This document shows, one piece after another, positions 1 to 64,000 of a stretch of 64,000 bases of DNA. Below the pieces are notes generated by a model that made no database searches, had not been told where the DNA came from, and was given only the letters and a program-made list of their open reading frames with translations. The translations under genes and the position numbers were made by a program. Source of the stretch: an uncultured Eggerthellaceae bacterium (GTDB lineage: Bacteria > Actinomycetota > Coriobacteriia > Coriobacteriales > Eggerthellaceae). The DNA is taken from contig CATKXW010000007.1 in NCBI GenBank assembly GCA_949840905.1, positions 1-64,000 of the forward strand, given 5' to 3'. The number at the start of each line of letters is the position of its first letter. Position 1 is the first letter of the stretch.

Positions 1-255
1 CTCGTCACACCGTGGAGGAAGCCCGTCTATGAAAGCCTCTCACGATATCGATTCCCGGCGACAAAGTGAAAAGGACTTCCACCACAGTCGCCAGACTTCA
101 TCATGTAACAAACCTACGGCTTTCGCAGCCTTAAGCAAGCATGACGGGTGGAAGCCCTTGCCAACATGCTCAAAGCGCGAAAACAACGTGAGGTCTATTC
201 GGTTTGTTACTCTCCCTAACATGTCGCGATAGCGATGCTAGGTCGAAGTCTGGCA
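1..255 (-). promoter_or_regulatory. Copy A of a repeated structured leader, for a gene left of the window
   Basis: Non-coding leader read on the minus strand from a start near 255. Its last visible 89 bases (7-95) closely match 27637-27724, the leader of the giant secreted protein. Both ends of that block are conserved and the middle is variable. Positions 73-80 pair with 17-24 (8 pairs, one G-U). After a U-U mismatch, 82-85 pair with 12-15. The reading frame open in copy B is closed here by stops, so the similarity is not protein coding. In copy B the start codon lies 34 bases past the block, so the gene served by this copy should begin about 30 bases left of base 1. The function is unknown. 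Confidence 0.6.
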
Positions 256-261
256 AACCGG

Positions 262-290
262 AATATAGCAGACACCCGATCCGGCTTCAA
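262..290 (-). promoter_or_regulatory. Promoter for leader A
   Basis: On the minus strand there is a -35 TTGAAG (285-290), a 17-base spacer and a -10 TATATT (262-267). The bases just downstream, CCGGTTTGCCAGA, are almost identical in copy B. The window 249-273 matches 27902-27926 at 21 of 25 positions. The -35 boxes align at exactly the same offset in both copies. Confidence 0.6.
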
Positions 291-606
291 ACGAAACCCT
301 TGAGCGAGCTTGCGTCAAAAACTGAGAAACGCCCGATGAACCCTCGAAATGATTTTTCTGTGAGCGCCCTACGAGATGCGTCGGATGGCAATTAACCGGC
401 AATTAACCGGCAATCAACGTGGCAATCAAGTGGCAATCAGGTTGGCGATGTGCCAACGATCTAGCGCAATCGAGCGGCGATCAACATCGACCGACGATCA
501 TCGAGCCCGGCACCGAGCGCAAAAGATGGTACCGAGGCGTTCTAGCCCTTGGATGCTCACGGGACAAGATGCAGCGCCAAGAGCCGCTCATCACCCGAGA
601 ATACGA
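291..606. other. Intergenic region upstream of promoter A
   Basis: No convincing gene is visible. The short open frames here lack a ribosome-binding site and overlap the tandem array at 387-442. The SNF2 gene ends at 607 and runs into this region. I saw no clear hairpin followed by a T-tract to terminate it. Confidence 0.5.
387..442. repeat. Five tandem 11-12 bp repeats
   Basis: Units start at 387, 398, 409, 421 and 432. The consensus is GGCAATYAACC on the plus strand, or GGTTRATTGCC on the minus strand. The first two units are identical and the others carry one to three changes. The period of about one helical turn would put every copy on the same face of the DNA. The array lies about 100 bp upstream of promoter A and could be a protein-binding array. 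No protein is known to bind it. Confidence 0.6.
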
Positions 607-3600
607 CTATGAGAGCAGCAGATCGGCCAGCTCCTCGCTGGTGAGGCTGGCAAGGGAGCTCGCATCGTTGGCGCTCACGATGGCATCGGCGAGGTCGGTC
701 TTCGCCTCCTGCAGCCGTACGATGCGCTCTTCGATGGTATCGGCGGCTATCACCTTGTAGACGTTCACCATGGAGCGCTGGCCGATGCGATGGGCGCGGT
801 CGGTGGCCTGGTTCTGGGCGGCAGCGTTCCACCACGGGTCAGCATGCACCACGATGGTAGCACCGGTGAGGTTCAGACCCGTGCCGCCTGCTTTCAGCGA
901 CACGAGGAACACCGGGGTATCATCGCCGTTGAAAGCGTCTACCAGCTGGACGCGCTTCGCCTTCGGCGTGGAGCCGGTGATCTTGTAGTAAGGTACCTCA
1001 GCAGCTTCCAACACCGCTTCCACCCGAGAGAGGAAGCTCGTGAACTGCGAGAACAGGAGCATCTTCTCGCCGCTCGCCTGGGCCTGCCCGATCAGCTCGA
1101 CGATGGCGTCCACCTTGGCAGCCTCGCCTTCGTAACCCTCGAACACCAAGCCAGGATCGAGGGCTATCTGCCGCAGCCGCGTCAGCTCGGCGAGCACCTC
1201 CACTCGGCTCATCTCGTCTCGCGGCAGCTGGCCGCGCGCGTTCGCGCGGCTGCCGCTGAGCTTCTTCTGCATGTTCAGCCTATCCCGCAAGCTCTGCTCG
1301 TGAGCCCGATAGAGCTTGCGCTGCTCGCCAGCAAGGGGCACTCGCAACACGGTCTCCATCTTGTCCGGCAGCTCCGGCAGCACGTCTCGCTTGAGCCGCC
1401 TCAGGATGAACGGTCCCACTAATGAGCGCAAACGAGCGGCCAGCTCCTCGTCACCTCCCACGATGCCCAGCTCGAAGCGTTCGCGGAATCGCGCATAGCT
1501 GCCGAGGAACCCAGGCATGAGGAAATCGAATATCGACCATATCTCGGAGAGGCGATTCTCCATGGGCGTCCCCGTGAGCGCGAAGCGATGGAGCGAGGGG
1601 ATGCGCTTCACGGCGCGAGTGGTGAGCGTGGCGTGGTTCTTGATGTACTGCGCCTCATCGAGCACATGGCAGTAATAGCGCCGCTCCGAGAATCCGCTCA
1701 CGTCAAGGCGGGCGATGTCGTAGGAGGTGACGAGCACATCGACCTCCCCTTCTGCGCGCAAAGCGGCGCGCTCCCGCTTGGTGCCCACGATGGCGCGCAC
1801 CCGCAGCTCCGGCGCAAAGGTCTGAAACTCGGCGAGCCAGTTGTAGACGAGGGAAGCCGGGCATACGATCAGGCTCGGACCCACCTTGCGCGCCTCATCG
1901 CGACGGGCATCCAACAGCGCGATGGTCTGCAGCGACTTTCCCAGGCCCATCTCGTCAGCGAGCACCCCGCCGAAGCCCAGATCGCACAAGGCCGCAAGCC
2001 AGCGGAAGCCCTCCACCTGATAAGGGCGCATGATGGCACCCAGGTGCGCAGGCGGCTCGAAGGCGCTCTGCTCGATCGTACGGAACGCCGCCACGTAGTC
2101 GGTGAACCGCTTGTCGCGCTTCGCCTCGGAGAACTCGCGATCGAGGTAGAACGCCCGGTAGGTGGGCAGTTCCAGCCGATCATCAGCCAGATCGGTCGCC
2201 TTCAGCCCAAGGTCGTCCATCAAGGTGGCGAGCCGCGTCAGCTCGGCCTGTTCCAAGTTCAGGAACGCGCCGCTGCGCAGACGGTGGAAGCGCTTCTTCG
2301 CTTGATAGCTGCCCAGCACTTCTGCCAGCTCTCCAGCCTCCAGATCCTCAGAGCTCACATCGAGCTGGATGAGGTCGCCTGCTAAGGAGATACCGTAGCG
2401 CCACCGTGGCTTGCCATCCACCAACAACCGATCGAAGGCGGGCGTGGTGAACACCTCGCCTACGGCTCGCAACTGGGAAAGGCCGCCGTAGAGCAGGCGC
2501 ATCACCGAGTCTTCGTCATCGAGGGCGAGCGTGAACGCCGGGCCGACATAGCGCCACAACGCCTCGAGCGCTCGCTCTTCGAGACGCTCATCGCGCACAG
2601 GCCGCGGCGCCCCCTGCTCTTCGAGCGCTTCAGCCTCCCCCTTTTTCGCCACGCTCCCTTGGCGCGCGATCGGCACGGCCTCTCCTAACACGAAGCGCGC
2701 AGAGCCGTAGACCACCTGCACGCTCGCCTCGATGCGCTCCTTCGCCCGATCGAAGTAGTACTCGACCCGACCCGGGAGGGGCTTCATCGACAACACCGCA
2801 GCAGGAACGCTCACCGTGGCCGTCCGCTCCAGCACAGGGAGCACGGTGGCGCAGAACAGGGGCATGTCGTCCTCGGCCACGAAGAAGCGCTCGCCGCTAG
2901 CCTCGAAGAGCTCGCGCACCGAAGGGGCGTCGATGGCGAACCGCTCGCTCGTCCGATAGAAGCCCTCCTCCTCATAGACGAACGCGCTCGCCCCCGACAC
3001 CGCGAAGATCGCCTGCGTATCGGCCACCAGAAGATAGCCAGCATCTTCGGGCACGATGCGCAGCTGCAAAGGCGGATCATCATGGCGAAACGACGCGCGA
3101 ACGCAGGTGCGATGCACGCCATCGAAGCTCGTCACGGCCACCGATTCGTTCTCCATGGCCTCCAGCAGAGAGATGAGCTCGCTCTCATCCAAGGCGAGCT
3201 CCCGCTTCGTCGATGAGCCGCCCAAAGAGGCTCGGCGCCCGCTGCGAGCGTCGAGCACGCGTTCCAAGGCAGCGATCAGCTTCTGGCTAGCATCAGTGAA
3301 GGCTTCGCGGTCATGGACGAAGGCGAGCTTCTTACCATGAGAGAGCATCGCCCGTCCGCGCACGGCTTCGATCAGGCCGCCCACATCCTTCACCACATAG
3401 CTCGCTTCTGGTGACGCGATAGAGAAGCGCACGCTCCAACTGCCGTATTCGACCATCAGCTCCGGCACGAGGCGCACCACCTCACGTAGCTCAGGGGTCT
3501 CCACCACGTTTCGCGTGCGCTTCATCAGCTCTTGGATCAAAGGCGTGGTGCGCGCGCTCAACCCGGTGCCATAGCCCTGATAGGCAGTGGGATCATGATG

Positions 3601-3894
3601 GAAGTCGAGGACGAGGGCAGCGCAATGCTTGCACATGCCATCGTAGTTCAGATAAGCCGGGCACGTGCAGCGATAATCGAGGATGCGCCCCATGCCACCG
3701 TCGAGGTCCACCGAACTGCTATAGCGGTCGTGCCAGCCGTTGCTCGACGCCACCGCCGCCTGCAGCACCACTTCTCCGTAGTGGTCGCAGGCGCAGGTGC
3801 GCGCCGATATGTTGCGCTCGTTAGCGGCTATCTGCCGGGCGCGCTGCAGCGTGCGCGGATAGCAGTGAGCGCCCAGTTCGTCTTCGAGGGTCAC
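607..3894 (-). CDS. SNF2-family DEAD/DEAH-type helicase with SWIM zinc finger
   Basis: A 1095-residue ATP-dependent DNA translocase of the Swi2/Snf2 (RapA/HepA-like) group, expected to remodel protein-DNA or polymerase-DNA complexes. The N-terminus has a SWIM zinc finger: Cys76 and Cys78, then Cys88 and His90. The helicase core follows, with DEMGLGKS as Walker A, a DEAQ box and GTPMENRL. The C-terminal lobe has LLFSQFTSFL and the arginine-finger motif QATDRAHRIGQ. The start is GTG at 3894. No strong Shine-Dalgarno precedes it, so the start is less certain than the family. It lies 27 bases after the PFL gene and probably shares its transcript. The exact cellular role is unknown. Confidence 0.9.
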   Translation of the reverse strand: MTLEDELGAHCYPRTLQRARQIAANERNISARTCACDHYGEVVLQAAVASSNGWHDRYSSSVDLDGGMGRILDYRCTCPAYLNYDGMCKHCAALVLDFHHDPTAYQGYGTGLSARTTPLIQELMKRTRNVVETPELREVVRLVPELMVEYGSWSVRFSIASPEASYVVKDVGGLIEAVRGRAMLSHGKKLAFVHDREAFTDASQKLIAALERVLDARSGRRASLGGSSTKRELALDESELISLLEAMENESVAVTSFDGVHRTCVRASFRHDDPPLQLRIVPEDAGYLLVADTQAIFAVSGASAFVYEEEGFYRTSERFAIDAPSVRELFEASGERFFVAEDDMPLFCATVLPVLERTATVSVPAAVLSMKPLPGRVEYYFDRAKERIEASVQVVYGSARFVLGEAVPIARQGSVAKKGEAEALEEQGAPRPVRDERLEERALEALWRYVGPAFTLALDDEDSVMRLLYGGLSQLRAVGEVFTTPAFDRLLVDGKPRWRYGISLAGDLIQLDVSSEDLEAGELAEVLGSYQAKKRFHRLRSGAFLNLEQAELTRLATLMDDLGLKATDLADDRLELPTYRAFYLDREFSEAKRDKRFTDYVAAFRTIEQSAFEPPAHLGAIMRPYQVEGFRWLAALCDLGFGGVLADEMGLGKSLQTIALLDARRDEARKVGPSLIVCPASLVYNWLAEFQTFAPELRVRAIVGTKRERAALRAEGEVDVLVTSYDIARLDVSGFSERRYYCHVLDEAQYIKNHATLTTRAVKRIPSLHRFALTGTPMENRLSEIWSIFDFLMPGFLGSYARFRERFELGIVGGDEELAARLRSLVGPFILRRLKRDVLPELPDKMETVLRVPLAGEQRKLYRAHEQSLRDRLNMQKKLSGSRANARGQLPRDEMSRVEVLAELTRLRQIALDPGLVFEGYEGEAAKVDAIVELIGQAQASGEKMLLFSQFTSFLSRVEAVLEAAEVPYYKITGSTPKAKRVQLVDAFNGDDTPVFLVSLKAGGTGLNLTGATIVVHADPWWNAAAQNQATDRAHRIGQRSMVNVYKVIAADTIEERIVRLQEAKTDLADAIVSANDASSLASLTSEELADLLLS

Positions 3895-3921
3895 GAGGTA
3901 TGCGCCGCGCTTCCCGAACGC

Positions 3922-5286
3922 CTAGTTCTTCAGCGAGTTCAGCGGCGCGGGCATGTGGCCGCCGCGATGGGCGAACACGGTACCAGCGAAGCGGTTCACG
4001 GGCATGACCGGCGCATAGCCGAGCAAGCCGCCGAAATCGAGCTTGTCCCCCACCTCGCAGCCGATGGCCGGGATGAGGCGCACGGCGGTGGTCTTGTTGT
4101 TGATCATGCCGATAGCGCACTCATCGGCGAGGATGCCGAAGATGGTCTCGACATCGGTGTCGCCCGGCACGGCTATCATATCGAGGCCCACCGAGCACAC
4201 GCATGTCATGGCTTCCAGCTTCTCGATGGAGAGAGCGCCGTCCTCGGCCGCACGGATCATGCCGGCATCCTCCGACACCGGGATGAACGCACCGGACAGA
4301 CCCCCCACCGACGACGACGCCATCACGCCGCCCTTCTTCACGGCGTCGTTGAGCATGGCCAGCGCCGCTGTGGTACCAGGGCCGCCGCACTGACCCACGC
4401 CGATGGCCTCGATGATCTCAGCGACCGAATCTCCCTCAGCCGGGGTGGGCGCCAGCGACAGGTCGAGGATGCCCTTCTGCACCCCAAGACGCATCGAAGC
4501 CTCGCGGGCCATCAGCTCGCCGGCGCGAGTGATCTTGAACGCCGTGGCCTTGATGGCCTCAGCGATGGCGGTGATGTCGGCGTCTTTCGCCATGTCGGCC
4601 AGAACCGCGCGCACAACGCCCGGACCCGACACGCCCACGTTCACCACCTCGTCAGCCTCACCGGATCCATGGAAGGCACCAGCCATGAAGGGATTGTCCT
4701 CCACGGCATTGCAGAACACCACCAGCTTGCCCGCGCCGATGCACTGGCGATCCGCCGTCAGCTCGGCAGCACGACGGATGATGCCGGCCATCTTCAGCGC
4801 GGCGTCCATGTTGATGCCAGCGCGGGTAGAACCGACGTTGACGCTGGCGCAGACGCGCTCGGTAGCGGCCAGAGCCTCGGGGATGGAATCCATGAGCTTA
4901 TGGTCGGCAGCGGATGCGCCCTTCTGCACCAAAGCCGAGAAGCCGCCCACGAAATCGACGCCCACTTCTAAGGCCGCCTTATCCATGGCCACGGCGATGG
5001 GGGACAGATCAGAGGTGCTCGCTCCAGCGCACAGCTCGGCGATGGGCGTGACCGATATGCGCTTGTTCACGATAGGGATGCCGAACTCGCGCTCGAGCTG
5101 CTCGGCGGTGGGCACCAGACGCTCAGCGGCGGTCGTCATGCGATCGTAGACCTTCCGCGCTAGGGCATCCACATCGGCGTCCACACAGCTGCGCAGGTTG
5201 ATGCCGAGGGTGATGGTGCGGATATCGAGGTGCTGACGGCTCACCATAGCGAGCGTTTCGGCTATTTCCTCCGGTGTGATCTGCAT
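3922..5286 (-). CDS. PFL family protein (UPF0210)
   Basis: A 454-residue, full-length member of the UPF0210/PFL family. The fold is related to pyruvate formate-lyase, but the reaction is not established. The start ATG at 5286 follows AAGGGAG at good spacing. Family members are commonly encoded beside a small ACT-domain protein (UPF0237). No such gene lies next to this one: the upstream side is a divergent intergenic region and the downstream neighbour is the SNF2 gene. The family call rests on overall sequence recognition, with glycine- and alanine-rich stretches such as [11 protein letters not shown] and [11 protein letters not shown]. The function should be treated as unknown. Confidence 0.85.
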
Positions 5287-5323
5287 GGGCGCTCCCTTGC
5301 CGTTCTCTATCGAACCTCCGAAA

Positions 5324-5352
5324 GCCCTCTTTCAGGGCATCGTATCATTATA
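5324..5352 (-). promoter_or_regulatory. Promoter -10 and small leader hairpin before the PFL gene
   Basis: A perfect -10 TATAAT lies at 5347-5352 on the minus strand, with no good -35 at 16-18 bases. Just downstream, GCCCT-GAAAG-AGGGC (5324-5338) forms a short perfect hairpin followed by TTTC. It could be a weak attenuator or simply leader structure. Confidence 0.45.
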
Positions 5353-5518
5353 GCGAAACCATAGCCGTCGATGATCGTACGACGGACCGTGATCGCAACG
5401 AGCAGACGGCGAACCTCGACGGTTCCCTTACGAGCTCATCGCACTTGCGCCCTAAGCGATGAGTTCCATGGTACCATCGCCCCTGGGATCGACCGCATGA
5501 TCGAAGAGAGGTGACGCC

Positions 5519-5935
5519 ATGGGATCATATGAGCGTGAGATGGCGATGGTGGCAGCGGGCGAGGCCTGCCGCGGGCTGGCGGCCCGAGAGTACTTCGCCG
5601 AGCTGGACAGAGAGCTGTCAGAAGAGGCCTCCGCTCTCACCCACCGGCCCGACTACTCCAAGACCCTCTTCGCCGAGGAGAACGATGACATCTATCGTGA
5701 GTTCTGCGCCTATGTCGACCTGCCCCGACCGCGCTTCTTCGATGCCATCGAAGACCCCATCCGCATCGATGGACATACGGCCGCCGATATCTATTTCGCC
5801 ATGAAGTCGAAGAACGACCGCATCGTCGCCATCGATGGTGCGGCGGTCTACAACATGATGGTCAACCTGCGCAACAAGCCCGAGATCTACCGCAAGGTGC
5901 TCGATTTCCGCCCCACTTGCTACAAATGCGGGTGA
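5519..5935 (+). CDS. Uncharacterised 138-residue protein
   Basis: I do not recognise this protein. It is soluble and acidic, with no membrane segment or signal peptide, and ends in the Cys pair PTCYKCG. The start ATG at 5519 follows GAGAGGTGACGCC. The next plus-strand gene begins seven bases after its stop, so the two are probably co-transcribed. It diverges from the PFL gene. The frame is much longer than its overlapping alternatives and has third-position GC bias like its neighbours, so it is likely real. Confidence 0.65.
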   Translation: MGSYEREMAMVAAGEACRGLAAREYFAELDRELSEEASALTHRPDYSKTLFAEENDDIYREFCAYVDLPRPRFFDAIEDPIRIDGHTAADIYFAMKSKNDRIVAIDGAAVYNMMVNLRNKPEIYRKVLDFRPTCYKCG

Positions 5936-5942
5936 GCCGAAC

Positions 5943-6161
5943 ATGAGCAAGAAGCACGGAAAGACGAAGGAAGCGAAGCGGAAGAAGACCACCGAAAAGC
6001 TCGCGAAGAAGAACGGGAAACCGTCGAAGGGCAAGAAGGAGAGAACGGTCGATGCGGTGAACGTTTGTCCATGCTGTAAGAAGCACTGTTCGCTACATTC
6101 GCCGAAGTGCGGAAAAGGCAAGAAGCTCGCAAAGAAGCTCAGGCTCGCAGCCGACAGCTAA
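5943..6161 (+). CDS. Small Lys-rich protein with a Cys cluster
   Basis: A 72-residue, very basic protein. The first ~38 residues are almost all Lys, Thr, Glu and Arg. A cluster CPCCKKHCSLHSPKC then supplies five Cys and two His spaced like a zinc (or possibly iron-sulphur) site, followed by another Lys-rich stretch. It is tightly linked to the 138-residue gene upstream. Basic flanks around a metal knuckle suggest nucleic-acid or ribosome binding, but this is inference and I know no assigned function. Confidence 0.6.
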   Translation: MSKKHGKTKEAKRKKTTEKLAKKNGKPSKGKKERTVDAVNVCPCCKKHCSLHSPKCGKGKKLAKKLRLAADS

Positions 6162-6512
6162 CCTATCGGCTATGCCAAGCTCCTCTTGAGGGACGACCTC
6201 TCTGACGGAACAGCCGTAAGCTGGTCTTTGGTCGCCTCACGGACCGGGCAGAGCCGGTCCTTGGGAGCGATCTCGAGCGCCGGACCCGGAGCAATGCCGC
6301 CGTCGGGATCGCTTCGAGCCGGTTCCTACGCATACCCGCAGGTATCGCCCTCGCGCTTGCTCGCGACGATGCCCTTCGCCGAGAGACGACGCTCATCGAC
6401 GCTCTCTCCTTCCAATATGGTCATCCTGCAATATGGTCATCCTGCCTCGCATCGTTCACGACGAACACGAGAAACGTCCGCTATGACCGAACCTCTAGAA
6501 GGGGATGAAGGC
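6162..6512. other. Convergent intergenic region with hairpin and tandem repeat
   Basis: This lies between the end of the small plus-strand gene and the end of tlyA. A hairpin GGACCGG/CCGGTCC (6241-6260) is followed by TTGGG and may stop plus-strand transcripts, though there is no true T-tract. A perfect 16-bp tandem duplication sits at 6413-6444. No gene is supported here. Confidence 0.5.
6413..6444. repeat. Perfect 16-bp tandem duplication
   Basis: CAATATGGTCATCCTG occurs twice in direct succession (6413-6428 and 6429-6444) with no mismatch, in the convergent gap downstream of tlyA. It is probably a recent slippage event. Confidence 0.8.
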
Positions 6513-7256
6513 TCAGACCATCTTCACGGCGCGAATGAGGTATTCGATGTTGCCTTCAGGGCCGCGCAAGGAAGACTCCACCACCCCATCGACAGCGAAG
6601 CCTGTGTCTTCGAGCGAACATCGCACCTCCTCGATCGTGCGAGCGCGCACAGCTTCATCGCGCACCACGCCGTGATCGGTCTCTTCGTGGCGCGATTCGA
6701 ACTGAGGCTTGATGAGCGCGATGAGCGTACCAGATGCCCCGCACAGGTCCGACAGCACGGTTGCGAGCGATGTCAACCCGATGAAGCTCACGTCCACCAC
6801 CACCAGATCGAACGGACCGCCGAGCTCCTCGACCGAGGTCGTCCTCACGTTGGTACGCTCGAACACTGACACACGGGGATCCTGCCGCACTTTCCAGGCG
6901 AGCTGGCCGTAGTTGACGTCCACGCATGCCACGCTCGCAGCGCCGGCCTGCAGCAAGCAATCGGTGAAACCGCCAGTGGAAGAACCCACATCGCAGCAGC
7001 GCAGGCCTCCTGCGCTCTGACCGAACGCAATGAGCGCACCTTGCAGCTTGTGCCCCCCACGCGATACGAAGGTCTTGCGATCCTTCACGAAAACATCGGC
7101 ATCCTTCGATACCTTCACCGCCGCACTGGTCGGATAGACGTCGTCAACACGGACCTCATGCGCTATGACCGCTCGCAGCACCGCACCCGTATCAGGAAAA
7201 TCGCCGCGTGCCACCAGCAGCTCATCGAGCCGGACCTTCTTCGGTTTGCCTGCCAC
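6513..7256 (-). CDS. tlyA: TlyA family rRNA 2'-O-methyltransferase / S4-domain protein
   Basis: A 247-residue protein with an N-terminal S4 RNA-binding domain (KVRLDELLVARG and VSRGGHKLQGAL) and an FtsJ-like Rossmann methyltransferase. The methyltransferase shows the SAM motif DVGSSTGGFTDCLL, then VVVDVSFIGL and LIKPQFE. TlyA proteins 2'-O-methylate rRNA, and in some species they act as haemolysin-like factors. I chose GTG at 7256, one base after the asd stop, because the S4 domain begins there. The longer open frame to 7391 only reads antisense into asd. It is the third gene of lysC-asd-tlyA and is presumably translationally coupled to asd. Confidence 0.88.
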   Translation of the reverse strand: MAGKPKKVRLDELLVARGDFPDTGAVLRAVIAHEVRVDDVYPTSAAVKVSKDADVFVKDRKTFVSRGGHKLQGALIAFGQSAGGLRCCDVGSSTGGFTDCLLQAGAASVACVDVNYGQLAWKVRQDPRVSVFERTNVRTTSVEELGGPFDLVVVDVSFIGLTSLATVLSDLCGASGTLIALIKPQFESRHEETDHGVVRDEAVRARTIEEVRCSLEDTGFAVDGVVESSLRGPEGNIEYLIRAVKMV

Positions 7257-7257
7257 C

Positions 7258-8307
7258 TTACGGCAGCAGGAGCTGGGCGATCTGCACGGCGTTGAGCGCC
7301 GCGCCCTTGCGGATCTGATCCGCCACCTCCCAGAACGCGATGCCGTGTTCCACCGAAGCATCCTCGCGGATGCGACCGACATAGACGCCATCGGTGCCCG
7401 CCAGAAGCCCGGGCATGGGATAGAGCTTCTCCTGCGGATCGTCCATCACGGTGATGCCAGGAGCGGCCGCTAGGGCGGCGCGAGCCTCATCAGCTGTGAT
7501 GGGACCATCGAACTCCACGTTGAGAGATTCGCCATGGCAGCGCAGCACTGGAACGCGCACGCAGGTGGCAGTCACGGGCAGCCCCTCGTCATGGAGGATC
7601 TTCTTGGTCTCCACCACCATCTTCCACTCCTCTTTGGTGGACCCATCATCGAGGAACACGTCGATGTGGGGGATGCAGTTGAACGCGATGCGATGGGCGA
7701 ACGCGCTCACCTCCAGCTCATCTTCGGCCACGCCGTTGAGGAAGTCGCCGGTCTGCTGGTACAGCTCGGCCATGGCCGCAGCACCGCCGCCCGAAGCCGC
7801 CTGATAGGTCGATACCACCACGCGCTTCAGCGGAGCCACCTCAGAGAGCGGCTTCAGCGCCACCACCATCTGGATGGTGGAACAGTTCGGGTTCGCGATG
7901 ACGCCCTCGTGCCAGGTCACATCCTCTGGGTTCACCTCGGGCACCACCAACGGCACGTCCGCATCCATGCGAAAGGCGCTGGAGTTGTCGATCATGACGG
8001 CACCGGCTGCCACCACCGCTTCGCGCATCTCCTTCGACACGCTCGCACCAGCCGAAAACAGGGCGATATCCACACCAGCGAAGGACTCGGGGGTCATCTC
8101 CTGCACGGTCAGCTCCCCTGCCGGAACATCTCCGCAGCCCTCGAAGGGCACGGTCTTGCCAGCAGAGCGCGCGCTCGCCAGTGCGCGCACCTCTGCTGCA
8201 GGGAAGTCCACGTCATGGAGCACTCGCAGGAACTCCTGGCCAACCGCGCCCGTCGCTCCGGCCACCGCCACAACGGGTCGTGCGGGCATCGTCTTCGTCC
8301 AGCTCAT
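7258..8307 (-). CDS. asd: Aspartate-semialdehyde dehydrogenase
   Basis: A 349-residue enzyme that reduces aspartyl phosphate to aspartate semialdehyde with NADPH. This is the second step toward Lys, Thr, Met and diaminopimelate for peptidoglycan. It has the N-terminal nucleotide motif VAVAGATGAVGQEFL and the catalytic Cys in ANPNCSTIQM. The start ATG at 8307 directly follows the lysC stop, and its ribosome site AAGGGACGATAG lies within the end of lysC. This implies coupled translation of the two consecutive enzymes. Length and motifs are normal for the family. Confidence 0.97.
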   Translation of the reverse strand: MSWTKTMPARPVVAVAGATGAVGQEFLRVLHDVDFPAAEVRALASARSAGKTVPFEGCGDVPAGELTVQEMTPESFAGVDIALFSAGASVSKEMREAVVAAGAVMIDNSSAFRMDADVPLVVPEVNPEDVTWHEGVIANPNCSTIQMVVALKPLSEVAPLKRVVVSTYQAASGGGAAAMAELYQQTGDFLNGVAEDELEVSAFAHRIAFNCIPHIDVFLDDGSTKEEWKMVVETKKILHDEGLPVTATCVRVPVLRCHGESLNVEFDGPITADEARAALAAAPGITVMDDPQEKLYPMPGLLAGTDGVYVGRIREDASVEHGIAFWEVADQIRKGAALNAVQIAQLLLP

Positions 8308-9585
8308 CTATCGTCCCTTCTGCATCTTGGCCGCGATCTCCTCGGCCGAAAGCTGCGTTTCCTCGAACACGCTCTCCGAATCGAGTCCGAACGCGGTGTG
8401 CAGACACTGCACGGCTTGCGTCGCCTGAGCAGCGTCCACCACCATGGACAAGCGGATCGGAGACGTGGATATGGCCAGTATGTTGATGCGATCATCTCCC
8501 AAAGTGGAGAATGCCTTAGCGGACACGCCCGGCGAGGACTTCATTCCCGTGCCCACGATGGACACCTTGGCGATGTCCTTGTCCACTTCGTATTCACGGG
8601 CCCCTATCTCGGAGAGGATGCCATCGAGAGTGCTCTCCGCTCGCCCGAGGTCGGCCTCGGGACAGGTGAAGGAGATGTCGGTGATGCCATCTTCGGAGAT
8701 GTTCTGGATGATCATGTCCACGTTCACCATCGATTCGGCCAGCGCCGAGAACACGCGCGCGGCCACACCGGTGGAATCGGGCACGCCGCGAATGGTCACC
8801 TTCACTTCGGACGTGTCATGGGCGATGCCAGTGATGACGGCTTCCTCCATCTGGGGATCCTCCTTGATATAGGTTCCGTTCGCGTCGCTGAACGCCGAAC
8901 GCGCATGGATGACCACGTTCCACTTGCGCGCGAACTCCACCGCGCGGCTCTGCAGCACGCCCGATCCGGCGCTGGACAGCTCCAGCATATCGTCATAGGA
9001 GATGGCGTCGAGCTTGCGGGCTCGTGGTGCCACGCGCGGGTCGGTGGTGTACACGCCGTCAACATCGGAGTATATCTCGCACACATCGGCGTCGATGCCC
9101 CAGGCGATGGCCACGGCCGTGGTGTCGGAGCCGCCGCGTCCCAAGGTGGTGATGTCGCCGAGCTCGTCGATGCCTTGGAATCCCGCCACCACAGGGATGT
9201 AGCCGGCCTCCAGAGCCTTCTTCACGCGATCGTTGTGCACCTGGGCGATCTTCGCCTTGTTGTGGAAGTCGTTGGTGCGGATGCCGGCCTGACGCCCCGT
9301 GAAGCTCATGGCCCGATGTCCGGCCGCTTCCAGCGCCATGGCCAGAAGGGTCATCGAGACCTGTTCACCAGTGGAGAGCAGCCGATCGAGCTCGCGGGCG
9401 GGCGGCGCGGTGTTGATGGCGTTGGCGAGGCTCATGAGCTCGTCGGTGGTCTTGCCCATGGCCGACACCACTGCCACCACCTCATCGCCCCGCTCCCTCA
9501 TGGCGATGAGCCGCTTGGCCACGTTCTTGATGCGCTCAGGCGATGCTACCGACGTGCCGCCGAATTTCGCTACGATCAGTGCCAT
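8308..9585 (-). CDS. lysC: Aspartate kinase
   Basis: A 425-residue aspartokinase that phosphorylates aspartate, the committed step of the aspartate family. The kinase part carries VAKFGGTSV at the N-terminus and GFQGIDELGDITTLGRGGSD. Tandem ACT domains follow from about residue 265, the usual site of feedback inhibition by Lys and/or Thr. The size matches the class with an internal second start that yields a separate ACT subunit, although I did not confirm such a start here. The start ATG at 9585 follows GGAGAG. First gene of lysC-asd-tlyA. Confidence 0.97.
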   Translation of the reverse strand: MALIVAKFGGTSVASPERIKNVAKRLIAMRERGDEVVAVVSAMGKTTDELMSLANAINTAPPARELDRLLSTGEQVSMTLLAMALEAAGHRAMSFTGRQAGIRTNDFHNKAKIAQVHNDRVKKALEAGYIPVVAGFQGIDELGDITTLGRGGSDTTAVAIAWGIDADVCEIYSDVDGVYTTDPRVAPRARKLDAISYDDMLELSSAGSGVLQSRAVEFARKWNVVIHARSAFSDANGTYIKEDPQMEEAVITGIAHDTSEVKVTIRGVPDSTGVAARVFSALAESMVNVDMIIQNISEDGITDISFTCPEADLGRAESTLDGILSEIGAREYEVDKDIAKVSIVGTGMKSSPGVSAKAFSTLGDDRINILAISTSPIRLSMVVDAAQATQAVQCLHTAFGLDSESVFEETQLSAEEIAAKMQKGR

Positions 9586-9633
9586 GGGTGGGTTCTCTCC
9601 AAGATCTTCCTGGTCAGGTTCATGAACGGTTCA

Positions 9634-10266
9634 TTATACATTCTTCAGCAGGATGGTCGACATGATGTCAGCAGCATGTTCGCAGGCATCGCAGCACTTC
9701 TCCATGCGCTCGTAGATGCGCGACCATACCAAAACGCGCATCACCTGCTCGTTCTCCTCGGTGTGCAGATGGCGCATCACATCACGATTCAGCTTGTCGG
9801 CCGCCTCTTCATAGCTGTTGATGTCGATGATGTGCTGACGGAACTCCTTGGATTTCTTGAAGTCGCGGAACTCCCCCATGGCCCGATCCAGCGCCTCGCA
9901 GGAGTTCTTGATGAGCCCGGCGAACTCGATGGCCCCTTGGGGCACCACGTGGATGTCGTACATATACATGTGCTCCACCACGTCCTCGATGTAGTCGAGC
10001 ACATCATCGAGGGCAGAGGCCAGCTGTACCACATCCTCGCGGTCGATGGGCGGCATGAAGTCGGTGGCCACGCTCTGATAGATGTCGTGATTGATGGTGT
10101 CGCCAGCGTTCTCGCTCGCGTGCACGCGATCCATGGCATCCACCAAGGCCGCCGCCTCAGTGAACTCGCTCAGCGCTTCGATCAGCTCTTCGGCCTCCAC
10201 CACAGCGAGCCGCGTGAGCTCTTTGTAGGCGTCGAAATAGTCGAACTTCTTCTTCTTGCGTGCCAC
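9634..10266 (-). CDS. DUF47 / PhoU-like phosphate transport accessory protein
   Basis: A 210-residue all-helical protein of the DUF47 (PhoU-related) family, which typically accompanies PiT-type phosphate transporters and is thought to modulate them. Conserved features include metal-binding acidic patches such as ENAGDTINHDIYQ and NSYEEAADKLNRDVM. The open frame extends to 10641, but that part reads over the transporter. GTG at 10266 follows GGAAAGGAAG at ideal spacing and begins VARKKKKFDYFD. It lies 29 bases downstream of the transporter gene, so the two form an operon. Confidence 0.88.
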   Translation of the reverse strand: MARKKKKFDYFDAYKELTRLAVVEAEELIEALSEFTEAAALVDAMDRVHASENAGDTINHDIYQSVATDFMPPIDREDVVQLASALDDVLDYIEDVVEHMYMYDIHVVPQGAIEFAGLIKNSCEALDRAMGEFRDFKKSKEFRQHIIDINSYEEAADKLNRDVMRHLHTEENEQVMRVLVWSRIYERMEKCCDACEHAADIMSTILLKNV

Positions 10267-10295
10267 TTCTCTTCCTTTCCCCTCTCGTCCGCTCG

Positions 10296-11363
10296 TCACA
10301 GGACGATCAAGAACAGCTTCGCGCACAGATAACCGAGTATGCCGCAGCCCGGGAACGTGAGCACCCAGGTCTTCACCATGTCGATGGCGATGCTCCATTT
10401 CACCGTCTTGGGATTGCGAGCCGCACCCACGCCCATGATGGCAGTGGTGTTGGTGTGGGTGGTGGAGACCGGCAGACCGCCGAACGTAGCGGCGATCAGG
10501 CTCACGAAGGTGGACAGGCTGGCCGAGAAGCCCTGGAATGCGTCTAGCTTCACCATATCCACGCCCACGCTCTTGATGATGCGCTCGCCGCCCGCCGCAG
10601 TGCCCAGGCCCATGTTCAGGGCGCACAGCACCATCAGCCACACCGGCAGCTCCATGCCCGCGCCCATGTTCATCCCGGCGGCCATCGTGATGGCCAGAAG
10701 GAAGATGGACATGAACTTCTGCCCGTCTTGGGCACCGTGCATGAACGCCACGCCGGCACCGCTCGCGATCTGGGCACGGCGGAAGAAGCGGTTAGCCTTC
10801 TGACGGTTGGCGTTGCGGCACAGGTAGCCGAATGCCCGGAAGAACACCCATCCCAGCCCGAAGCCCAAGAGGGTGGACAGCAGGATACCGTAGATGACCT
10901 TTATCCACTCGCCCCAGTTGATGGCGTCGAAGCCACCGATGACCGCGATGGCAGCCCCGGTCAAGCCGGCGATGAGCGAATGGGATTGGGAGGTGGGAAT
11001 GCCGAACCACCAGGCGGTGGCTCCCCACACGATGATGGACACCATGGCGGCCATCAGCGCCACCAGCGCCGCATGGTTATCGCCACCGAAGTCCACCATG
11101 GAGAAGATGGTGCTCGCCACCGCGGTGGATACCAGCGATATGAGCAAAAGCCCCAAGAAGTTGCAGATAGCGGCCATGATGATGGCGCGACGCGGCTTCA
11201 TAGCGCGCGTGGAGACAGCAGCTGCGATGGCGTTGGGCGCATCGGTCGCGCCATTGACCACGATGACCCCGATGTTGAGGATGGTCACGATCGCCAGCAG
11301 CGGGTTCGAGATGAGCTCGGAAAGGAAGAATGACAGGTCGATCGCCACGATGTTTACGCGCAT
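10296..11363 (-). CDS. Inorganic phosphate transporter, PiT family
   Basis: A ~355-residue integral membrane protein with about ten hydrophobic segments. It has the duplicated PiT signature: NGATDAPNAIAAAVSTRAM near the N-terminus and FGGLPVSTTHTNTTAIMGVG in the second half. The family takes up phosphate (often as metal phosphate) driven by H+ or Na+. The start is uncertain. ATG at 11363 has GAAGGG directly before it, while the frame stays open to a GTG at 11402 that lacks a ribosome site. The DUF47 gene follows and is probably its partner. Confidence 0.9.
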   Translation of the reverse strand: MRVNIVAIDLSFFLSELISNPLLAIVTILNIGVIVVNGATDAPNAIAAAVSTRAMKPRRAIIMAAICNFLGLLLISLVSTAVASTIFSMVDFGGDNHAALVALMAAMVSIIVWGATAWWFGIPTSQSHSLIAGLTGAAIAVIGGFDAINWGEWIKVIYGILLSTLLGFGLGWVFFRAFGYLCRNANRQKANRFFRRAQIASGAGVAFMHGAQDGQKFMSIFLLAITMAAGMNMGAGMELPVWLMVLCALNMGLGTAAGGERIIKSVGVDMVKLDAFQGFSASLSTFVSLIAATFGGLPVSTTHTNTTAIMGVGAARNPKTVKWSIAIDMVKTWVLTFPGCGILGYLCAKLFLIVL

Positions 11364-11425
11364 CCCTTCGTAAGCTAGGAACAGTCCTTTTACCGCAGGC
11401 ACGCGAGCATAAGCGTACCGAACCG

Positions 11426-11467
11426 ATTGTAGAAGAAAAGAGGACCCGCCCTTCGCGAGCGGATCCT
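11426..11467 (-). terminator. Rho-independent terminator after the SUF operon
   Basis: On the minus strand, AGGATCCGC pairs with GCGGGTCCT (9 bp, 11441-11467) around a short loop and is followed by CTTTTCTTCT. It lies about 30 bases past the SufB-like stop. TACAAT at 11426-11431 immediately downstream may be the -10 of the phosphate-transporter operon. Confidence 0.7.
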
Positions 11468-11495
11468 CGAGAGGCCATTTTCCCGGCCGAAGGGC

Positions 11496-12425
11496 CTAGT
11501 TGAGGAAGTCCTCCAATATCTCTTGTTCCGCCTCCTCTTCGGTCAGCCCCAACGTCTCCAGTTTGACGATCTGATCGCCCGCTATCTTGCCGATGGCCGC
11601 CTCATGGACCAGCACCGCATCCTCGCTCGCCGCCTCGATGCCCGGGATGGCCGTCACACGCGCGTTGCCCATGATGATGGCATCGCACTGTACATGACCG
11701 CGGCAAGCGGCGTTGCCGATCACGAGCGGGTTGAACACCTGCACCGAATCATCCTGGGCTACCGAGCGGGATATGACCTGCACGCTGGAATCCTCGCCGT
11801 TCAGCTCCACCTTCATGTTCGAGGTGGCCGTCTGCTCATCATGGGTGAGCAGCTTCTCGGTGAGCACCAGACGCGCCCCGGCAGCCAGCTCGGCGTTGGT
11901 GTCGCGAACGGTGGATGAGACGCCGCGCAGCTGCACCATCTCCATCTCGCAGCTGGCCCCCTCCTCCATCACCACGTTGGTGACAGGGTTGAGGATGCGC
12001 TCGCCTGTGCCCGCGCCTTCGCCGTAGTGCTTCTCCACGTACTTCACGTGCGAATCCTTGCCGCAATAAAAGGTATGGATGCCGTCATGCTCAGAAGCCT
12101 CGTGGCTCTCATTATGGATGCCGCAACCGGCGATGATGGTGATATCGCACCCCTCGCCGATGTAGAAGGTGTTGTACACCACGTCTTTCAGCCCCGCCTG
12201 GGTCACGATGACCGGGATGAACACCGTCTCGCCTTTGGTGTGGGGCGCGATGCGGATGTCGATGCCGGGATGGTCGGTCTTGGTGGCTATCTCGATGTTC
12301 GCCGAGGAATGCCGCTCCACCAGCTCGCCGTCCTTGCGGATGTTGAAGGCGCCGTTGGGCATGCCGTGGATGTTCGCGATCTCGGCGAGCAGGTTCTCGT
12401 CGATGGGGGAAAGGTCTACTGCCAT
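11496..12425 (-). CDS. SufB/SufD family Fe-S assembly scaffold, short (SmsB-like) form
   Basis: A 309-residue protein with the beta-helix core and C-terminal motif of SufB/SufD (HEAAIGKIAGDQIVKLETLG, then LTEEEAEQEILEDFL). Cys candidates lie in CDITIIAGCGIHN. With SufC it should form the Fe-S cluster assembly scaffold in the cytoplasm. Classical SufB is about 465 residues and SufD about 430, so this is a short form. It is the only SufB/D gene here, and no sufS, sufU or sufE lies near it. This fits the minimal two-gene SMS-type (SmsCB) systems known from anaerobes, although that assignment is inference. The start ATG at 12425 lies 21 bases after sufC. Confidence 0.85.
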   Translation of the reverse strand: MAVDLSPIDENLLAEIANIHGMPNGAFNIRKDGELVERHSSANIEIATKTDHPGIDIRIAPHTKGETVFIPVIVTQAGLKDVVYNTFYIGEGCDITIIAGCGIHNESHEASEHDGIHTFYCGKDSHVKYVEKHYGEGAGTGERILNPVTNVVMEEGASCEMEMVQLRGVSSTVRDTNAELAAGARLVLTEKLLTHDEQTATSNMKVELNGEDSSVQVISRSVAQDDSVQVFNPLVIGNAACRGHVQCDAIIMGNARVTAIPGIEAASEDAVLVHEAAIGKIAGDQIVKLETLGLTEEEAEQEILEDFLN

Positions 12426-12446
12426 GGCTTACGTCACGCTCCTTCG

Positions 12447-13223
12447 CTAGCAGGTGGTGGGGATCTCGGTGATATGCAGCTCGGTGGGCTCGGTCAAGCG
12501 ACATCCGGGCACGCCCTTCGCCACGAAGCCGAGCTCGGGCACGATCTGCTCCGGCGTGCCCACCGCATCGATGACGCCACCGCGCAGCACCACGATCTCG
12601 TCAGCGAGCTGGATGATGCGCTCTTGATGCGAGATGATGACGATGGAGCGGCCGCCTTTCGCCTCGTGGATATCACGGAATGTCTCGGTCAGCCGATCGA
12701 AGCTCCACAGGTCGATGCCAGCCTCCGGCTCATCGTAGATGGCCAGCTTCGGATCGCGCGCCAAGATGGTGGCGATCTCGATGCGCTTCACCTCTCCGCC
12801 CGATAGGCTCTTGTCCACCTCGCGGGTGAGATAGCTCGCCGAGCACAAGCCCACCTTCGCCAGATACTCGTTGCACGCCAGCATGGGCAGCTTCTTGCCT
12901 GCCGCTATATCCAACAGCTTCTTCACGGTCATGCCCTTGAAGCGGGCCGGCTGCTGGAAGCCATAGCCGATGCCGAGGCGGGCGCGCTCGGTGATGGGCA
13001 TGTCGGTCACGTCGTGACCATCGAACAGGATCGAGCCGCTCGTAGGCTTCTCGATGCCCATGACCAGCTTCGCCAACGTCGATTTGCCGCCGCCGTTCGG
13101 CCCGGTGATGACCGTGAACCGATCGTCTTCGATGGTCAGCGACAGATGATCTATGATGCGCTTCTTCTGATGGGGGTCTTCGGCGCTCTCGACCTCGAAG
13201 ACCAGATCCTTGATCTCTAGCAC
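12447..13223 (-). CDS. sufC: Fe-S assembly ATPase SufC
   Basis: A 258-residue ABC-type ATPase that powers the SufB/SufD-type scaffold. It has Walker A GPNGGGKST, signature LSGGEVKRIEIA, Walker B KLAIYDEPEAGID and the H-loop IIISHQERI. SufC lacks membrane segments and works with the soluble scaffold encoded just downstream. The start ATG at 13223 encodes MLEIKDLVF. Together with the next gene it makes a two-gene operon closed by a terminator at 11441-11467. A possible extended -10 (TGC-TAGTAT) lies about 50 bases upstream. Confidence 0.93.
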   Translation of the reverse strand: MLEIKDLVFEVESAEDPHQKKRIIDHLSLTIEDDRFTVITGPNGGGKSTLAKLVMGIEKPTSGSILFDGHDVTDMPITERARLGIGYGFQQPARFKGMTVKKLLDIAAGKKLPMLACNEYLAKVGLCSASYLTREVDKSLSGGEVKRIEIATILARDPKLAIYDEPEAGIDLWSFDRLTETFRDIHEAKGGRSIVIISHQERIIQLADEIVVLRGGVIDAVGTPEQIVPELGFVAKGVPGCRLTEPTELHITEIPTTC

Positions 13224-13302
13224 TGCACTTGCTCCTCTTCCTAGCAGGCGTCCTCTCTTCTGACGACCATACTAGCATTTCCCCTCCGACTCGACCTCCC
13301 AC

Positions 13303-13932
13303 TCACCGTACGAAGTTGAAGAATCGCTTCTCCTCCACCTCGGGCGTCCCGATGCCCGCTGCACGGGCAGCTTCGAAGCATCTCATCATCCACGCCATAT
13401 TGCGCCCGAGGGTGCGCATGGTGTGCATCCCCTCCTCATCGACCGTGACCTCGCCCTCGGTACGGCCGAAAGCATCGCACCAGTACGTGGACGACACCAG
13501 CGGCATGCAATTGATCTGAAAGTACTTGGTGATCTGATCGATGGCGGTAGTGGTGCCGGCCCGACGCGCCACGGCCACGGCTGCCGCCGGCTTGAAGCGG
13601 AATACGCTGCCGCCCGCATAGAACATGCGGTCGAGAAGGGATATGAGCGAGCCGGCCGCCCCAGCGTAGTACACTGGCGTTCCTATCGCATAGGCATCGG
13701 CCTCAGCGGCCCGCGCGATCATCTCGTTGCAGACGTCATCGTCGAACACGCAACGACCCTCGCCGTTCACGGCGCACTGGGCACAGGCGATGCAGCCACG
13801 GATGGGCTTGTTCCCGATCCATGCGATCTCGGTCTCCGCCCCTGCGGTCTGCAACGTCTTCGCCACCTCGGCCAATGCCAAACCCGTATTGCCGTTCTTC
13901 CGCGGGCTTCCGTTGATGAGCAACACCTTCAT
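13303..13932 (-). CDS. Flavodoxin-fold NAD(P)H-dependent FMN oxidoreductase
   Basis: A 209-residue protein opening with LLINGSPRKNGNTG, the FMN phosphate-binding loop of the iron-sulphur flavoprotein / NADPH-dependent FMN reductase family. A Cys set CIACAQCAVNGEGRC follows at about residues 48-62, as in Fe-S flavoproteins. GTPVYYAG near residue 100 is the second flavin loop. The substrate is unknown. A perfect -10 TATAAT at 13971-13976 lies about 40 bases upstream. The window has two further proteins of this fold, at 15513 and 56971. Confidence 0.85.
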   Translation of the reverse strand: MKVLLINGSPRKNGNTGLALAEVAKTLQTAGAETEIAWIGNKPIRGCIACAQCAVNGEGRCVFDDDVCNEMIARAAEADAYAIGTPVYYAGAAGSLISLLDRMFYAGGSVFRFKPAAAVAVARRAGTTTAIDQITKYFQINCMPLVSSTYWCDAFGRTEGEVTVDEEGMHTMRTLGRNMAWMMRCFEAARAAGIGTPEVEEKRFFNFVR

Positions 13933-13970
13933 GGACGCACCTCTCTCCTCTCGAAACGGTTCTCGTCATC

Positions 13971-13976
13971 CATTAT
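13971..13976 (-). promoter_or_regulatory. Promoter -10 for the flavodoxin-fold gene
   Basis: TATAAT on the minus strand, 38 bases before the start codon at 13932. No matching -35 is evident 16-18 bases upstream. Confidence 0.5.
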
Positions 13977-14001
13977 AGGGAGGATGGTCCCATGGCGCAG
14001 G

Positions 14002-14033
14002 CGCAAGGGCGCAAGGGCGCAAGGGCGCAAGGA
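14002..14033. repeat. Four copies of an 8-bp tandem repeat
   Basis: CGCAAGGG is repeated three times and followed by CGCAAGGA, lying just upstream of the -10 at 13971-13976 and just past the end of the 150-residue membrane protein gene. A unit that is not a multiple of three, in a promoter-proximal spacer, is the kind of tract that can change length by slippage. Confidence 0.75.
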
Positions 14034-14045
14034 GGGCATCGTGGC

Positions 14046-14498
14046 TCAGGCGAGGCGCCGCTTCTTGGTGACCGGACAGACTATCTCGCCGCCCCGCTTC
14101 AGATAATGGATGAGGAATCCCACCCCCGCCAGAGCCAATGCGGCCCCCAAGCCCGTATAGAAGAAGGCGACGAACCACCCAGGTACGATCCCTGCGGCCC
14201 GCAACCCGATGCCACCGCCCATCATGATGGCCATGATGATGTAGCCCTTCACGTCGAAGAATCGCAGCACGTGCATCTTGTTCTCGCCGTAGCTGCGGAT
14301 ACGGTCGGCATGCTTGCCCACCAGCTTGCTGAACATCATATGGAACAGGAGGAACACCACCGGGATCCCAATGATGAGGAGCCACGGCTGCGCATCGCCC
14401 GCGACCGCCGCCAGCACGCCGAGCCGCAAGATGTTGACGCCCGCGATGAACCACACGGCCGCCGCGATGAGCAACAGATACTTCGCATGCACTTTCAT
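14046..14498 (-). CDS. Uncharacterised 150-residue membrane protein
   Basis: It begins MKVHAKYLLLIAAAVWFIAG and has about four hydrophobic segments, with a short basic C-terminus ending CPVTKKRRLA. I do not recognise a family with a known function. ATG at 14498 follows GGAAAGG about ten bases upstream. The frame is open back to 14543, but those residues lack a ribosome site. It stands alone between rsmA and the flavodoxin-fold gene, all reading left. Confidence 0.7.
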   Translation of the reverse strand: MKVHAKYLLLIAAAVWFIAGVNILRLGVLAAVAGDAQPWLLIIGIPVVFLLFHMMFSKLVGKHADRIRSYGENKMHVLRFFDVKGYIIMAIMMGGGIGLRAAGIVPGWFVAFFYTGLGAALALAGVGFLIHYLKRGGEIVCPVTKKRRLA

Positions 14499-14631
14499 GG
14501 GCTCGCACCTTTCCGCCCCATCCATAGCCCCTTCATCATACACCCAGCTCGCCCTTGGCGCAGAGAACGGTCACCGAACCGACGACCGCGCGAACCTCGC
14601 TCGTGCGACCCCCTCGCTCGGGACCGCGCAC

Positions 14632-15516
14632 TCAGGAAGCGAGAGCGAGGCGGATGAGCTCTTCGCGAGAGAGGGTCTCGCCACGGCGGCGAGGATCGAT
14701 GGCAGCGCGCTCGAAGATGGCAGGAAGCTCGGAGACGAGAGCAGCCCCTTCCGCGCCGCGACCAGCGAAGTAGGTCTTGCATGAGTTCGCGATGGTCTTG
14801 CGGCGGTTGGTGAAGGCGGCATCTGCCCAGCGGCATGCGCGCTCCATCTGCGCAGCGGTGAGCGGTGCGCCGGCGTCATCGCGAACGACGATGCGGTCCA
14901 AGCGGATGACGGCGCTGTCCACCCGCGGCGGCGGGAAGAAGTTGTTGGGACCTACGGGAAACCGTCCAGCCGGCTCAGCATAGAGCGAGAGCTTCAGCGT
15001 ATACGCGCCATAGTCCTTCGTGCCCGGCGCAGCGGCCATGCGATCGGCCACCTCCTTTTGCACCATCACGGTGGCGCTATCGAGAGAGGTGAAGCGTTGG
15101 AAGTAATCGAGCACCACCGTGGCGGCCACAGCATAGGGCAGGTTCGAGACCAGCTTGTTCGGCCGAAGGGCCACGTCATCAGCCTCGATGTCCAAGGCGT
15201 CCTTCTCGATGAGCGTGAAGCGATCCTGCCACGTAGCGAGGGTATCAGCCAAGACGGCGGGAAGGTCGGGGTCTCGCTCGATGGCCACCACCTGGGCGGC
15301 GTGCTTCAGCAAAGCGACGGTGAGCGTGCCGATGCCCGGTCCTACTTCCAGTACCGTATCAGCGGACCCCACCTGCGAAAGATCGACGATCTTTTGCAGG
15401 ATATGGTCGTTCACCAAGAAGTTCTGACCCAAGGAATGCTTGGTGGCAAGCCCGTGGGCTTCCAGCACCGCGCGCGTGGCGCCAGGCGACGCGAGCGGTG
15501 AGAGCCGCTCGGTCAT
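14632..15516 (-). CDS. rsmA: 16S rRNA (adenine1518/1519-N6) dimethyltransferase
   Basis: A 294-residue KsgA/RsmA enzyme that dimethylates two adjacent adenines in helix 45 of 16S rRNA during small-subunit maturation. It shows SLGQNFLVND, the SAM motif VLEVGPGIGTLT and the catalytic NLPY (SNLPYAVA). The C-terminal domain is complete. Its start ATG at 15516 overlaps the stop of the upstream flavodoxin-like gene as ATGA, implying translational coupling. It is the last gene of the obgE-proB-metG-tatD run. A tatD-rsmA pairing is common in other bacteria. Confidence 0.97.
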   Translation of the reverse strand: MTERLSPLASPGATRAVLEAHGLATKHSLGQNFLVNDHILQKIVDLSQVGSADTVLEVGPGIGTLTVALLKHAAQVVAIERDPDLPAVLADTLATWQDRFTLIEKDALDIEADDVALRPNKLVSNLPYAVAATVVLDYFQRFTSLDSATVMVQKEVADRMAAAPGTKDYGAYTLKLSLYAEPAGRFPVGPNNFFPPPRVDSAVIRLDRIVVRDDAGAPLTAAQMERACRWADAAFTNRRKTIANSCKTYFAGRGAEGAALVSELPAIFERAAIDPRRRGETLSREELIRLALAS

Positions 15517-16142
15517 GCCGTCCCCTCGTCGAACAGCTCCTCATCGGCATCGGCCGTTATCTCGCCTTCTGCGGTGATCCTGCCCACCCAATCGAGAACG
15601 CGATCCAAGCGAAAGCCCGCGCAGGACAGCGCCGAGCGCAGCGTGCCCAACAGCGGCGCGAAGCCATGGGGGTCGCCCCCCTCGCCCACCACGTGCACCG
15701 TGACCGGGCGCTTCGGGAACTCTCGCGCATCAGAGTAGTAATAGGGCTGCAACCGATCGAGCAGCGCTTTGAGCTGCGCGGGCACGCAGGCGAAATAGAC
15801 CGGCGTCACCACGATGAGCTCGTCGGCAGCGTCCAGATGCTCGCGCACCTCGGCCATATCGTCGTCGATGACGCACCGGTGGCGCGGCGCATCGCTCTGA
15901 GCGATGGATGCGGTCGGCTGCAACAGGTCGTCGAGCTCCTCCTCATCCGCAAGAGCAGAAGCTTCCTGGACCTCCGCGCAGGCATCGCATCCAACGCACG
16001 GCGCCACTTCAACGCTGGCCACCGAGATGACGGACAGGCTGTCTTCGGGACACTCGTCCACGCACGCGTCGAACAGCTCCCGCGCAAGGGCCGCGCACCG
16101 TCCGTTCGCCCGCGGCGAGCCGATGAGGATCACACGACGCAT
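15513..16142 (-). CDS. Flavodoxin-fold oxidoreductase (FMN reductase family)
   Basis: A 209-residue protein starting MRRVILIGSPRANG, the FMN-binding loop. It has CVGCDACAEVQEAS near residue 50 as a Cys-containing insertion, and VVTPVYFACVPAQLKALLDR as the second flavin contact. The fold is certain, but the substrate is not. I chose ATG at 16142 because GGGGAGTG lies just upstream and the family motif begins there. It is inserted between tatD and rsmA and overlaps rsmA by four bases, an unusual partner for rRNA maturation genes. Confidence 0.85.
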   Translation of the reverse strand: MRRVILIGSPRANGRCAALARELFDACVDECPEDSLSVISVASVEVAPCVGCDACAEVQEASALADEEELDDLLQPTASIAQSDAPRHRCVIDDDMAEVREHLDAADELIVVTPVYFACVPAQLKALLDRLQPYYYSDAREFPKRPVTVHVVGEGGDPHGFAPLLGTLRSALSCAGFRLDRVLDWVGRITAEGEITADADEELFDEGTA

Positions 16143-16146
16143 GAGC

Positions 16147-17112
16147 TCACTCCCCTTCCTTCGCCGCAACCTGCGGCCGATCGAGCAGACGGATCGCGTT
16201 ATCGTAGAGCTGCTGATAGAACGCCCGACGCTCCGCGCTATCGCCAGCGAAGCCGCGCACCTCGGCTAAACGCTCGACTGTGAACACCACGTGCTCAGCA
16301 CCGCAAACGGTGCCCCGCAGCGGCTCTGGGGTCATGTAGGGCGCATCGGTCTCGGTGAGCAGACGATCCAAGGGCACGAGCTTCGCCGCCTCGCGCACCT
16401 CCTCCGAGCGTTTGAACGTCAATGCGCCGCCGAAAGCGACGTAGCAGCCCGCTTCCACCCAACGGGCCAGCTCATGGCTATCGAGGGTATAGCAATGCAG
16501 CAAGGTCCCCGCCTCGGGAAAGCCTTCCTCTTCCAGTATCGCAAAGCCCTCATCGTGGGCATCGCGCATATGCAGCAGCACCGGCAGCCCCAGGCGCTTC
16601 GCAAGAGACAGCTGACGGCGGAACGCCTCACGCTGCTCATCGCGGGCCGACAGGTCGTAGTGATAGTCGAGCCCGATCTCGCCGATGGCGCTGATGCGAC
16701 CGTCAGAGCGCCCCCGCATCTCCATGGCGGCTTCCAGCTCGTCGGTGTAGTCTTTGGCGTCATGGGGATGCACGCCATAGCCGATGCGCACCTTCGGACA
16801 GCGGTAAGGGGCCTGTCCACAGCATAGGCTTCCCATCTTGCGCACGTACAGCTCGCCGTCGCGCAACCATCCATCGAGCTCGTCGAAGGTGGTGCGGTCG
16901 TCCTCTGCCGGGTTCACGATGGTCTCCACGAACGCCACCTCATGCACGCCGGCCCGGGCCAGCGACAGCCCCGGATCGGGCAACATGTCTAGATGAGCGT
17001 GAGTATCGGCGATGGGCGCGAAGCTATGGGGAGCCGTCACGATCTCCCACTTATCATGCTTGCGCTTCTGACGGAAGTGCTCGTCGTAGAAGAGAGGCTC
17101 CTCGCGGTCCAT
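16147..17112 (-). CDS. TatD family metal-dependent hydrolase
   Basis: A 321-residue TIM-barrel hydrolase of the TatD DNase-like family. Metal ligands are visible in ADTHAHLD, the central Glu in IGEIGLDYHYD, His in LLHMRDAH, HCYTL, and the C-terminal LTETDAPYMTP. Members have been reported as 3'-5' exonucleases or deoxyribonucleases, but the physiological substrate here is uncertain. The ORF stays open upstream of metG's stop. ATG at 17112 is chosen, with GTG at 17127 (overlapping the metG stop) as an alternative. A Cys/Tyr-rich segment MGSLCCGQAPYRCPK is an insertion not seen in short family members. Confidence 0.88.
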   Translation of the reverse strand: MDREEPLFYDEHFRQKRKHDKWEIVTAPHSFAPIADTHAHLDMLPDPGLSLARAGVHEVAFVETIVNPAEDDRTTFDELDGWLRDGELYVRKMGSLCCGQAPYRCPKVRIGYGVHPHDAKDYTDELEAAMEMRGRSDGRISAIGEIGLDYHYDLSARDEQREAFRRQLSLAKRLGLPVLLHMRDAHDEGFAILEEEGFPEAGTLLHCYTLDSHELARWVEAGCYVAFGGALTFKRSEEVREAAKLVPLDRLLTETDAPYMTPEPLRGTVCGAEHVVFTVERLAEVRGFAGDSAERRAFYQQLYDNAIRLLDRPQVAAKEGE

Positions 17113-17123
17113 AGCGCCCACGA

Positions 17124-18704
17124 TCACTCGAACTCGGGCAGGTCGTCCACGTCGAGGCGCGGGAACAGCGGATCGCCCACCTCGGTCGCGTTGCCCACCG
17201 GCAGCTGGCCCCATGCGCTCGCAGCGCGGATGTCGTCCACCGCCGCGATGTCGCCCAGCCCCAGACGACCGAACACCTCCGCAGAAGTGCGCGGCGCGAA
17301 CGGTGCCAGGTACAGCGCGATGATGCGCACGGCCTCCAACAGGTTGTACATGACAGCCGCCAGCTCCTCGGCGCGCTCCTCATCCTTGGCCAGCTTGAAC
17401 GGCTCCGTCTCTTCGATGTAGAGGTTCGCGCGCTGAGCGAGCCTTTGGACGGCATGGGCCGCGCCCGAGAAGTCCACTAGCTCCATGGCGCGGTCATACT
17501 CCTCGTACAGCCCCTCTGCCACCTCGCGCAGGGGATTCTGCGCCGCAGAGGTGGGCGCTTCGGGAACCAGGCCGCCGTAGTACTTCTTCGTCATGTTCAA
17601 GGTGCGGCTCACCAGGTTGCCCCAGGTGTTCGCCAGCTCGTTGTTGTACACCTGCACCATGCGCTCCATGCTGATCGACCCATCAGAGCCGAACTGCACG
17701 TCGCTCATGAAGTAGTAGCGATAGGCATCCACGCCGAACACCTTCACCAGATCGGCGGGCTTCAAAGCGTTGCCCTTGCTCTTGCTCATCTTCTCGCCTT
17801 TGGTGAGCAGAAAACCATGGCCGAACACCGTATGGGTGACGGGCAGCTCGGCTGCCATGAGCATGGCAGGCCAGATAACGCAATGGAAGCGGATGATGTC
17901 CTTGCCCACGAAGTGGTACTGCATGGGCCAGCGGGCCTCGAACTCGCCAGCCCGCGCCTCGTCGTCATAGCCGATGCCGGTCAGATACGCCAGCAGCGCG
18001 TCAGCCCACACATAGGCCACATGACCCTCATCGAAGGGCAACGGCACGCCCCAGTCGAAGGTAGAGCGCGAGATGGAGAGGTCCTTCAGCCCGCGGCTCA
18101 CGAACGAGACGATCTCGTTGCGGCGGCTCTCGGGTCGGATGAAATCCGGATGGCTCTCATAGAAGTCGAGCAGCGGCTGTTGGAACTCCGACAGCTTGAA
18201 GAACCAGTTCTCCTCCCCCGACGCCATCAGCTGCACCGGGCGCTTGCAATCGGGGCAGACGAGCTCGCCTTCCTCGTTCTTCTCCAGATCGCTCTCAGCG
18301 TAATAGGTCTCTTCATGGACGCAATACCAGCCTTCGTATGCCCCCTTGTACAACCAACCGCGGTCGTAGAGGTCCTGCCAGAAGCGGGCCACGGTGCGGG
18401 CGTGGCGCGGCTCGGTGGTGCGCACGAAATCGGTGTACTCGATGTCGAGCATCTCCCATGCCTCACGGAAGGCCGGTTCCATGGAGTCGCACCACGCCTG
18501 AGGCGTCATATCGTGAGAAGCGGCCACATCCGCTACCTTCTGGCCGTGCTCGTCCATGCCCGTGACGAAGGCGACATCGCAGCCGTTCATGCGCTGATAG
18601 CGTCCCACCGTATCAGCCGCGATAGTGGTATAGGCGGTGCCCAGATGCGGTGCCGCGTTCACGTAGTAGATGGGGGTCGTGAAGGAATAGGTCTTCTTCG
18701 TCAT
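17124..18704 (-). CDS. metG: Methionine-tRNA ligase
   Basis: A 526-residue class I synthetase charging tRNA-Met. It has the HIGH-like APHLGTAY, the KMSKS motif GEKMSKSKGNALKP, and a connective-peptide domain with a single CPDC knuckle. The C-terminal tRNA-binding (EMAP-like) extension found in some MetRS is absent. The start ATG at 18704 (MTKKTYSF) follows GAGAGGAGCGAG, with a rather long spacing. The frame stays open to 18755 without another convincing start. It lies between proB and tatD in one direction. Confidence 0.96.
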   Translation of the reverse strand: MTKKTYSFTTPIYYVNAAPHLGTAYTTIAADTVGRYQRMNGCDVAFVTGMDEHGQKVADVAASHDMTPQAWCDSMEPAFREAWEMLDIEYTDFVRTTEPRHARTVARFWQDLYDRGWLYKGAYEGWYCVHEETYYAESDLEKNEEGELVCPDCKRPVQLMASGEENWFFKLSEFQQPLLDFYESHPDFIRPESRRNEIVSFVSRGLKDLSISRSTFDWGVPLPFDEGHVAYVWADALLAYLTGIGYDDEARAGEFEARWPMQYHFVGKDIIRFHCVIWPAMLMAAELPVTHTVFGHGFLLTKGEKMSKSKGNALKPADLVKVFGVDAYRYYFMSDVQFGSDGSISMERMVQVYNNELANTWGNLVSRTLNMTKKYYGGLVPEAPTSAAQNPLREVAEGLYEEYDRAMELVDFSGAAHAVQRLAQRANLYIEETEPFKLAKDEERAEELAAVMYNLLEAVRIIALYLAPFAPRTSAEVFGRLGLGDIAAVDDIRAASAWGQLPVGNATEVGDPLFPRLDVDDLPEFE

Positions 18705-18776
18705 GGCGGAAATGCTCGCTCCTCTCGGGGAAAATGCAAGGTCGTCGGTGGTCATTCTAACACGGGCGCTACGGTC

Positions 18777-19898
18777 TCATTCGAATACGACCAGCTCGTC
18801 GCGATGGATGATGGGGCCTTCGGCGAGGTTCGCCAACAGGCGGTTCTGCTCCACTTCCTCGCGGGTCAGGCCACAGGCTAAAACGATGGCATCGCTCGCC
18901 ACTCCCACCTTGCCGCGAGCGATGACCATGCCAGCTTCATCCTTCACGTCCACGATGTCGTTCGCATCGAAGCGGCCTTCCACCCGCTCTACGCCCACGC
19001 ACAGAAGCGAGCTGCCCTTGCGCACGAGAGCATCGCGCGCACCAGCGTCCACGACCACGGCGCCGCGGGCCGCATCGCCCAAGGCCAGCCACAGCTTCTT
19101 CGGCGTTATCTCGTGAGGCTGCACATGGGCGGCGAAGCGCGTGCCCACATCCTGGCCGCGAGCCACATCAGCCAACACGTTAGCACGACGCCCATCGCAT
19201 ACCACCAGCGGGATGCCCGCCACCATGAGCACGCGGGCCGCACGTATCTTCGAGATCATACCGCCCGAGCCCACGGTCGAGCCCGCGTCCCCAGCCACGG
19301 CCATGATGTTCGCATCGATGCGCTCCACCAAGGGGATGAGCTGGGCCTGCGGCGACACATGGGGCGGTGCGTCGTAGAGCCCCTCGATGTCGGAGAGGAT
19401 GACGCATAGATCCGCCTCCACCAAGCAGGCCACCAGAGCCGCCAACGTATCGTTGTCGCCGAAGCGGATCTGCTCCACCGACACGGTGTCGTTCTCGTTC
19501 ACCACCGGCACCACGCCGTAGTCGATCAGGCGACCGAACGTGTCACGAGCATGCAGATAGGCAGTACGATCGGCTGTGTCGCGCCGTGTGAGCAGCACCA
19601 ACGACGACAGGATCCCATGAACGTCGAGCGCTCGTGCATACGCGCTCGTCAGCACGGTCTGCCCCACCGATGCCGCCGCTTGAAGGCTCGGGATGTCGCT
19701 CGGCCGCTCGGCGATCCCTAAGCGCTCCAAGCCGCAACCGATGGCGCCCGAGGTCACGATCACGGTATCCCAACCCTCCTCGCGCAGGGCCGCTATCTGG
19801 GTGGCGAGCCTCTCTAGATAGGCCTCGTCAACGTTGTTGCGCTCATCGATGAGCGTGGAGGTTCCTATCTTCACCACGAGCTTCTTGCGATTCATCAT
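18777..19898 (-). CDS. proB: Glutamate 5-kinase
   Basis: A 373-residue enzyme that phosphorylates glutamate, the first step of proline synthesis. The amino-acid-kinase domain begins KLVVKIGTSTL and has VIVTSGAIGCGLERL. A C-terminal PUA domain (from about residue 280) is present, as in long ProB forms. Two Met codons open the frame, so the true start may be the second. It is 12 bases downstream of obgE. The obgE-proB arrangement is common in Gram-positive bacteria. The next proline gene, proA, is not in this window. Confidence 0.96.
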   Translation of the reverse strand: MMNRKKLVVKIGTSTLIDERNNVDEAYLERLATQIAALREEGWDTVIVTSGAIGCGLERLGIAERPSDIPSLQAAASVGQTVLTSAYARALDVHGILSSLVLLTRRDTADRTAYLHARDTFGRLIDYGVVPVVNENDTVSVEQIRFGDNDTLAALVACLVEADLCVILSDIEGLYDAPPHVSPQAQLIPLVERIDANIMAVAGDAGSTVGSGGMISKIRAARVLMVAGIPLVVCDGRRANVLADVARGQDVGTRFAAHVQPHEITPKKLWLALGDAARGAVVVDAGARDALVRKGSSLLCVGVERVEGRFDANDIVDVKDEAGMVIARGKVGVASDAIVLACGLTREEVEQNRLLANLAEGPIIHRDELVVFE

Positions 19899-19910
19899 AA
19901 GGTCCCTCTT

Positions 19911-21326
<1,416 letters not shown>

Positions 21327-21361
21327 CTACCACTGCACCCTCGCACAGCAGTCGGTCGTCT

Positions 21362-21405
21362 CACATAAAGAAAGATGCCCTCCCGCTGAAACGAGAAGGG
21401 CATCT
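21362..21405 (-). terminator. Terminator between rpmA and obgE
   Basis: On the minus strand, AGATGCCCT pairs with AGGGCATCT (21373-21405) around a ~15-base loop and is followed by TTCTTTATG. It ends the rplU-rpmA transcript about 40 bases after the rpmA stop. obgE must then have its own promoter or depend on read-through. Confidence 0.75.
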
Positions 21406-21443
21406 ACTCCGATCCTATGGAACGTGCGCGATTCGCGGAAGCC

Positions 21444-21698
21444 CTAGGCCTCCAGCGGGCGCACATGCACGCGGCGCTTCACGCCGCGGGTGAACTCCAG
21501 ATGACCGTCGCACAGGGCGAACAGGGTGTCGTCCTTGCCGCGGCCCACGTTCTCGCCCGGATGGAACTTCGTACCGCGCTGACGCACGATCACGTTGCCG
21601 GTGCGCACCAGCTCGCCGCCGAACTTCTTGACGCCCAGTCGCTGTGCGTGGGAATCGCGGCCGTTACGAGTGGAGCCCAAGCCTTTCTTATGTGCCAT
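21444..21698 (-). CDS. rpmA: 50S ribosomal protein L27
   Basis: An 84-residue ribosomal protein near the peptidyl-transferase centre. It starts [20 protein letters not shown] directly, without the cleavable N-terminal extension that Firmicutes L27 carries. No Prp-type protease gene sits between rplU and rpmA, consistent with that. It ends 38 bases before the terminator at 21373-21405. Confidence 0.98.
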
Positions 21699-21722
21699 GA
21701 TGCAGCCTCCTTCGTATGTTGC

Positions 21723-22280
21723 TTATTCAGCTGCCTCGTCGGCAGGCTTGTCGGCGGCCTTCTTCGCCGTCGTCTTCTTCGCAGGAGCCTTCGCGGCCTC
21801 ATCGGCCTTCTTGGCGGTGGTCTTCTTCGCCGCCGGCTTGGCTGCGGTCTTCTTCTCAGCGGTCTTAGCCGTGGAAGCCTTCTTGGTGGCCGGCTTCTCG
21901 TCAGCTGCCGGAGCCTCCTCGGCCTTGGCCGTGGTCTTCTTGGCAGCAGCCTTCTTCGGCGCAGCAGCCTTCTCGGAGCCCACGGAGTCGATATGCACGC
22001 GCGTCAAGCTCTGACGATGGCCGCGCAGCTTCTTGTAATTCTTGCGCTTCTTGAACTTGAACACCAGCTGCTTCTCACCGCGGTACTGCTCGAGCACCGT
22101 TGCGACCACCTTGGTCGCGGCGGCCTTGGCCGGATCGGCCTCCACCTTATCGCCATCGACGATGCAGATCGCGGAAAGCTCGACCGTCTGGCCAGGCTCC
22201 ACGTCCAGCTTCTCGATGCTGATCTTGTCACCAGGGGAAACCTTGTACTGCTTCCCGCCAGTCTTCACGATTGCGTACAT
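21723..22280 (-). CDS. rplU: 50S ribosomal protein L21 with long Lys/Ala C-terminal tail
   Basis: Residues 1 to ~102 are ordinary L21, beginning MYAIVKTGGKQYKVSPGD, with the basic segment KFKKRKNYKKLRGHRQSLT. It then continues about 83 residues further, in a low-complexity tail of Lys, Ala, Thr, Pro and Glu with repeats such as KKTTAKK and PAAKKTTAKK. The tail resembles histone H1 or the actinobacterial Hup tail. Standard L21 is about 103 residues. The tail is in frame and ends with its own stop, 24 bases before rpmA. It may bind RNA or DNA, which is inference. Confidence 0.96.
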   Translation of the reverse strand: MYAIVKTGGKQYKVSPGDKISIEKLDVEPGQTVELSAICIVDGDKVEADPAKAAATKVVATVLEQYRGEKQLVFKFKKRKNYKKLRGHRQSLTRVHIDSVGSEKAAAPKKAAAKKTTAKAEEAPAADEKPATKKASTAKTAEKKTAAKPAAKKTTAKKADEAAKAPAKKTTAKKAADKPADEAAE

Positions 22281-22394
22281 TCATCTTCTCCTTGTAGGTA
22301 TCTAAACGCAAAGCGATAGTCTACCAGCGCACTTATCCCGCGTCAACGAGATTTTACCCAAGTTTTCCGCTTTTTCGCCCACTGGAAGCAACCC

Positions 22395-25300
22395 TCATGC
22401 GCTCGCCTCGTATCGATGGCCCTCTTGAGGATAGGCCCCCTCAAGAGCTACGCAATAGTAGAGCTTCGCTATGGGCAAACCCCAAGCGCCTAAGACGACG
22501 TCATCGGCAGTGACCCTCGAAACGTCCATGCCATAGAGCACCGCGAGCCTCGATCCGGCTCCCCTCATGGTGAATCCCTCAAGAGAGCCGTGTGCATCAT
22601 CGCTCACCGGATCCGTATCCCCGAACGCAAGCGAATAGGTACGCGAAGCGGTGCCGCTAGACGGATCATCGGCGTCGATCGCAGCGGCGAACGTCAGAGA
22701 TACATCCCGATGCTTCTCGGAGGTCTTCCATGCCTCCTCATCCCCTGGATTCGCCGCTATCGTAGCACCGGCGAAAGTGCGTTTGACATTGGCGAGCCGC
22801 TCAGATGCGGCCGCATCCGAGTCATCCTCGCCTATAGCCGTGACGAGCAGATTGCCTGAGGTGTGAGAGACGAACGTGCCTACGGCATGGTCGATGTCTC
22901 TTCCATTCTGTCCGACGGTACCATCGGTCGGATCCGATCCGCGAACCGTAAGCTCTTTGGTGGCCACATCTACCACCAACCTCAGAGAGATGGCTACCGG
23001 AACATCCACCGTTATGATCTCAGACCAGCACGGACGTAGATATGCCACATCCGTCATATTCCCGCCAGTGAAATTGGCCACCTGATAGGTGCCGTTCGGA
23101 ACCAGCACCTCGACGCGCTCGAAGGTCGACTGATCGATGGCACCTATCCTCTGATGGTGCTCGTCGTAGGCGCTCCAACCCATGAACATGATGTGACCAG
23201 GCTTTTGCGGAAGCACCGAAGGTATGACGACCACCTTGCGATCGTAATCGGTCTTAAGCGAACCGGGCGCGTCGATCTCGGCCGGCCACGCCTCCCCAGC
23301 ATCAGCATCCAACCGAAGTTCGATAGCGATCTCTTGAGGATCCCAATCGGCATAGAACACGCGTGTGCCCTCATCTTCGATCTTCATTCCTTCCTGAAAG
23401 GGAGCTCCCTGACCGTTCGGCTGGTCGAACCACCCCTTCATAACGTACTTGCCTGGGATAGGCGTCACCGAAGGAGCTTTGATCTCGTCCCCCACCTCAT
23501 ATATCACCGTCAGCGTGCCTTTGCCATCGATAGTCCCTCCGACAGCATCCCAGGTCACCAATGCTAGTTTCGGTATGGGCACAAAACGCGCATAGTAAGT
23601 ATGAGAGCGCTCAGGAGACGTCGGCCGAGTCCCGCCCGAAACACAACTTCCTCCGCTCCGATTCGTCCACCAACCTTTAAACGTATAGCCGGCCTTGGTC
23701 GGAGCGATCGCCGGCAGATTCAGCGCCCCTCCCGCCTCCGAGACGACCATCTGCTCTTTCGGATAATCACTATCAGCATCATCGGCGACGAACCGATGAG
23801 CGACCGGGGAGGCGAACTCGCTATCGTTCGCATAGACTGGCACCACGTCGATGTAGAGGAAGTTCGTGTAGACGTCATTGCCCCCGCGCTTCGAGTAAGT
23901 GACGAAGCCTTTGTAGTCCGGTGAGATTCGCGATCTTGCCGCGAATGCCGTATAGAGGTCGCTCGCAGGGATGATGAGCTGATGACTTTTCTCCCGATGA
24001 TCCTCTATCGGAATGAATACCCCTGATGGTGTTCGGAATCCGACCAGACTGTGGCCCGCTTTGGTCAAACGATCGCTATTCTCATAAGGATACATCAGGC
24101 CTTGGGGCGAGAAATCCCCCATAGAGCGCAAGTCGATCGTTAACGTGCCCCCTTCATCCAGATAATAGCAATCAGAAACCGCACTATCAGCAGGGGCGGG
24201 ACCGTATGTCGCATACCATCCGGTCTTGTCCTTGATGTCGGACGGCTTCCGCTCCATCTGAGCGGATGCCTTCAGCGTGGAGCCCGCCCCAGCCACACCA
24301 AGAGAGTAAGTGGATGACCATGCATTCGAAGCATGCGGCACGCTGCTGTCAAAAAGAGCGACCAGCAGACCTTCGGCATCGAAAGCTGCCTCATACACTG
24401 GCTCCATCTCCACGTAGATGAAATTAGTGTAGACATTGTAGCCGCTCGTTCCTTGATAGGTGACCCATCCTTTCTGATCAGGACAGATGCGAGAGATATG
24501 AGCATGATCGAGCCAATTCCCCACACGAAGATCGCTCGCAGGTATCGTCAGCGAATAGCTCTTCGACCGAAAATCCTCGACCGACAAGAACACCCCTGAT
24601 GGGGTCTTGAAGCCTACGAGCCTCTCGGTCTCTTTGCGAAGGTTCGCAGATTCATAAGCCCATGAGGTGCTTCCATAGGAATAATCGGTGATCCCGGACA
24701 AGGTGAGCGTGAGGGTTTCGGCATCGTTAAGGTAATAGCAGTCCTTCAGCTGATCTTGGGTCATGGTCGACACATCGCCTTCATATGCCGCGTCGAACGA
24801 CGCGAACTTGCTGATGTTCGACTCCCGCAAAGCAACATCCGGAGAAAGAGAAACCGAGGAACCTGGTGCAGCCACCCCTAGAGAGAGAGCATCGTTCCAG
24901 TTCACTCCCTTCGTAGATGAGTCGAACAGAGCGATGAGCGAACCTTCGATATCGAGATCCTGCTCATAGACAGGCCGAACGTCGACATAGAGGAAATTCG
25001 TGAAGATGTTGGTGCTGCTCCCCTCCACATCGTAGACCACATATCCCGTATAGCCTGGTGATATCCGTGATTCCAGTTTGAATCCCCGCCCATCATCGGG
25101 TACGAAGATATCCGAGGCAGAGATATTCCAATCGTAGGTACCACTGCGAAAATCATCCACCGATAAGAACGCTCCTGAAGGGGTCTCGAATCCGACCAAT
25201 CGTTTGCCTGCCGGTTGTAGCTTCGATGTATTCTCGTAGGCATAATGATCAGTGGTCTTATCGTATCCATTCCATCGCGATAGCGATCGCATAGATACCG

Positions 25301-27602
25301 TCAAACTATCAGCATCTGTCAAGTAATAGCTGCTCTTCAGGGATGCAAGATCGGGCATATCGCCATAATGAGCGCCGTCAATCTCAGTGAGACCATCGAA
25401 GCGAGATGGGATCATGGTGGTCTTCAAGCTCATAGAGGGTGCAGCCGTGACCGTCGAACCGACTCCCGCAACACCAAGCGAATAGGTGCTCGCCCACAAC
25501 CCTGAGTCATTACCGTCGGAACCATCGTACAACCCGATCAACATTCCCTCAGCATCGAGCGTCTTGCGCTCATAGACCGGAGTCATGTTAAGGTAAATAT
25601 AGTTCGTATAAACGTTCCGATGGGAAGAGAAGCCCGAATAAACGACCCATCCGTGGTAATCGAGGCAAACGCGAGAATCCCACGTACGAGCCCCGAACTC
25701 TCCCACGTGAAGATCCTCCGGCGTTATGGTGAGAGCATAATCGCCGCTCCTGAAATCCTCCACAGATACGAAGGATCCCGACGGTAGTTGAAAACCAACA
25801 AGCTCCCCTTCACCGGTCGCGAGATTCTCTAGATTCTCGTAAGGATAGCGCTCACCGGAAGCGTATTCGTAGCTCCAAGGGGTCATATCGTGTAGCTGCA
25901 ACGTGAATGAAGGTATATCCTTGAGGTAATAGCACTCTCTTAATCTCTCGCGATCAGGCAATTCACCGTATGCGGAATACATCTCGGAATAGCCCTCATA
26001 GCCTAAGACATCGTCCTCTTTAGGCTGGATCGGCTCGTTCGCCGTAGCATAGGACCCAGCACCGGCCACGCCCAAAGAATACGTACCTGCCCATTCGGAC
26101 CTAGGGTTAGAGGTATCCCAGATACCGATGAGCAGACCTTCAACGTTGAAATAGCTCTGAGGAATCCCTGCGCCATCGATCTGCGCAGTTTTCATGTCGG
26201 CCATCGGAAGCGGATCACCTTGGGTAACAGGCTCTTTCATCGATGACTCAGCCCCGAGAAAATCATCGACATCCGCATCGGTCAACAGCGCATCCGGTGC
26301 CCCCGCCATCGTTTGCTCACCGTCAAGAAGGTCGGTGATGGTCGTGATGATTCGTTCGGAGCTTCGACGTGCATCCATATCGACATGGGTCAGAGAATCG
26401 CTATGGTCATTTTCCTCTGTCGTCGCAACGACGCTCAGAGGCTCGCCGCGACCATTATATAATGCGATCTCTCCCAGAGTGGAGAATGCTGCGCTGTCCG
26501 CATCAGCGACAAGAACGTCCACCGAGGGGCAATGCGAGAACACCTCAGGATCAACGCTCGTCACATTAGGAGCGATACGGACAGCGCCCTCTCTACCCTC
26601 GGGAATGAGTAGAAGGCTAGTAAGCTCGCTGTCGTAAAGACAGCCGTCATAGGATGAGTAGGTAGGATCGTCGTCGGAGACGACCAACTGTTGCAGAGCA
26701 TCGGAACCCGCGAAGGCACCATCTTCGATGGAAGAGACGGAAGCCGGGATGCCGATCGCGACGATGCCTGCGAAGCCCTCTTCGCCATCGATCCCTTCGA
26801 GCTCTTCAGAGCTCTCGGATCCGTCCTCGATCGCAAAGGCTCCTGCTACCTCTTTGGTAAGACCAGAGAAGGCCCCATCAGCGATACGGGTCACGCTATG
26901 GGCATCGGCCCCATCAGCGCAGATCACTGAAGGAATGGCGAGGATGCTCTCGCTCACCTGCTCGCTCGGCAGCTTCGAATAGTCAGCTGCCACCACGGCG
27001 ACGGATTCTCCACCAGGCTCTACCGCATAGGTGAGACCATCGAAGGTGAAAGAGCCCACGACAGTGGATTCAGCAGCGACGCCACCAGAGCCCAGGTCGG
27101 GCTCGTCTAGGTCCTTGCCCTCTTCGGCTACCTGGCCATCATCGGAGCCCTCCGTGCTATCGCCAAGGGAGGAAGACGTATCGCCCATGGAAGGGTCGAG
27201 GCTTTCGGCAGGCGACCCCGAAGAAGGCCCGCTCACATCGAGCGGCAGCTTCGCGCTCACCACAGGGACCGACTTGGTGGTCTCCAAGGTCTGAGCCAAG
27301 AAGAAGCTCTTGGTGGACTCTGCCTGGGCGACCACGCTCTCAAGGGCCATCTCTTGGTTGATGATGCCTCCAGAAAGACCAGCAACGCCTTCGACATCAG
27401 CGCCTTCTGCAGAAGAAGCCCCATCGGCGTTCTGATCGGCATCCTCGATCGGATCGGAAGCATTCGCTTCGATCGGCTCATCGGCAGATGGGCCGCTGAG
27501 AGGTTCTGCGAAGGCTGTGATGGGGATGAGGCCCAAAGCTAACGTGACAGCGAAGAAAGCTGAGAGAAGCTTCCTTGAAAGAGAGACGACAGAGGCTCGC
27601 AT
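22395..27602 (-). CDS. Giant secreted repeat protein with BspA-type LRRs and InlB-like repeats
   Basis: A 1735-residue predicted surface or secreted protein. The signal peptide has a basic start, a hydrophobic core LLSAFFAVTLALGLIPI and likely cleavage after AFA. An acidic low-complexity stretch follows (about 33-170), then BspA-type leucine-rich repeats (about 230-390, as in IPASVSSIEDGAFAG). Next come four tandem units of ~185-200 residues starting near genomic 26145, 25560, 24950 and 24390. Each unit carries EGxLIxLxD near its start, YSLGVAxxGS, CYYLxD, PSGxFxSVEDFRS and VYTNFIY, and ends with PVY. InlB-type repeats (KAGYTFKGWW, GKYVMKGWF) and an unassigned C-terminal domain finish it. There is no LPXTG, SLH domain or C-terminal membrane anchor. 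ATG at 27602 follows GGAAGGAGCGGG. Confidence 0.85.
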   Translation of the reverse strand: MRASVVSLSRKLLSAFFAVTLALGLIPITAFAEPLSGPSADEPIEANASDPIEDADQNADGASSAEGADVEGVAGLSGGIINQEMALESVVAQAESTKSFFLAQTLETTKSVPVVSAKLPLDVSGPSSGSPAESLDPSMGDTSSSLGDSTEGSDDGQVAEEGKDLDEPDLGSGGVAAESTVVGSFTFDGLTYAVEPGGESVAVVAADYSKLPSEQVSESILAIPSVICADGADAHSVTRIADGAFSGLTKEVAGAFAIEDGSESSEELEGIDGEEGFAGIVAIGIPASVSSIEDGAFAGSDALQQLVVSDDDPTYSSYDGCLYDSELTSLLLIPEGREGAVRIAPNVTSVDPEVFSHCPSVDVLVADADSAAFSTLGEIALYNGRGEPLSVVATTEENDHSDSLTHVDMDARRSSERIITTITDLLDGEQTMAGAPDALLTDADVDDFLGAESSMKEPVTQGDPLPMADMKTAQIDGAGIPQSYFNVEGLLIGIWDTSNPRSEWAGTYSLGVAGAGSYATANEPIQPKEDDVLGYEGYSEMYSAYGELPDRERLRECYYLKDIPSFTLQLHDMTPWSYEYASGERYPYENLENLATGEGELVGFQLPSGSFVSVEDFRSGDYALTITPEDLHVGEFGARTWDSRVCLDYHGWVVYSGFSSHRNVYTNYIYLNMTPVYERKTLDAEGMLIGLYDGSDGNDSGLWASTYSLGVAGVGSTVTAAPSMSLKTTMIPSRFDGLTEIDGAHYGDMPDLASLKSSYYLTDADSLTVSMRSLSRWNGYDKTTDHYAYENTSKLQPAGKRLVGFETPSGAFLSVDDFRSGTYDWNISASDIFVPDDGRGFKLESRISPGYTGYVVYDVEGSSTNIFTNFLYVDVRPVYEQDLDIEGSLIALFDSSTKGVNWNDALSLGVAAPGSSVSLSPDVALRESNISKFASFDAAYEGDVSTMTQDQLKDCYYLNDAETLTLTLSGITDYSYGSTSWAYESANLRKETERLVGFKTPSGVFLSVEDFRSKSYSLTIPASDLRVGNWLDHAHISRICPDQKGWVTYQGTSGYNVYTNFIYVEMEPVYEAAFDAEGLLVALFDSSVPHASNAWSSTYSLGVAGAGSTLKASAQMERKPSDIKDKTGWYATYGPAPADSAVSDCYYLDEGGTLTIDLRSMGDFSPQGLMYPYENSDRLTKAGHSLVGFRTPSGVFIPIEDHREKSHQLIIPASDLYTAFAARSRISPDYKGFVTYSKRGGNDVYTNFLYIDVVPVYANDSEFASPVAHRFVADDADSDYPKEQMVVSEAGGALNLPAIAPTKAGYTFKGWWTNRSGGSCVSGGTRPTSPERSHTYYARFVPIPKLALVTWDAVGGTIDGKGTLTVIYEVGDEIKAPSVTPIPGKYVMKGWFDQPNGQGAPFQEGMKIEDEGTRVFYADWDPQEIAIELRLDADAGEAWPAEIDAPGSLKTDYDRKVVVIPSVLPQKPGHIMFMGWSAYDEHHQRIGAIDQSTFERVEVLVPNGTYQVANFTGGNMTDVAYLRPCWSEIITVDVPVAISLRLVVDVATKELTVRGSDPTDGTVGQNGRDIDHAVGTFVSHTSGNLLVTAIGEDDSDAAASERLANVKRTFAGATIAANPGDEEAWKTSEKHRDVSLTFAAAIDADDPSSGTASRTYSLAFGDTDPVSDDAHGSLEGFTMRGAGSRLAVLYGMDVSRVTADDVVLGAWGLPIAKLYYCVALEGAYPQEGHRYEASA

Positions 27603-27908
27603 CGCGACCCGCTCCTTCCGGCGTGTGTTTCCGACTACACCGTGGAGGAGGCCCTTGTTATCTATGAGATATCGCTTCGATCTCGGCGATCCGTGTGAGG
27701 AGGGCATCCACCACAATCGCCAGAAAGCATGCTGCTTACAACATTAGATCACTGCCTAACACCGAACACAGTCATGAAAGGCAGATGCCCTCTTCATTCC
27801 GTGTTCAGACATGAGACAGGAATTCGCGCAGCAAAAGCAGCTATCGCAGAACTTGTTATTAAGTTGTTCGCAGCTCTTCACTCGATCGTGAAGAAATGCT
27901 TTCTGGCA
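27603..27908 (-). promoter_or_regulatory. Copy B of the repeated leader, upstream of the giant secreted protein
   Basis: A ~306-base untranslated leader between the predicted start near 27908 and the ATG at 27602. The conserved 3' block, 27637-27724, matches 7-95. Its stem pairs 27702-27709 with 27647-27654 (one mismatch), and 27711-27714 with 27642-27645 outside a U-U mismatch. The outer GTGG/CCAC is identical in both copies. In the middle of the inner stem, U-G in copy A is C-G here. A possible inner stem, GAGAU with AUCUC, occurs in this copy. A 78-codon open frame at 27756-27992 overlaps it and is rejected. Confidence 0.6.
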
Positions 27909-27914
27909 ACCCGG

Positions 27915-27943
27915 AGGATAACAGACGAAGCCCTCCCTTACAA
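27915..27943 (-). promoter_or_regulatory. Promoter for leader B and the giant secreted protein
   Basis: TTGTAA (-35, 27938-27943), a 17-base spacer, then TATCCT (-10, 27915-27920) on the minus strand. It lines up position for position with the promoter at 262-290. Downstream bases CCGGGTTGCCAGA nearly equal those of copy A. Confidence 0.55.
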
Positions 27944-28122
27944 ATGAGATCATCGCTCGCGCCCAAAACGAGTGAACAATGACCCGTTCCACAGCGAAAA
28001 ACTATCATGTGGAGATTTCGATCGCCACCTTCCGTAGGAAGCACCGCCCGCGCAGGCTCGCTAGCATCGAAGGATCATCATAGTATTATGTTATATATTA
28101 TGTTTGATTCGGAGGTGAGCAC
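27944..28122. other. AT-richer intergenic between promoter B and the toxin-antitoxin pair
   Basis: Divergent spacer. It holds the operator and promoter region of the toxin-antitoxin pair at its right end (28084-28104). No gene or RNA is recognised in the rest. Confidence 0.5.
28084..28104 (+). promoter_or_regulatory. Direct-repeat operator and promoter of the toxin-antitoxin pair
   Basis: TATTATGTT occurs at 28084-28092 and again at 28096-28104, a 12-base period in an AT-rich tract just before GGAGGTGA and the ATG at 28123. Ribbon-helix-helix antitoxins often bind such short repeats to repress their own operon. TATATT within it could serve as the -10. Confidence 0.5.
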
Positions 28123-28362
28123 ATGCCACAGCTATCTCTTTACTTGAACGATCAGGCGTTCGGGATCCTGAAGAGCGAGGCCGCCCGTGCAAAGCGGTCA
28201 GTTTCGGGGTTCGTATCGCAACTCGTCATGGAACACGGACGAAGGTCATCGTGGCCTCCCGATTACTGGACCGAGGTATACGGCGGTCTTGTTGACGAGA
28301 CCTTTCAGGTTCCCGAAGAGCTCGATAGCGACCTTGACGGTGCTCTTCCGACGCTCGCTTAA
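28123..28362 (+). CDS. Antitoxin of a VapBC-like pair (ribbon-helix-helix type)
   Basis: A 79-residue protein. An N-terminal beta strand, PQLSLYLND, followed by helices (AFGILKSEAARAKRSVSGFVSQLV) matches a ribbon-helix-helix DNA-binding fold. The C-terminal tail PPDYWTEVYGGLVDETFQVP is the part expected to block the toxin. It has a strong ribosome site, GGAGGTGA, and precedes the PIN-domain gene by 15 bases. It probably represses its own promoter through the repeats at 28084-28104. The fold call is by pattern only. Confidence 0.75.
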   Translation: MPQLSLYLNDQAFGILKSEAARAKRSVSGFVSQLVMEHGRRSSWPPDYWTEVYGGLVDETFQVPEELDSDLDGALPTLA

Positions 28363-28377
28363 AGAAGGAGCCTGGAC

Positions 28378-28791
28378 ATGTATCATCTCGATTCGGATAT
28401 CTGCATAGAGCTGATGCGGGGCCGCCTTCCTTATGCGTACGAACTGATGCGCCAAAACGATCCGTCGCTATTCGCTATTCCAGCCATCGTGGAAGCCGAG
28501 CTGCGGACAGGAGCAGCCAAGAGCGCACACCCCAGGAAGAACCTCGCGCTGCTCGAACGGTTCCTCGCCCCCTTCTCCCGCATTCCTTTCGACAGCGAAT
28601 GCGCCGCCACCTACGCGACCATACGATCCTATCTTGAAAAGAAGGGATGCAAGATCGGACCTAACGACCTGCTGATCGCTGCTACCGCTGTCACCCATGG
28701 GGCTGTTCTCGTCAGCAACAACGCTCGCGAGTTCTCGCGCATCCCCACCTTGCGGCTCGAAAGCTGGACCGAGATGGACATCGACGAATGA
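28378..28791 (+). CDS. PIN-domain ribonuclease toxin (VapC-like)
   Basis: A 137-residue PIN-domain protein. Acidic active-site candidates are Asp in YHLDSDICIELMRG, Glu in IVEAELRTGA, and Asp in GPNDLLIAATAV. Near the end is LVSNNAREFSRI, where many VapC have NDxREF or NNxREF. VapC toxins cleave tRNA or rRNA and halt translation until the antitoxin binds. It follows the antitoxin gene closely. The pair sits between the surface-protein locus and polA, the only plus-strand genes in about 38 kb of minus-strand genes. Confidence 0.87.
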   Translation: MYHLDSDICIELMRGRLPYAYELMRQNDPSLFAIPAIVEAELRTGAAKSAHPRKNLALLERFLAPFSRIPFDSECAATYATIRSYLEKKGCKIGPNDLLIAATAVTHGAVLVSNNAREFSRIPTLRLESWTEMDIDE

Positions 28792-28844
28792 TGAAGTCCT
28801 ACCGCAGCGGGAGCCCAGGACTTCGCTGCGGTAGGATCCCGACA

Positions 28845-31475
28845 TCAGTGGGCTTGAGCCCAATTCGCTCCGCAGGACACATCCACCAGCAGCGGGACGG
28901 AGAGCTCGCATACGTTCTCCATCGCTTCGCGCACCAGAGCGCTCAGAGCCTCCACTTCGCTCTTAGGCACGCTGAAGTCCAGCTCGTCATGGACCTGTAT
29001 CATCAAACGCGCCTCGAAGCCTTCGGCCAGCATGCGATCAGCCACTTCGTTCATGGCCTTCTTGATGATGTCGGCCGCGCTCCCTTGCATAGGGTGATTC
29101 ATGGCGGTGCGCTCCCCGAAGTTGCGCTGACGAGCATTCTTCGCTTTCAGGTCAGGAATGTAGCGGCGTCGGCCGAACATGGTCTCTGCGTAGCCTACCT
29201 CTGTGGCCTCTTTCACCACGTCATCAAGGTAGCGACGCACACCAGGATAAGCGGCGAAATATAGGTCGATGATCTGCTGTGCCTCTTTCCTCGAGATGTC
29301 GAGAGACTGGGCGAGCCCGAAGGATTGCTGCCCGTAGACGATGCCGAAGTTCACCGCCTTCGCCCGCGTGCGCAGCGCCGGCGTCACCTCTTCGAGAGGC
29401 ACGCCGAACACCCGCGCCGCGGTGTTCGCATGGAAGTCCTCGCCCGACTTGAACGCCTCTATCATGGCCTCATCCTGTGAAAGATGGGCCAGCAAGCGCA
29501 ATTCTATCTGGGAATAGTCAGCCGACATGAACAGCGCGTCCGGATGCAGCGGCACGAAGCACTCGCGAATATGACGACCGAATTCGGTGCGCACGGGGAT
29601 GTTCTGCAGGTTTGGCTCTGAAGACGACAGACGACCGGTGGTAGTGACGGTCTCGTTGAACTGGGTGTGCAGACGACCGTCCACCGCTCGCAAGCGCGGC
29701 AACGCGTCGATGTAGGTGGTCTTGATCTTGCTGAGCTCGCGGTATTGAAGCACCAGCGCCGGCACCTCGCTCACCTTCGCCAGCTCTTTCAACACGCTCG
29801 CATCGGTGGAGAAGCCGCGCTGATTCTTCTTCGTAGGCGTCAGGTGCAGCACCTCGAACAGCTCATGGGCCAGCTGCTTGGGCGAATCGATGTTGAACTC
29901 CTCCCCTACCAGCCCATAGATGCTCTCCGTCAGCTCGTTCAGGCGGTTTTGGGCGACCTTGCCCAGCTCTGCCAGATGCTGGACGTCGATGGCCACACCG
30001 GTGCGCTCCATAGCGCAAAGCACTGCTACCAAAGGCAGGTCTATCTCGTCATAGACGCGCTTCACGCGATGCTCTTCCATGGCCTCGCTCAGAGGCTCCA
30101 CCAGTGCCCGTGCCACAGCGGCATGGAGCATGACACGCTCTTCCCCTTCATCAGCATCGGGCAGCGCGCCACCAAGATAGGTCTCGGCCAGTCGTTCGTA
30201 GGTGTAGGTCGTCGCCGAAGACTCCAGCACATAAGCGGCAAGAGCCAGGTCGAACCCGTCAGCTTCACACAGATCCCGAAACGTGATGGCTGCCAGCGAA
30301 GACGTATCCGCCGGATATACCTCATGATAGACGAGCTTGGTATCGAGGGAGACGAAGGAGCCATTGCGCACTAGATGAGCGAATGCTATCCGCGCTTCCT
30401 CATCATAGAGCACCATCGAGGCACCATCGAAGCTGAATGCCCCGAGCAGCGTGGTGAATAGCGAGCCATCATCGAGAGACTCCAGCACTACGCCCACGCG
30501 CTCTCCAGCCGCGATAGCCTCATCCAACCGAACAAGCCCCTCTGTCGGACCCAACCGCTCTCCATAGGATAGCTCCACCTTCGCTACGGAGGTGCGCATC
30601 TCCTCCCCCGCCAGGCTCAGCACGCGGCTGAGAGCGCTCGAGAGCGCGTACTCCTGGAACGCCTCGGTCACCTCTGTTGCATCGAAATCAGGGAACGCGA
30701 TGCCCTCCAGGTCGAGCGGGAAGTCCAGATCGGTGACGATGGTGGCGATGCGACGCGAGAGGTGCGCCAGCTTCTCGTTGTCGCGCACATTCTCGAGCAG
30801 CTTGCCCTTCAACGCATCGAGATTGTCATAGATCCCTTCCATCGAGCCGAACCGCTGTAGCAGCTCAGCTGCGCGCTTCTTGCCCACTCCAGGCACACCA
30901 GGGATGTTGTCGGCCGCGTCCCCCATCAACCCGAGGAAGTCTGGGAACTGCGCGGGCGTGACGCCGTAGTGCTCCTCCACCTCCTGAGGCCCGTAGATGA
31001 CGATGTCGCTCACGCCCTTCTTGGTGGTGACGATGCTCGTCAGCTCGCTCGCCAGCTGGCAAGCATCCTTGTCGCCGGTGAGCAGCAACGTTTCATAACC
31101 GAGCTTCTCATCGCGAGCGGCGATGGTGCCCAAGATGTCGTCGCCTTCCCATCCCTGCACCTTCACCACCGGCACGTTCATAGCCTCCAACAACCGCTGC
31201 ACCACCGGAAACTGCACATGCAGGTCTTCATCCATGGGCGGTCTCTGAGCTTTGTACTGCTCCATCTCCTCGATGCGGAACTGGGGCTTGCCAGCGTCGA
31301 AAGCGCATACCACGGCATCGGGGTGAGATTGCTCGATGAACTTCAACAGCATCGACATGAAGCCGAACACCGCGTTGGTCGGCGTTCCGTCGGGTGCCGT
31401 CATAGGGTTCTGGATGGCATGATAGGCACGGTGCATCAACGAGTTGCCGTCGATGACGGCGATCTTCTTGGGCAT
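28845..31475 (-). CDS. polA: DNA polymerase I, proofreading site apparently lost
   Basis: An 876-residue Pol I for Okazaki-fragment processing and repair. Domains: N-terminal 5'-3' exonuclease (KIAVIDGNSLMHRAYHA, GWEGDDILGTIA), a degenerate 3'-5' exonuclease region (about 300-460), and the polymerase domain with DYSQIELRLLAHLSQD, RAKAVNFGIVYGQ and VHDELDF. The middle domain lacks the DxE and YxxxD metal motifs of Klenow proofreading, as in many actinobacteria. ATG at 31475 follows GAGGAAGAAGG. The open frame to 31553 has no ribosome site. An extended -10 promoter lies at 31564-31572. Confidence 0.96.
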   Translation of the reverse strand: MPKKIAVIDGNSLMHRAYHAIQNPMTAPDGTPTNAVFGFMSMLLKFIEQSHPDAVVCAFDAGKPQFRIEEMEQYKAQRPPMDEDLHVQFPVVQRLLEAMNVPVVKVQGWEGDDILGTIAARDEKLGYETLLLTGDKDACQLASELTSIVTTKKGVSDIVIYGPQEVEEHYGVTPAQFPDFLGLMGDAADNIPGVPGVGKKRAAELLQRFGSMEGIYDNLDALKGKLLENVRDNEKLAHLSRRIATIVTDLDFPLDLEGIAFPDFDATEVTEAFQEYALSSALSRVLSLAGEEMRTSVAKVELSYGERLGPTEGLVRLDEAIAAGERVGVVLESLDDGSLFTTLLGAFSFDGASMVLYDEEARIAFAHLVRNGSFVSLDTKLVYHEVYPADTSSLAAITFRDLCEADGFDLALAAYVLESSATTYTYERLAETYLGGALPDADEGEERVMLHAAVARALVEPLSEAMEEHRVKRVYDEIDLPLVAVLCAMERTGVAIDVQHLAELGKVAQNRLNELTESIYGLVGEEFNIDSPKQLAHELFEVLHLTPTKKNQRGFSTDASVLKELAKVSEVPALVLQYRELSKIKTTYIDALPRLRAVDGRLHTQFNETVTTTGRLSSSEPNLQNIPVRTEFGRHIRECFVPLHPDALFMSADYSQIELRLLAHLSQDEAMIEAFKSGEDFHANTAARVFGVPLEEVTPALRTRAKAVNFGIVYGQQSFGLAQSLDISRKEAQQIIDLYFAAYPGVRRYLDDVVKEATEVGYAETMFGRRRYIPDLKAKNARQRNFGERTAMNHPMQGSAADIIKKAMNEVADRMLAEGFEARLMIQVHDELDFSVPKSEVEALSALVREAMENVCELSVPLLVDVSCGANWAQAH

Positions 31476-31563
31476 GGTCAGCCTTCTTCCTCGCAAAGGT
31501 CGATCACAGAAGGCAGCACGACGCTCAGCAGCGCGCCGTCTTCGAGAATGCAATGGATGCTAG

Positions 31564-31572
31564 CAGTATACC
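31564..31572 (-). promoter_or_regulatory. Extended -10 promoter before polA
   Basis: TGGTATACT on the minus strand: TATACT with the TGN extension. It lies ~90 bases upstream of the polA start and downstream of the azlD stop. The -35 is weak, as extended -10 promoters allow. Confidence 0.5.
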
Positions 31573-31632
31573 AGCGCACGTTCCCAGCTACGACCTCCCA
31601 GAACCCCGCATGAGGTACGAACGACCGCACGC

Positions 31633-31956
31633 TCAGATGAGCAGGAGCAATGCATAGCTGGCCACGCCAGCCACCACGCACCAGATGAGAGAGCGCGTCT
31701 TCACCCCCACCGCCACCACGATGAGCGCCGCGATGATAGGGATGAGCGCCGACCACCATCCATCAGCGAACATGTCGACAGCTATGAGGTCGTTGGCCAC
31801 CAGCGCAGCGAAGGCCGCCGGCGGGATGAGCCCGAGCGCGCGGATGACCACCGCAGGCAGCTCGCGGCCCTTCAGCAGGAACAGCGGCAGCACGCGGCAG
31901 GCCAGCATGCACAGGCCGCACACGATGAAGATGAACCAGAATTCGGGCCAGGTCAT
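31633..31956 (-). CDS. azlD: AzlD family branched-chain amino acid transport subunit
   Basis: A 107-residue membrane protein with three to four hydrophobic segments, starting MTWPEFWFIFIVCGLCMLACR. With AzlC it forms an exporter for branched-chain amino acids (YgaZH/AzlCD type). Its ATG overlaps the azlC stop as ATGA, so translation is coupled. The longer open frame upstream is only antisense to azlC. Confidence 0.9.
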   Translation of the reverse strand: MTWPEFWFIFIVCGLCMLACRVLPLFLLKGRELPAVVIRALGLIPPAAFAALVANDLIAVDMFADGWWSALIPIIAALIVVAVGVKTRSLIWCVVAGVASYALLLLI

Positions 31957-32675
31957 GCGTCGCCGCCCGCCTCTTCGCAGGGCGATCCAGCATCGGAGCC
32001 TTTGCGTTGCGCGAAGATGAGCGCCACCACGACACCGAAGGCGGCACCGATGAGGATGGCAGGACCCGTGAGTCCCACCAGTTTGCATACGGCCACCCCG
32101 ATCATAGCGCATACCGCCGCGATGACGTTAGCGGCCGTGAGCTTTTGCATAACGAGCAAGCAGATGAAGATGGATGTCATGGCGAACGCCGCGATGGGCA
32201 GCGGGATGTTGATGGCCGCGCCTACCAGCACGCCTGCCACGTTCGAGAGCGCCCAGGAGGTCTGGGAGAAGATGTTGAGCATGAGCGCTCGATCCACCGA
32301 CCAGTCCCCCTGAGCGAACCGCGCGGTGGAGATGCCGAAGGTCTCGTCGGTGACGCTGGCGGCGAAGCAGAACGACAGCCACTTCGGCGCATGCTTGCAA
32401 TCCGGAGCGAAGCAAGCGGAATAGAGCATCTGCCGAGTGTTCACGAACGACACGCTGGCCACGATGGAGGCAGCCGGAGCGCCCGCCAGATACATATTCG
32501 GGATCATGAACTGACCCGCACCAGAATAGAACAGCGCCGAGAGCAGGAACACCTGCAAAGCGTTCATGCCCACCGCCGCGCTGAGAATGCCGCATGGGAT
32601 GCCGATGCCGACGTAGCCGAGCATGACGGGCACGGCCGCACGAAGAGAGTCGAGGATATGAGCTCTGCTGAACAT
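31953..32675 (-). CDS. azlC: AzlC family branched-chain amino acid transport protein
   Basis: A 240-residue membrane protein with AVPVMLGYVGIGIPCGIL and FLLSALFYSGAGQFM near the N-terminus, typical of AzlC. It is the large subunit of the AzlCD exporter. ATG at 32675 follows GGAGAAGACC. It begins 23 bases after the dgt stop and overlaps azlD by four bases. Confidence 0.92.
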   Translation of the reverse strand: MFSRAHILDSLRAAVPVMLGYVGIGIPCGILSAAVGMNALQVFLLSALFYSGAGQFMIPNMYLAGAPAASIVASVSFVNTRQMLYSACFAPDCKHAPKWLSFCFAASVTDETFGISTARFAQGDWSVDRALMLNIFSQTSWALSNVAGVLVGAAINIPLPIAAFAMTSIFICLLVMQKLTAANVIAAVCAMIGVAVCKLVGLTGPAILIGAAFGVVVALIFAQRKGSDAGSPCEEAGGDA

Positions 32676-32697
32676 GGTCTTCTCCGCCCCAAAGCTC

Positions 32698-33735
32698 TCA
32701 GACCGATTTCGGCAGATATAGCTCGTCGAGCTTGCCCATGGCATAGCGATCGGTCATCCCCGCGATGTAATCGGTGACCGCCCGTATGTCATCACCGTTC
32801 GATATGGCACGATACTCCGGCGGCACTTCCTCGATATGGGCAACGTAATAGGCGAACAGCGCAGCGATCAGCCGCTGGGCCTTCTCCACTTCCGCCACCA
32901 CGCTAGGCGCTTGATACACCTGATCGAACAAGAAGGCGCGCAGCTCCATCATGGCCTGCCACACCTCTTCGCTCATGCGCACATCGTCCAGCTCAGCAGA
33001 GGTGAGCACCATGTCGTAGACCAAGGTCTGGATGCGGGAGGAGTGGTCGGAGCCCAGCACGCGATGGGTGCTCTCGGGCAGATCGTCCTCTGAGAGGATG
33101 CCTGCACGGATCGCGTCATCTATGTCGTGGTTCACATAAGCGATGCGGTCGGCGATAGCCACTACCCGGCCCTCGAGGGTCTCTGCGCGCAGGGTGCCGG
33201 AATGACAGCATATGCCATCGCGCACCTCCGCGGTCAGGTTCAGACCCTGGCCGTCGTTCTCGATGACCTCCACCACTCGCAGCGATTGCTCGTTGTGCTG
33301 GTAGAGCCTACGAGCCTCTGGAGTTCCCGGCGTCATGCCGCGATGAAGCGCTATCTGGTCGGCCAAGGCCGCCTCGCCGGTGTGCCCGAACGGCGTATGG
33401 CCCAGGTCATGGCCGAGCGAGATAGCTTCGGTCAGATCCTCGTTCAGCGCCAGACCCCGTGCGATCGTGCGTGCTATCTGCGCTACCTCCAGCGTATGGG
33501 TCAGTCGCGTGCGGAAATGGTCGCCTTCTGTGGCCAGGAACACCTGGGTCTTGTGAGACAGACGACGGAACGACTTGGTATGCAGTATCTTGTCGCGATC
33601 GCGTTGGAAGTCGGTGCGCAGCATGTCAGCCTCGGTGGAGCGCTGGTGCCCCTCGCTCTCGTCGACGAAAGTAGCATCGGGCGCGAGCCGTTCGTGCTCT
33701 TCCGCTTCCCTATCCTGCCGATAAACCACGCGCAT
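32698..33735 (-). CDS. dgt: Deoxyguanosinetriphosphate triphosphohydrolase-like protein
   Basis: A 345-residue HD-domain phosphohydrolase. Metal ligands are in TRLTHTLEV and the HD motif GHDLGHTPFGHTGE, with a further Asp in IADRIAYVNHDIDDA. The family splits dNTPs (classically dGTP) into deoxynucleoside and tripolyphosphate, affecting the dNTP pool. The length is that of the shorter type-2 subgroup. The start at 33735 encodes MRVVYRQDREAEEHERLAP. It lies downstream of mtnA in the same direction. Confidence 0.92.
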   Translation of the reverse strand: MRVVYRQDREAEEHERLAPDATFVDESEGHQRSTEADMLRTDFQRDRDKILHTKSFRRLSHKTQVFLATEGDHFRTRLTHTLEVAQIARTIARGLALNEDLTEAISLGHDLGHTPFGHTGEAALADQIALHRGMTPGTPEARRLYQHNEQSLRVVEVIENDGQGLNLTAEVRDGICCHSGTLRAETLEGRVVAIADRIAYVNHDIDDAIRAGILSEDDLPESTHRVLGSDHSSRIQTLVYDMVLTSAELDDVRMSEEVWQAMMELRAFLFDQVYQAPSVVAEVEKAQRLIAALFAYYVAHIEEVPPEYRAISNGDDIRAVTDYIAGMTDRYAMGKLDELYLPKSV

Positions 33736-33810
33736 CCTGTTAGCTCTTCCTTCTCGAAGCTCGGTCTCGAAAGGAGCGCACCGCTCCCCCTTCAGCAGCC
33801 GCTCGCTGCA

Positions 33811-35121
33811 TCACTGCATGAACGCCGCAGCTTGCTGCAGGGCACCCTGAGCATCATGGATGGCCTGGGCTGCCGCGTCGAAACGCTCCTCGTCGGTCTG
33901 CAGCGGCACCGCGAGCTCTTCTAGCTCGTCAGACAGATAGACGCCACGCTCGGTGATGAACGCCGTGACCAGGCTTGCTGGGGTGACGTCAAAACTGGGG
34001 TTGTACACGCTCACCCCTTCGGGCACCTCCCCGATCACCTCGGTGGGCGGTCGCTGCTCGATGGGGATGCCCGAACCATTCGACAGCGAGAAGTCTATGG
34101 TGGAGACCGGGGCCGCCACATAGAACGGCACGTTGTTGTGAGCAGCTACGATGGCCAGCTCATAGGTACCTATCTTATTGGCAACATCCCCGTTCGCCGC
34201 GATGCGATCCGCTCCGACGATCACCGCGTCCACCTCACCTTGGGCCATCAGGCTCGCCTGCATGTTGTCGCACAGAAGCGTGGTGGGAACGCCCGCGAGC
34301 GCTAGCTCCCAAATGGTCAGACGCGCACCCTGGTTCACTGGACGCGTCTCGCACGCGAACACGCGCTCCACTTTCCCTTGTCCAGCCGCGGTGTAGACCA
34401 CGCCGAGGGCAGTGCCGTAGAACGCGGTGGCGAGGCTGCCCGCGTTGCAGTAGGTGAGCACCCGACTATTAGGCTTGAGGTAGGCCGCGCCAGCCAAGCC
34501 GATGGCACGATTGATGCGCTCATCCTCTTCGATCATGAGGCACACCAGATCGAACAGGTCGAACGAGATATCGAGCGCGTCGGCCCCTTCATGGAGGTCT
34601 CGGCGGACCATGGCCAGCGCCCGATCGCAACCGTTGCGCAAGCTCACAGCCGTCGGACGCGCCTCGGCGATCATGTCCGCGGCGAATTCCAAGGCCGACC
34701 AGTACATGCTAGGGTCGAACCCACCACCATCGGAGATGTAGGTACGGTAGACCTTTCCGATGCTGTCGTTCATGTCCTCTACGTTCGCCCAGGTGAACTC
34801 GGCGGCCCGTAGAGCGACCGCCGCCGCGCCAGCTATGCCGATGGCAGGCGCTCCGCGCACGATCAGCGTCTTGATGGCGTCCACCACCACGCGCCAATCG
34901 GCCGTGCAGATGTAGCGCTCCTCTTCGGGCAGCGCCCTCTGATCGAGCATGAAGAACACCGGCGTGCCCAAGGGCACGTTCGACTCGGCCATGTAAGCAG
35001 CCAGAACAGAGGCCACCGTGGCATTGTCTGTAACGAACGATGATGGCTCGCCAACGCGAACCATCATCACCGAACGGGGCAGACGATCGAGCCGAACGTC
35101 GATATGCGCATCATTTCCCAA
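33811..35121 (-). CDS. mtnA: S-methyl-5-thioribose-1-phosphate isomerase, extended
   Basis: A 436-residue member of the MtnA/eIF2B-alpha family. It should isomerise methylthioribose-1-phosphate (or 5-deoxyribose-1-phosphate) in salvage of methylthioadenosine. It shows FFMLDQRALPEEERY, IVRGAPAIGIAGA, catalytic Cys in TYCNAGSLAT, and catalytic Asp in GADRIAANGDVANKIGTY. Family members are near 350 residues. The first ~55 residues here and about 30 at the end are extra. No other methionine-salvage gene is adjacent, so a role in 5-deoxyribose disposal is equally possible. Confidence 0.87.
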   Translation of the reverse strand: MGNDAHIDVRLDRLPRSVMMVRVGEPSSFVTDNATVASVLAAYMAESNVPLGTPVFFMLDQRALPEEERYICTADWRVVVDAIKTLIVRGAPAIGIAGAAAVALRAAEFTWANVEDMNDSIGKVYRTYISDGGGFDPSMYWSALEFAADMIAEARPTAVSLRNGCDRALAMVRRDLHEGADALDISFDLFDLVCLMIEEDERINRAIGLAGAAYLKPNSRVLTYCNAGSLATAFYGTALGVVYTAAGQGKVERVFACETRPVNQGARLTIWELALAGVPTTLLCDNMQASLMAQGEVDAVIVGADRIAANGDVANKIGTYELAIVAAHNNVPFYVAAPVSTIDFSLSNGSGIPIEQRPPTEVIGEVPEGVSVYNPSFDVTPASLVTAFITERGVYLSDELEELAVPLQTDEERFDAAAQAIHDAQGALQQAAAFMQ

Positions 35122-35188
35122 AGCCGTGAGCTTCCTTCGTCCTCTCGTGCATGCCCGCCACTTCCCTTAAAGCGCCTTGCCAGACAGC

Positions 35189-37903
35189 TTAAGCCTCCAA
35201 TGCCGCCTGAGCCGCCGCCAGGCGCGCAACCGGCACGCGATAGGGCGAACAGCTCACATAATCGAGGCCCACGCTGTTGAAGGTATGGATGGAATCAGGG
35301 TCGCCGCCGTGCTCGCCGCATACGCCGCACACGATGTCCGGATTGCCCTTATGACCCAGCTCCACGCCCATCTCCACCAAACGTGCCACACCGGGATCGA
35401 TGGTAGCGAAGGGGTTGTAGGGCAGCAGATGCTCCTGCAGGTACTGGGGCACGAACTCAGCTTCCACGTCGTCGCGGCTGAAGCCGAAAGTGGTCTGGGT
35501 CAGGTCGTTGGTGCCGAAACTGAAGAAGTCGGCATGGCGGGCGATCTCATCAGCGGTCACCGCAGCGCGCGGAAGCTCGATCATGGTGCCCACGGGAATA
35601 TCCAGCTCCACGCCCTCTTCAGCTGCCACCTCGGCGATGACGCGCTCGGCGATGCCGCGCAGCTTCTCCAGCTCGGGAGCCACCGACACCAGCGGGATCA
35701 TGATCTCGGGCTTCGGGTCGAGGCCTTCTTTCTTCAGCTTCGCCGTGGCCGTGGCGATGGCATGGATCTGCATCTCGGGCAGGATGGGATACATCACGCC
35801 CAGACGCACGCCGCGCAAGCCCAGCATGGGGTTCTGCTCAGCAAAGGAGTCCACCTTCTCGAGGAAGGCGCGCTTCTCGGCGATGACCGCGCTGTCAGCA
35901 CCGGTGGCCTCCAAACGAGCGATCTCCACATCGAGGGCACGGGGGCTCTCGAGGAACTCGTGGAGCGGCGGATCGAGCAGGCGCACGATGACCGGCAGTC
36001 CGTCCATGGCCTTGAAGATGCCGTAGAAGTCACCGGACTGGGCCTCGAACAGGTCGTTCACAGCCTTTTCGCGATTGAGCTCGTCGTCGTTCAAGATGAA
36101 GGACTGGATGATCTGCTTGCGGTCGCCCAAGAACATGTGCTCGGTGCGGCATAGGCCGATGCCCTGCGCACCGAAGCTGCGGGACAGCTCGGCATCCTCG
36201 GGATTGTCAGCGTTGGCGCGCACGCCCAGGGTACGGTACTCGTCAGCCCACTCCAAGATGGTGTCGAGGTCGCCGGTGAGCTCGGGCATCACCAGTTCCA
36301 CCGCGCCCAGCACCACGATGCCCTCGGTACCGTCGATGGAGACCATGTCCCCCTCGCGGATGACGATGTCGGTGCCGGCCACGGTGGCCTGCTTCTTCTC
36401 GGCGTCGATGCGCAGAGCCTCCACGCCGCACACGCACGGAGCGCCCATGCCGCGAGCGATGACCGCCGCATGAGAGGTCTTGCCGCCGTGGGAGGTGAGG
36501 ATGCCCTCGGCCGCGATCATGCCAGCCAGGTCATCGGGGTTGGTCTCCCAGCGCACCAGCACGCACTTGCGGCCGGCCTCGGCAGCCGCCACAGCATCAG
36601 CAGCGGAGAACACCGCTTCGCCCACCGCAGCGCCCGGGCTAGCGTTCAGGCCGCGAGCCACCACGTCATAGGTGGCGTTCTTGTCGAACTGCGGGTGCAG
36701 CAACTGGTCGAGCTGCTCGGGATTGACGCGGCGGACGGCCTCGTCTTTGGTGATGAGGCCTTCGCGCTCCATCTCGATGGCGATGTGAAGAGCGGCAGCA
36801 GCGGTGCGCTTGCCCACGCGGGTCTGCAGCATCCACAGCTTGCCCTGCTCGATGGTGAACTCGATGTCGCACATGTCGCGGAAGTGGTTCTCCAGCGTGA
36901 CGAAGATCTCCTCCAGCTGAGCGCCAGCCTCCTCAAGGCCCTGCACTTCCTTCAGCTCGGCGATGGGGCTGGTATTGCGGATGCCCGCCACCACGTCCTC
37001 GCCCTGGGCGTTGACCAGGTAGTCGCCGTAGAACTCCTTGTCACCGTTGGCGGGGTTGCGAGTGAAGGCCACGCCGGTGGCGGAGGTGTTGCCCTTGTTG
37101 CCGAACACCATCGACTGCACGTTCACAGCAGTGCCCAGATCATCGGCGATCTTGTTCTTCTTGCGATAGAGCACCGCGCGCGGGTTGTTCCACGAGCCGA
37201 ACACGGCTTCGATGGCCAAGCGCAGCTGCTCGGTGGGATCTTGCGGGAACTGCACGGTGCCCTCCACCAGAAGCTCCGGGTACTCTTCGGCCGACACGTT
37301 GTCGGAGAAGATGCCCTTGAACACGGCCACCAGCTCTTGGAGGTCCTCAGCGGTCAGATCGGTATCGGAAGCGACGCCGCGGGCGTCCTTCATAGCGGTG
37401 ATGGCGTTCTCGAACAGGTCGCCATCGAGGCCCATGACCACGTTAGAGAACATCTGGATGAAGCGCCGGTACGAATCCCAAGCGAAGCGCGGATTGTCGG
37501 TCTGCTTGATGAGGCCGTTGATGGACTGGTCGTTCAAGCCGAGGTTCAGCACGGTATCCATCATGCCCGGCATCGACATGGGAGCACCGGAACGCACCGA
37601 CACCAGCAGCGGATCCTCGTCGTCACCGATGCGCTTGCCCATGCGCTCCTCAAGGTCGAGACGATACTCATGGATGGTATCGAGCGCGCCTTCGGGCCAG
37701 GTATCGCCAGCGTTGGCGTATTCCATGCAGGTCTGGCAGGTGATGGTGAATCCCGGAGGCACGGGGAGCCCGATGTTGGCCATCTCGGCGAGGTTCGCGC
37801 CCTTGCCGCCCAGGATGGCCTTCATATCGGTGTTGCCTTCGGTCACGTTGTTGCCGTTGGCGTCTTTGCCGAACGCGTAGACGCGCTTCACTTCCTCGGT
37901 CAC
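35189..37903 (-). CDS. ppdK: Pyruvate, phosphate dikinase
   Basis: A 904-residue enzyme interconverting pyruvate, ATP and Pi with PEP, AMP and PPi. It is common in anaerobes as a gluconeogenic or PPi-linked glycolytic step. Domains: N-terminal nucleotide-binding part (GGKGANLAEM), the swivelling His domain with catalytic His in TSHGGKTSHAAVIARG, and a C-terminal PEP/pyruvate barrel with GLCRTEHMFL and the catalytic Cys in CGVCGEHGGDP. The length is normal. An extended -10 (TGG-TATCAT at 38033-38038) lies about 130 bases upstream. Confidence 0.97.
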   Translation of the reverse strand: MTEEVKRVYAFGKDANGNNVTEGNTDMKAILGGKGANLAEMANIGLPVPPGFTITCQTCMEYANAGDTWPEGALDTIHEYRLDLEERMGKRIGDDEDPLLVSVRSGAPMSMPGMMDTVLNLGLNDQSINGLIKQTDNPRFAWDSYRRFIQMFSNVVMGLDGDLFENAITAMKDARGVASDTDLTAEDLQELVAVFKGIFSDNVSAEEYPELLVEGTVQFPQDPTEQLRLAIEAVFGSWNNPRAVLYRKKNKIADDLGTAVNVQSMVFGNKGNTSATGVAFTRNPANGDKEFYGDYLVNAQGEDVVAGIRNTSPIAELKEVQGLEEAGAQLEEIFVTLENHFRDMCDIEFTIEQGKLWMLQTRVGKRTAAAALHIAIEMEREGLITKDEAVRRVNPEQLDQLLHPQFDKNATYDVVARGLNASPGAAVGEAVFSAADAVAAAEAGRKCVLVRWETNPDDLAGMIAAEGILTSHGGKTSHAAVIARGMGAPCVCGVEALRIDAEKKQATVAGTDIVIREGDMVSIDGTEGIVVLGAVELVMPELTGDLDTILEWADEYRTLGVRANADNPEDAELSRSFGAQGIGLCRTEHMFLGDRKQIIQSFILNDDELNREKAVNDLFEAQSGDFYGIFKAMDGLPVIVRLLDPPLHEFLESPRALDVEIARLEATGADSAVIAEKRAFLEKVDSFAEQNPMLGLRGVRLGVMYPILPEMQIHAIATATAKLKKEGLDPKPEIMIPLVSVAPELEKLRGIAERVIAEVAAEEGVELDIPVGTMIELPRAAVTADEIARHADFFSFGTNDLTQTTFGFSRDDVEAEFVPQYLQEHLLPYNPFATIDPGVARLVEMGVELGHKGNPDIVCGVCGEHGGDPDSIHTFNSVGLDYVSCSPYRVPVARLAAAQAALEA

Positions 37904-38032
37904 CTTCGTCTCCTTTTGAGCCCTTCCCGCGCGAGAGGGGCCGCGGTCTTCACAGCAGCCGACGCGAGAGTGAGTTTCCTGTGGCTCCGCGGCTCTCCCT
38001 CATCTCGAAGAGCAAGGTCACGGAACACTCGA

Positions 38033-38041
38033 ATGATACCA
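38033..38041 (-). promoter_or_regulatory. Extended -10 promoter of ppdK
   Basis: TGGTATCAT on the minus strand, ~130 bases before the ppdK start. It could drive ppdK and the following mtnA-dgt-azlCD genes. No strong -35 is seen. Confidence 0.4.
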
Positions 38042-38161
38042 GGGCTGAGCGGGCGATACCACAGGCAGACCGAGGTTTTTTCCCAGACGGCTCCTCACAG
38101 GCGGCGTGCATCGGAACGGGCGAGCGCGCCCGCGTGCGCAACGATCATCGAGCGATGGGCG

Positions 38162-39340
38162 CTAGCGCGCCAGCCATTCCCGGGCGTGAGCGCGGGCGCT
38201 CGCATCCACAGCCTTTAGCTGCGCGATCGACTCCACCGCTGCGACGCCTTCTGCGCTCTGACGTTCCATGACCGCCTCCACGCACGCGGCGATGTCCAGA
38301 TAGGCGCACCCACCCTTTAAAAACGCTGCCACGGCCACCTCGTTGGCGGCGTTCATGGCGCAGGGCAGAACGCCGCCGCGCTCCCCGGCTTCTCGCGCCA
38401 GGGCGAGGCAACGGAAGGTATCGACATCAGGCGCCGCGAACTCGAGGGTGCCGAGGGTGCGGAAATCGAGAGGCTCCACCGGCGCGGGCCAGCGACGCGG
38501 ATAGGACAGCGCGAACTGGATGGGGATGCGCATGTCGGTGGTACCGAGGTGGGCCTTCACCGAACCGTCGGTGAACTCCACCATGGAATGGATGGCGCTC
38601 TGCGGTTGCACCACCACCTCGATGCGATCGTAGGGCATCGCGAACAGGTGGTGCGCCTCGATGACCTCGAGGCCCTTGTTCATGAGGGTAGAAGAATCGA
38701 TGGTTATCTTCGCCCCCATGTTCCACGTGGGATGCGCGAGAGCCTCCTCCGCCGTGACATCGGCCAGCTGCGCACGGGTCCTACCGCGGAACGGCCCGCC
38801 CGAAGCGGTCACCCACAGCTTCGTCACCTCGGCCGCGTCCTCCCCGAGCAAGCACTGGTAGATCGCCCCGTGCTCCGAATCGATGGGCATGAGAGCGCCC
38901 GCATGGCCGCGGCGCTCCTCGAGGGCACGAGCCAATGGCATGATCAGGTCGCCTCCCACCACCAAAGACTCCTTGTTAGCTAACGCGAGCACGCGTCCCT
39001 GCCGCAGCGTCTCGTAGCTCGCCTCCAAGCCCGCCGCGCCTACCAGCGCGTTCACCACCAGATCGACCTCGGGAAGCCCAACCAGCTCGATCACCGCTCG
39101 GTCGCCTCCGCGCAACTCGCAGCCCTCCTCCACGTAGAGCCGCGCCTCAGCGGCCGCCTCCTCGTCAGCGAGAGCAAGATGCTTCACGCCGAAGCGCTGC
39201 GCTTGGGCGAGAAGCGTGCGCCAGTCGCTATGGGCCGCCAAGCCCACCACTTCCAGCTCGCTTCCATGCTGCGCTGCCACATCGAGGGTCTGCGTGCCGA
39301 TGGAGCCGGTAGAGCCCAGCACGACGATATGCTTCTTCAT
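38162..39340 (-). CDS. dxr: 1-deoxy-D-xylulose-5-phosphate reductoisomerase
   Basis: A 392-residue NADPH-dependent enzyme making MEP, the committed step of non-mevalonate isoprenoid synthesis. It has VVLGSTGSIGTQTLDV, ALANKESLVVGGDL, the metal-site PIDSEHGAIYQCL, and SGGPFRGRT. The start ATG at 39340 is supported by GAGAAGGG upstream, while the frame is open to 39397. It is the last gene of uppS-cdsA-dxr. The rseP-type protease and ispG that often follow in other genomes are absent here; ppdK lies next. Confidence 0.96.
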   Translation of the reverse strand: MKKHIVVLGSTGSIGTQTLDVAAQHGSELEVVGLAAHSDWRTLLAQAQRFGVKHLALADEEAAAEARLYVEEGCELRGGDRAVIELVGLPEVDLVVNALVGAAGLEASYETLRQGRVLALANKESLVVGGDLIMPLARALEERRGHAGALMPIDSEHGAIYQCLLGEDAAEVTKLWVTASGGPFRGRTRAQLADVTAEEALAHPTWNMGAKITIDSSTLMNKGLEVIEAHHLFAMPYDRIEVVVQPQSAIHSMVEFTDGSVKAHLGTTDMRIPIQFALSYPRRWPAPVEPLDFRTLGTLEFAAPDVDTFRCLALAREAGERGGVLPCAMNAANEVAVAAFLKGGCAYLDIAACVEAVMERQSAEGVAAVESIAQLKAVDASARAHAREWLAR

Positions 39341-39415
39341 GGGATGATCCCTTCTCGCGAGCGCGGGCGCGCACCTAGAGAAGCTGCGCGGCGGCAACGG
39401 TGACGGTTCGCCCTC

Positions 39416-40336
39416 CTACAGGACGTTCGGTATGCAGCCGAACAAGAACAGCAGCACAGCAGAGGTGACCGAAGCCAAAAACAGCGAATCGCAGCGGTCG
39501 AGCAGGCCACCATGACCGGGCATGATGGTGCCCGAGTCCTTGAACCCGGAATTGCGCTTGATGCGGCTTTCGGCCAGATCGCCCAATACCTCCATGCACC
39601 CGCAGATGACGCCGAACACCATGGCCATCCAAACGGGCAGGGTGACGCCGGGCACGAAGGAGATGGGGATCCACAGCAGCGCCGATCCCACCAGCCCCGC
39701 GAAGAACCCTTCCCAGCTCTTCTTCGGAGAGGTGCGTGGCGCGAACTTATGCTTGCCGAACTTGCTTCCCACCAGATAGGCGAACGCATCGTTGGCCCAT
39801 ACGCTCAGGAAGATGAACAGCAGCACCAAACTGCCCCACGGATAGTCCAGCGACTGCTGGATGACCACCAAACCGCACAGCAGAAGGCCCGTATAGAACG
39901 CACCGAAGAAGCTCACGCCCACATCGGGGATGCGCGCGCGCATCCAGAACACGTACCACACCAACAGCGCCACCAACAGCGCCATGCTCACGAACAGCGC
40001 GCCCAGCGCGCCGAAGAAGTACACGCTGGGCGGGAACAGCACCGCCGCGATGATGCCGAGCATCTCGTTGGGCAGCTTCGCGTCCGAGCGTAGCATGTAG
40101 TAGAACTCGCCAGCGCAGATGCCCGCCACCAGCATGAACATGAGCACCGTCGGGATGGACCCCAAAGCCACGCAGGCCAAGGTGATGACGGTGTAGATGA
40201 GGCCGGTGCGGAAGCGCACCTGCAGCCCGGTGGGGTTCTTCAGCTTCTGCGGCGTCTTGTCCAGCACGGCGTTCTTCACGCGCTGGCCACGGGAGGCATC
40301 GCCGTGGCGATGCTGGTCGATGGGATCTTGAGCCAT
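39416..40336 (-). CDS. cdsA: Phosphatidate cytidylyltransferase
   Basis: A 306-residue membrane enzyme making CDP-diacylglycerol, the precursor of acidic phospholipids. About eight hydrophobic segments are visible. The family signature occurs near the end: KSWEGFFAGLVGS, LAESRIKRNSGFKDSG and MPGHGGLLDRCDS. The start is ATG at 40336 behind GAGGGG. A GTG at 40348 overlapping the uppS stop is possible. It carries a ~40-residue basic N-terminal extension before the first membrane segment. Confidence 0.94.
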   Translation of the reverse strand: MAQDPIDQHRHGDASRGQRVKNAVLDKTPQKLKNPTGLQVRFRTGLIYTVITLACVALGSIPTVLMFMLVAGICAGEFYYMLRSDAKLPNEMLGIIAAVLFPPSVYFFGALGALFVSMALLVALLVWYVFWMRARIPDVGVSFFGAFYTGLLLCGLVVIQQSLDYPWGSLVLLFIFLSVWANDAFAYLVGSKFGKHKFAPRTSPKKSWEGFFAGLVGSALLWIPISFVPGVTLPVWMAMVFGVICGCMEVLGDLAESRIKRNSGFKDSGTIMPGHGGLLDRCDSLFLASVTSAVLLFLFGCIPNVL

Positions 40337-40344
40337 GATGCCCC

Positions 40345-41121
40345 TCACACCCCGCCGAATCGGCGCTCGCGAGCCTGATACTCGATCAAGCAGCGCAGAA
40401 GCTCATAGCGGTCGAAATCGGGCCATAGCACCGGTGAGCTGATGAACTCTGCATAGGCCGCTTGCCACAGCATGAAGTTCGACAGTCGCATCTCGCCACT
40501 GGTGCGGATGACCACCTCAGGATCGGGGATATCGCAGGTGTAGAGGCCCTGGGAGAACAGCTCCTCGGTGAGCCCCGGAGCCTGCCCTCCGCGGGCCGCT
40601 TCGGCCAACGCTCTTCGCGCGTAGCGCTCGGCAGCGCGCAGTATCTCCTGACGGCCGCCGTAGTTCACGGCCACCACCAAGGTCATGCCGTCGTTTTCAC
40701 GGGTCTTCTCCCAGGCTTCGCGGAAGGCATCACGCGTCGCTTCGGGCAACGCGCTCAGGTCCCCGATGGTCATGACGCGCACCCGTTCCTCGTGCAGCCC
40801 CTTCACTTCGGCGAGCATGGTCTTAGCGAACAGGTCCATCAGCCCGATGACCTCATCTTGGGGTCGCTTCCAGTTCTCGGTGGAGAAGGAGTATATCGTA
40901 AGGTAGCGCACGCCCAGATCCGACGCGCAACGAATGGTCTCACGCACCGCCTCGATACCGGCCTTATGGCCGCGCAACCGGTTGAGCGCGCGCTGCTTTG
41001 CCCAGCGCCCGTTACCGTCCATGATGACGGCCACATGCGCCGGCACGCGCGTCGCATCGAACGTGTCGGGGTCGATGTCGCTCGGCAGCCGAGGGAATAT
41101 GTGGTCGAATGATCTGTTCAC
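40345..41121 (-). CDS. uppS: Isoprenyl transferase (undecaprenyl diphosphate synthase)
   Basis: A 258-residue cis-prenyltransferase that builds the C55 lipid carrier for peptidoglycan and wall polymers. It shows AVIMDGNGRWAKQR with the catalytic Asp, LTIYSFSTENWKRP, and IPDPEVVIRTSGEMRLSNFMLW. GTG at 41121 is taken as the start because homology begins there. The open frame to 41580 is an antisense reading of frr and is rejected. It lies about 100 bases after frr and overlaps the cdsA region by a few bases. Confidence 0.95.
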   Translation of the reverse strand: MNRSFDHIFPRLPSDIDPDTFDATRVPAHVAVIMDGNGRWAKQRALNRLRGHKAGIEAVRETIRCASDLGVRYLTIYSFSTENWKRPQDEVIGLMDLFAKTMLAEVKGLHEERVRVMTIGDLSALPEATRDAFREAWEKTRENDGMTLVVAVNYGGRQEILRAAERYARRALAEAARGGQAPGLTEELFSQGLYTCDIPDPEVVIRTSGEMRLSNFMLWQAAYAEFISSPVLWPDFDRYELLRCLIEYQARERRFGGV

Positions 41122-41228
41122 AAGATGCCTGGTCGGAAGATGGCCGTGAGGCTCGTCTATGCTCTGCCGTTGCAACGCGACGAGCCTCAGCGGAGCCTGG
41201 CGCGCCGCCGCAACGGCGACAGCGCGGC

Positions 41229-41792
41229 CTAGATCTCCATGAGCTCCGCTTCCTTCTTCTTCAGCGACTCGTCGATCTGGGCGATATGCTTGTCGGTGAG
41301 CTTCTGTATCTCGGCCTCGGCGCGCTTGGCCTCGTCCTCGGGAAGGTTGTCGTTCTTCTGGGCCTTCTCGATGTTCGCGTTGGCATCGCGACGGGTGGAG
41401 CGCACGGCCACGCGAGCTTCCTCGGCATAGCCCTTGCACTGTTTGGCGAGCTCCTTGCGACGCTCTTCGGTCAGCGACGGGAACGGCAAGCGGATGACAG
41501 CGCCGTCGTTGTTCGGCGTCACGCCCAGGTCGCTCTCTAGGATGGCATGCTCGATCATGCCCAGCGCCGATTTGTCCCACGGCTCGATGACGAGCATGTG
41601 GGCATCAGGGGTCTTGATGCCAGCCATCTGATTGATCGGCGTGGGCACGCCGTAGTAGTCCACCTTGATGCGATCGAGCACCATGGCGTTGGCGCGACCG
41701 GTGCGCACCGACGCGAAGTTGTTCTGCAGCGCGCTGAGCGTGTTGGTCATGCGCTCCTCGCAGCTCAACATGATGTCTTCGATACCTGCCAT
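41229..41792 (-). CDS. frr: Ribosome recycling factor
   Basis: A 187-residue factor that, with EF-G, splits ribosomes after termination. It has the helical-bundle pattern of RRF, with SVRTGRANAMVLDRIKVDYYG and INQMAGIKTPDAHMLVIEPWD. The start ATG at 41792 encodes MAGIEDIMLSCEERM. It is directly downstream of pyrH, as in most bacteria, and is followed by uppS. Confidence 0.97.
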   Translation of the reverse strand: MAGIEDIMLSCEERMTNTLSALQNNFASVRTGRANAMVLDRIKVDYYGVPTPINQMAGIKTPDAHMLVIEPWDKSALGMIEHAILESDLGVTPNNDGAVIRLPFPSLTEERRKELAKQCKGYAEEARVAVRSTRRDANANIEKAQKNDNLPEDEAKRAEAEIQKLTDKHIAQIDESLKKKEAELMEI

Positions 41793-41849
41793 CTTCTCAT
41801 TCCCTTCTTCTGCAGACGAATATCCAACGCTCGGAAGATGCCGAGCGGA

Positions 41850-42566
41850 TCAGCTCACGGTGGTGCCCACGCTCTCACCGCGCAGAGCGCGCTTGATGTT
41901 TCCGTGGGTGGTGAGGTCGAACACGATCATGGGCACCTCGTTGTCCATGCACAGCGAAGTGGCCGTCGCATCCATCACGTTCAGGCCGCGATTGAGCACG
42001 TCCAGATAGCTGATGTGGTCGAAACGTACGGCATCGGGGTTCTTCTCGGGGTCGGAATCGTACACTCCGTCCACGCGCGTGGCCTTCATGAGGCAATCGA
42101 CGTCGAGCTCGCAGGCGCGCAGCGCCGCGGTGGTGTCGGTGGTGAAGTACGGGTTTCCGGTGCCAGCGGCCAAGATGACCACGCGACCCTTCTCCAGATG
42201 ACGCAGGGCGCGGCGGCGGATATAGGGCTCGGAGACCTCTTGCATGTTGATTGCGCTCTGCACGCGCGAGAATATGCCGTGGCGCTCAAAGGCATCCTGC
42301 AGCGCGAGGGCGTTCATCACGGTGGCGAGCATGCCGATGTAGTCGGCTTGGGAGCGGTCCATCCCTTCGGCCGAGCCCGCCAACCCCCGAAAGATGTTGC
42401 CACCGCCCACCACCACGGCCAACTGCACGCCGTCTTCCACGATCTCGCCTATCTCCTCAGCTAGATCGTCCACGACCTTCGGATCGATGCCATAGCCGAG
42501 ATCGCCCGCCAGCGACTCGCCCGAGAGCTTGAGCAGCACGCGCGAATACTTGTAATCATCAGCCAT
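41850..42566 (-). CDS. pyrH: Uridylate kinase
   Basis: A 238-residue hexameric UMP kinase of the amino-acid-kinase fold. It has [30 protein letters not shown] and [21 protein letters not shown]. It forms UDP for nucleotide and wall-precursor synthesis. The start ATG at 42566 follows GGAAAGGG. The usual upstream partners rpsB-tsf are not here; the rplM-rpsI operon lies upstream, separated by a terminator. Confidence 0.97.
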
Positions 42567-42621
42567 AGAGCGCCCTTTCCGCCGTCATCGAAGAAGAGAT
42601 GGTCTTTCCCTATATATTAAC

Positions 42622-42652
42622 CGAAAGCCCGTCCATGATGGACGGGCTTTCG
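42622..42652 (-). terminator. Terminator after rpsI
   Basis: A perfect stem CGAAAGCCCGTCC/GGACGGGCTTTCG with a five-base loop, about 30 bases past the rpsI stop. It separates rplM-rpsI from pyrH. The A and T ends of the stem give partial bidirectional character. TAATATATA right after it may serve as the pyrH -10. Confidence 0.75.
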
Positions 42653-42680
42653 TGCACATGCGATATGTATTCCACAAGGC

Positions 42681-43073
42681 CTAGCGCTTGGAGAACTGCG
42701 GGCGCTTGCGAGCCTTCTTCAGACCGTACTTCTTACGCTCCACCATGCGCGAATCGCGCGTGAGGAACCCGGCGCGCTTCAGCTCGTCGCGATACTCGCC
42801 AGCCTCCAGCAGAGCGCGGGAGATGCCGTGGCGCAGAGCGCCGGCCTGACCCGACACGCCGCCACCCTTGATGTTGGCGAGCACGTCGAAATGACCTGCA
42901 GTATCGGTCACGCGGAACGGAGCGTTCGCATACTCCACCAGCGCTTCGCGACCGAAGTAATCAAGACCGTCGCGGCCGTTCACCGTGATCTTGCCGGTGC
43001 CCGGGACCAAACGCACGCGGGCGACCGCGTTCTTGCGGCGGCCGGTGCCGTAATACAAAGCCTCACCTGCCAT
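42681..43073 (-). CDS. rpsI: 30S ribosomal protein S9
   Basis: A 130-residue protein of the small subunit. It starts [22 protein letters not shown] and ends with the conserved basic tail [11 protein letters not shown], which reaches toward the P-site tRNA. It lies two bases after rplM. Confidence 0.98.
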
Positions 43074-43075
43074 GG

Positions 43076-43510
43076 TTAGCCCTCCATCTCGATCTTCGTC
43101 GGATTCTGCGCGGTATGCGGATGATCCGGACCAACGTACACCTTCAGCTTCTTGCCCATGGCGCGACCCAGCGTGTTCTTCGGCAGCATGCCCTTCACGG
43201 CATGCTCGAGGATGCGCTCGGGATGCTTGGCCATAGCCTGCTGGAACGACTCTTCCTTCAGGCCGCCCGGAAAACCGCTGTGGCGATAGTAAGCCTTGTC
43301 CGCAGCCTTCGAACCCGTGACGCGGATCTTCTCAGCGTTCACGATGACCACGAAATCGCCCGTGTCCACATGGGGGGTGTACTGGGGCTTGTGCTTGCCC
43401 TTCAGGATCTGAGCAGCACGGGTGGCCACGCGACCGAGGACCTGATCCTCAGCGTCGATGAGGACCCATGCGCGCTCGACCTCGTTCGGCTTCGCATAAT
43501 ACGTCTTCAC
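43076..43510 (-). CDS. rplM: 50S ribosomal protein L13
   Basis: A 144-residue large-subunit protein with [26 protein letters not shown] and the PEHPHTAQ-like C-terminal [11 protein letters not shown]. The start is GTG at 43510 ([10 protein letters not shown]) behind AAGGAG. The open frame to 43558 is leader. It is expressed with rpsI from a strong promoter 270 bases upstream. Confidence 0.97.
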
Positions 43511-43749
43511 TGATGTCTCCTTCTTGGTGCTATCCGATGCGAGAAGAGACTGAAGCATGTCGCTCGCTCACATCGCGTGTTTGTTTTCAAAAGTGCAGGT
43601 CGGATACGGAATGCGAGGGTTCCTACGCCTCGGCTCACGCAAGGGATGCCTGCCGCGAGGAGGCTCTGGACAGCCTCATGGTCCGCGGACCGCTCCCTCT
43701 TTCGCGCTCCCGTCCGATGTGCCTGCTGTACGGGGCTTTTGAAAGCAAC
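43511..43749 (-). promoter_or_regulatory. Long leader of rplM-rpsI
   Basis: About 239 untranslated bases between the predicted transcription start and the L13 GTG. It includes GGTCCGCGGACC, a perfect palindrome able to form a hairpin. A long leader in front of L13 is often the site where L13 represses its own operon. I could not match it to a known L13-leader family. Confidence 0.45.
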
Positions 43750-43755
43750 TCTCGC

Positions 43756-43785
43756 ATTATAAGAGTTGTGGTGCGCCGAAGTCAA
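43756..43785 (-). promoter_or_regulatory. Strong promoter of rplM-rpsI
   Basis: TTGACT (-35, 43780-43785), an 18-base spacer, then a perfect TATAAT (-10, 43756-43761) on the minus strand. This is the best match to a housekeeping sigma promoter in the window. Confidence 0.8.
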
Positions 43786-43943
43786 CGGTTCGGTATCGAA
43801 TGGGCCATCGGATGGCAACGCCATGGCCATGCCCTGGTAGCCTATGGATGCAGCATCGCTTCGATGAGAAGGAACGAGGTGGTCGCGATGGACCCTTCCC
43901 GGTAGGACGCGGACGCACGCGCCTGCTCGACGCGCTCGGCCCC
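43786..43943. other. Short spacer between the rplM promoter and the small Cys protein
   Basis: Non-coding. Downstream of the 70-residue gene and upstream of the rplM promoter. No terminator or RNA is recognised. Confidence 0.4.
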
Positions 43944-44156
43944 CTAAGAAGCCGCGGCCCGCTCGGCCTCCACTTCCTTGCGCCGCTCAGTGCAGATGGC
44001 TACCGCCTTGCCGTTGTAAAGGCGATAGGCTTTGAAGCCGCAGTTGCCGTAGCCGCTGCAGCCGCGACAGGATATCTCGGGGATCGTGATGCCGTTCAGG
44101 TCCTCGTCGGTTATCTCTTGGAAACTACCGGCCGGCCTCTTCGGTGCCTCAGCCAT
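43944..44156 (-). CDS. Small protein with a Cys cluster, unknown function
   Basis: A 70-residue protein with CRGCSGYGNCG (three Cys) and another Cys in AICTERR, a pattern able to bind zinc or an Fe-S cluster. It has no signal peptide. It has a clean promoter (TTGCCT, 17 bases, TATAAT at 44190-44218) and a ribosome site AAAGGGAGG, so it is probably a real gene. I do not recognise the family. Confidence 0.7.
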   Translation of the reverse strand: MAEAPKRPAGSFQEITDEDLNGITIPEISCRGCSGYGNCGFKAYRLYNGKAVAICTERRKEVEAERAAAS

Positions 44157-44189
44157 GGAGCGCCCTCCCTTTCGCTCTGGATCGTGCTC

Positions 44190-44218
44190 ATTATATAAGC
44201 GGTACCTGAAGAAGGCAA
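44190..44218 (-). promoter_or_regulatory. Promoter of the small Cys protein
   Basis: TTGCCT (44213-44218), 17 bases, TATAAT (44190-44195) on the minus strand, about 35 bases before the ATG at 44156. Confidence 0.65.
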
Positions 44219-44424
44219 AGCGCAGCTTCGGAGGGAGCGGATAAGATGCCTGCGGCGAGGAACGATCTTGCAGCGAGACCTAGCATCTTCTGTGAGAATA
44301 GAACGTTACGATTCAGAAACGACCCTATCGCGCTTCACTTACAGGGGCGATCGACACAACAAGACGCAGGAGCGCCGCGGTAAGGTGGTTCACGACGATG
44401 AATATCGAACGATGGAGAGGGGCC

Positions 44425-44955
44425 ATGGCGGCGAGCGGCGAACAACGGCATGAGATATACCTGGCGGGCGGATGCTTCTGGGGTACCCAGGAGTTCTTGC
44501 GGCACCTCCCAGGAGTGCTGGAGACCGATGTGGGCTACGCCAACACCACCGTGTCAAACCCCACCTACGAGCAAGTATGCTCAGGAAGGACCGCCGCCGC
44601 CGAGACGGTGCGCGTGGTCTACGACCCGACGGTGCTGCCCTTGCCGCTATTGCTAGAAGCCTACTTCGCCTCCATCAATCCCACCAACGTGAACCACCAG
44701 GGAAACGACGTGGGCACGCAATATCGCACGGGCATCTATTGGACCGACGCGTCTGATGCTGCGGTGGTGAGCGAGTCACTGCGAGCGCTCCAAGGTTCCT
44801 ATGCGGCCCCTATCGCCGTAGAGGCGCTGCCCTTGAGCAACTACTTCCCTGCCGAGGCAGCTCATCAAGACTATCTCGTCAAGCACAAGAACGGCTACTG
44901 CCACGTCGATCGGGGCCTAGCAGAGCGCTTCGCGAAGGAGCACGGATTAGCCTAG
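44425..44955 (+). CDS. msrA: Peptide-methionine (S)-S-oxide reductase
   Basis: A 176-residue MsrA that reduces oxidised methionine in proteins. It has the catalytic GGCFWG near the N-terminus, NPTNVNHQGNDVGTQYRTGIY, and a second Cys in NGYCHVD as a likely resolving residue. ATG at 44425 follows GGAGAGGGGCC. An in-frame ATG at 44398 with AAGGTGG is an alternative and would add nine residues. It is convergent with the YacP-type gene and overlaps its stop by four bases. Confidence 0.95.
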   Translation: MAASGEQRHEIYLAGGCFWGTQEFLRHLPGVLETDVGYANTTVSNPTYEQVCSGRTAAAETVRVVYDPTVLPLPLLLEAYFASINPTNVNHQGNDVGTQYRTGIYWTDASDAAVVSESLRALQGSYAAPIAVEALPLSNYFPAEAAHQDYLVKHKNGYCHVDRGLAERFAKEHGLA

Positions 44956-45497
44956 GCTCCCCCTGTGCCGTCGCGGAGGTCCTTCAGCTTCTGCAAGGTA
45001 TCGGCCGGTATGCGAGAGGCAACGGTGTTCTTCCGGATACGGTCGGGAGAGGTGCTCACCGATACGCCCTCATCATGAAGGGCCATCTCGCGGCAGAATC
45101 CCTCGGCGCTCATACGCGCTACCACTCCACCGAACACGGTGTCTTGGACGGTGGCATCGGAGGTGACCACCAGCGTGTCGATGTTGCGCTCGCGCGCATC
45201 GTAGGCGAGCTTCTCGATCACCCGGTCGGCCGATTGTCCGGCTGGCGAGAACATGATCTGGATGCCGCCGATGCGCTCCACTTCCCCGCGCGAGTATTCG
45301 TTGAACGCGCCATCGAACACGATGACGGCGCGGGTATGACGCCCGGCGTAGTCGATGACGTCGTTGATGAGCGCTTCGCGAGCGGTGTTGAACGTGTCGT
45401 CGGTATAGTCGGGCTGGGTGATGCGCGCATAGCGGCTGCCGGAGCGCAGCACGTTGTAGCCATCGACGATGAGCAGGTTCTTCCGTTGCTTCGCCAT
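44952..45497 (-). CDS. NYN-domain ribonuclease, YacP/Rae1 family
   Basis: A 181-residue NYN (PIN-like) protein with LLIVDGYNVLRSG at the N-terminus, acidic residues in IVFDGAFNEY, and VVTSDATVQ. In Bacillus the YacP homologue Rae1 cleaves mRNA on the ribosome. It sits directly after rlmB, the same order as rlmB-yacP in Firmicutes, which supports the call. It ends convergently with msrA. Confidence 0.88.
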   Translation of the reverse strand: MAKQRKNLLIVDGYNVLRSGSRYARITQPDYTDDTFNTAREALINDVIDYAGRHTRAVIVFDGAFNEYSRGEVERIGGIQIMFSPAGQSADRVIEKLAYDARERNIDTLVVTSDATVQDTVFGGVVARMSAEGFCREMALHDEGVSVSTSPDRIRKNTVASRIPADTLQKLKDLRDGTGGA

Positions 45498-45523
45498 CGG
45501 AGCGCCCCTTCCTTCGCTTCCGC

Positions 45524-46288
45524 TCAGTCCGTCAGCACCGCATCACGGTTCTGGCGCAACCATTCATAGGCGCAGGTCGTGAACGCTTGGGCCACGTTCA
45601 GCGAGCCGATGGAGCCCGCTTGGGGCAGCGCCACGGCGAAATCGCATGTCTCCAGCACCAAACGGCTGACGCCGTCGCCCTCGTTGCCCATGACAAGGGC
45701 GATGCGCCCTTTCAGGTTCGCATCCCAGATGAGCTCGCGGGCCTGCTCGGTGGCGGCCGCCACCCAGAAGCTCTCCTTCTTCAGCTTCTCCAGCGCGCTC
45801 GGCAGATTCGGCACCTGAGCGATGGGGATGTGGGACACCGCCCCAGCTGAGCTCTTGTAGGTGGCCGCCGTGACGGAGGCTGCGCGCTTGTTCGGGATGA
45901 GGATGCCGCAAGCCCCGGCCGATTCGGCCGAGCGCGCGATGGCCCCGAGGTTGCCCGCATCGGTGATATGGTCGAGCACCACCACCAGAGCGCTGCCCTC
46001 ATGGGCGGCGGCGAAGGCATCGGCTGCGACCATCACCTCTTCGAGGGAGGCGTAGGGAAACGGCTTGGTCTGAGCCATGACGCCTTGATGGCTGCCGCGC
46101 ACCGACAGCTCGTCGAGCCGCTTGCGCGACAGGGTCTTCACGGCCACGTTCTGCTGCTTCGCCTTGCGCAGGATGTCGTTCACCAAGCTGTCGCGCTGGG
46201 CGTTGTCGGCCAAGAGCACCGCTGTCAGCGGCACCCGCGTGCGCAGCGCCTCGATGACGGCGCGCTTGCCTTCTATGTAGTCTGCCAT
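45524..46288 (-). CDS. rlmB: 23S rRNA 2'-O-ribose methyltransferase, TrmH/RlmB family
   Basis: A 254-residue SpoU-class enzyme. It has an N-terminal substrate-binding part (YIEGKRAVIEALRT) and the knotted methyltransferase with VVVLDHITDAGNLGAIARSA, LVMGNEGDGVSRLV and LPQAGSIGSLNVAQAFTTCAYEWLRQ. It probably methylates G2251 of 23S rRNA. ATG at 46288 matches the start of homology; upstream of it only AAAGG is a ribosome site. It is followed by the YacP-type gene. Confidence 0.93.
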   Translation of the reverse strand: MADYIEGKRAVIEALRTRVPLTAVLLADNAQRDSLVNDILRKAKQQNVAVKTLSRKRLDELSVRGSHQGVMAQTKPFPYASLEEVMVAADAFAAAHEGSALVVVLDHITDAGNLGAIARSAESAGACGILIPNKRAASVTAATYKSSAGAVSHIPIAQVPNLPSALEKLKKESFWVAAATEQARELIWDANLKGRIALVMGNEGDGVSRLVLETCDFAVALPQAGSIGSLNVAQAFTTCAYEWLRQNRDAVLTD

Positions 46289-46322
46289 GGGGCTTCGGAA
46301 CCTTTCTGGTCGAAAGAGCGCA

Positions 46323-46919
46323 TCAGAGCGGGCGGCGGCCTTCGAGGGCACGGCCCAAGGTCACCTCGTCGGCGAACTCCAGATCGCCCCCCACGGGCAG
46401 GCCGCTCGCAGGACGGGTGACCGTCATGCCCAAGGGCTTGATGAGCCGCGCGAGGTAGGCGGCAGTGGTCTCCCCTTCGATGTTCGGGTTCGTGGCCAGC
46501 ACCACTTCGGCCACCTCTTCGGTGCCCAAGCGCTTCATGAGCTCGGCGATGCGTAGGTCATCAGGGCCGATGCCCTCCATAGGGGCCAGAGCCCCTCCGA
46601 GCACATGATAGAGCCCATGGAACACGCCGGTGCGCTCGATGGGCGGGATGTCCCGCGGTTCGCTCACCACGGCTATGACGCTGCGATCCCGCTTGGTGCT
46701 CGCGCATATCTCGCACAGCTCGCTCTCAGCGTAGTTGAAGCAGCGCTCGCAGAAATGCACCGTGCTCTTCACTTCGACGATGGCCTCGGCCAACCGCATG
46801 GCTGTGGCCTTATCGGAGTTCAGGATGAAGTATGCCATGCGCTGGGCCGATTTCGGACCCACGCCTGGCAACCGCTCGAGCTCGTCGAGCAGAAGCTGTA
46901 TGGATGGCGCGCTCTGCAT
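46323..46919 (-). CDS. recR: Recombination protein RecR
   Basis: A 198-residue protein of the RecFOR pathway that loads RecA at gaps. It has a helix-hairpin-helix LERLPGVGPKSAQRMAYFIL, a four-Cys zinc finger CERCFNYAESELC plus EIC, and a Toprim domain (VIAVVSEPRDI). It is downstream of the YbaB-type gene and dnaX, the standard bacterial order. Confidence 0.97.
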   Translation of the reverse strand: MQSAPSIQLLLDELERLPGVGPKSAQRMAYFILNSDKATAMRLAEAIVEVKSTVHFCERCFNYAESELCEICASTKRDRSVIAVVSEPRDIPPIERTGVFHGLYHVLGGALAPMEGIGPDDLRIAELMKRLGTEEVAEVVLATNPNIEGETTAAYLARLIKPLGMTVTRPASGLPVGGDLEFADEVTLGRALEGRRPL

Positions 46920-46931
46920 CTCAGAGGATGG

Positions 46932-47243
46932 CTAGAACGGCAGGTTCATGCCGCCCATGATGGAGTTCATCTTGGCGTTCGCGGTCTCAGAGGCGGTGCG
47001 CAGAGCTTCGTTCACGGCGGCCACGATCATGTCCTGCAGCATCTCCGCATCCTCCGGGTCGATGGCCTCCGGATCGATGGCAAGGGACTTCACGGTATTG
47101 TCGCCGCTCACCACAGCCTTCACCATGCCGCCGCCGGCCGTGGCCTCGAACTCCATGGCCGCGATCTCTTCCTGGGCTGCCGCGGCATCGCGCTGCATGC
47201 GCTGAGCCTGCTTCATCATCTTCTTCATATCCATGGTGGGCAT
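46932..47243 (-). CDS. Nucleoid-associated protein, YbaB/EbfC family
   Basis: A 103-residue DNA-binding protein with MKKMMKQAQRMQRDAAAAQEE and FEATAGGGMVKAVVSGD, typical of YbaB. ATG at 47243 has AAGGAG only two bases away, so the in-frame ATG at 47234 (MDMKKMM) may be the true start. It lies between dnaX and recR. Confidence 0.93.
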   Translation of the reverse strand: MPTMDMKKMMKQAQRMQRDAAAAQEEIAAMEFEATAGGGMVKAVVSGDNTVKSLAIDPEAIDPEDAEMLQDMIVAAVNEALRTASETANAKMNSIMGGMNLPF

Positions 47244-47341
47244 ATCTCCTTCATTCTCGTCGGCCGGGCCCGTCGATCCCCGTCACCGTCTCTTGCTTCA
47301 TCGGCCTATGGTAGCGCGAAACCGCGCCCTCTGCCGTCCCT

Positions 47342-49630
47342 TCAGTCATCCACCTCGGTGAATGAGAGTCCATCCCCGAACCCGAACGCCAGCATCGCGT
47401 CCAGATCGCTCGCGCTCGGCTCCACTGGTGTGGGGGTGCTCGCGGCATCCACCACCGGCTCGGCGAGCGAATCTGCAGTCCGTCGCTCTTCGAGAGCAGC
47501 CGCAGGCACAGAGGGGCTCTCGACTGCTACGGACGAGGGATCCTGCACCCGTACGGTAGCAGCGGGCGAGGCAGCAGGAGCGGAAGGTTCCGTCGCGGCC
47601 ATAGGAGCTGGCTCATCTGCGACTGGAGCATCCATGACGCCATAGGAGAAGTCCCCGTAAGCATCAAGGGGCACCTCGTCGTAGTAGGGATCATCGGACG
47701 GCGCGCTCGCAGCAACCGGCTCAGGCGTCGTCTGGGGTGTCGCTGCCGACCGCCCATGACGAGCTTCCGAGGCGGGTCGGGCATGCTCGGCGCTCTCGGC
47801 ACGAGCCGTGCTCGCCGCATGCGCACCGGTCGAAGAGCTCGCCTGAGCGGTCGAGCTCCCCTGCCCCGCCACCGCGGCGTTCACCACCATGGCCGTCGCG
47901 CCTGTGCCCTTCACCAGCGAGAACGGGATGGCTGCAGCGCACACCCGCTCGATGGAGCGCACGAGCTCTTCGGTGGCCTCCGTCTTGGACGCCGCGCTGA
48001 ACGCGAAATCGCTCTCGGCGGGGAACTCGATGGTCAGGTGTTGCTTCGCACCGTCGTAGACGGCCTTCGTGTTCAAGAACAGCACGCCATAGGCCGCCTT
48101 CTCCTGCTTCAGATGCGACAGGATGGCCTGCCAGAGCCGTTGGAGCGCCGCCGGGTTCTGCAGGTCATGCTGGATGCGCTCGGACAGCTGCACGGCACCG
48201 GCAGCCGAAGGCGCTGCTTCAGCCTCGCTCGCTCGAGCAGCCGGACGCTCCTCCCGGATCGCCGTCGGTTGCGGCTCGCTCGGAACCGCCTCGGCCGCGA
48301 CCTGTTGTACCGGCTGCGGCTCAGGATGCGGTTCGATCGTCTGGGATGCAGGGTCCTGATCTGGGGCGACCTCTTGCGGTGCGGCTGCAAGCTCGGCCGT
48401 AGCGACGACCGCGCTCTCGACTGATACCGCCGCCTCAGCGACCGGCTGCTGAGAGCTTACGGCCATAGGTGCCGCAAGGCCGCTCTGCTGCCGCTCCAGC
48501 CGCTCGATCCGCTCGGCGAGCGCCTCTAAGGTGAGGTCGGAATCGGGTCGCATCATGCGCGTGAGCGCGATCTCGAAGGACAGGCGCGGGTTGGTGGACA
48601 CGCGCAGCTCAGCGGAAAGGTCGCCGAGCACCCCCAGCATGCGCGCCAGACGATCAGGGCCGAACAGCGGCAGCTCCTCGGCCATCTCGCGGCGCACCGT
48701 CTCCGAAACGTCCGCGACCACATCGCCTTTGCCCCCCGAAAGAGCCAGCACGTACATGGTGCGCACATGCTCGGCCAGATCGCGGGTGAACTGCGCCAGG
48801 TCGGCGCCGGTCTCCACATAGTCGGCGGTCCAGCGGAACGCCTGGGCCACATCGCGATTCCCCAACGCCCGCATGATCTCGGCCAGATCGCTCGTATCGA
48901 GAGCCCCCAGCATGCGCTCAGCATCCTGCAAGGTCACCTTCCCCTCGCCGAACGCGATGAGCTGTTCGAGCGAGGTGAGCGCGTTGCGCATGCCGCCTTC
49001 TGCCCGCTGCGCCACCAGTTCGAGCGCATCGCCCTCGAACTCCACTCCCTCTTCCATGCAGATAGCGCCCAGACGCGACACGATGGCCTCGTTGGAGATG
49101 CGACGGAAGTCGAAGCGCTGACAACGGGAATGGATGGTCTCGGGCACCTTCTGCGGATCGGTGGTGCACAAGACGAACACCACATGGCTCGGCGGCTCCT
49201 CCAGCGTCTTGAGCAGCGCGTTGAACGCCGCTGTGGACAGCATATGGACCTCGTCGATGATATAGACCTTATGACCGCCCCGAGTGGGCGCGAACTGCAC
49301 GCGACCGATGATCTCTTCCCGCACGTTCTCCACGCCGGTGCGCGAGGCGGCGTCCAGCTCGTAGACGTCCGGATGCGCACCGGCGGCGATCATCTCGCAA
49401 TCGTCGCACGTACCGTCAGGCTCGGCGGTGGGACCCTTCTCGCACAGCAGCGCTTTCGCCAACAGGCGCGCCGTGGTGGTCTTGCCGGTGCCGCGCGGCC
49501 CGCAGAACAGATAGGCATGGCTCACCTTGTCCTGAGCGATGGCGTTCTTGATGGTGCGCTCGATGTGCTCTTGCCCCACCACGTCCTCGAAGATGCGGGG
49601 ACGGTACTTGCGATACAGCGCCTCGGCCAT
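47342..49630 (-). CDS. dnaX: DNA polymerase III subunits gamma/tau
   Basis: A 762-residue clamp-loader ATPase. The AAA+ domain has GPRGTGKTTTARLLAKALLC, a Cys zinc site (CEKGP, then CDDC) and the sensor region IIDEVHMLSTAAFNALLKTLEEPP with SRC in HSRCQRFDF. Domain III follows (to about 370). Beyond that is a long Ala/Pro/Gln/Glu-rich linker and a tau-like region near 490-600, then a low-complexity acidic tail. I saw no A-rich slippery site, so a shorter gamma form made by frameshift is not indicated. It is followed by ybaB and recR. Confidence 0.96.
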   Translation of the reverse strand: MAEALYRKYRPRIFEDVVGQEHIERTIKNAIAQDKVSHAYLFCGPRGTGKTTTARLLAKALLCEKGPTAEPDGTCDDCEMIAAGAHPDVYELDAASRTGVENVREEIIGRVQFAPTRGGHKVYIIDEVHMLSTAAFNALLKTLEEPPSHVVFVLCTTDPQKVPETIHSRCQRFDFRRISNEAIVSRLGAICMEEGVEFEGDALELVAQRAEGGMRNALTSLEQLIAFGEGKVTLQDAERMLGALDTSDLAEIMRALGNRDVAQAFRWTADYVETGADLAQFTRDLAEHVRTMYVLALSGGKGDVVADVSETVRREMAEELPLFGPDRLARMLGVLGDLSAELRVSTNPRLSFEIALTRMMRPDSDLTLEALAERIERLERQQSGLAAPMAVSSQQPVAEAAVSVESAVVATAELAAAPQEVAPDQDPASQTIEPHPEPQPVQQVAAEAVPSEPQPTAIREERPAARASEAEAAPSAAGAVQLSERIQHDLQNPAALQRLWQAILSHLKQEKAAYGVLFLNTKAVYDGAKQHLTIEFPAESDFAFSAASKTEATEELVRSIERVCAAAIPFSLVKGTGATAMVVNAAVAGQGSSTAQASSSTGAHAASTARAESAEHARPASEARHGRSAATPQTTPEPVAASAPSDDPYYDEVPLDAYGDFSYGVMDAPVADEPAPMAATEPSAPAASPAATVRVQDPSSVAVESPSVPAAALEERRTADSLAEPVVDAASTPTPVEPSASDLDAMLAFGFGDGLSFTEVDD

Positions 49631-49639
49631 GAGCGTGCC

Positions 49640-50488
49640 CTATTCCTTCTCGAAATCGTCGTCGAAACCGTCGTGGACGAACGCATCGGCCGACGGGACC
49701 TCCTCATCCCGCACTGCCTTCCGCGCGATGCTCTCCTGTAGCGAACGCTCGCGCTCCGCAGAGCGCAGCGCCTCCTCCCCACGCTCGAAGCCCTCGTCGT
49801 TGCGGGTGCCGTGCTGGGCGGTCTGCCCGTTCGCCCGGCTCTTGCGGGCGGCCAGCGCGCCTTTGATAGCGCCGATGATGGCCGGAGCCACGCTCACGGC
49901 CACGATGCCCAGCACGATGACCTCGAAGTGCTCCTGCACGAACGGTACGCCTCCGAAGAAGTAGCCCACCAACACGAACAGGCTCACCCACGCGATGCCG
50001 CCGATGCAGTTGAACAGGGTGAACCGACCGAAGTTCATGTGACCGGTGCCCGCGATGAAGGGCGCAAAGGTGCGGAAGAAGGGCATGAAGCGCGTGATGA
50101 TGATGGTGAGGCCACCGTAGCGCGCGAAGAAGCCGTCGAGCTTCGCCATGCGCTCGGGCGTCAGCGCCTTCACCTTCCCCGAATCGATGATCCGCCGCCC
50201 GAAGAAGCGGGCGATCCAATAGTTCGAGGTGTTGCCCAAGATGGCCGCCGCGCAGAACACCACCAAGGTGACCCCTAAGTTCAGCCCACCGCCATCGGCA
50301 GAGAACACGCCAGCTGCGAACAGCAGCGAATCGCCCGGCAGGAACGGGAAGAACACCACGCCGGTCTCCACGAACACGATGAGGAACAGCGGCGAGTACA
50401 CCCATACCGGCCCCAAGGCGACGATCCAACCGGCGATGAAGCCGCGCGGGTCGCGCAGCAGATTCACGAAGAACTCGATGATGCCCAA
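49640..50488 (-). CDS. DedA family membrane protein (SNARE-associated/VTT domain)
   Basis: A ~282-residue integral membrane protein with the DedA/VTT core: FVETGVVFFPFLPGDSLLF, LGNTSNYWIARFFGRRI and ITRFMPFFRTFAPFIAG. Some DedA proteins are flippases for the C55 carrier or other lipids. The C-terminus is a charged, cytoplasmic tail of about 70 residues. The open frame continues to 50677, but that part is the SRP RNA. No ATG or GTG lies between, so the start is inferred as TTG at 50488, behind AAGAGGAG. It is immediately upstream of dnaX. Confidence 0.85.
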   Translation of the reverse strand: MGIIEFFVNLLRDPRGFIAGWIVALGPVWVYSPLFLIVFVETGVVFFPFLPGDSLLFAAGVFSADGGGLNLGVTLVVFCAAAILGNTSNYWIARFFGRRIIDSGKVKALTPERMAKLDGFFARYGGLTIIITRFMPFFRTFAPFIAGTGHMNFGRFTLFNCIGGIAWVSLFVLVGYFFGGVPFVQEHFEVIVLGIVAVSVAPAIIGAIKGALAARKSRANGQTAQHGTRNDEGFERGEEALRSAERERSLQESIARKAVRDEEVPSADAFVHDGFDDDFEKE

Positions 50489-50570
50489 CAGAGATACGCT
50501 CCTCTTATCGCGCCGCGAAGCCTCTTCGGACCCGATGCGGCTGATGCTCGATGCTGCCCCGATAAAGCGA

Positions 50571-50680
50571 AAGTGCGTCGAGAAGACTTGGGCGCTCGTC
50601 AGCGGTCCCTTATGGCTGCTTGCTCCCGCACCTGACCAGGTTCGGAACATGTCGCCGCCCAAGCCCTCTCGACGCACTCA
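50571..50680 (-). ncRNA. ffs: Signal recognition particle RNA (4.5S type)
   Basis: About 110 bases on the minus strand folding as a single long hairpin. The ends pair (AGTGCGTCGAGA with TCTCGACGCACT, and GGCTTGGGCG with CGCCCAAGTC). The top is the conserved SRP domain: GGTCAGGTGC, the tetraloop GGGA, then GCAAGCAGCC. This is the Ffh-binding site for co-translational targeting. It is in the usual actinobacterial place, just upstream of dnaX. The ends are estimated from pairing. Confidence 0.92.
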
Positions 50681-50698
50681 CGCGTCTTGATGATGAAG

Positions 50699-50707
50699 AG
50701 TATATCA
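50699..50707 (-). promoter_or_regulatory. Extended -10 promoter of the SRP RNA
   Basis: TGATATACT on the minus strand (TATACT at 50699-50704), ~20 bases before the 5' end of the SRP RNA. The TGN extension compensates for a weak -35. Confidence 0.55.
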
Positions 50708-50737
50708 GACGGCCCCTGAAGGCGGGGCCGCCCCCGC

Positions 50738-52525
50738 TCACAGCGTGCGCAGATTGACCTCTTTCAGCTGACGCGGCGCCACGGCGCTCGGCGCGCCGGT
50801 CATAGGATCGCTCGCGCTCGACGTCTTCGGGAAGGCGATCACATCGCGGATCGAATCACGGCCGGCCAGCAGCATGATCAAGCGATCGAGACCCAAAGCG
50901 ATGCCGCCGTGAGGCGGCGTGCCCAGCTCGAGCGCATGGATGAGGTGGCCGAACTTCTCCTCGATCTCCTCATCGGACAGACCGCAGATGCGCAGGATGC
51001 GCTTCTGCTCCTCGGCGTTGTGGATGCGGATGGTGCCGCCTCCCACCTCGTAGCCGTCCATGACCAGGTCGTAGGAGTAGCTGCCAGCGGCCAGCGGATC
51101 AGCCTCGAGGTCCTCGAGGTCCTCTTCGCGCACATGGGTGAACGGATGATGCTCGGCAGCGTACTTCTTCGTGTCCTCGTCGTAGCGGAACATCGGGAAG
51201 TCCACTATCCACAGCAGGCTGTGCCCCTCGCGCGGAACATCGAGGGCTTCGGCCATATGCAGGCGCAGCGCCGAGAGCACGGCGTTGGCCACCTCGGGCG
51301 CGTCCGCGGCGAACAGCAGAAGATCGCCCGGCTCTACGTCCATCGCCTGCTTCAGAGCAGCGAACTCCTCCTCGGAGAAGAACTTGATGATAGGGCTCTT
51401 CTCGGCCCCGTCGGTGGTGAAGGCGATCCAGGCCATGCCCTTCGCGCCGTTCTCCGCCGCGATGTCGGCCAGCTTCTCCACATCCCCACGGCTCCAGTCG
51501 CCCGCGCCCTTGGCGTTGATGGCCTTGACCACGCCACCGGCGCTCGCCACGCTGCTGAACACTTTGAAGCCGCTGTCCTTCACGATGTCGGTGATGTCCT
51601 TCAGCTCCATGGCGAAGCGAACATCGGGGCGATCGTTGCCGAAGCGCTCCATCGACTCGGCATAGCTCATGCGCGGCAGAGGGAAGGAGACGTCGGTCAC
51701 GCCCGCCTCGGCGAGCACCTCGGCCATGACGCCTTCCATCATGTTCATCACATCATCGTCTTGGACGAAGGACATCTCGATGTCCACCTGGGTGAACTCA
51801 GGCTGACGATCGGCGCGCAGGTCCTCGTCGCGGAAGCAGCGAGCGATCTGGTAATAGCGCTCGATGCCGCCCGCCATCAGCATCTGCTTGAACTGCTGAG
51901 GGCTTTGGGGCAGCGCGAAGAAGCAGCCGGGATTCGTGCGGCTCGGCACGATGTAGTCGCGTGCTCCCTCGGGGGTGGAGTTCGCCAGGATGGGCGTTTC
52001 CACCTCGATGAAGCCCCGCTCGTTCAGCGAGCGACGCAACGCTTGGGCCACCACATGGCGCAGACGCAGGTTCTCGTACATCTCCGGGCGGCGCAGGTCG
52101 AGATAGCGCCACTTCATGCGCGTGGTCTCGTCGGTCTCGATGCCGTCCTCGATGGAGAACGGCGGGGTCACCGAAGTATTGAGCACCGAGAGGGACGAGG
52201 CCAGCACCTCCACTTCACCGGTGGCCATATTGGGGTTCACGGCTTCGGCAGCGCGGGCGCGCACGGTGCCCTCCACCTTCAGCACGTACTCGCGGCCCAG
52301 ATGCTCCGCCCTCTCGAAGTCCTCGGCGCTCACGCAATCGGGATCGACCACCACCTGCACGTAACCGGTGCGGTCTCGCAGGTCGATGAAGATGAGGCCG
52401 CCGTGATCGCGGGTGTGCCACGCCCATCCGGTGAGCGTCACCGTCTCGCCGATGTTGTCCTTGCGCAGCGAGCCGTCGGTGGCTGTGTGCATGCTATGAG
52501 CGTTCTCGAACGTAATGTCTGCCAT
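50738..52525 (-). CDS. aspS: Aspartate-tRNA ligase
   Basis: A 595-residue class IIb synthetase of the bacterial type. It has an N-terminal OB fold (VTLTGWAWHTRDHGGLIFIDLRD), class II motif 2 YQIARCFRDEDLRADRQPEFTQ, a GAD insertion domain (about 290-420), and motif 3 GGIALGLDRLIMLLAG. It is immediately downstream of hisS and closes the leuCDB-hisS-aspS run. The SRP RNA follows with its own promoter. Confidence 0.97.
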   Translation of the reverse strand: MADITFENAHSMHTATDGSLRKDNIGETVTLTGWAWHTRDHGGLIFIDLRDRTGYVQVVVDPDCVSAEDFERAEHLGREYVLKVEGTVRARAAEAVNPNMATGEVEVLASSLSVLNTSVTPPFSIEDGIETDETTRMKWRYLDLRRPEMYENLRLRHVVAQALRRSLNERGFIEVETPILANSTPEGARDYIVPSRTNPGCFFALPQSPQQFKQMLMAGGIERYYQIARCFRDEDLRADRQPEFTQVDIEMSFVQDDDVMNMMEGVMAEVLAEAGVTDVSFPLPRMSYAESMERFGNDRPDVRFAMELKDITDIVKDSGFKVFSSVASAGGVVKAINAKGAGDWSRGDVEKLADIAAENGAKGMAWIAFTTDGAEKSPIIKFFSEEEFAALKQAMDVEPGDLLLFAADAPEVANAVLSALRLHMAEALDVPREGHSLLWIVDFPMFRYDEDTKKYAAEHHPFTHVREEDLEDLEADPLAAGSYSYDLVMDGYEVGGGTIRIHNAEEQKRILRICGLSDEEIEEKFGHLIHALELGTPPHGGIALGLDRLIMLLAGRDSIRDVIAFPKTSSASDPMTGAPSAVAPRQLKEVNLRTL

Positions 52526-52573
52526 CGTTGCCTTTTCCTGATCGAAGTCTTCCGTTATCCAATAGTGGCTATA

Positions 52574-53884
52574 TTAAAGGAGCGCACGACCGAGCTCATC
52601 CACGACCTCGCCCAAGCTGACGAGCGCTTCGGTGTGCGTCGCCATATCGCGCAAGGTCACCTCGCCGCGGGCCGCCTCGTCGGGACCGAGCACGGCCACG
52701 CGGGCGGCTCCTAGCTTGTCGGCCAGCTTGAACTGGCTCTTCAAACTGCGATGCTGGTGGTCCATCTCGCAGACGAAGCCTGCATCACGGCCCTGCTGTA
52801 CCAGCTGGAAGGCCACCGCGCGCAGGCTATCGTCCACGCACGCCACGAACAGGTCGCAACGCTGGGCGCTCGGGAGCTCCATCCCCTGATCCTGCAAAGC
52901 CAGCACGCAACGCTCATATCCGAGCGCGAAGCCGAAACCGGGCGTGGGCCTGCCGCCAACCTCCTCGGCCAGCTTGTCGTAGCGACCGCCCCCGCCCAGG
53001 GCGTTCTGGGCGCGATCGTCGCCGGTCTGTACCTCGAACACCGTGCGGGTGTAGTAATCCAGACCGCGCACGAGGGTCGGATCCTCCATATACGGGACGT
53101 CCGCGCCGTCGAGCAGCGCTCTCACCTGCCCGTAATGTTCCGCGCAGTCCTCGCAGAGCTCGTCGGTGATCTTCGGCGCGTTCGCCATCACGGCAGCGCA
53201 TCCCTCGTTCTTGCAGTCGAAGGCGCGCAAGGGGTTGGTGGCCATGCGCTCGCGACAGGTATCGCACAGCTGCTCGCTATGCTGCTCCATATAGGCGCGC
53301 ACCGCCTCGCGATAGGCCGGGCGGCACTGCTCGCATCCCATGGAGTTCACCAGAAGGCGCATGTTGTCCCGCTCGATGCCCACGCGCTCGAAGAAGCGCA
53401 TGAGCATGATGATGCCCTCGGCGTCGATGGTAGGGTCTTCTGCGCCCAAACACTCGATGCCCACCTGGTTGAACTGACGCTGCCGCCCCCGCTGAGGGCG
53501 CTCGGCGCGGAACATGGGGCCAGCGTACATCAGCTTGACGGGAGGCGCTCCTTGGGGCACCAGGTCATGTTGGACGACCGCGCGCACCACGCCGGCCGTG
53601 CCCTCGGGCCGCAAGGAGAGGCGCTTCTTCGCTTTCAGCGTCTCGCCCTCCAAAAGGCGCTTCAGGTTCTCTCCCGAGATGGCCGTGAACATCTCTTTGC
53701 TCACCACGTCGGTAGCCTCGCCGATACCGCGCACGAACAGCTCGGTCTGCTCCACGAGAGGCGTGTAGATGGGCACGTAGCCGTATGCGCCGAACACCTC
53801 GGTGGCCGTCGCGCAGAAGCGGTCCCAGAACGCCGCTTCGTCGGGCAGCAGGTCGCGGGTGCCCTCCGGTGCCTGGATCGCCAT
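52574..53884 (-). CDS. hisS: Histidine-tRNA ligase
   Basis: A 436-residue class IIa synthetase. It starts MAIQAPEGTRDLLPDEAAFWD, with motif 2 at MYAGPMFRAERPQRGRQRQFNQ and the histidine-specific VRGLDYYTRTVFEV. A Cys-rich insertion, in which CRPAYRE, CDTCRER, CKNEGC and CEDC recur, lies at about 175-265 and is usual in many bacterial HisRS. ATG at 53884 is two bases after the leuB stop, an unusual link between leucine biosynthesis and a synthetase. Confidence 0.97.
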   Translation of the reverse strand: MAIQAPEGTRDLLPDEAAFWDRFCATATEVFGAYGYVPIYTPLVEQTELFVRGIGEATDVVSKEMFTAISGENLKRLLEGETLKAKKRLSLRPEGTAGVVRAVVQHDLVPQGAPPVKLMYAGPMFRAERPQRGRQRQFNQVGIECLGAEDPTIDAEGIIMLMRFFERVGIERDNMRLLVNSMGCEQCRPAYREAVRAYMEQHSEQLCDTCRERMATNPLRAFDCKNEGCAAVMANAPKITDELCEDCAEHYGQVRALLDGADVPYMEDPTLVRGLDYYTRTVFEVQTGDDRAQNALGGGGRYDKLAEEVGGRPTPGFGFALGYERCVLALQDQGMELPSAQRCDLFVACVDDSLRAVAFQLVQQGRDAGFVCEMDHQHRSLKSQFKLADKLGAARVAVLGPDEAARGEVTLRDMATHTEALVSLGEVVDELGRALL

Positions 53885-53886
53885 GG

Positions 53887-54993
53887 CTACAGACGCTCCA
53901 CGATCAGATCGCCCATCGCTGCGGTGCCGACCACCTTGTCATCGGGCGTATCGGTGCTGCGGATGTCACCGGTGCGCCACCCTTCATCGAGGGTCGCCAC
54001 GATGGCGCGACGGATGTCGTCGGCTGCCTCGCCCATGTCGAAGCTATAGCGCAGCATCATCTCCACCGACATGATCTGTGCGAGCGGGTTGGCGATGCCG
54101 CGACCGGCGATATCGGGGGCGCTGCCGTGGCTCGGCTCGTAGAGGGCAGTGCCATCGCCCAAGCTCGCGCTGGCCAGCATGCCGAGAGATCCTGTGATCT
54201 GGGCTGCCTCGTCAGAGAGGATGTCGCCGAACATGTTCTCGGTCACCATGACGTCGAAATCTGCCGGACGGTCGATCAGCTGCATGGCAGTGTTGTCCAC
54301 CAACAGATCCTCCAGCTCCACGTCCGCGTATTCCGCATCGTGGATGCGATGGACGATCTCGCGCCACAAACGGCTCGTCTCCAACACGTTGGCTTTGTCC
54401 ACGCTGGTCACCTTGGAACGTCGCTTGCGCGCGATCTCGAAGGCTTGGCGAGCGATGCGCTCGATCTCGTATTCGCTGTATTCGAGGGTGTCATAGGCGC
54501 GCTGACCCTTCGCACCGCCCGTGCCCGCGCCCTCCTCGTCGTAGAAGCGCTCGCGCATGCCGAAATACAGGCCACCGGTCAGCTCGCGTACGATCATCAG
54601 GTCGACCCCGTCGATGACCTCCGGCTTCAGCGTGGAAGCGTCGGCCAAAGCGTTGAAGATCTGCACCGGGCGCAAGTTCGTGTACAGGCCCAAGCCCTTG
54701 CGGATGCCGAGGAGGCCTTGCTCGGGCCGAGGCTTCTCCGGATCGGTGGTGTCCCACTTCGGGCCGCCCACCGCCGCCAAGAGCACCGCATCGCACGCCT
54801 TCGCGGTCTCCAAGGTCTCCTCGGGAAGCGCCATGCCGCACGCGTCGATGGCCGCCCCGCCGATGAGCGCGGTCTCGTATTCGAAGCTCACATCGTATCT
54901 CGCGCCCACCGCGTCGAGCACCTTCGTCCCCTCTGCGATGATCTCCGGCCCGATGCCGTCACCGGGCAGCAAACATATCTTGTAAGTGGTCAT
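53887..54993 (-). CDS. leuB: 3-isopropylmalate dehydrogenase
   Basis: A 368-residue NAD-dependent enzyme that oxidises and decarboxylates 3-isopropylmalate, the third step of leucine synthesis. It has LLPGDGIGPEI, VLLAAVGGPKWD, LRPVQIFNALADAS and the metal site NMFGDILSDEAAQITGSLGML. Start ATG at 54993. It is followed by hisS after two bases. Confidence 0.97.
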   Translation of the reverse strand: MTTYKICLLPGDGIGPEIIAEGTKVLDAVGARYDVSFEYETALIGGAAIDACGMALPEETLETAKACDAVLLAAVGGPKWDTTDPEKPRPEQGLLGIRKGLGLYTNLRPVQIFNALADASTLKPEVIDGVDLMIVRELTGGLYFGMRERFYDEEGAGTGGAKGQRAYDTLEYSEYEIERIARQAFEIARKRRSKVTSVDKANVLETSRLWREIVHRIHDAEYADVELEDLLVDNTAMQLIDRPADFDVMVTENMFGDILSDEAAQITGSLGMLASASLGDGTALYEPSHGSAPDIAGRGIANPLAQIMSVEMMLRYSFDMGEAADDIRRAIVATLDEGWRTGDIRSTDTPDDKVVGTAAMGDLIVERL

Positions 54994-55005
54994 GGTCGCC
55001 TTCCC

Positions 55006-55500
55006 CTATTTCGCGAGCTTTTTCTTCCAGCGGTTCACAAGACCGCCCTCTTCGATGATCTCGGCGATGAACGGCGGGAACGGTTGGGCTTGGAACGTGG
55101 TGCCGGTGGTCACGTCAGTGATGGTGCCGGTGTCGGTGTCCACGCTGACCGTATCGCCCGCAGCCACCGCGTCCACCGCTTCGGGACATTCGAGGATGGC
55201 CAGGCCGGTGTTGATGGAGTTGCGGTAGAAGATGCGGGCGAAGCTCTTGGCGATGACCGCGTCCACCCCGGCCGCCTTGATGGCGATGGGCGCATGCTCG
55301 CGCGACGATCCGCAGCCGAAGTTCTCCTCTGCCACGATGATGTCACCGGGCCGCACCTTCTCCACGAAGGTGACATCGAGGTCTTCCATGCAGTGCTTCG
55401 CCAGCTCTGCCGGGTCGGAGGTGTTCAGATACCGCGCAGGGATGATGACGTCGGTGTCGACGTCGCGCCCGTAGCGGAAAGCTCTTCCTTCGTATCTCAT
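55006..55500 (-). CDS. leuD: 3-isopropylmalate dehydratase small subunit
   Basis: A 164-residue swivelling subunit of isopropylmalate isomerase with RDVDTDVIIPARYLNT and NFGCGSSREHAPIAIKAAG. The length is that of the short, archaeal-like LeuD. It lies between leuC and leuB. Confidence 0.97.
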   Translation of the reverse strand: MRYEGRAFRYGRDVDTDVIIPARYLNTSDPAELAKHCMEDLDVTFVEKVRPGDIIVAEENFGCGSSREHAPIAIKAAGVDAVIAKSFARIFYRNSINTGLAILECPEAVDAVAAGDTVSVDTDTGTITDVTTGTTFQAQPFPPFIAEIIEEGGLVNRWKKKLAK

Positions 55501-55513
55501 GGTCTGGTGCTCC

Positions 55514-56779
55514 TTACGCGATGTCTTCGGGCAGGCCGATATGACCGAGCACGGCGCTGGCGGCAGCTACGGCCGGGCTGGACAGGTACACCTCGGAGGT
55601 GGGATCGCCCATACGCCCCACGAAGTTTCGGTTCGTGGTGGCGATGGCACGCTCCCCTGCCGCCAGGATGCCCATGTATCCGCCCAAGCACGGCCCGCAG
55701 GTCGGCGTGGACACGGCGCAGTTCGCCTCGAGGAATACGTCCATGAGGCCCTCGGCGATGCAGCGACGATACACCTCTTGGGTAGCGGGGATCACGATGC
55801 AGCGCACGTCCGGATGCACCTTGCGACCGCGCAGCACCTCGGCCGCTTGGCGCATGTCGTCGAAGCGCCCGTTGGTGCAGCTGCCGATGACCGCCTGGTC
55901 GATGCGCACATCGCGCGCCTCGGCTACCGGACGGGTGTTGGAAGGCAGATGGGGGAAGGCCACCGTGGGCACGATATCGGCCGCGTCGACGGCGATCACC
56001 TCCGCGAAGACGGCATCCTCATCGGAATAGTAGGCGGTGTAGGGGCGCTCGGTGCGACCGTCCATGTAGGCGCGGGTCACATCATCCACCGGGATGAGAC
56101 CAGCCTTGCCGCCCGCCTCGATGGCCATGTTCGATATGGAGAGGCGCTCGTCCATGGGAAGGCTCTCGATGGCGCTGCCGGTGAACTCCATGGCCTTGTA
56201 CAGCGCCCCGTCCACGCCGATCTTACCGATGATGTGCAAGATGATGTCCTTGCCGGTGACGCTCGGAGCCAACTGACCGTCCACCACGAACTTGATGGTC
56301 TCGGGCACCTTGAACCAAGCCTTGCCCGTGGCCATGCCCACGCCCGCATCAGTGGACCCCACACCGGTGGAGAACGCGCCAAGGGCACCGTAGGTGCAGG
56401 TATGACTGTCGGCGCCGATGATCAGGTCGCCTGCGCCCACCACGCCCTGCTCGGGAAGGAGCGCATGTTCCACGCCCATGCAGCCCACCTCGTAATAGTG
56501 GGTGATGCCCTGCTCGCGAGCGAAATCGCGCACGATCTTGGCCTGCTCGGCGCTCTTGATGTCCTTGTTGGGAACATAATGGTCGGGCACCAGGATGACG
56601 CGCTCGGGGTCGAACACCGCGTCGGTCACCTCGCGCACCGTCTTGATGGCGATGGGCGCCGTCACATCGTTGGCCAGCACCAGATCCAGATCGCACTCGA
56701 TCAGCTGCCCTGGGCTCACCTCTTCGAGCCCGGCATGGGCCGCCAGGATCTTCTCCGCCATGGTCATAGGACGCGGCAT
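55514..56779 (-). CDS. leuC: 3-isopropylmalate dehydratase large subunit
   Basis: A 421-residue aconitase-fold subunit. [4Fe-4S] ligands are visible in [11 protein letters not shown] and the pair [10 protein letters not shown], and [21 protein letters not shown] lies in the substrate region. With LeuD it isomerises 2-isopropylmalate to 3-isopropylmalate. The length is that of the shorter LeuC class. ATG at 56779 follows AGGAGAGG. The leuA gene is not in the window. Confidence 0.97.
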
Positions 56780-56845
56780 CTACCTCTCCTTCCTCGCCTG
56801 CTCCGCTGAAACGCAATGCGCACATATCATAGGTAGGGAATCCGA

Positions 56846-56883
56846 GCAGGCCACGACCTGCCCACGAAGACAGTATTGTATCA
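56846..56883 (-). promoter_or_regulatory. Promoter and leader hairpin of leuC
   Basis: An extended -10 TGATACAAT lies at 56875-56883 on the minus strand. Downstream is a hairpin GCAGG-TCGTGG-CCTGC (56846-56861), without a T-tract. I saw no run of Leu codons or T-box that would show leucine control. Confidence 0.45.
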
Positions 56884-56970
56884 CTGCGCCTGAGAAGAAG
56901 AGCACCATGGACGCGAGAAGGCCGCAACGAAACGACCTTCTCCATGCCCTTGTTGTCCGAGCTCCCTCTC

Positions 56971-58614
56971 TCAGCCTCTCGCTACCCGAGCGGGATACCA
57001 TCTCTGGAACCATGCGGTGAAGATGCCCATGGGAAGGAGCAGGACAGCGTTGATGGCACCGACCCACCCCTGCACGCCACTATCGAGGATGAGATAGGTC
57101 CAGAGGGGCGTGAGAAGATAGAGAACGCCCCAGACCGCCGTCAAGATCCGGTTGGTCTTGACGAACAAGGGATTGGCCAGGGCCTTTTCGCCGCCGTGCT
57201 CGTTCATGGAGTAGTTGGCCGTAAGAGGGACGGCTCCGAAGCACGTCGCGGTCCACATGATCCCGAAGCACAGATAGGACAGCGGGATGACGATCCGCAG
57301 AGGGGCACCGAGGAGCATCGCCATGGCGAAGGCCGCCACCAGCGCGCCCGTGAGCACGTCATAGACCGTCTTTCGCCTCCGATAGAACACGAGCGGCACC
57401 AGAGCGCATGCCGCCAAGCTTGCCAAGCTGCCCCAGAACGGATCGACCGGCAACAGCGACCAGAGCACGATCCAGGGGGTCAGCAGAACAGCGAAGCTCG
57501 TCCGCCCCTGCGAAGAGGCGCTATCGCCCCCAACAGGCTCGGCGTCGGCGCTCGTGCGCGCAGCGATATCGTCGATGGCCTTGAAATGGGAGTCCCAGTG
57601 CATCAAGAGGTCGAAATCACCGCTCACGCGGTAGCGATGCTCTATGAGCGCTTCGCTGCCGCTGATATCCCCTTGAGCGATGGCCCGCCACACCGACAGC
57701 GGCGTCTCGATCCTCGTCGTGGCCTCGGCGAGCCCATCGGTGCGCACCTCGCATCCCGTCCGTCTCAAGACGAGCTGATAGGTCTCATCGACATCGGTAT
57801 AGGCCATCTCCACCACCAGGTCATGACCGGACCAGCTCCCCTCGTCGTAGAGCGCCGCCATCCCCCTGGTGAACACCAGCGCCTCTGATTCGCGCTCGCC
57901 CGTCTCCCTGTTCACTCCCCAGCTGCTATCCGCCCACCTCTCGAACACCTCGCGCGGAAAGAGCAGCTGATCGAGCATCTCGCGGGTCGCAGGGCGGATG
58001 GCCCCTTCGACGTATTCCTCGCCCGCTCGACGCACCCAGCCCAAGTATTCGTCCGTCCGCTTCTTCACCTCGGGAACACCGAACAGCTCGCCTTGGCCGC
58101 AGAACAGCGCGGTATAACCGTCCCTGCCGCACAGGCGGTCGAACAGGCTGCGCACGCTCTCGTAGTTCCCCTCAGCGCGGTAGAACCCACAGGTCGATAT
58201 GACCACCGTCCTCTTGCCGCTCATATCGTAGCGAGAGGGATGACCACCGCTGCCCGTCTGGCCGCCGTCGCTCTCCATGAAGGGCAGCATGAGCGGAAGC
58301 TGCCGGTCCATGAGGGTCTTCAAAGGGCCCGGCACCGAGAAGAAGTAGAGCGGGAAGCTCCAGATGGTGACATCCGCCCACAGCAAGCGCTCGAGCATCT
58401 GCGCCATATCGTCTCGCAACCAGCAAGTCCCAGGCGTCTTGCTCCAACAGGAGAAGCAGCCCGCGCACGGGCGGATGTTCAGCTCGTCGACCATGATCTC
58501 GCATTCTTCGATAGACCCATCCCCCTCTTTCATCCCTTCTATGAAAGATCTGGTCAGCTGATAGGTATTGCTCTTCTTGCCCTTCGGGCTCCCGTTGATG
58601 GTCAGAACCCTCAT
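56971..58614 (-). CDS. Flavodoxin-fold oxidoreductase fused to an SCP2-like domain and membrane region
   Basis: A 547-residue, three-part protein. Residues ~1-225 are an FMN-dependent NAD(P)H oxidoreductase (VLTINGSPKGKKSNTYQ; Cys set CAGCFSCWSKTPGTC; SFPLYFFSVPGPLKTLMDR). Residues ~235-345 resemble an SCP2 sterol-carrier domain (TPLSVWRAIAQGDISGSEAL). The last ~190 residues hold five to six membrane segments. The order suggests a flavoprotein acting on a lipid-like or quinone-like substrate at the membrane, which is inference. The ATG at 58614 overlaps the PadR stop as ATGA, so it is the PadR target gene in all likelihood. Confidence 0.75.
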   Translation of the reverse strand: MRVLTINGSPKGKKSNTYQLTRSFIEGMKEGDGSIEECEIMVDELNIRPCAGCFSCWSKTPGTCWLRDDMAQMLERLLWADVTIWSFPLYFFSVPGPLKTLMDRQLPLMLPFMESDGGQTGSGGHPSRYDMSGKRTVVISTCGFYRAEGNYESVRSLFDRLCGRDGYTALFCGQGELFGVPEVKKRTDEYLGWVRRAGEEYVEGAIRPATREMLDQLLFPREVFERWADSSWGVNRETGERESEALVFTRGMAALYDEGSWSGHDLVVEMAYTDVDETYQLVLRRTGCEVRTDGLAEATTRIETPLSVWRAIAQGDISGSEALIEHRYRVSGDFDLLMHWDSHFKAIDDIAARTSADAEPVGGDSASSQGRTSFAVLLTPWIVLWSLLPVDPFWGSLASLAACALVPLVFYRRRKTVYDVLTGALVAAFAMAMLLGAPLRIVIPLSYLCFGIMWTATCFGAVPLTANYSMNEHGGEKALANPLFVKTNRILTAVWGVLYLLTPLWTYLILDSGVQGWVGAINAVLLLPMGIFTAWFQRWYPARVARG

Positions 58615-59153
58615 CGATGCCCTCCTAGTCCTTCGATGCAATCCTCGGCCCATTCGATCTCGGCACGGGCCATCCGGTATCCATAGTCCAACGTCATGGC
58701 CCAGTAGCGAGCCTTGGCCGGGTCGTCCAGCAAAGCCTCGTATACCTCGATGGCCTCCTTCGCACCGTCGAGGCTCTCAAGGAAGCTCCGGCGCTCCTCG
58801 ATGCAGCGCAGAAAGAACGCCTCGGCTTCGTCATCAGCGAGCTCTCCCAAGAAGAACGCCCTCATCAGAAGGTCGTTTCGCACCCGAGGAGGATCGCTCT
58901 TTCGCAGAAGCCATTCGACCAGCTCCTGACGACCCTGCTCGGTGATGGCGTACACGTTCTTATCGGGCTTGCCCTCTTGGACCACGATGGTCTTCGTTGC
59001 CCAACCTTTCGATTCGAGAGCCTGCAATTCACGATAGATCTGACTGGTCTGCGCGCTCCAGAAGAAATCGAGCGAATCGCGGAAGACGAGCATGATCTCG
59101 TATCCCGTGGTGGGACCATAGTTCAAAAGACCGAGGATGCCATGCTTCAACAT
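58611..59153 (-). CDS. PadR family transcriptional regulator
   Basis: A 180-residue regulator with a winged helix (LKHGILGLLNYGPTTGYEIM, SQIYRELQALESKGW, VYAITEQGRQELVEWL) and a helical C-terminal dimerisation region, as in PadR-like proteins. ATG at 59153 follows AAGGAGG with ideal spacing; a Met at 59171 is weaker. It is translationally coupled to the oxidoreductase fusion and probably controls it and itself via the palindrome at 59249-59270. Confidence 0.9.
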   Translation of the reverse strand: MLKHGILGLLNYGPTTGYEIMLVFRDSLDFFWSAQTSQIYRELQALESKGWATKTIVVQEGKPDKNVYAITEQGRQELVEWLLRKSDPPRVRNDLLMRAFFLGELADDEAEAFFLRCIEERRSFLESLDGAKEAIEVYEALLDDPAKARYWAMTLDYGYRMARAEIEWAEDCIEGLGGHR

Positions 59154-59248
59154 CGAAGCCTCCTTCTTCATTCCATCCTCTCTCCCTCGAAACAGCCCCT
59201 CCCGCACCGGGCAGCGAGCCATCCAAGGTCCTCTTCATCATAGCAGCC

Positions 59249-59270
59249 TATATTCCATTTGTAGAATATA
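59249..59270 (-). promoter_or_regulatory. Palindromic operator before padR
   Basis: TATATTC and GAATATA form a perfect 7-bp inverted repeat with an 8-base spacer, about 95 bases upstream of the regulator's ATG. It also supplies -10-like AT-rich boxes. PadR proteins often bind such palindromes next to their own gene. Confidence 0.6.
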
Positions 59271-59332
59271 TAGACAAAAACCCATGACCTCCGTTGGCTA
59301 CCTCGAACATCCGCTGATCCCCTTGATAGCGA

Positions 59333-59360
59333 AGAGCCGCCCCTGACCAGGAGCGGCTCT
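59333..59360. terminator. Possible terminator of the L,D-transpeptidase gene
   Basis: AGAGCCGC/GCGGCTCT, an 8-bp perfect stem with a 12-base loop. There is no T-tract on either side, so Rho-independent function is doubtful. It lies ~90 bases past the transpeptidase stop. Confidence 0.4.
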
Positions 59361-59384
59361 CATCAACAGATCGATCGACAACGC

Positions 59385-59408
59385 CCTCCGGGAAGGCCTC
59401 CGGGAAGG
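59385..59408. repeat. 12-bp perfect tandem duplication
   Basis: CCTCCGGGAAGG occurs twice in succession between the transpeptidase stop and the possible terminator. Confidence 0.8.
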
Positions 59409-59452
59409 ATGCGGTCGGCTCTTGTCCTAAACGGCCATAAGGATGGCTCCGA

Positions 59453-61120
59453 TCACCAGTGCACCACCACCACATCTCCGACGCGGATGATGCCGTAGAG
59501 CTCTGCAGCGGCATCCAGGGAGATGTTCACGCAGCCATGGGAGCCATAGCCCTCGGCATAGCGCGAGCCACCGAAGGAGGACTGCCAGGTAGCATCGTGC
59601 AGCCCGATGGAGTTGCCGATGAAGGGCATCCAGTAGGCCACCTCGGTCTCGTATTCGGGCTTGCCCGTCGCCGGGTCGCGCTGGCCGATCAGAAGAGACG
59701 GAGATGCTTTGCCGCCGGTGACGCGATACACCCCTTGAGGCGTGGCGTGGGAGCCGGGAGAGCCCGTGACCACAGCGGTCTCCCACACGCAGGCACCGCT
59801 CTCATCGTAGAAGTAGGCATGCTGCTCCGACAGGTCTATATCGCAATAGCGCGGACCCCAATCGCGGCCGCCCACGGTGCCCACCATATCGGCCTTCTGC
59901 TGCACGGGCACCTCGATCGGCTCGCTAGACCCGTTAGCGAAGGCTTCCTTCACCTTCTCTATCAGGGCCGCACCGTCATAGGACCAGCCATAGCTGCCGC
60001 CGCTCACCGTCACCTGCTTGCCGTCCTCCCGCGTATAGGAGCGCTGCGCCCCCACGGTGCTATGGGCTTTCAAGAACTCGTCGAGGGAGTTGCTCAACGC
60101 CTCTTCGTTGATGGAGACCTCCGCCTCCGGCGACACGCTGATCCACTCGGCAAGGGTCACCCCTTTCAGCACGGTGCCCTCTTCGCCGTTTATCATGAGC
60201 GGTATGTTCACTTTCAACAGCGAGTTCGCCTTCTGCTGGGCCGCGATGAGCCGTTCGTCGTCGCTGAGGATCTGCGGTCTCACCAACACGTCATCACCGA
60301 TGTTGACCACCGGATCGAACCGCATGACCCCTTCAGCGATATCCTCGATGACCATGTCGGCGTCGACCACCGTACCAAGGGTCTCCTCGACGATGTCGAA
60401 GCTATCGCGCATAGGATCGTAGGCGATGTTGGCGTTTTTGGGCTGCACCGCCGAAGCGTTGATCTTCTCTACCTCTGGCAGCACCACATCTTCCAGGTCG
60501 CTCGACCCGTAGGTGGCGACGAGGGCCTCGGTCTCGTCATGGGCCTCGAAGGCCTCGAAGGGCCACGCCCACGGGTTCATGTTGAGCAGCATCGAGCGAG
60601 CGATGCCCTTGCTGTCCATATCGAGCGCCAGGTCCTGCGCCGTCAGGTCGAGCCGCACGTTCTGACCGCGCACCTGCACCGTGTAATCGGCCAGCGCCTC
60701 GTCCATCATGGTGCGCACCTCATCGGGCGTCTTCCATGATATGTTCATGGTGCCCGCCGTGGTGTTCGGATAGAACCGCCCGGTGAAGACGAACACGCCC
60801 GCAAGATAGGCGACGAGCAGCACCGCGACGATGATGCCGAACACGAGCAGCGGCACCTTCGCAGAAGAGCCGGCCTCCTCAGCGACCGCCTCATAGGAGA
60901 ACGCCTCGCGCGGATCGAAGCTCACCTTCAACGGAGGCTCCGGGTCGGGCTGCACCTGAGCTGGCGCAGTCTGCGCGGACACGGGCGCAGGCTGCTCGCC
61001 ATCTCCCACCGGCCGCGCATGCTTGCCCGCCGGATGCTTCGCGGCGCGCTTGCGGGCGCGCTTCTGCTTCCGCGTGAGCTTCTCGGATGATCCGTCGTTA
61101 TGTTCTGTCTGGTTTTCCAT
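59453..61120 (-). CDS. Membrane-anchored L,D-transpeptidase with peptidoglycan-binding domain
   Basis: A 555-residue cell-wall enzyme. The cytoplasmic N-terminus is basic (LTRKQKRARKRAAKH), with one membrane segment at ~90-112 (type II topology). The extracellular part has a PG-binding-4-like middle (about 120-430), then a YkuD catalytic domain with His and Cys in SHGCVNISLDAA. Such enzymes form 3-3 peptide cross-links or attach proteins to peptidoglycan. No ribosome site precedes ATG at 61120, and TACAAT at 61132-61137 would start the RNA close to the ATG, suggesting a nearly leaderless mRNA. Confidence 0.92.
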   Translation of the reverse strand: MENQTEHNDGSSEKLTRKQKRARKRAAKHPAGKHARPVGDGEQPAPVSAQTAPAQVQPDPEPPLKVSFDPREAFSYEAVAEEAGSSAKVPLLVFGIIVAVLLVAYLAGVFVFTGRFYPNTTAGTMNISWKTPDEVRTMMDEALADYTVQVRGQNVRLDLTAQDLALDMDSKGIARSMLLNMNPWAWPFEAFEAHDETEALVATYGSSDLEDVVLPEVEKINASAVQPKNANIAYDPMRDSFDIVEETLGTVVDADMVIEDIAEGVMRFDPVVNIGDDVLVRPQILSDDERLIAAQQKANSLLKVNIPLMINGEEGTVLKGVTLAEWISVSPEAEVSINEEALSNSLDEFLKAHSTVGAQRSYTREDGKQVTVSGGSYGWSYDGAALIEKVKEAFANGSSEPIEVPVQQKADMVGTVGGRDWGPRYCDIDLSEQHAYFYDESGACVWETAVVTGSPGSHATPQGVYRVTGGKASPSLLIGQRDPATGKPEYETEVAYWMPFIGNSIGLHDATWQSSFGGSRYAEGYGSHGCVNISLDAAAELYGIIRVGDVVVVHW

Positions 61121-61131
61121 CGGTGCTCGCT

Positions 61132-61137
61132 ATTGTA
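61132..61137 (-). promoter_or_regulatory. Promoter -10 of the L,D-transpeptidase gene
   Basis: TACAAT on the minus strand, 11 bases before the ATG. A start about seven bases on would leave only a few untranslated bases. The -35 is unclear. Confidence 0.4.
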
Positions 61138-61197
61138 GAGGATGCAAGGGCCTCATCGGCGGTCGAACGCAAGCTGTCCAGCGATTCTGCATGATCG

Positions 61198-61890
61198 CTA
61201 CTGGGCGCCGTATCGCTGATAATAGGCGGCCAGAGCAGCTTTGCGCTCCTCGTCGATGACCACGCGCGTCTCCCCGCAAGGCAGCACCACCGCGCGGCCG
61301 TCGAGGCACTCGATCACCTCGTCCATGGTCACGATGGCCGCCGTGGGGAACCCGTAGCGCTCGCTCACTTCGTCAAGGGCGCACATCCGCCCTCCCAGGC
61401 CCACCTCCATTCGATCGAGCGACACCATGAGCCCCACCACTTCCACATCGGCCTGGGCCTTCAAGATGGGATAGGTCTCCTCGATGGACTTGCCAGAGGT
61501 GGTCACGTCCTCCACCATGATGACGCGATCGCCATCGTGGAGCTCAGCGCCCAGCAAGATGCCAGTATCACCATGGTCCTTCGCCTCCTTGCGATTACTG
61601 CAATAGCGGGCCTCTTTGCCGTAGAGCTCCTGCAGCGCGCAGGTGGTGATGACCGATAAGGGAATGCCCTTGTAAGCAGGCCCGAACACCACGTCGAAGT
61701 CGAGCCCGAAGCGCTCGTTGATGGCCTGAGCGTAATAGACGCCGAGACGATGGAGCTGCTCGCCGGTGACATAGGCGCCCGCGTTCATGAAGAAGGGGGA
61801 CTTCCGACCGCTCTTGAGCGTGAAGTCACCGAACTTCAGCACGTCGCTCTCCACCATGAACTCGATGAACTCTCGCTTGTAGGCTTCCAT
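61198..61890 (-). CDS. pyrE: Orotate phosphoribosyltransferase
   Basis: A 230-residue enzyme that makes OMP from orotate and PRPP in pyrimidine synthesis. It has DFTLKSGRKSPFFMNAGAY, VFGPAYKGIPLSV and the PRPP loop VIMVEDVTTSGKSIEE. ATG at 61890 follows GGGAAGGG. It stands alone here, divergent from the plus-strand genes at 62018. Confidence 0.95.
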   Translation of the reverse strand: MEAYKREFIEFMVESDVLKFGDFTLKSGRKSPFFMNAGAYVTGEQLHRLGVYYAQAINERFGLDFDVVFGPAYKGIPLSVITTCALQELYGKEARYCSNRKEAKDHGDTGILLGAELHDGDRVIMVEDVTTSGKSIEETYPILKAQADVEVVGLMVSLDRMEVGLGGRMCALDEVSERYGFPTAAIVTMDEVIECLDGRAVVLPCGETRVVIDEERKAALAAYYQRYGAQ

Positions 61891-62001
61891 CGGACACCCT
61901 TCCCTCTCACATGACAGTTGCAAGCGATTCTATCATCTTTGCAGGAAGAGAACAGCACGGAAACACGTGGTCGCAGCGGCTGTAGTACGGGTCGTCGACC
62001 G

Positions 62002-62010
62002 TGGTAAGAT
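62002..62010 (+). promoter_or_regulatory. Promoter for the 92-residue protein and M42 peptidase
   Basis: Extended -10, TGGTAAGAT, with TAAGAT eight bases before the ATG at 62018. No -35 stands out. Confidence 0.45.
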
Positions 62011-62017
62011 AGCAGCC

Positions 62018-62296
62018 ATGACACTGTTCGTCGCACATTACACCTCCCCTAACGCCTCGGTCGCCCGAGGGGTGGGGTCGTTCGAGTTCGAGAGCGGTGC
62101 CCGCATGGGCTCTAAGGCTCTCGCCCACGACGCGCGGCTAGCGATGCTGGGCCTGTTCGGCAGCGACGCCGTTTCGTGGACCATCGACTCCATCGAGCGC
62201 AAGCGCGCCCGCGCCGAACAAGCGAACGGCCAGATGGAGCTCGACTTCCGCGATGCCCCCAAGCGCTCGCGCCGCAAGACCGTAGAAAGGCACTGA
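62018..62296 (+). CDS. Uncharacterised 92-residue protein
   Basis: It starts MTLFVAHYTSPNASVARGVG and ends in a basic tail RDAPKRSRRKTVERH. I do not recognise it. TGGTAAGAT (62002-62010) is an extended -10 that would start the RNA at or next to the ATG, and there is no ribosome site, so it may be translated leaderless. Its stop is three bases before the M42 peptidase ATG, so they form one operon. Confidence 0.65.
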   Translation: MTLFVAHYTSPNASVARGVGSFEFESGARMGSKALAHDARLAMLGLFGSDAVSWTIDSIERKRARAEQANGQMELDFRDAPKRSRRKTVERH

Positions 62297-62299
62297 CCA

Positions 62300-63379
62300 A
62301 TGGACGCTGCAGATAAGACAACGCTGAAGACGCTGCTGGAGGCCCCCTCGCCCACCGGCAGCGAAGAGCCCGTCGCCGCCCTGGTGCGCGAGCGGCTCGA
62401 CGGCATCGCCACCACCATCGACACCGACGTGATGGGATCGGTCCATGCTACCCTCGCCGGCAACGAGCAGATCCCCTCGCTCATGCTGGCGGCTCATATG
62501 GACGAGGTGGGGCTCATGGTCACCTATATCAGTGACGAAGGCTTCCTCTCCGTCGCCGCCGTAGGAGGGGTGGATGCGGCCGTCCTGCCCGGCATGCGCG
62601 TGGATGTGCACACCGCAAGCGGCGTGCTGCGCGGCGTGGTGGGCCGCAAGCCCATCCACCTCATAGAGAGCGACGAGCGCAAGAAGGTCACCGCGCTAGA
62701 GAAGCTGGTCATCGACCTCGCCATGAACGGCGAGAAGGTGAAAGAGAGGGTGCGGATCGGCGATGTCATCACCTACGGGGTGGGCTTCGAGGAGTTCGGC
62801 GATGCCATGGCCATCTCTCGCGCCTTCGATGACAAATGCGGCGTATGGGTGGCCTGTCGCGTGATGGAAGAGCTCGCGCGCCTCGGTGCGCAGGGCGCTT
62901 CCCATGGCTCGTTCATCGTAGCGGCCACGGTGCAGGAAGAGATCGGCATCCGCGGCGCTACGACCAGCGCCTATTCTCAGGCACCGGATGTCGCCCTCGC
63001 CTTCGACGTCACCCATGCCACCGATTATCCAGGCATCGACAAGACCCGCTACGGCGACATCCGCTGCGGCCAAGGCCCTGTCATCGCCCGCGGACCGAAC
63101 ATCAACCCCAAGGTGTTCGAGCGCCTGGTGAGGGCCGCAGAAGCCGAGGGCATCCCCTACCAGCTGGAAGCCGAGCCATCGGTGACCGGCACCGACGCCC
63201 GCGCCATCCAGATCGCCCGCGGCGGCATCGCCACCGGCCTGGTCTCGGTGCCCTTGCGCTATATGCACACTCCCACCGAGGTCGTGTCGCTAGACGACCT
63301 GCAGAACGCGGTGAAGCTCATCGTGCGCTTCGCCCTCGACCTCGATAGCGAAGCGCGCTTCATCCCTGGGCTCGACTGA
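62300..63379 (+). CDS. M42 family metallopeptidase (glutamyl/leucyl aminopeptidase-like)
   Basis: A 359-residue zinc or cobalt aminopeptidase. Metal and catalytic residues are in LAAHMDEVGLMV, RAFDDKCGVWVA, VQEEIGIRGA and FDVTHATDYPG. Such enzymes form large tetrahedral particles that trim peptides in the cytoplasm. The length is normal. It follows the 92-residue gene by three bases. Confidence 0.93.
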   Translation: MDAADKTTLKTLLEAPSPTGSEEPVAALVRERLDGIATTIDTDVMGSVHATLAGNEQIPSLMLAAHMDEVGLMVTYISDEGFLSVAAVGGVDAAVLPGMRVDVHTASGVLRGVVGRKPIHLIESDERKKVTALEKLVIDLAMNGEKVKERVRIGDVITYGVGFEEFGDAMAISRAFDDKCGVWVACRVMEELARLGAQGASHGSFIVAATVQEEIGIRGATTSAYSQAPDVALAFDVTHATDYPGIDKTRYGDIRCGQGPVIARGPNINPKVFERLVRAAEAEGIPYQLEAEPSVTGTDARAIQIARGGIATGLVSVPLRYMHTPTEVVSLDDLQNAVKLIVRFALDLDSEARFIPGLD

Positions 63380-63447
63380 ATGCGAAGCCATCCATCGCTC
63401 CCGTCCTCTCCGTGAGGGCGCGAGCCGACAGAACAGGAGCATCCATC

Positions 63448-63612
63448 ATGTACGACGATTCCATGCAACCCCAAGACATGACCGCAGCAGAAGTGGCCTC
63501 CCTTGACGACGCTCAGGGCATCGCCGGCCAAGCCGAAGCCCGCGACCTAGATGATGTGACCATCCAATACGACCCGTCGAGCGAAGTGCTCCAGCAGACC
63601 GAAGAGCAGTGA
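63448..63612 (+). CDS. Small acidic protein, unknown
   Basis: 54 residues, MYDDSMQPQDMTAAEVASLDD at the start, acidic throughout and without Cys. AGGAG precedes ATG at 63448. It lies between the M42 gene and smpB with short gaps. I do not recognise it; it could be a short translated ORF of little consequence. Confidence 0.45.
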   Translation: MYDDSMQPQDMTAAEVASLDDAQGIAGQAEARDLDDVTIQYDPSSEVLQQTEEQ

Positions 63613-63650
63613 GCCGCACGCACCCGTACGGCCATCGAGGAAACGGATAG

Positions 63651-64000
63651 ATGAAAGAGAAGCAGAACCGCGACATAGCTCGCAACAAGCGAGCGTTCCA
63701 TGACTACGAGATACTCGAGACCTTCGAGGCGGGCATCGAGCTCACCGGCACCGAGGTGCGCTCCCTGCGCGACAACAACTGCCAGCTCACCGACGCGTTC
63801 GCCTTGGTTCGCGGCGGCGAGGCGTGGCTCAACAACGTGCATATATCGCCGTTCGCCCACGGCAACATCAACAATCCTGACCCCGACCGGCGTCGCAAGC
63901 TGCTGCTGCACAAGAAGCAGATCCGCTACCTGAGCGAGAAGACCCAGGAGAAGGGCTTCGCCATCGTGCCCTTGAAGATGTACTTCAACGATAACGGTTT
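63651..64000 (+). CDS. smpB: SsrA-binding protein SmpB (cut by window end)
   Basis: The first 116 residues of SmpB, starting MKEKQNRDIARNKRAFHDY, with ETFEAGIELTGTEVRSLR and HKKQIRYLSEKTQEKG, which bind the tRNA-like part of tmRNA. SmpB with tmRNA rescues stalled ribosomes. A ribosome site GAGG lies about nine bases before ATG at 63651. The 3' end lies outside the window. Confidence 0.97.
   Translation, partial: MKEKQNRDIARNKRAFHDYEILETFEAGIELTGTEVRSLRDNNCQLTDAFALVRGGEAWLNNVHISPFAHGNINNPDPDRRRKLLLHKKQIRYLSEKTQEKGFAIVPLKMYFNDNG

Follow-up and report, generated by a model that had tools for sequence, protein, structure and literature searches.

A structured leader RNA of Coriobacteriia, multiplied before giant secreted-protein genes in one genus and proposed to act as a translational switch

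The 64,000-nucleotide stretch of DNA analysed here (the window), taken from contig C7 of a 1.98 Mb genome in a 44-contig assembly (G000), carries two copies of a structured leader RNA whose standing as a real RNA class is very secure. We consider it probable that this leader is a cis-regulatory 5' RNA of Coriobacteriia, absent from Rfam, that acts like a translational riboswitch, a reading made without ligand, RNA or reporter data. For a more specific proposal we see about even chances: a new Coriobacteriia riboswitch class that senses a cell-surface or host/phage-contact signal via a P1-enclosed junction and a long core:B1 pseudoknot, and that commands about 35-44 giant surface proteins in one genus (g1) by translation alone.

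Both copies lie on the minus strand, where a first-pass annotation of the window had placed them, and their promoters are as it described, with an identical 17-bp spacer. The features of the two copies are given below, where R1 is a covariance model of the leader 3' half built from 18 copies and R2 a covariance model of the leader 5' domain built from 69 copies.

1-256, minus strand: copy A leader RNA, 5' end inferred near 255-256; R2 match at 51-255 (85 bits)
262-290, minus strand: copy A promoter, TTGAAG (285-290)-N17-TATATT (262-267), a layout common to other copies
245-254, minus strand: copy A P1 5' strand, GCCAGACUUC, pairing with 90-99; P1 covariation in 69 copies
90-99, minus strand: copy A P1 3' strand, GAAGUCUGGC, partner of 245-254
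147-159, minus strand: copy A hairpin core and pseudoknot 5' strand, AAGGGCUUCCACC, with 13 consecutive pairs to 71-83, supported by covariation
66-88, minus strand: copy A strand B1, ACUGUGGUGGAAGUCCUUUUCAC, of which 71-83 is the pseudoknot 3' strand
10-24, minus strand: copy A strand B3, GGGCUUCCUCCACGG, able to pair with either B1 or the Shine-Dalgarno sequence
27600-27909, minus strand: copy B leader RNA, to the start codon; R2 match at 27679-27908 (131 bits), R1 match at 27600-27724 (114 bits)
27915-27943, minus strand: copy B promoter, TTGTAA (27938-27943)-N17-TATCCT (27915-27920)
27896-27907, minus strand: copy B P1 5' strand, GCCAGAAAGCAU, with 12 pairs to 27719-27730
27719-27730, minus strand: copy B P1 3' strand, AUGCUUUCUGGC, partner of 27896-27907
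27780-27793, minus strand: copy B hairpin core, AGAGGGCAUCUGCC, pairing with B1 (27700-27712)
27695-27716, minus strand: copy B strand B1, of which 27700-27712 is the pseudoknot 3' strand
27640-27654, minus strand: copy B strand B3, GGGCCUCCUCCACGG
27611-27619, minus strand: copy B Shine-Dalgarno sequence, GGAAGGAGC
22395-27602, minus strand: gene regulated by copy B, a 1735-aa secreted protein with a signal peptide and Listeria-Bacteroides repeat (Flg_new)

The contig edge cuts off the 3' part of the copy A leader, and the gene behind this copy cannot be read because the window starts at base 1 of the contig. The repeated block that the first-pass annotation had recognized (7-95 and 27637-27724) is real: its conserved ends are B3 (10-24; 27640-27654) and B1 together with the P1 3' strand (66-99; 27695-27730), separated by a variable linker, and the conserved stem proposed within it is the B1:B3 pairing, U-U mismatch included. 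Two helices that are better supported than this stem had been overlooked, namely P1 (245-254 with 90-99; 27896-27907 with 27719-27730) and the pseudoknot (147-159 with 71-83; 27780-27793 with 27700-27712). The statement that the cassette is present twice is correct for the window but not for the genome, where 34-36 copies occur. Elsewhere in the window, a short tandem array with units of the GGCAATTAACC / GGCAATCA type lies just upstream of the copy A promoter (about 386-475), a two-gene cassette upstream of copy B and directed away from it (28123-28791, plus strand) resembles, from its translation only, an antitoxin with a PIN-domain (VapC-like) toxin, and a bacterial small SRP RNA is found at 50574-50671 (minus strand, 60.9 bits).

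A 17-base pattern taken from the block matched G000 exactly at 12 sites and nearly so at about a dozen more. With R1 (E <= 3e-4) there were 36 matches in this genome and 43 in G050 (uncultured MAG CANOCK01), the only other g1 genome searched, while R2 recovered 34 and 44 copies respectively. At E <= 0.01, R2 identified carriers among 43 of 140 genomes of the family (about 30%) and 51 of 400 genomes of the class. Each carrier outside g1 that was checked thoroughly holds 1-5 copies, counts that come from the R2 search without a class-wide covariance model and are thus lower bounds. Three weak R1 matches outside g1 appeared coding-like at first; R2 located full leaders at these sites (L203, L209, L213). 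No leader was found outside Coriobacteriia, and among 397 genomes of the phylum matches at E <= 0.001 occurred only in the family of the window (f1). Three pattern scans of viral contigs gave no true leader member, and the one distant leader searched against plasmids had no match; a phage or plasmid origin was rejected on these grounds. Many contigs of G000 (C1, C7, C10, C12, C18, C26, C31, C34) end in or just past a leader copy. Assembly was probably interrupted by the repeated leaders, so that the true copy numbers may be higher than those counted.

Within g1 the leader runs 5' to 3' from the promoter through about 8 nt, the P1 5' strand, the P2 hairpin, P3, a CGAAUA motif, variable hairpins and P4 with its core (GAAGAGGGCAUCUGCCUUUC), to the P3' and P1' strands, B1 (ACUGYGGUGGAUGCCCUCCUCAC), a linker, B3 (GGGCCUCCUCCRCAG), a small hairpin, the Shine-Dalgarno sequence and the AUG. 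The RNA is inferred to begin at helix P1, about 8 nt past the -10 box, in the absence of transcript 5'-end data, and each copy checked has a promoter of its own. Enclosed by P1 are a junction and hairpin P4, which carries the core (GAGGGYAUCUGCC); strand B1 (GGUGGAURCCCUC), located just 3' of P1, is complementary to this core and forms with it a pseudoknot of 13-24 bp, often containing a conserved A.C-type mismatch. Most members also contain strand B3, for which B1 and the ribosome-binding site are alternative partners. Nearly all g1 copies end at the Shine-Dalgarno sequence GGAAGGAG and an ATG directly before the gene, with the ATG about 44-51 nt after the start of B3's CUCC in most G000 copies other than copy A. 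The start codon itself lies within a hairpin (e.g. GAUCGC-UAU-GCGGUC). At g1 start codons (e.g. 27585-27619) this conserved hairpin extends into codons 2-5, and it may constrain the first residues of the surface proteins (MRSS, MRAP).

The same architecture is seen in distant members, where the promoter and a core:B1 pseudoknot of 13-24 bp were present in 40 of 40 inspected loci and a clear P1 closely following the -10 region in 39 of 40; the pseudoknot is absent from the structure of the R2 search model, yet all 40 loci have it. The junction ACAAYYKAAUA, read from the distant leaders and partly visible in the consensus, is conserved, and together with the core it provides the best candidates for a binding site, although no binding data exist. 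In L240 the first element is followed, at about 590-690, by another P1-like sequence (AUCACCACAACCGC) that may be a partial or tandem copy.

Covariation provides the main support for the structure. In g1, double changes were found at 10 of 10 P1 pairs, with 97% of alignment cells paired, compared with 79% for P3 and 92% across the 21 pairs of the core:B1 pseudoknot. Taken together, these helices had 89.8% of cells paired and 451 double-change cells, versus 130 when partners were shuffled (0 of 500 shuffles), and pairing dropped to 40-47% in slid-register controls. Cognate pseudoknot strands exceeded shuffled partners with z of about 10, both in the G050 5' extension and over all copies. Shuffles within g1 ignore the relatedness of paralogues, a problem to which the slid control and a class-wide alignment are less exposed: class-wide, P1 and the pseudoknot were 96.2% paired with 253 double changes versus 65 shuffled (0 of 500), and 39-48% paired when slid. 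One position in the pseudoknot helix almost never pairs (A.C in 39 of 42 G050 copies; A.C, C.U or U.U in G000) and is a conserved mismatch. A conserved, structured and covarying 5' UTR domain, as expected of a riboswitch, is present.

The pairings that follow P1 also covary. The variable Y:R position of B1:B3 is paired in 70 of 70 copies, a value never reached in 5000 shuffles, and the adjoining B3:Shine-Dalgarno position in G050 is paired in 42 of 42 (0 of 5000), while an extra R3:pre-SD position in G000 is not conserved (10 of 28 paired). Among the distant members, 24 have a clear start codon; in these, cognate strands were more stable than shuffled ones for both B3:Shine-Dalgarno (-14.7 vs -12.1 kcal/mol) and B1:B3 (-22.4 vs -19.7 kcal/mol), in each case with 0 of 5000 shuffles as good. 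The clearest class-level cognate duplexes are those of L203 and L232 (GCUUCUUCCA/UGGAAGGAGC) and L241 (CUCCACGG/CCGUGGAG). These sequence comparisons suggest three mutually exclusive pairings in series, in which core:B1 would control B1:B3 and B1:B3 would in turn control B3:Shine-Dalgarno, and a switch topology is likely. In the proposed OFF state, the pseudoknot would capture B1, freeing B3 to mask the Shine-Dalgarno sequence; in the ON state, P4 would close on itself, B1 would hold B3 and translation could start. Which state is adopted would depend on a signal, such as a ligand or protein, acting at the conserved junction and core.

Energy calculations leave the direction of this switch as an inference. 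When g1 leaders were folded without pseudoknot energies, blocking the pseudoknot strands raised B3:Shine-Dalgarno pairs from 3.8 to 5.7, and median Shine-Dalgarno accessibility moved only from 0.18 to 0.16, a weak trend. Because accessibility changes so little in this pseudoknot-free fold, the assignment of the pseudoknot to OFF could be reversed, and the ON state has not been demonstrated. Before loop penalties are counted, the summed energies of the duplexes lie about 10-20 kcal/mol on the side of the pseudoknot state, a bias that would require a strong trigger or co-transcriptional kinetics.

Wherever the gene behind a g1 copy can be read, it directly follows the leader and encodes a giant secreted protein. 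The first-pass annotation had offered two readings, an undescribed regulatory RNA or a shared expression cassette of a surface-protein family. The latter holds within the genus, where the 63 downstream proteins that reach 150 aa or more all fall into a single homology cluster, with sizes up to at least 2562 aa, and 67 of 67 readable N-termini have a hydrophobic segment. The former is supported by the lack of an Rfam match, and one of the outcomes named as refutations, that no other genomes would carry the block with covarying pairs, did not occur, as they do carry it. In g1 the leader appears to have multiplied together with the giant protein family, and one signal could therefore control about 35-44 surface proteins at once.

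Outside g1, the downstream genes encode lipoproteins, surface and membrane proteins and DNA methylases. Among them are genes for Flg_new and choline-binding proteins, CHAP with ricin lectin, lipoproteins, TM2/SHOCT, SPFH band 7, BspA-type LRR, VWA, ankyrin, zinc-ribbon and EcoRI-type methylase proteins; a few distant members lack any gene in the nearest 150 nt or so. In three genomes the RNA stands directly before an EcoRI-type adenine methyltransferase gene (L214, L220, L241), and B3:Shine-Dalgarno pairing is nearly perfect in L220 and L241. A defence theme was rejected, as PADLOC matched only the methylase among 8 downstream proteins. Taken as a set, these envelope and accessory genes represent no metabolic pathway and are more like a signalling regulon than the targets of a nutrient switch.

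Several other explanations of these observations need to be weighed. A regulatory protein (a repressor or chaperone), rather than a small molecule, might trigger the leader via the same B1/B3/Shine-Dalgarno platform, and this would agree with a conserved single-stranded junction and core suited to a protein site and with one trigger serving very different genes that share no metabolic theme. However, no candidate protein has been identified and pairing with covariation largely explains the conservation of the core and B1, leaving this alternative unlikely, if still worth keeping. We see only a slim chance that one shared small RNA, complementary to the common core or B1, opens or locks all leaders in trans: each pseudoknot covaries with its own B1 and cognate pairing far exceeds non-cognate, as expected in cis, even though the copies hardly differ in core and B1 and the few distant members lacking a nearby gene might act in trans.

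Slightly less probable again is a constitutive 5' structure that sets only mRNA stability or basal translation. The computed folds are extremely stable and Shine-Dalgarno accessibility shifts weakly in silico, as such a structure would have it, but three mutually exclusive pairings kept by covariation would be needless in a static element. Least probable of all is a recombination or phase-variation cassette without RNA function, in which promoter, leader and signal-peptide DNA would serve for swapping surface genes. Near-identical repeats at gene starts, paralogous downstream proteins and the many G000 contigs that end in or near leaders are compatible with this reading, which is already disfavoured by covariation: compensatory changes in P1 and the pseudoknot are unexpected for recombination repeats, low-copy leaders across the class precede unrelated genes, and copies checked each carry their own promoter. 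A cis-acting, riboswitch-like leader remains our preferred interpretation. Riboswitch membership cannot be claimed without a ligand, and the leader is therefore filed as an orphan riboswitch-like RNA class.

A known Rfam family was rejected, since no Rfam 15 family matched the leader at its gathering score in scans of the whole window, both copies and 15 distant loci; two further leaders had no match at E up to 1. The GEMM-I and GEMM-II covariance models of c-di-GMP riboswitches did not match the leader. Carriers G050 (43-44 copies, genome 85% complete), G010, G040 and G044 gave no match for GGDEF proteins, and G000 gave one; c-di-GMP is an unlikely ligand because several RNA-carrying genomes, incomplete as they are, have no GGDEF match. 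Ribosomal-protein genes were not among the downstream genes examined, and the leader therefore lacks the location expected of a ribosomal-protein leader. Our literature search, which covered subscription papers only in part, found nothing on such an RNA in Coriobacteriia and almost no regulatory-RNA work for these gut-associated bacteria. The leader is a large, covariation-backed RNA class of gut-associated bacteria without an Rfam entry. Should it prove to be a switch, a single signal would govern how a whole surface-protein family is displayed, and identifying that signal could reveal how these bacteria sense their host or community. The hunt for a ligand is well defined: the anatomy is compact, natural variants number in the dozens, and it is clear which mutations would break and restore the pairings.

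The leader shares individual traits with several known systems. PreQ1, SAM-II and c-di-GMP-II are pseudoknot riboswitches with translational platforms, and like them it places a pseudoknot beside an expression platform that would mask or free the Shine-Dalgarno sequence; its pseudoknot helix, however, is far longer, and the strand paired with its hairpin core can also pair with B3. With the L31-Coriobacteria leader (RF03128) it shares restriction to Coriobacteriia, but RF03128 is a 33 nt ribosomal-protein leader against which copy B scores 18.7 bits, below the threshold of 33; RF03128 itself is above threshold in G000 and in 0 of 14 control genomes, in agreement with the class to which the first-pass annotation had assigned the DNA. 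The c-di-GMP-I (GEMM-I, RF01051) riboswitches, among them those that control surface-protein genes in Clostridioides difficile (PMC6200980), are likewise cis-acting leaders that recur within a genome ahead of numerous adhesin-like and lipoprotein genes, whereas the present leader has no Rfam match, a P1-enclosed junction with a 13-24 bp pseudoknot, and carriers such as G050 and G010 without a GGDEF match. It also resembles the roughly 100 orphan riboswitch candidate classes that await validation (PMC10043782), being a conserved structured RNA upstream of genes with an unknown ligand, and is set apart from them by its confinement to Coriobacteriia in the genomes searched and its expansion to 34-44 copies in one genus.
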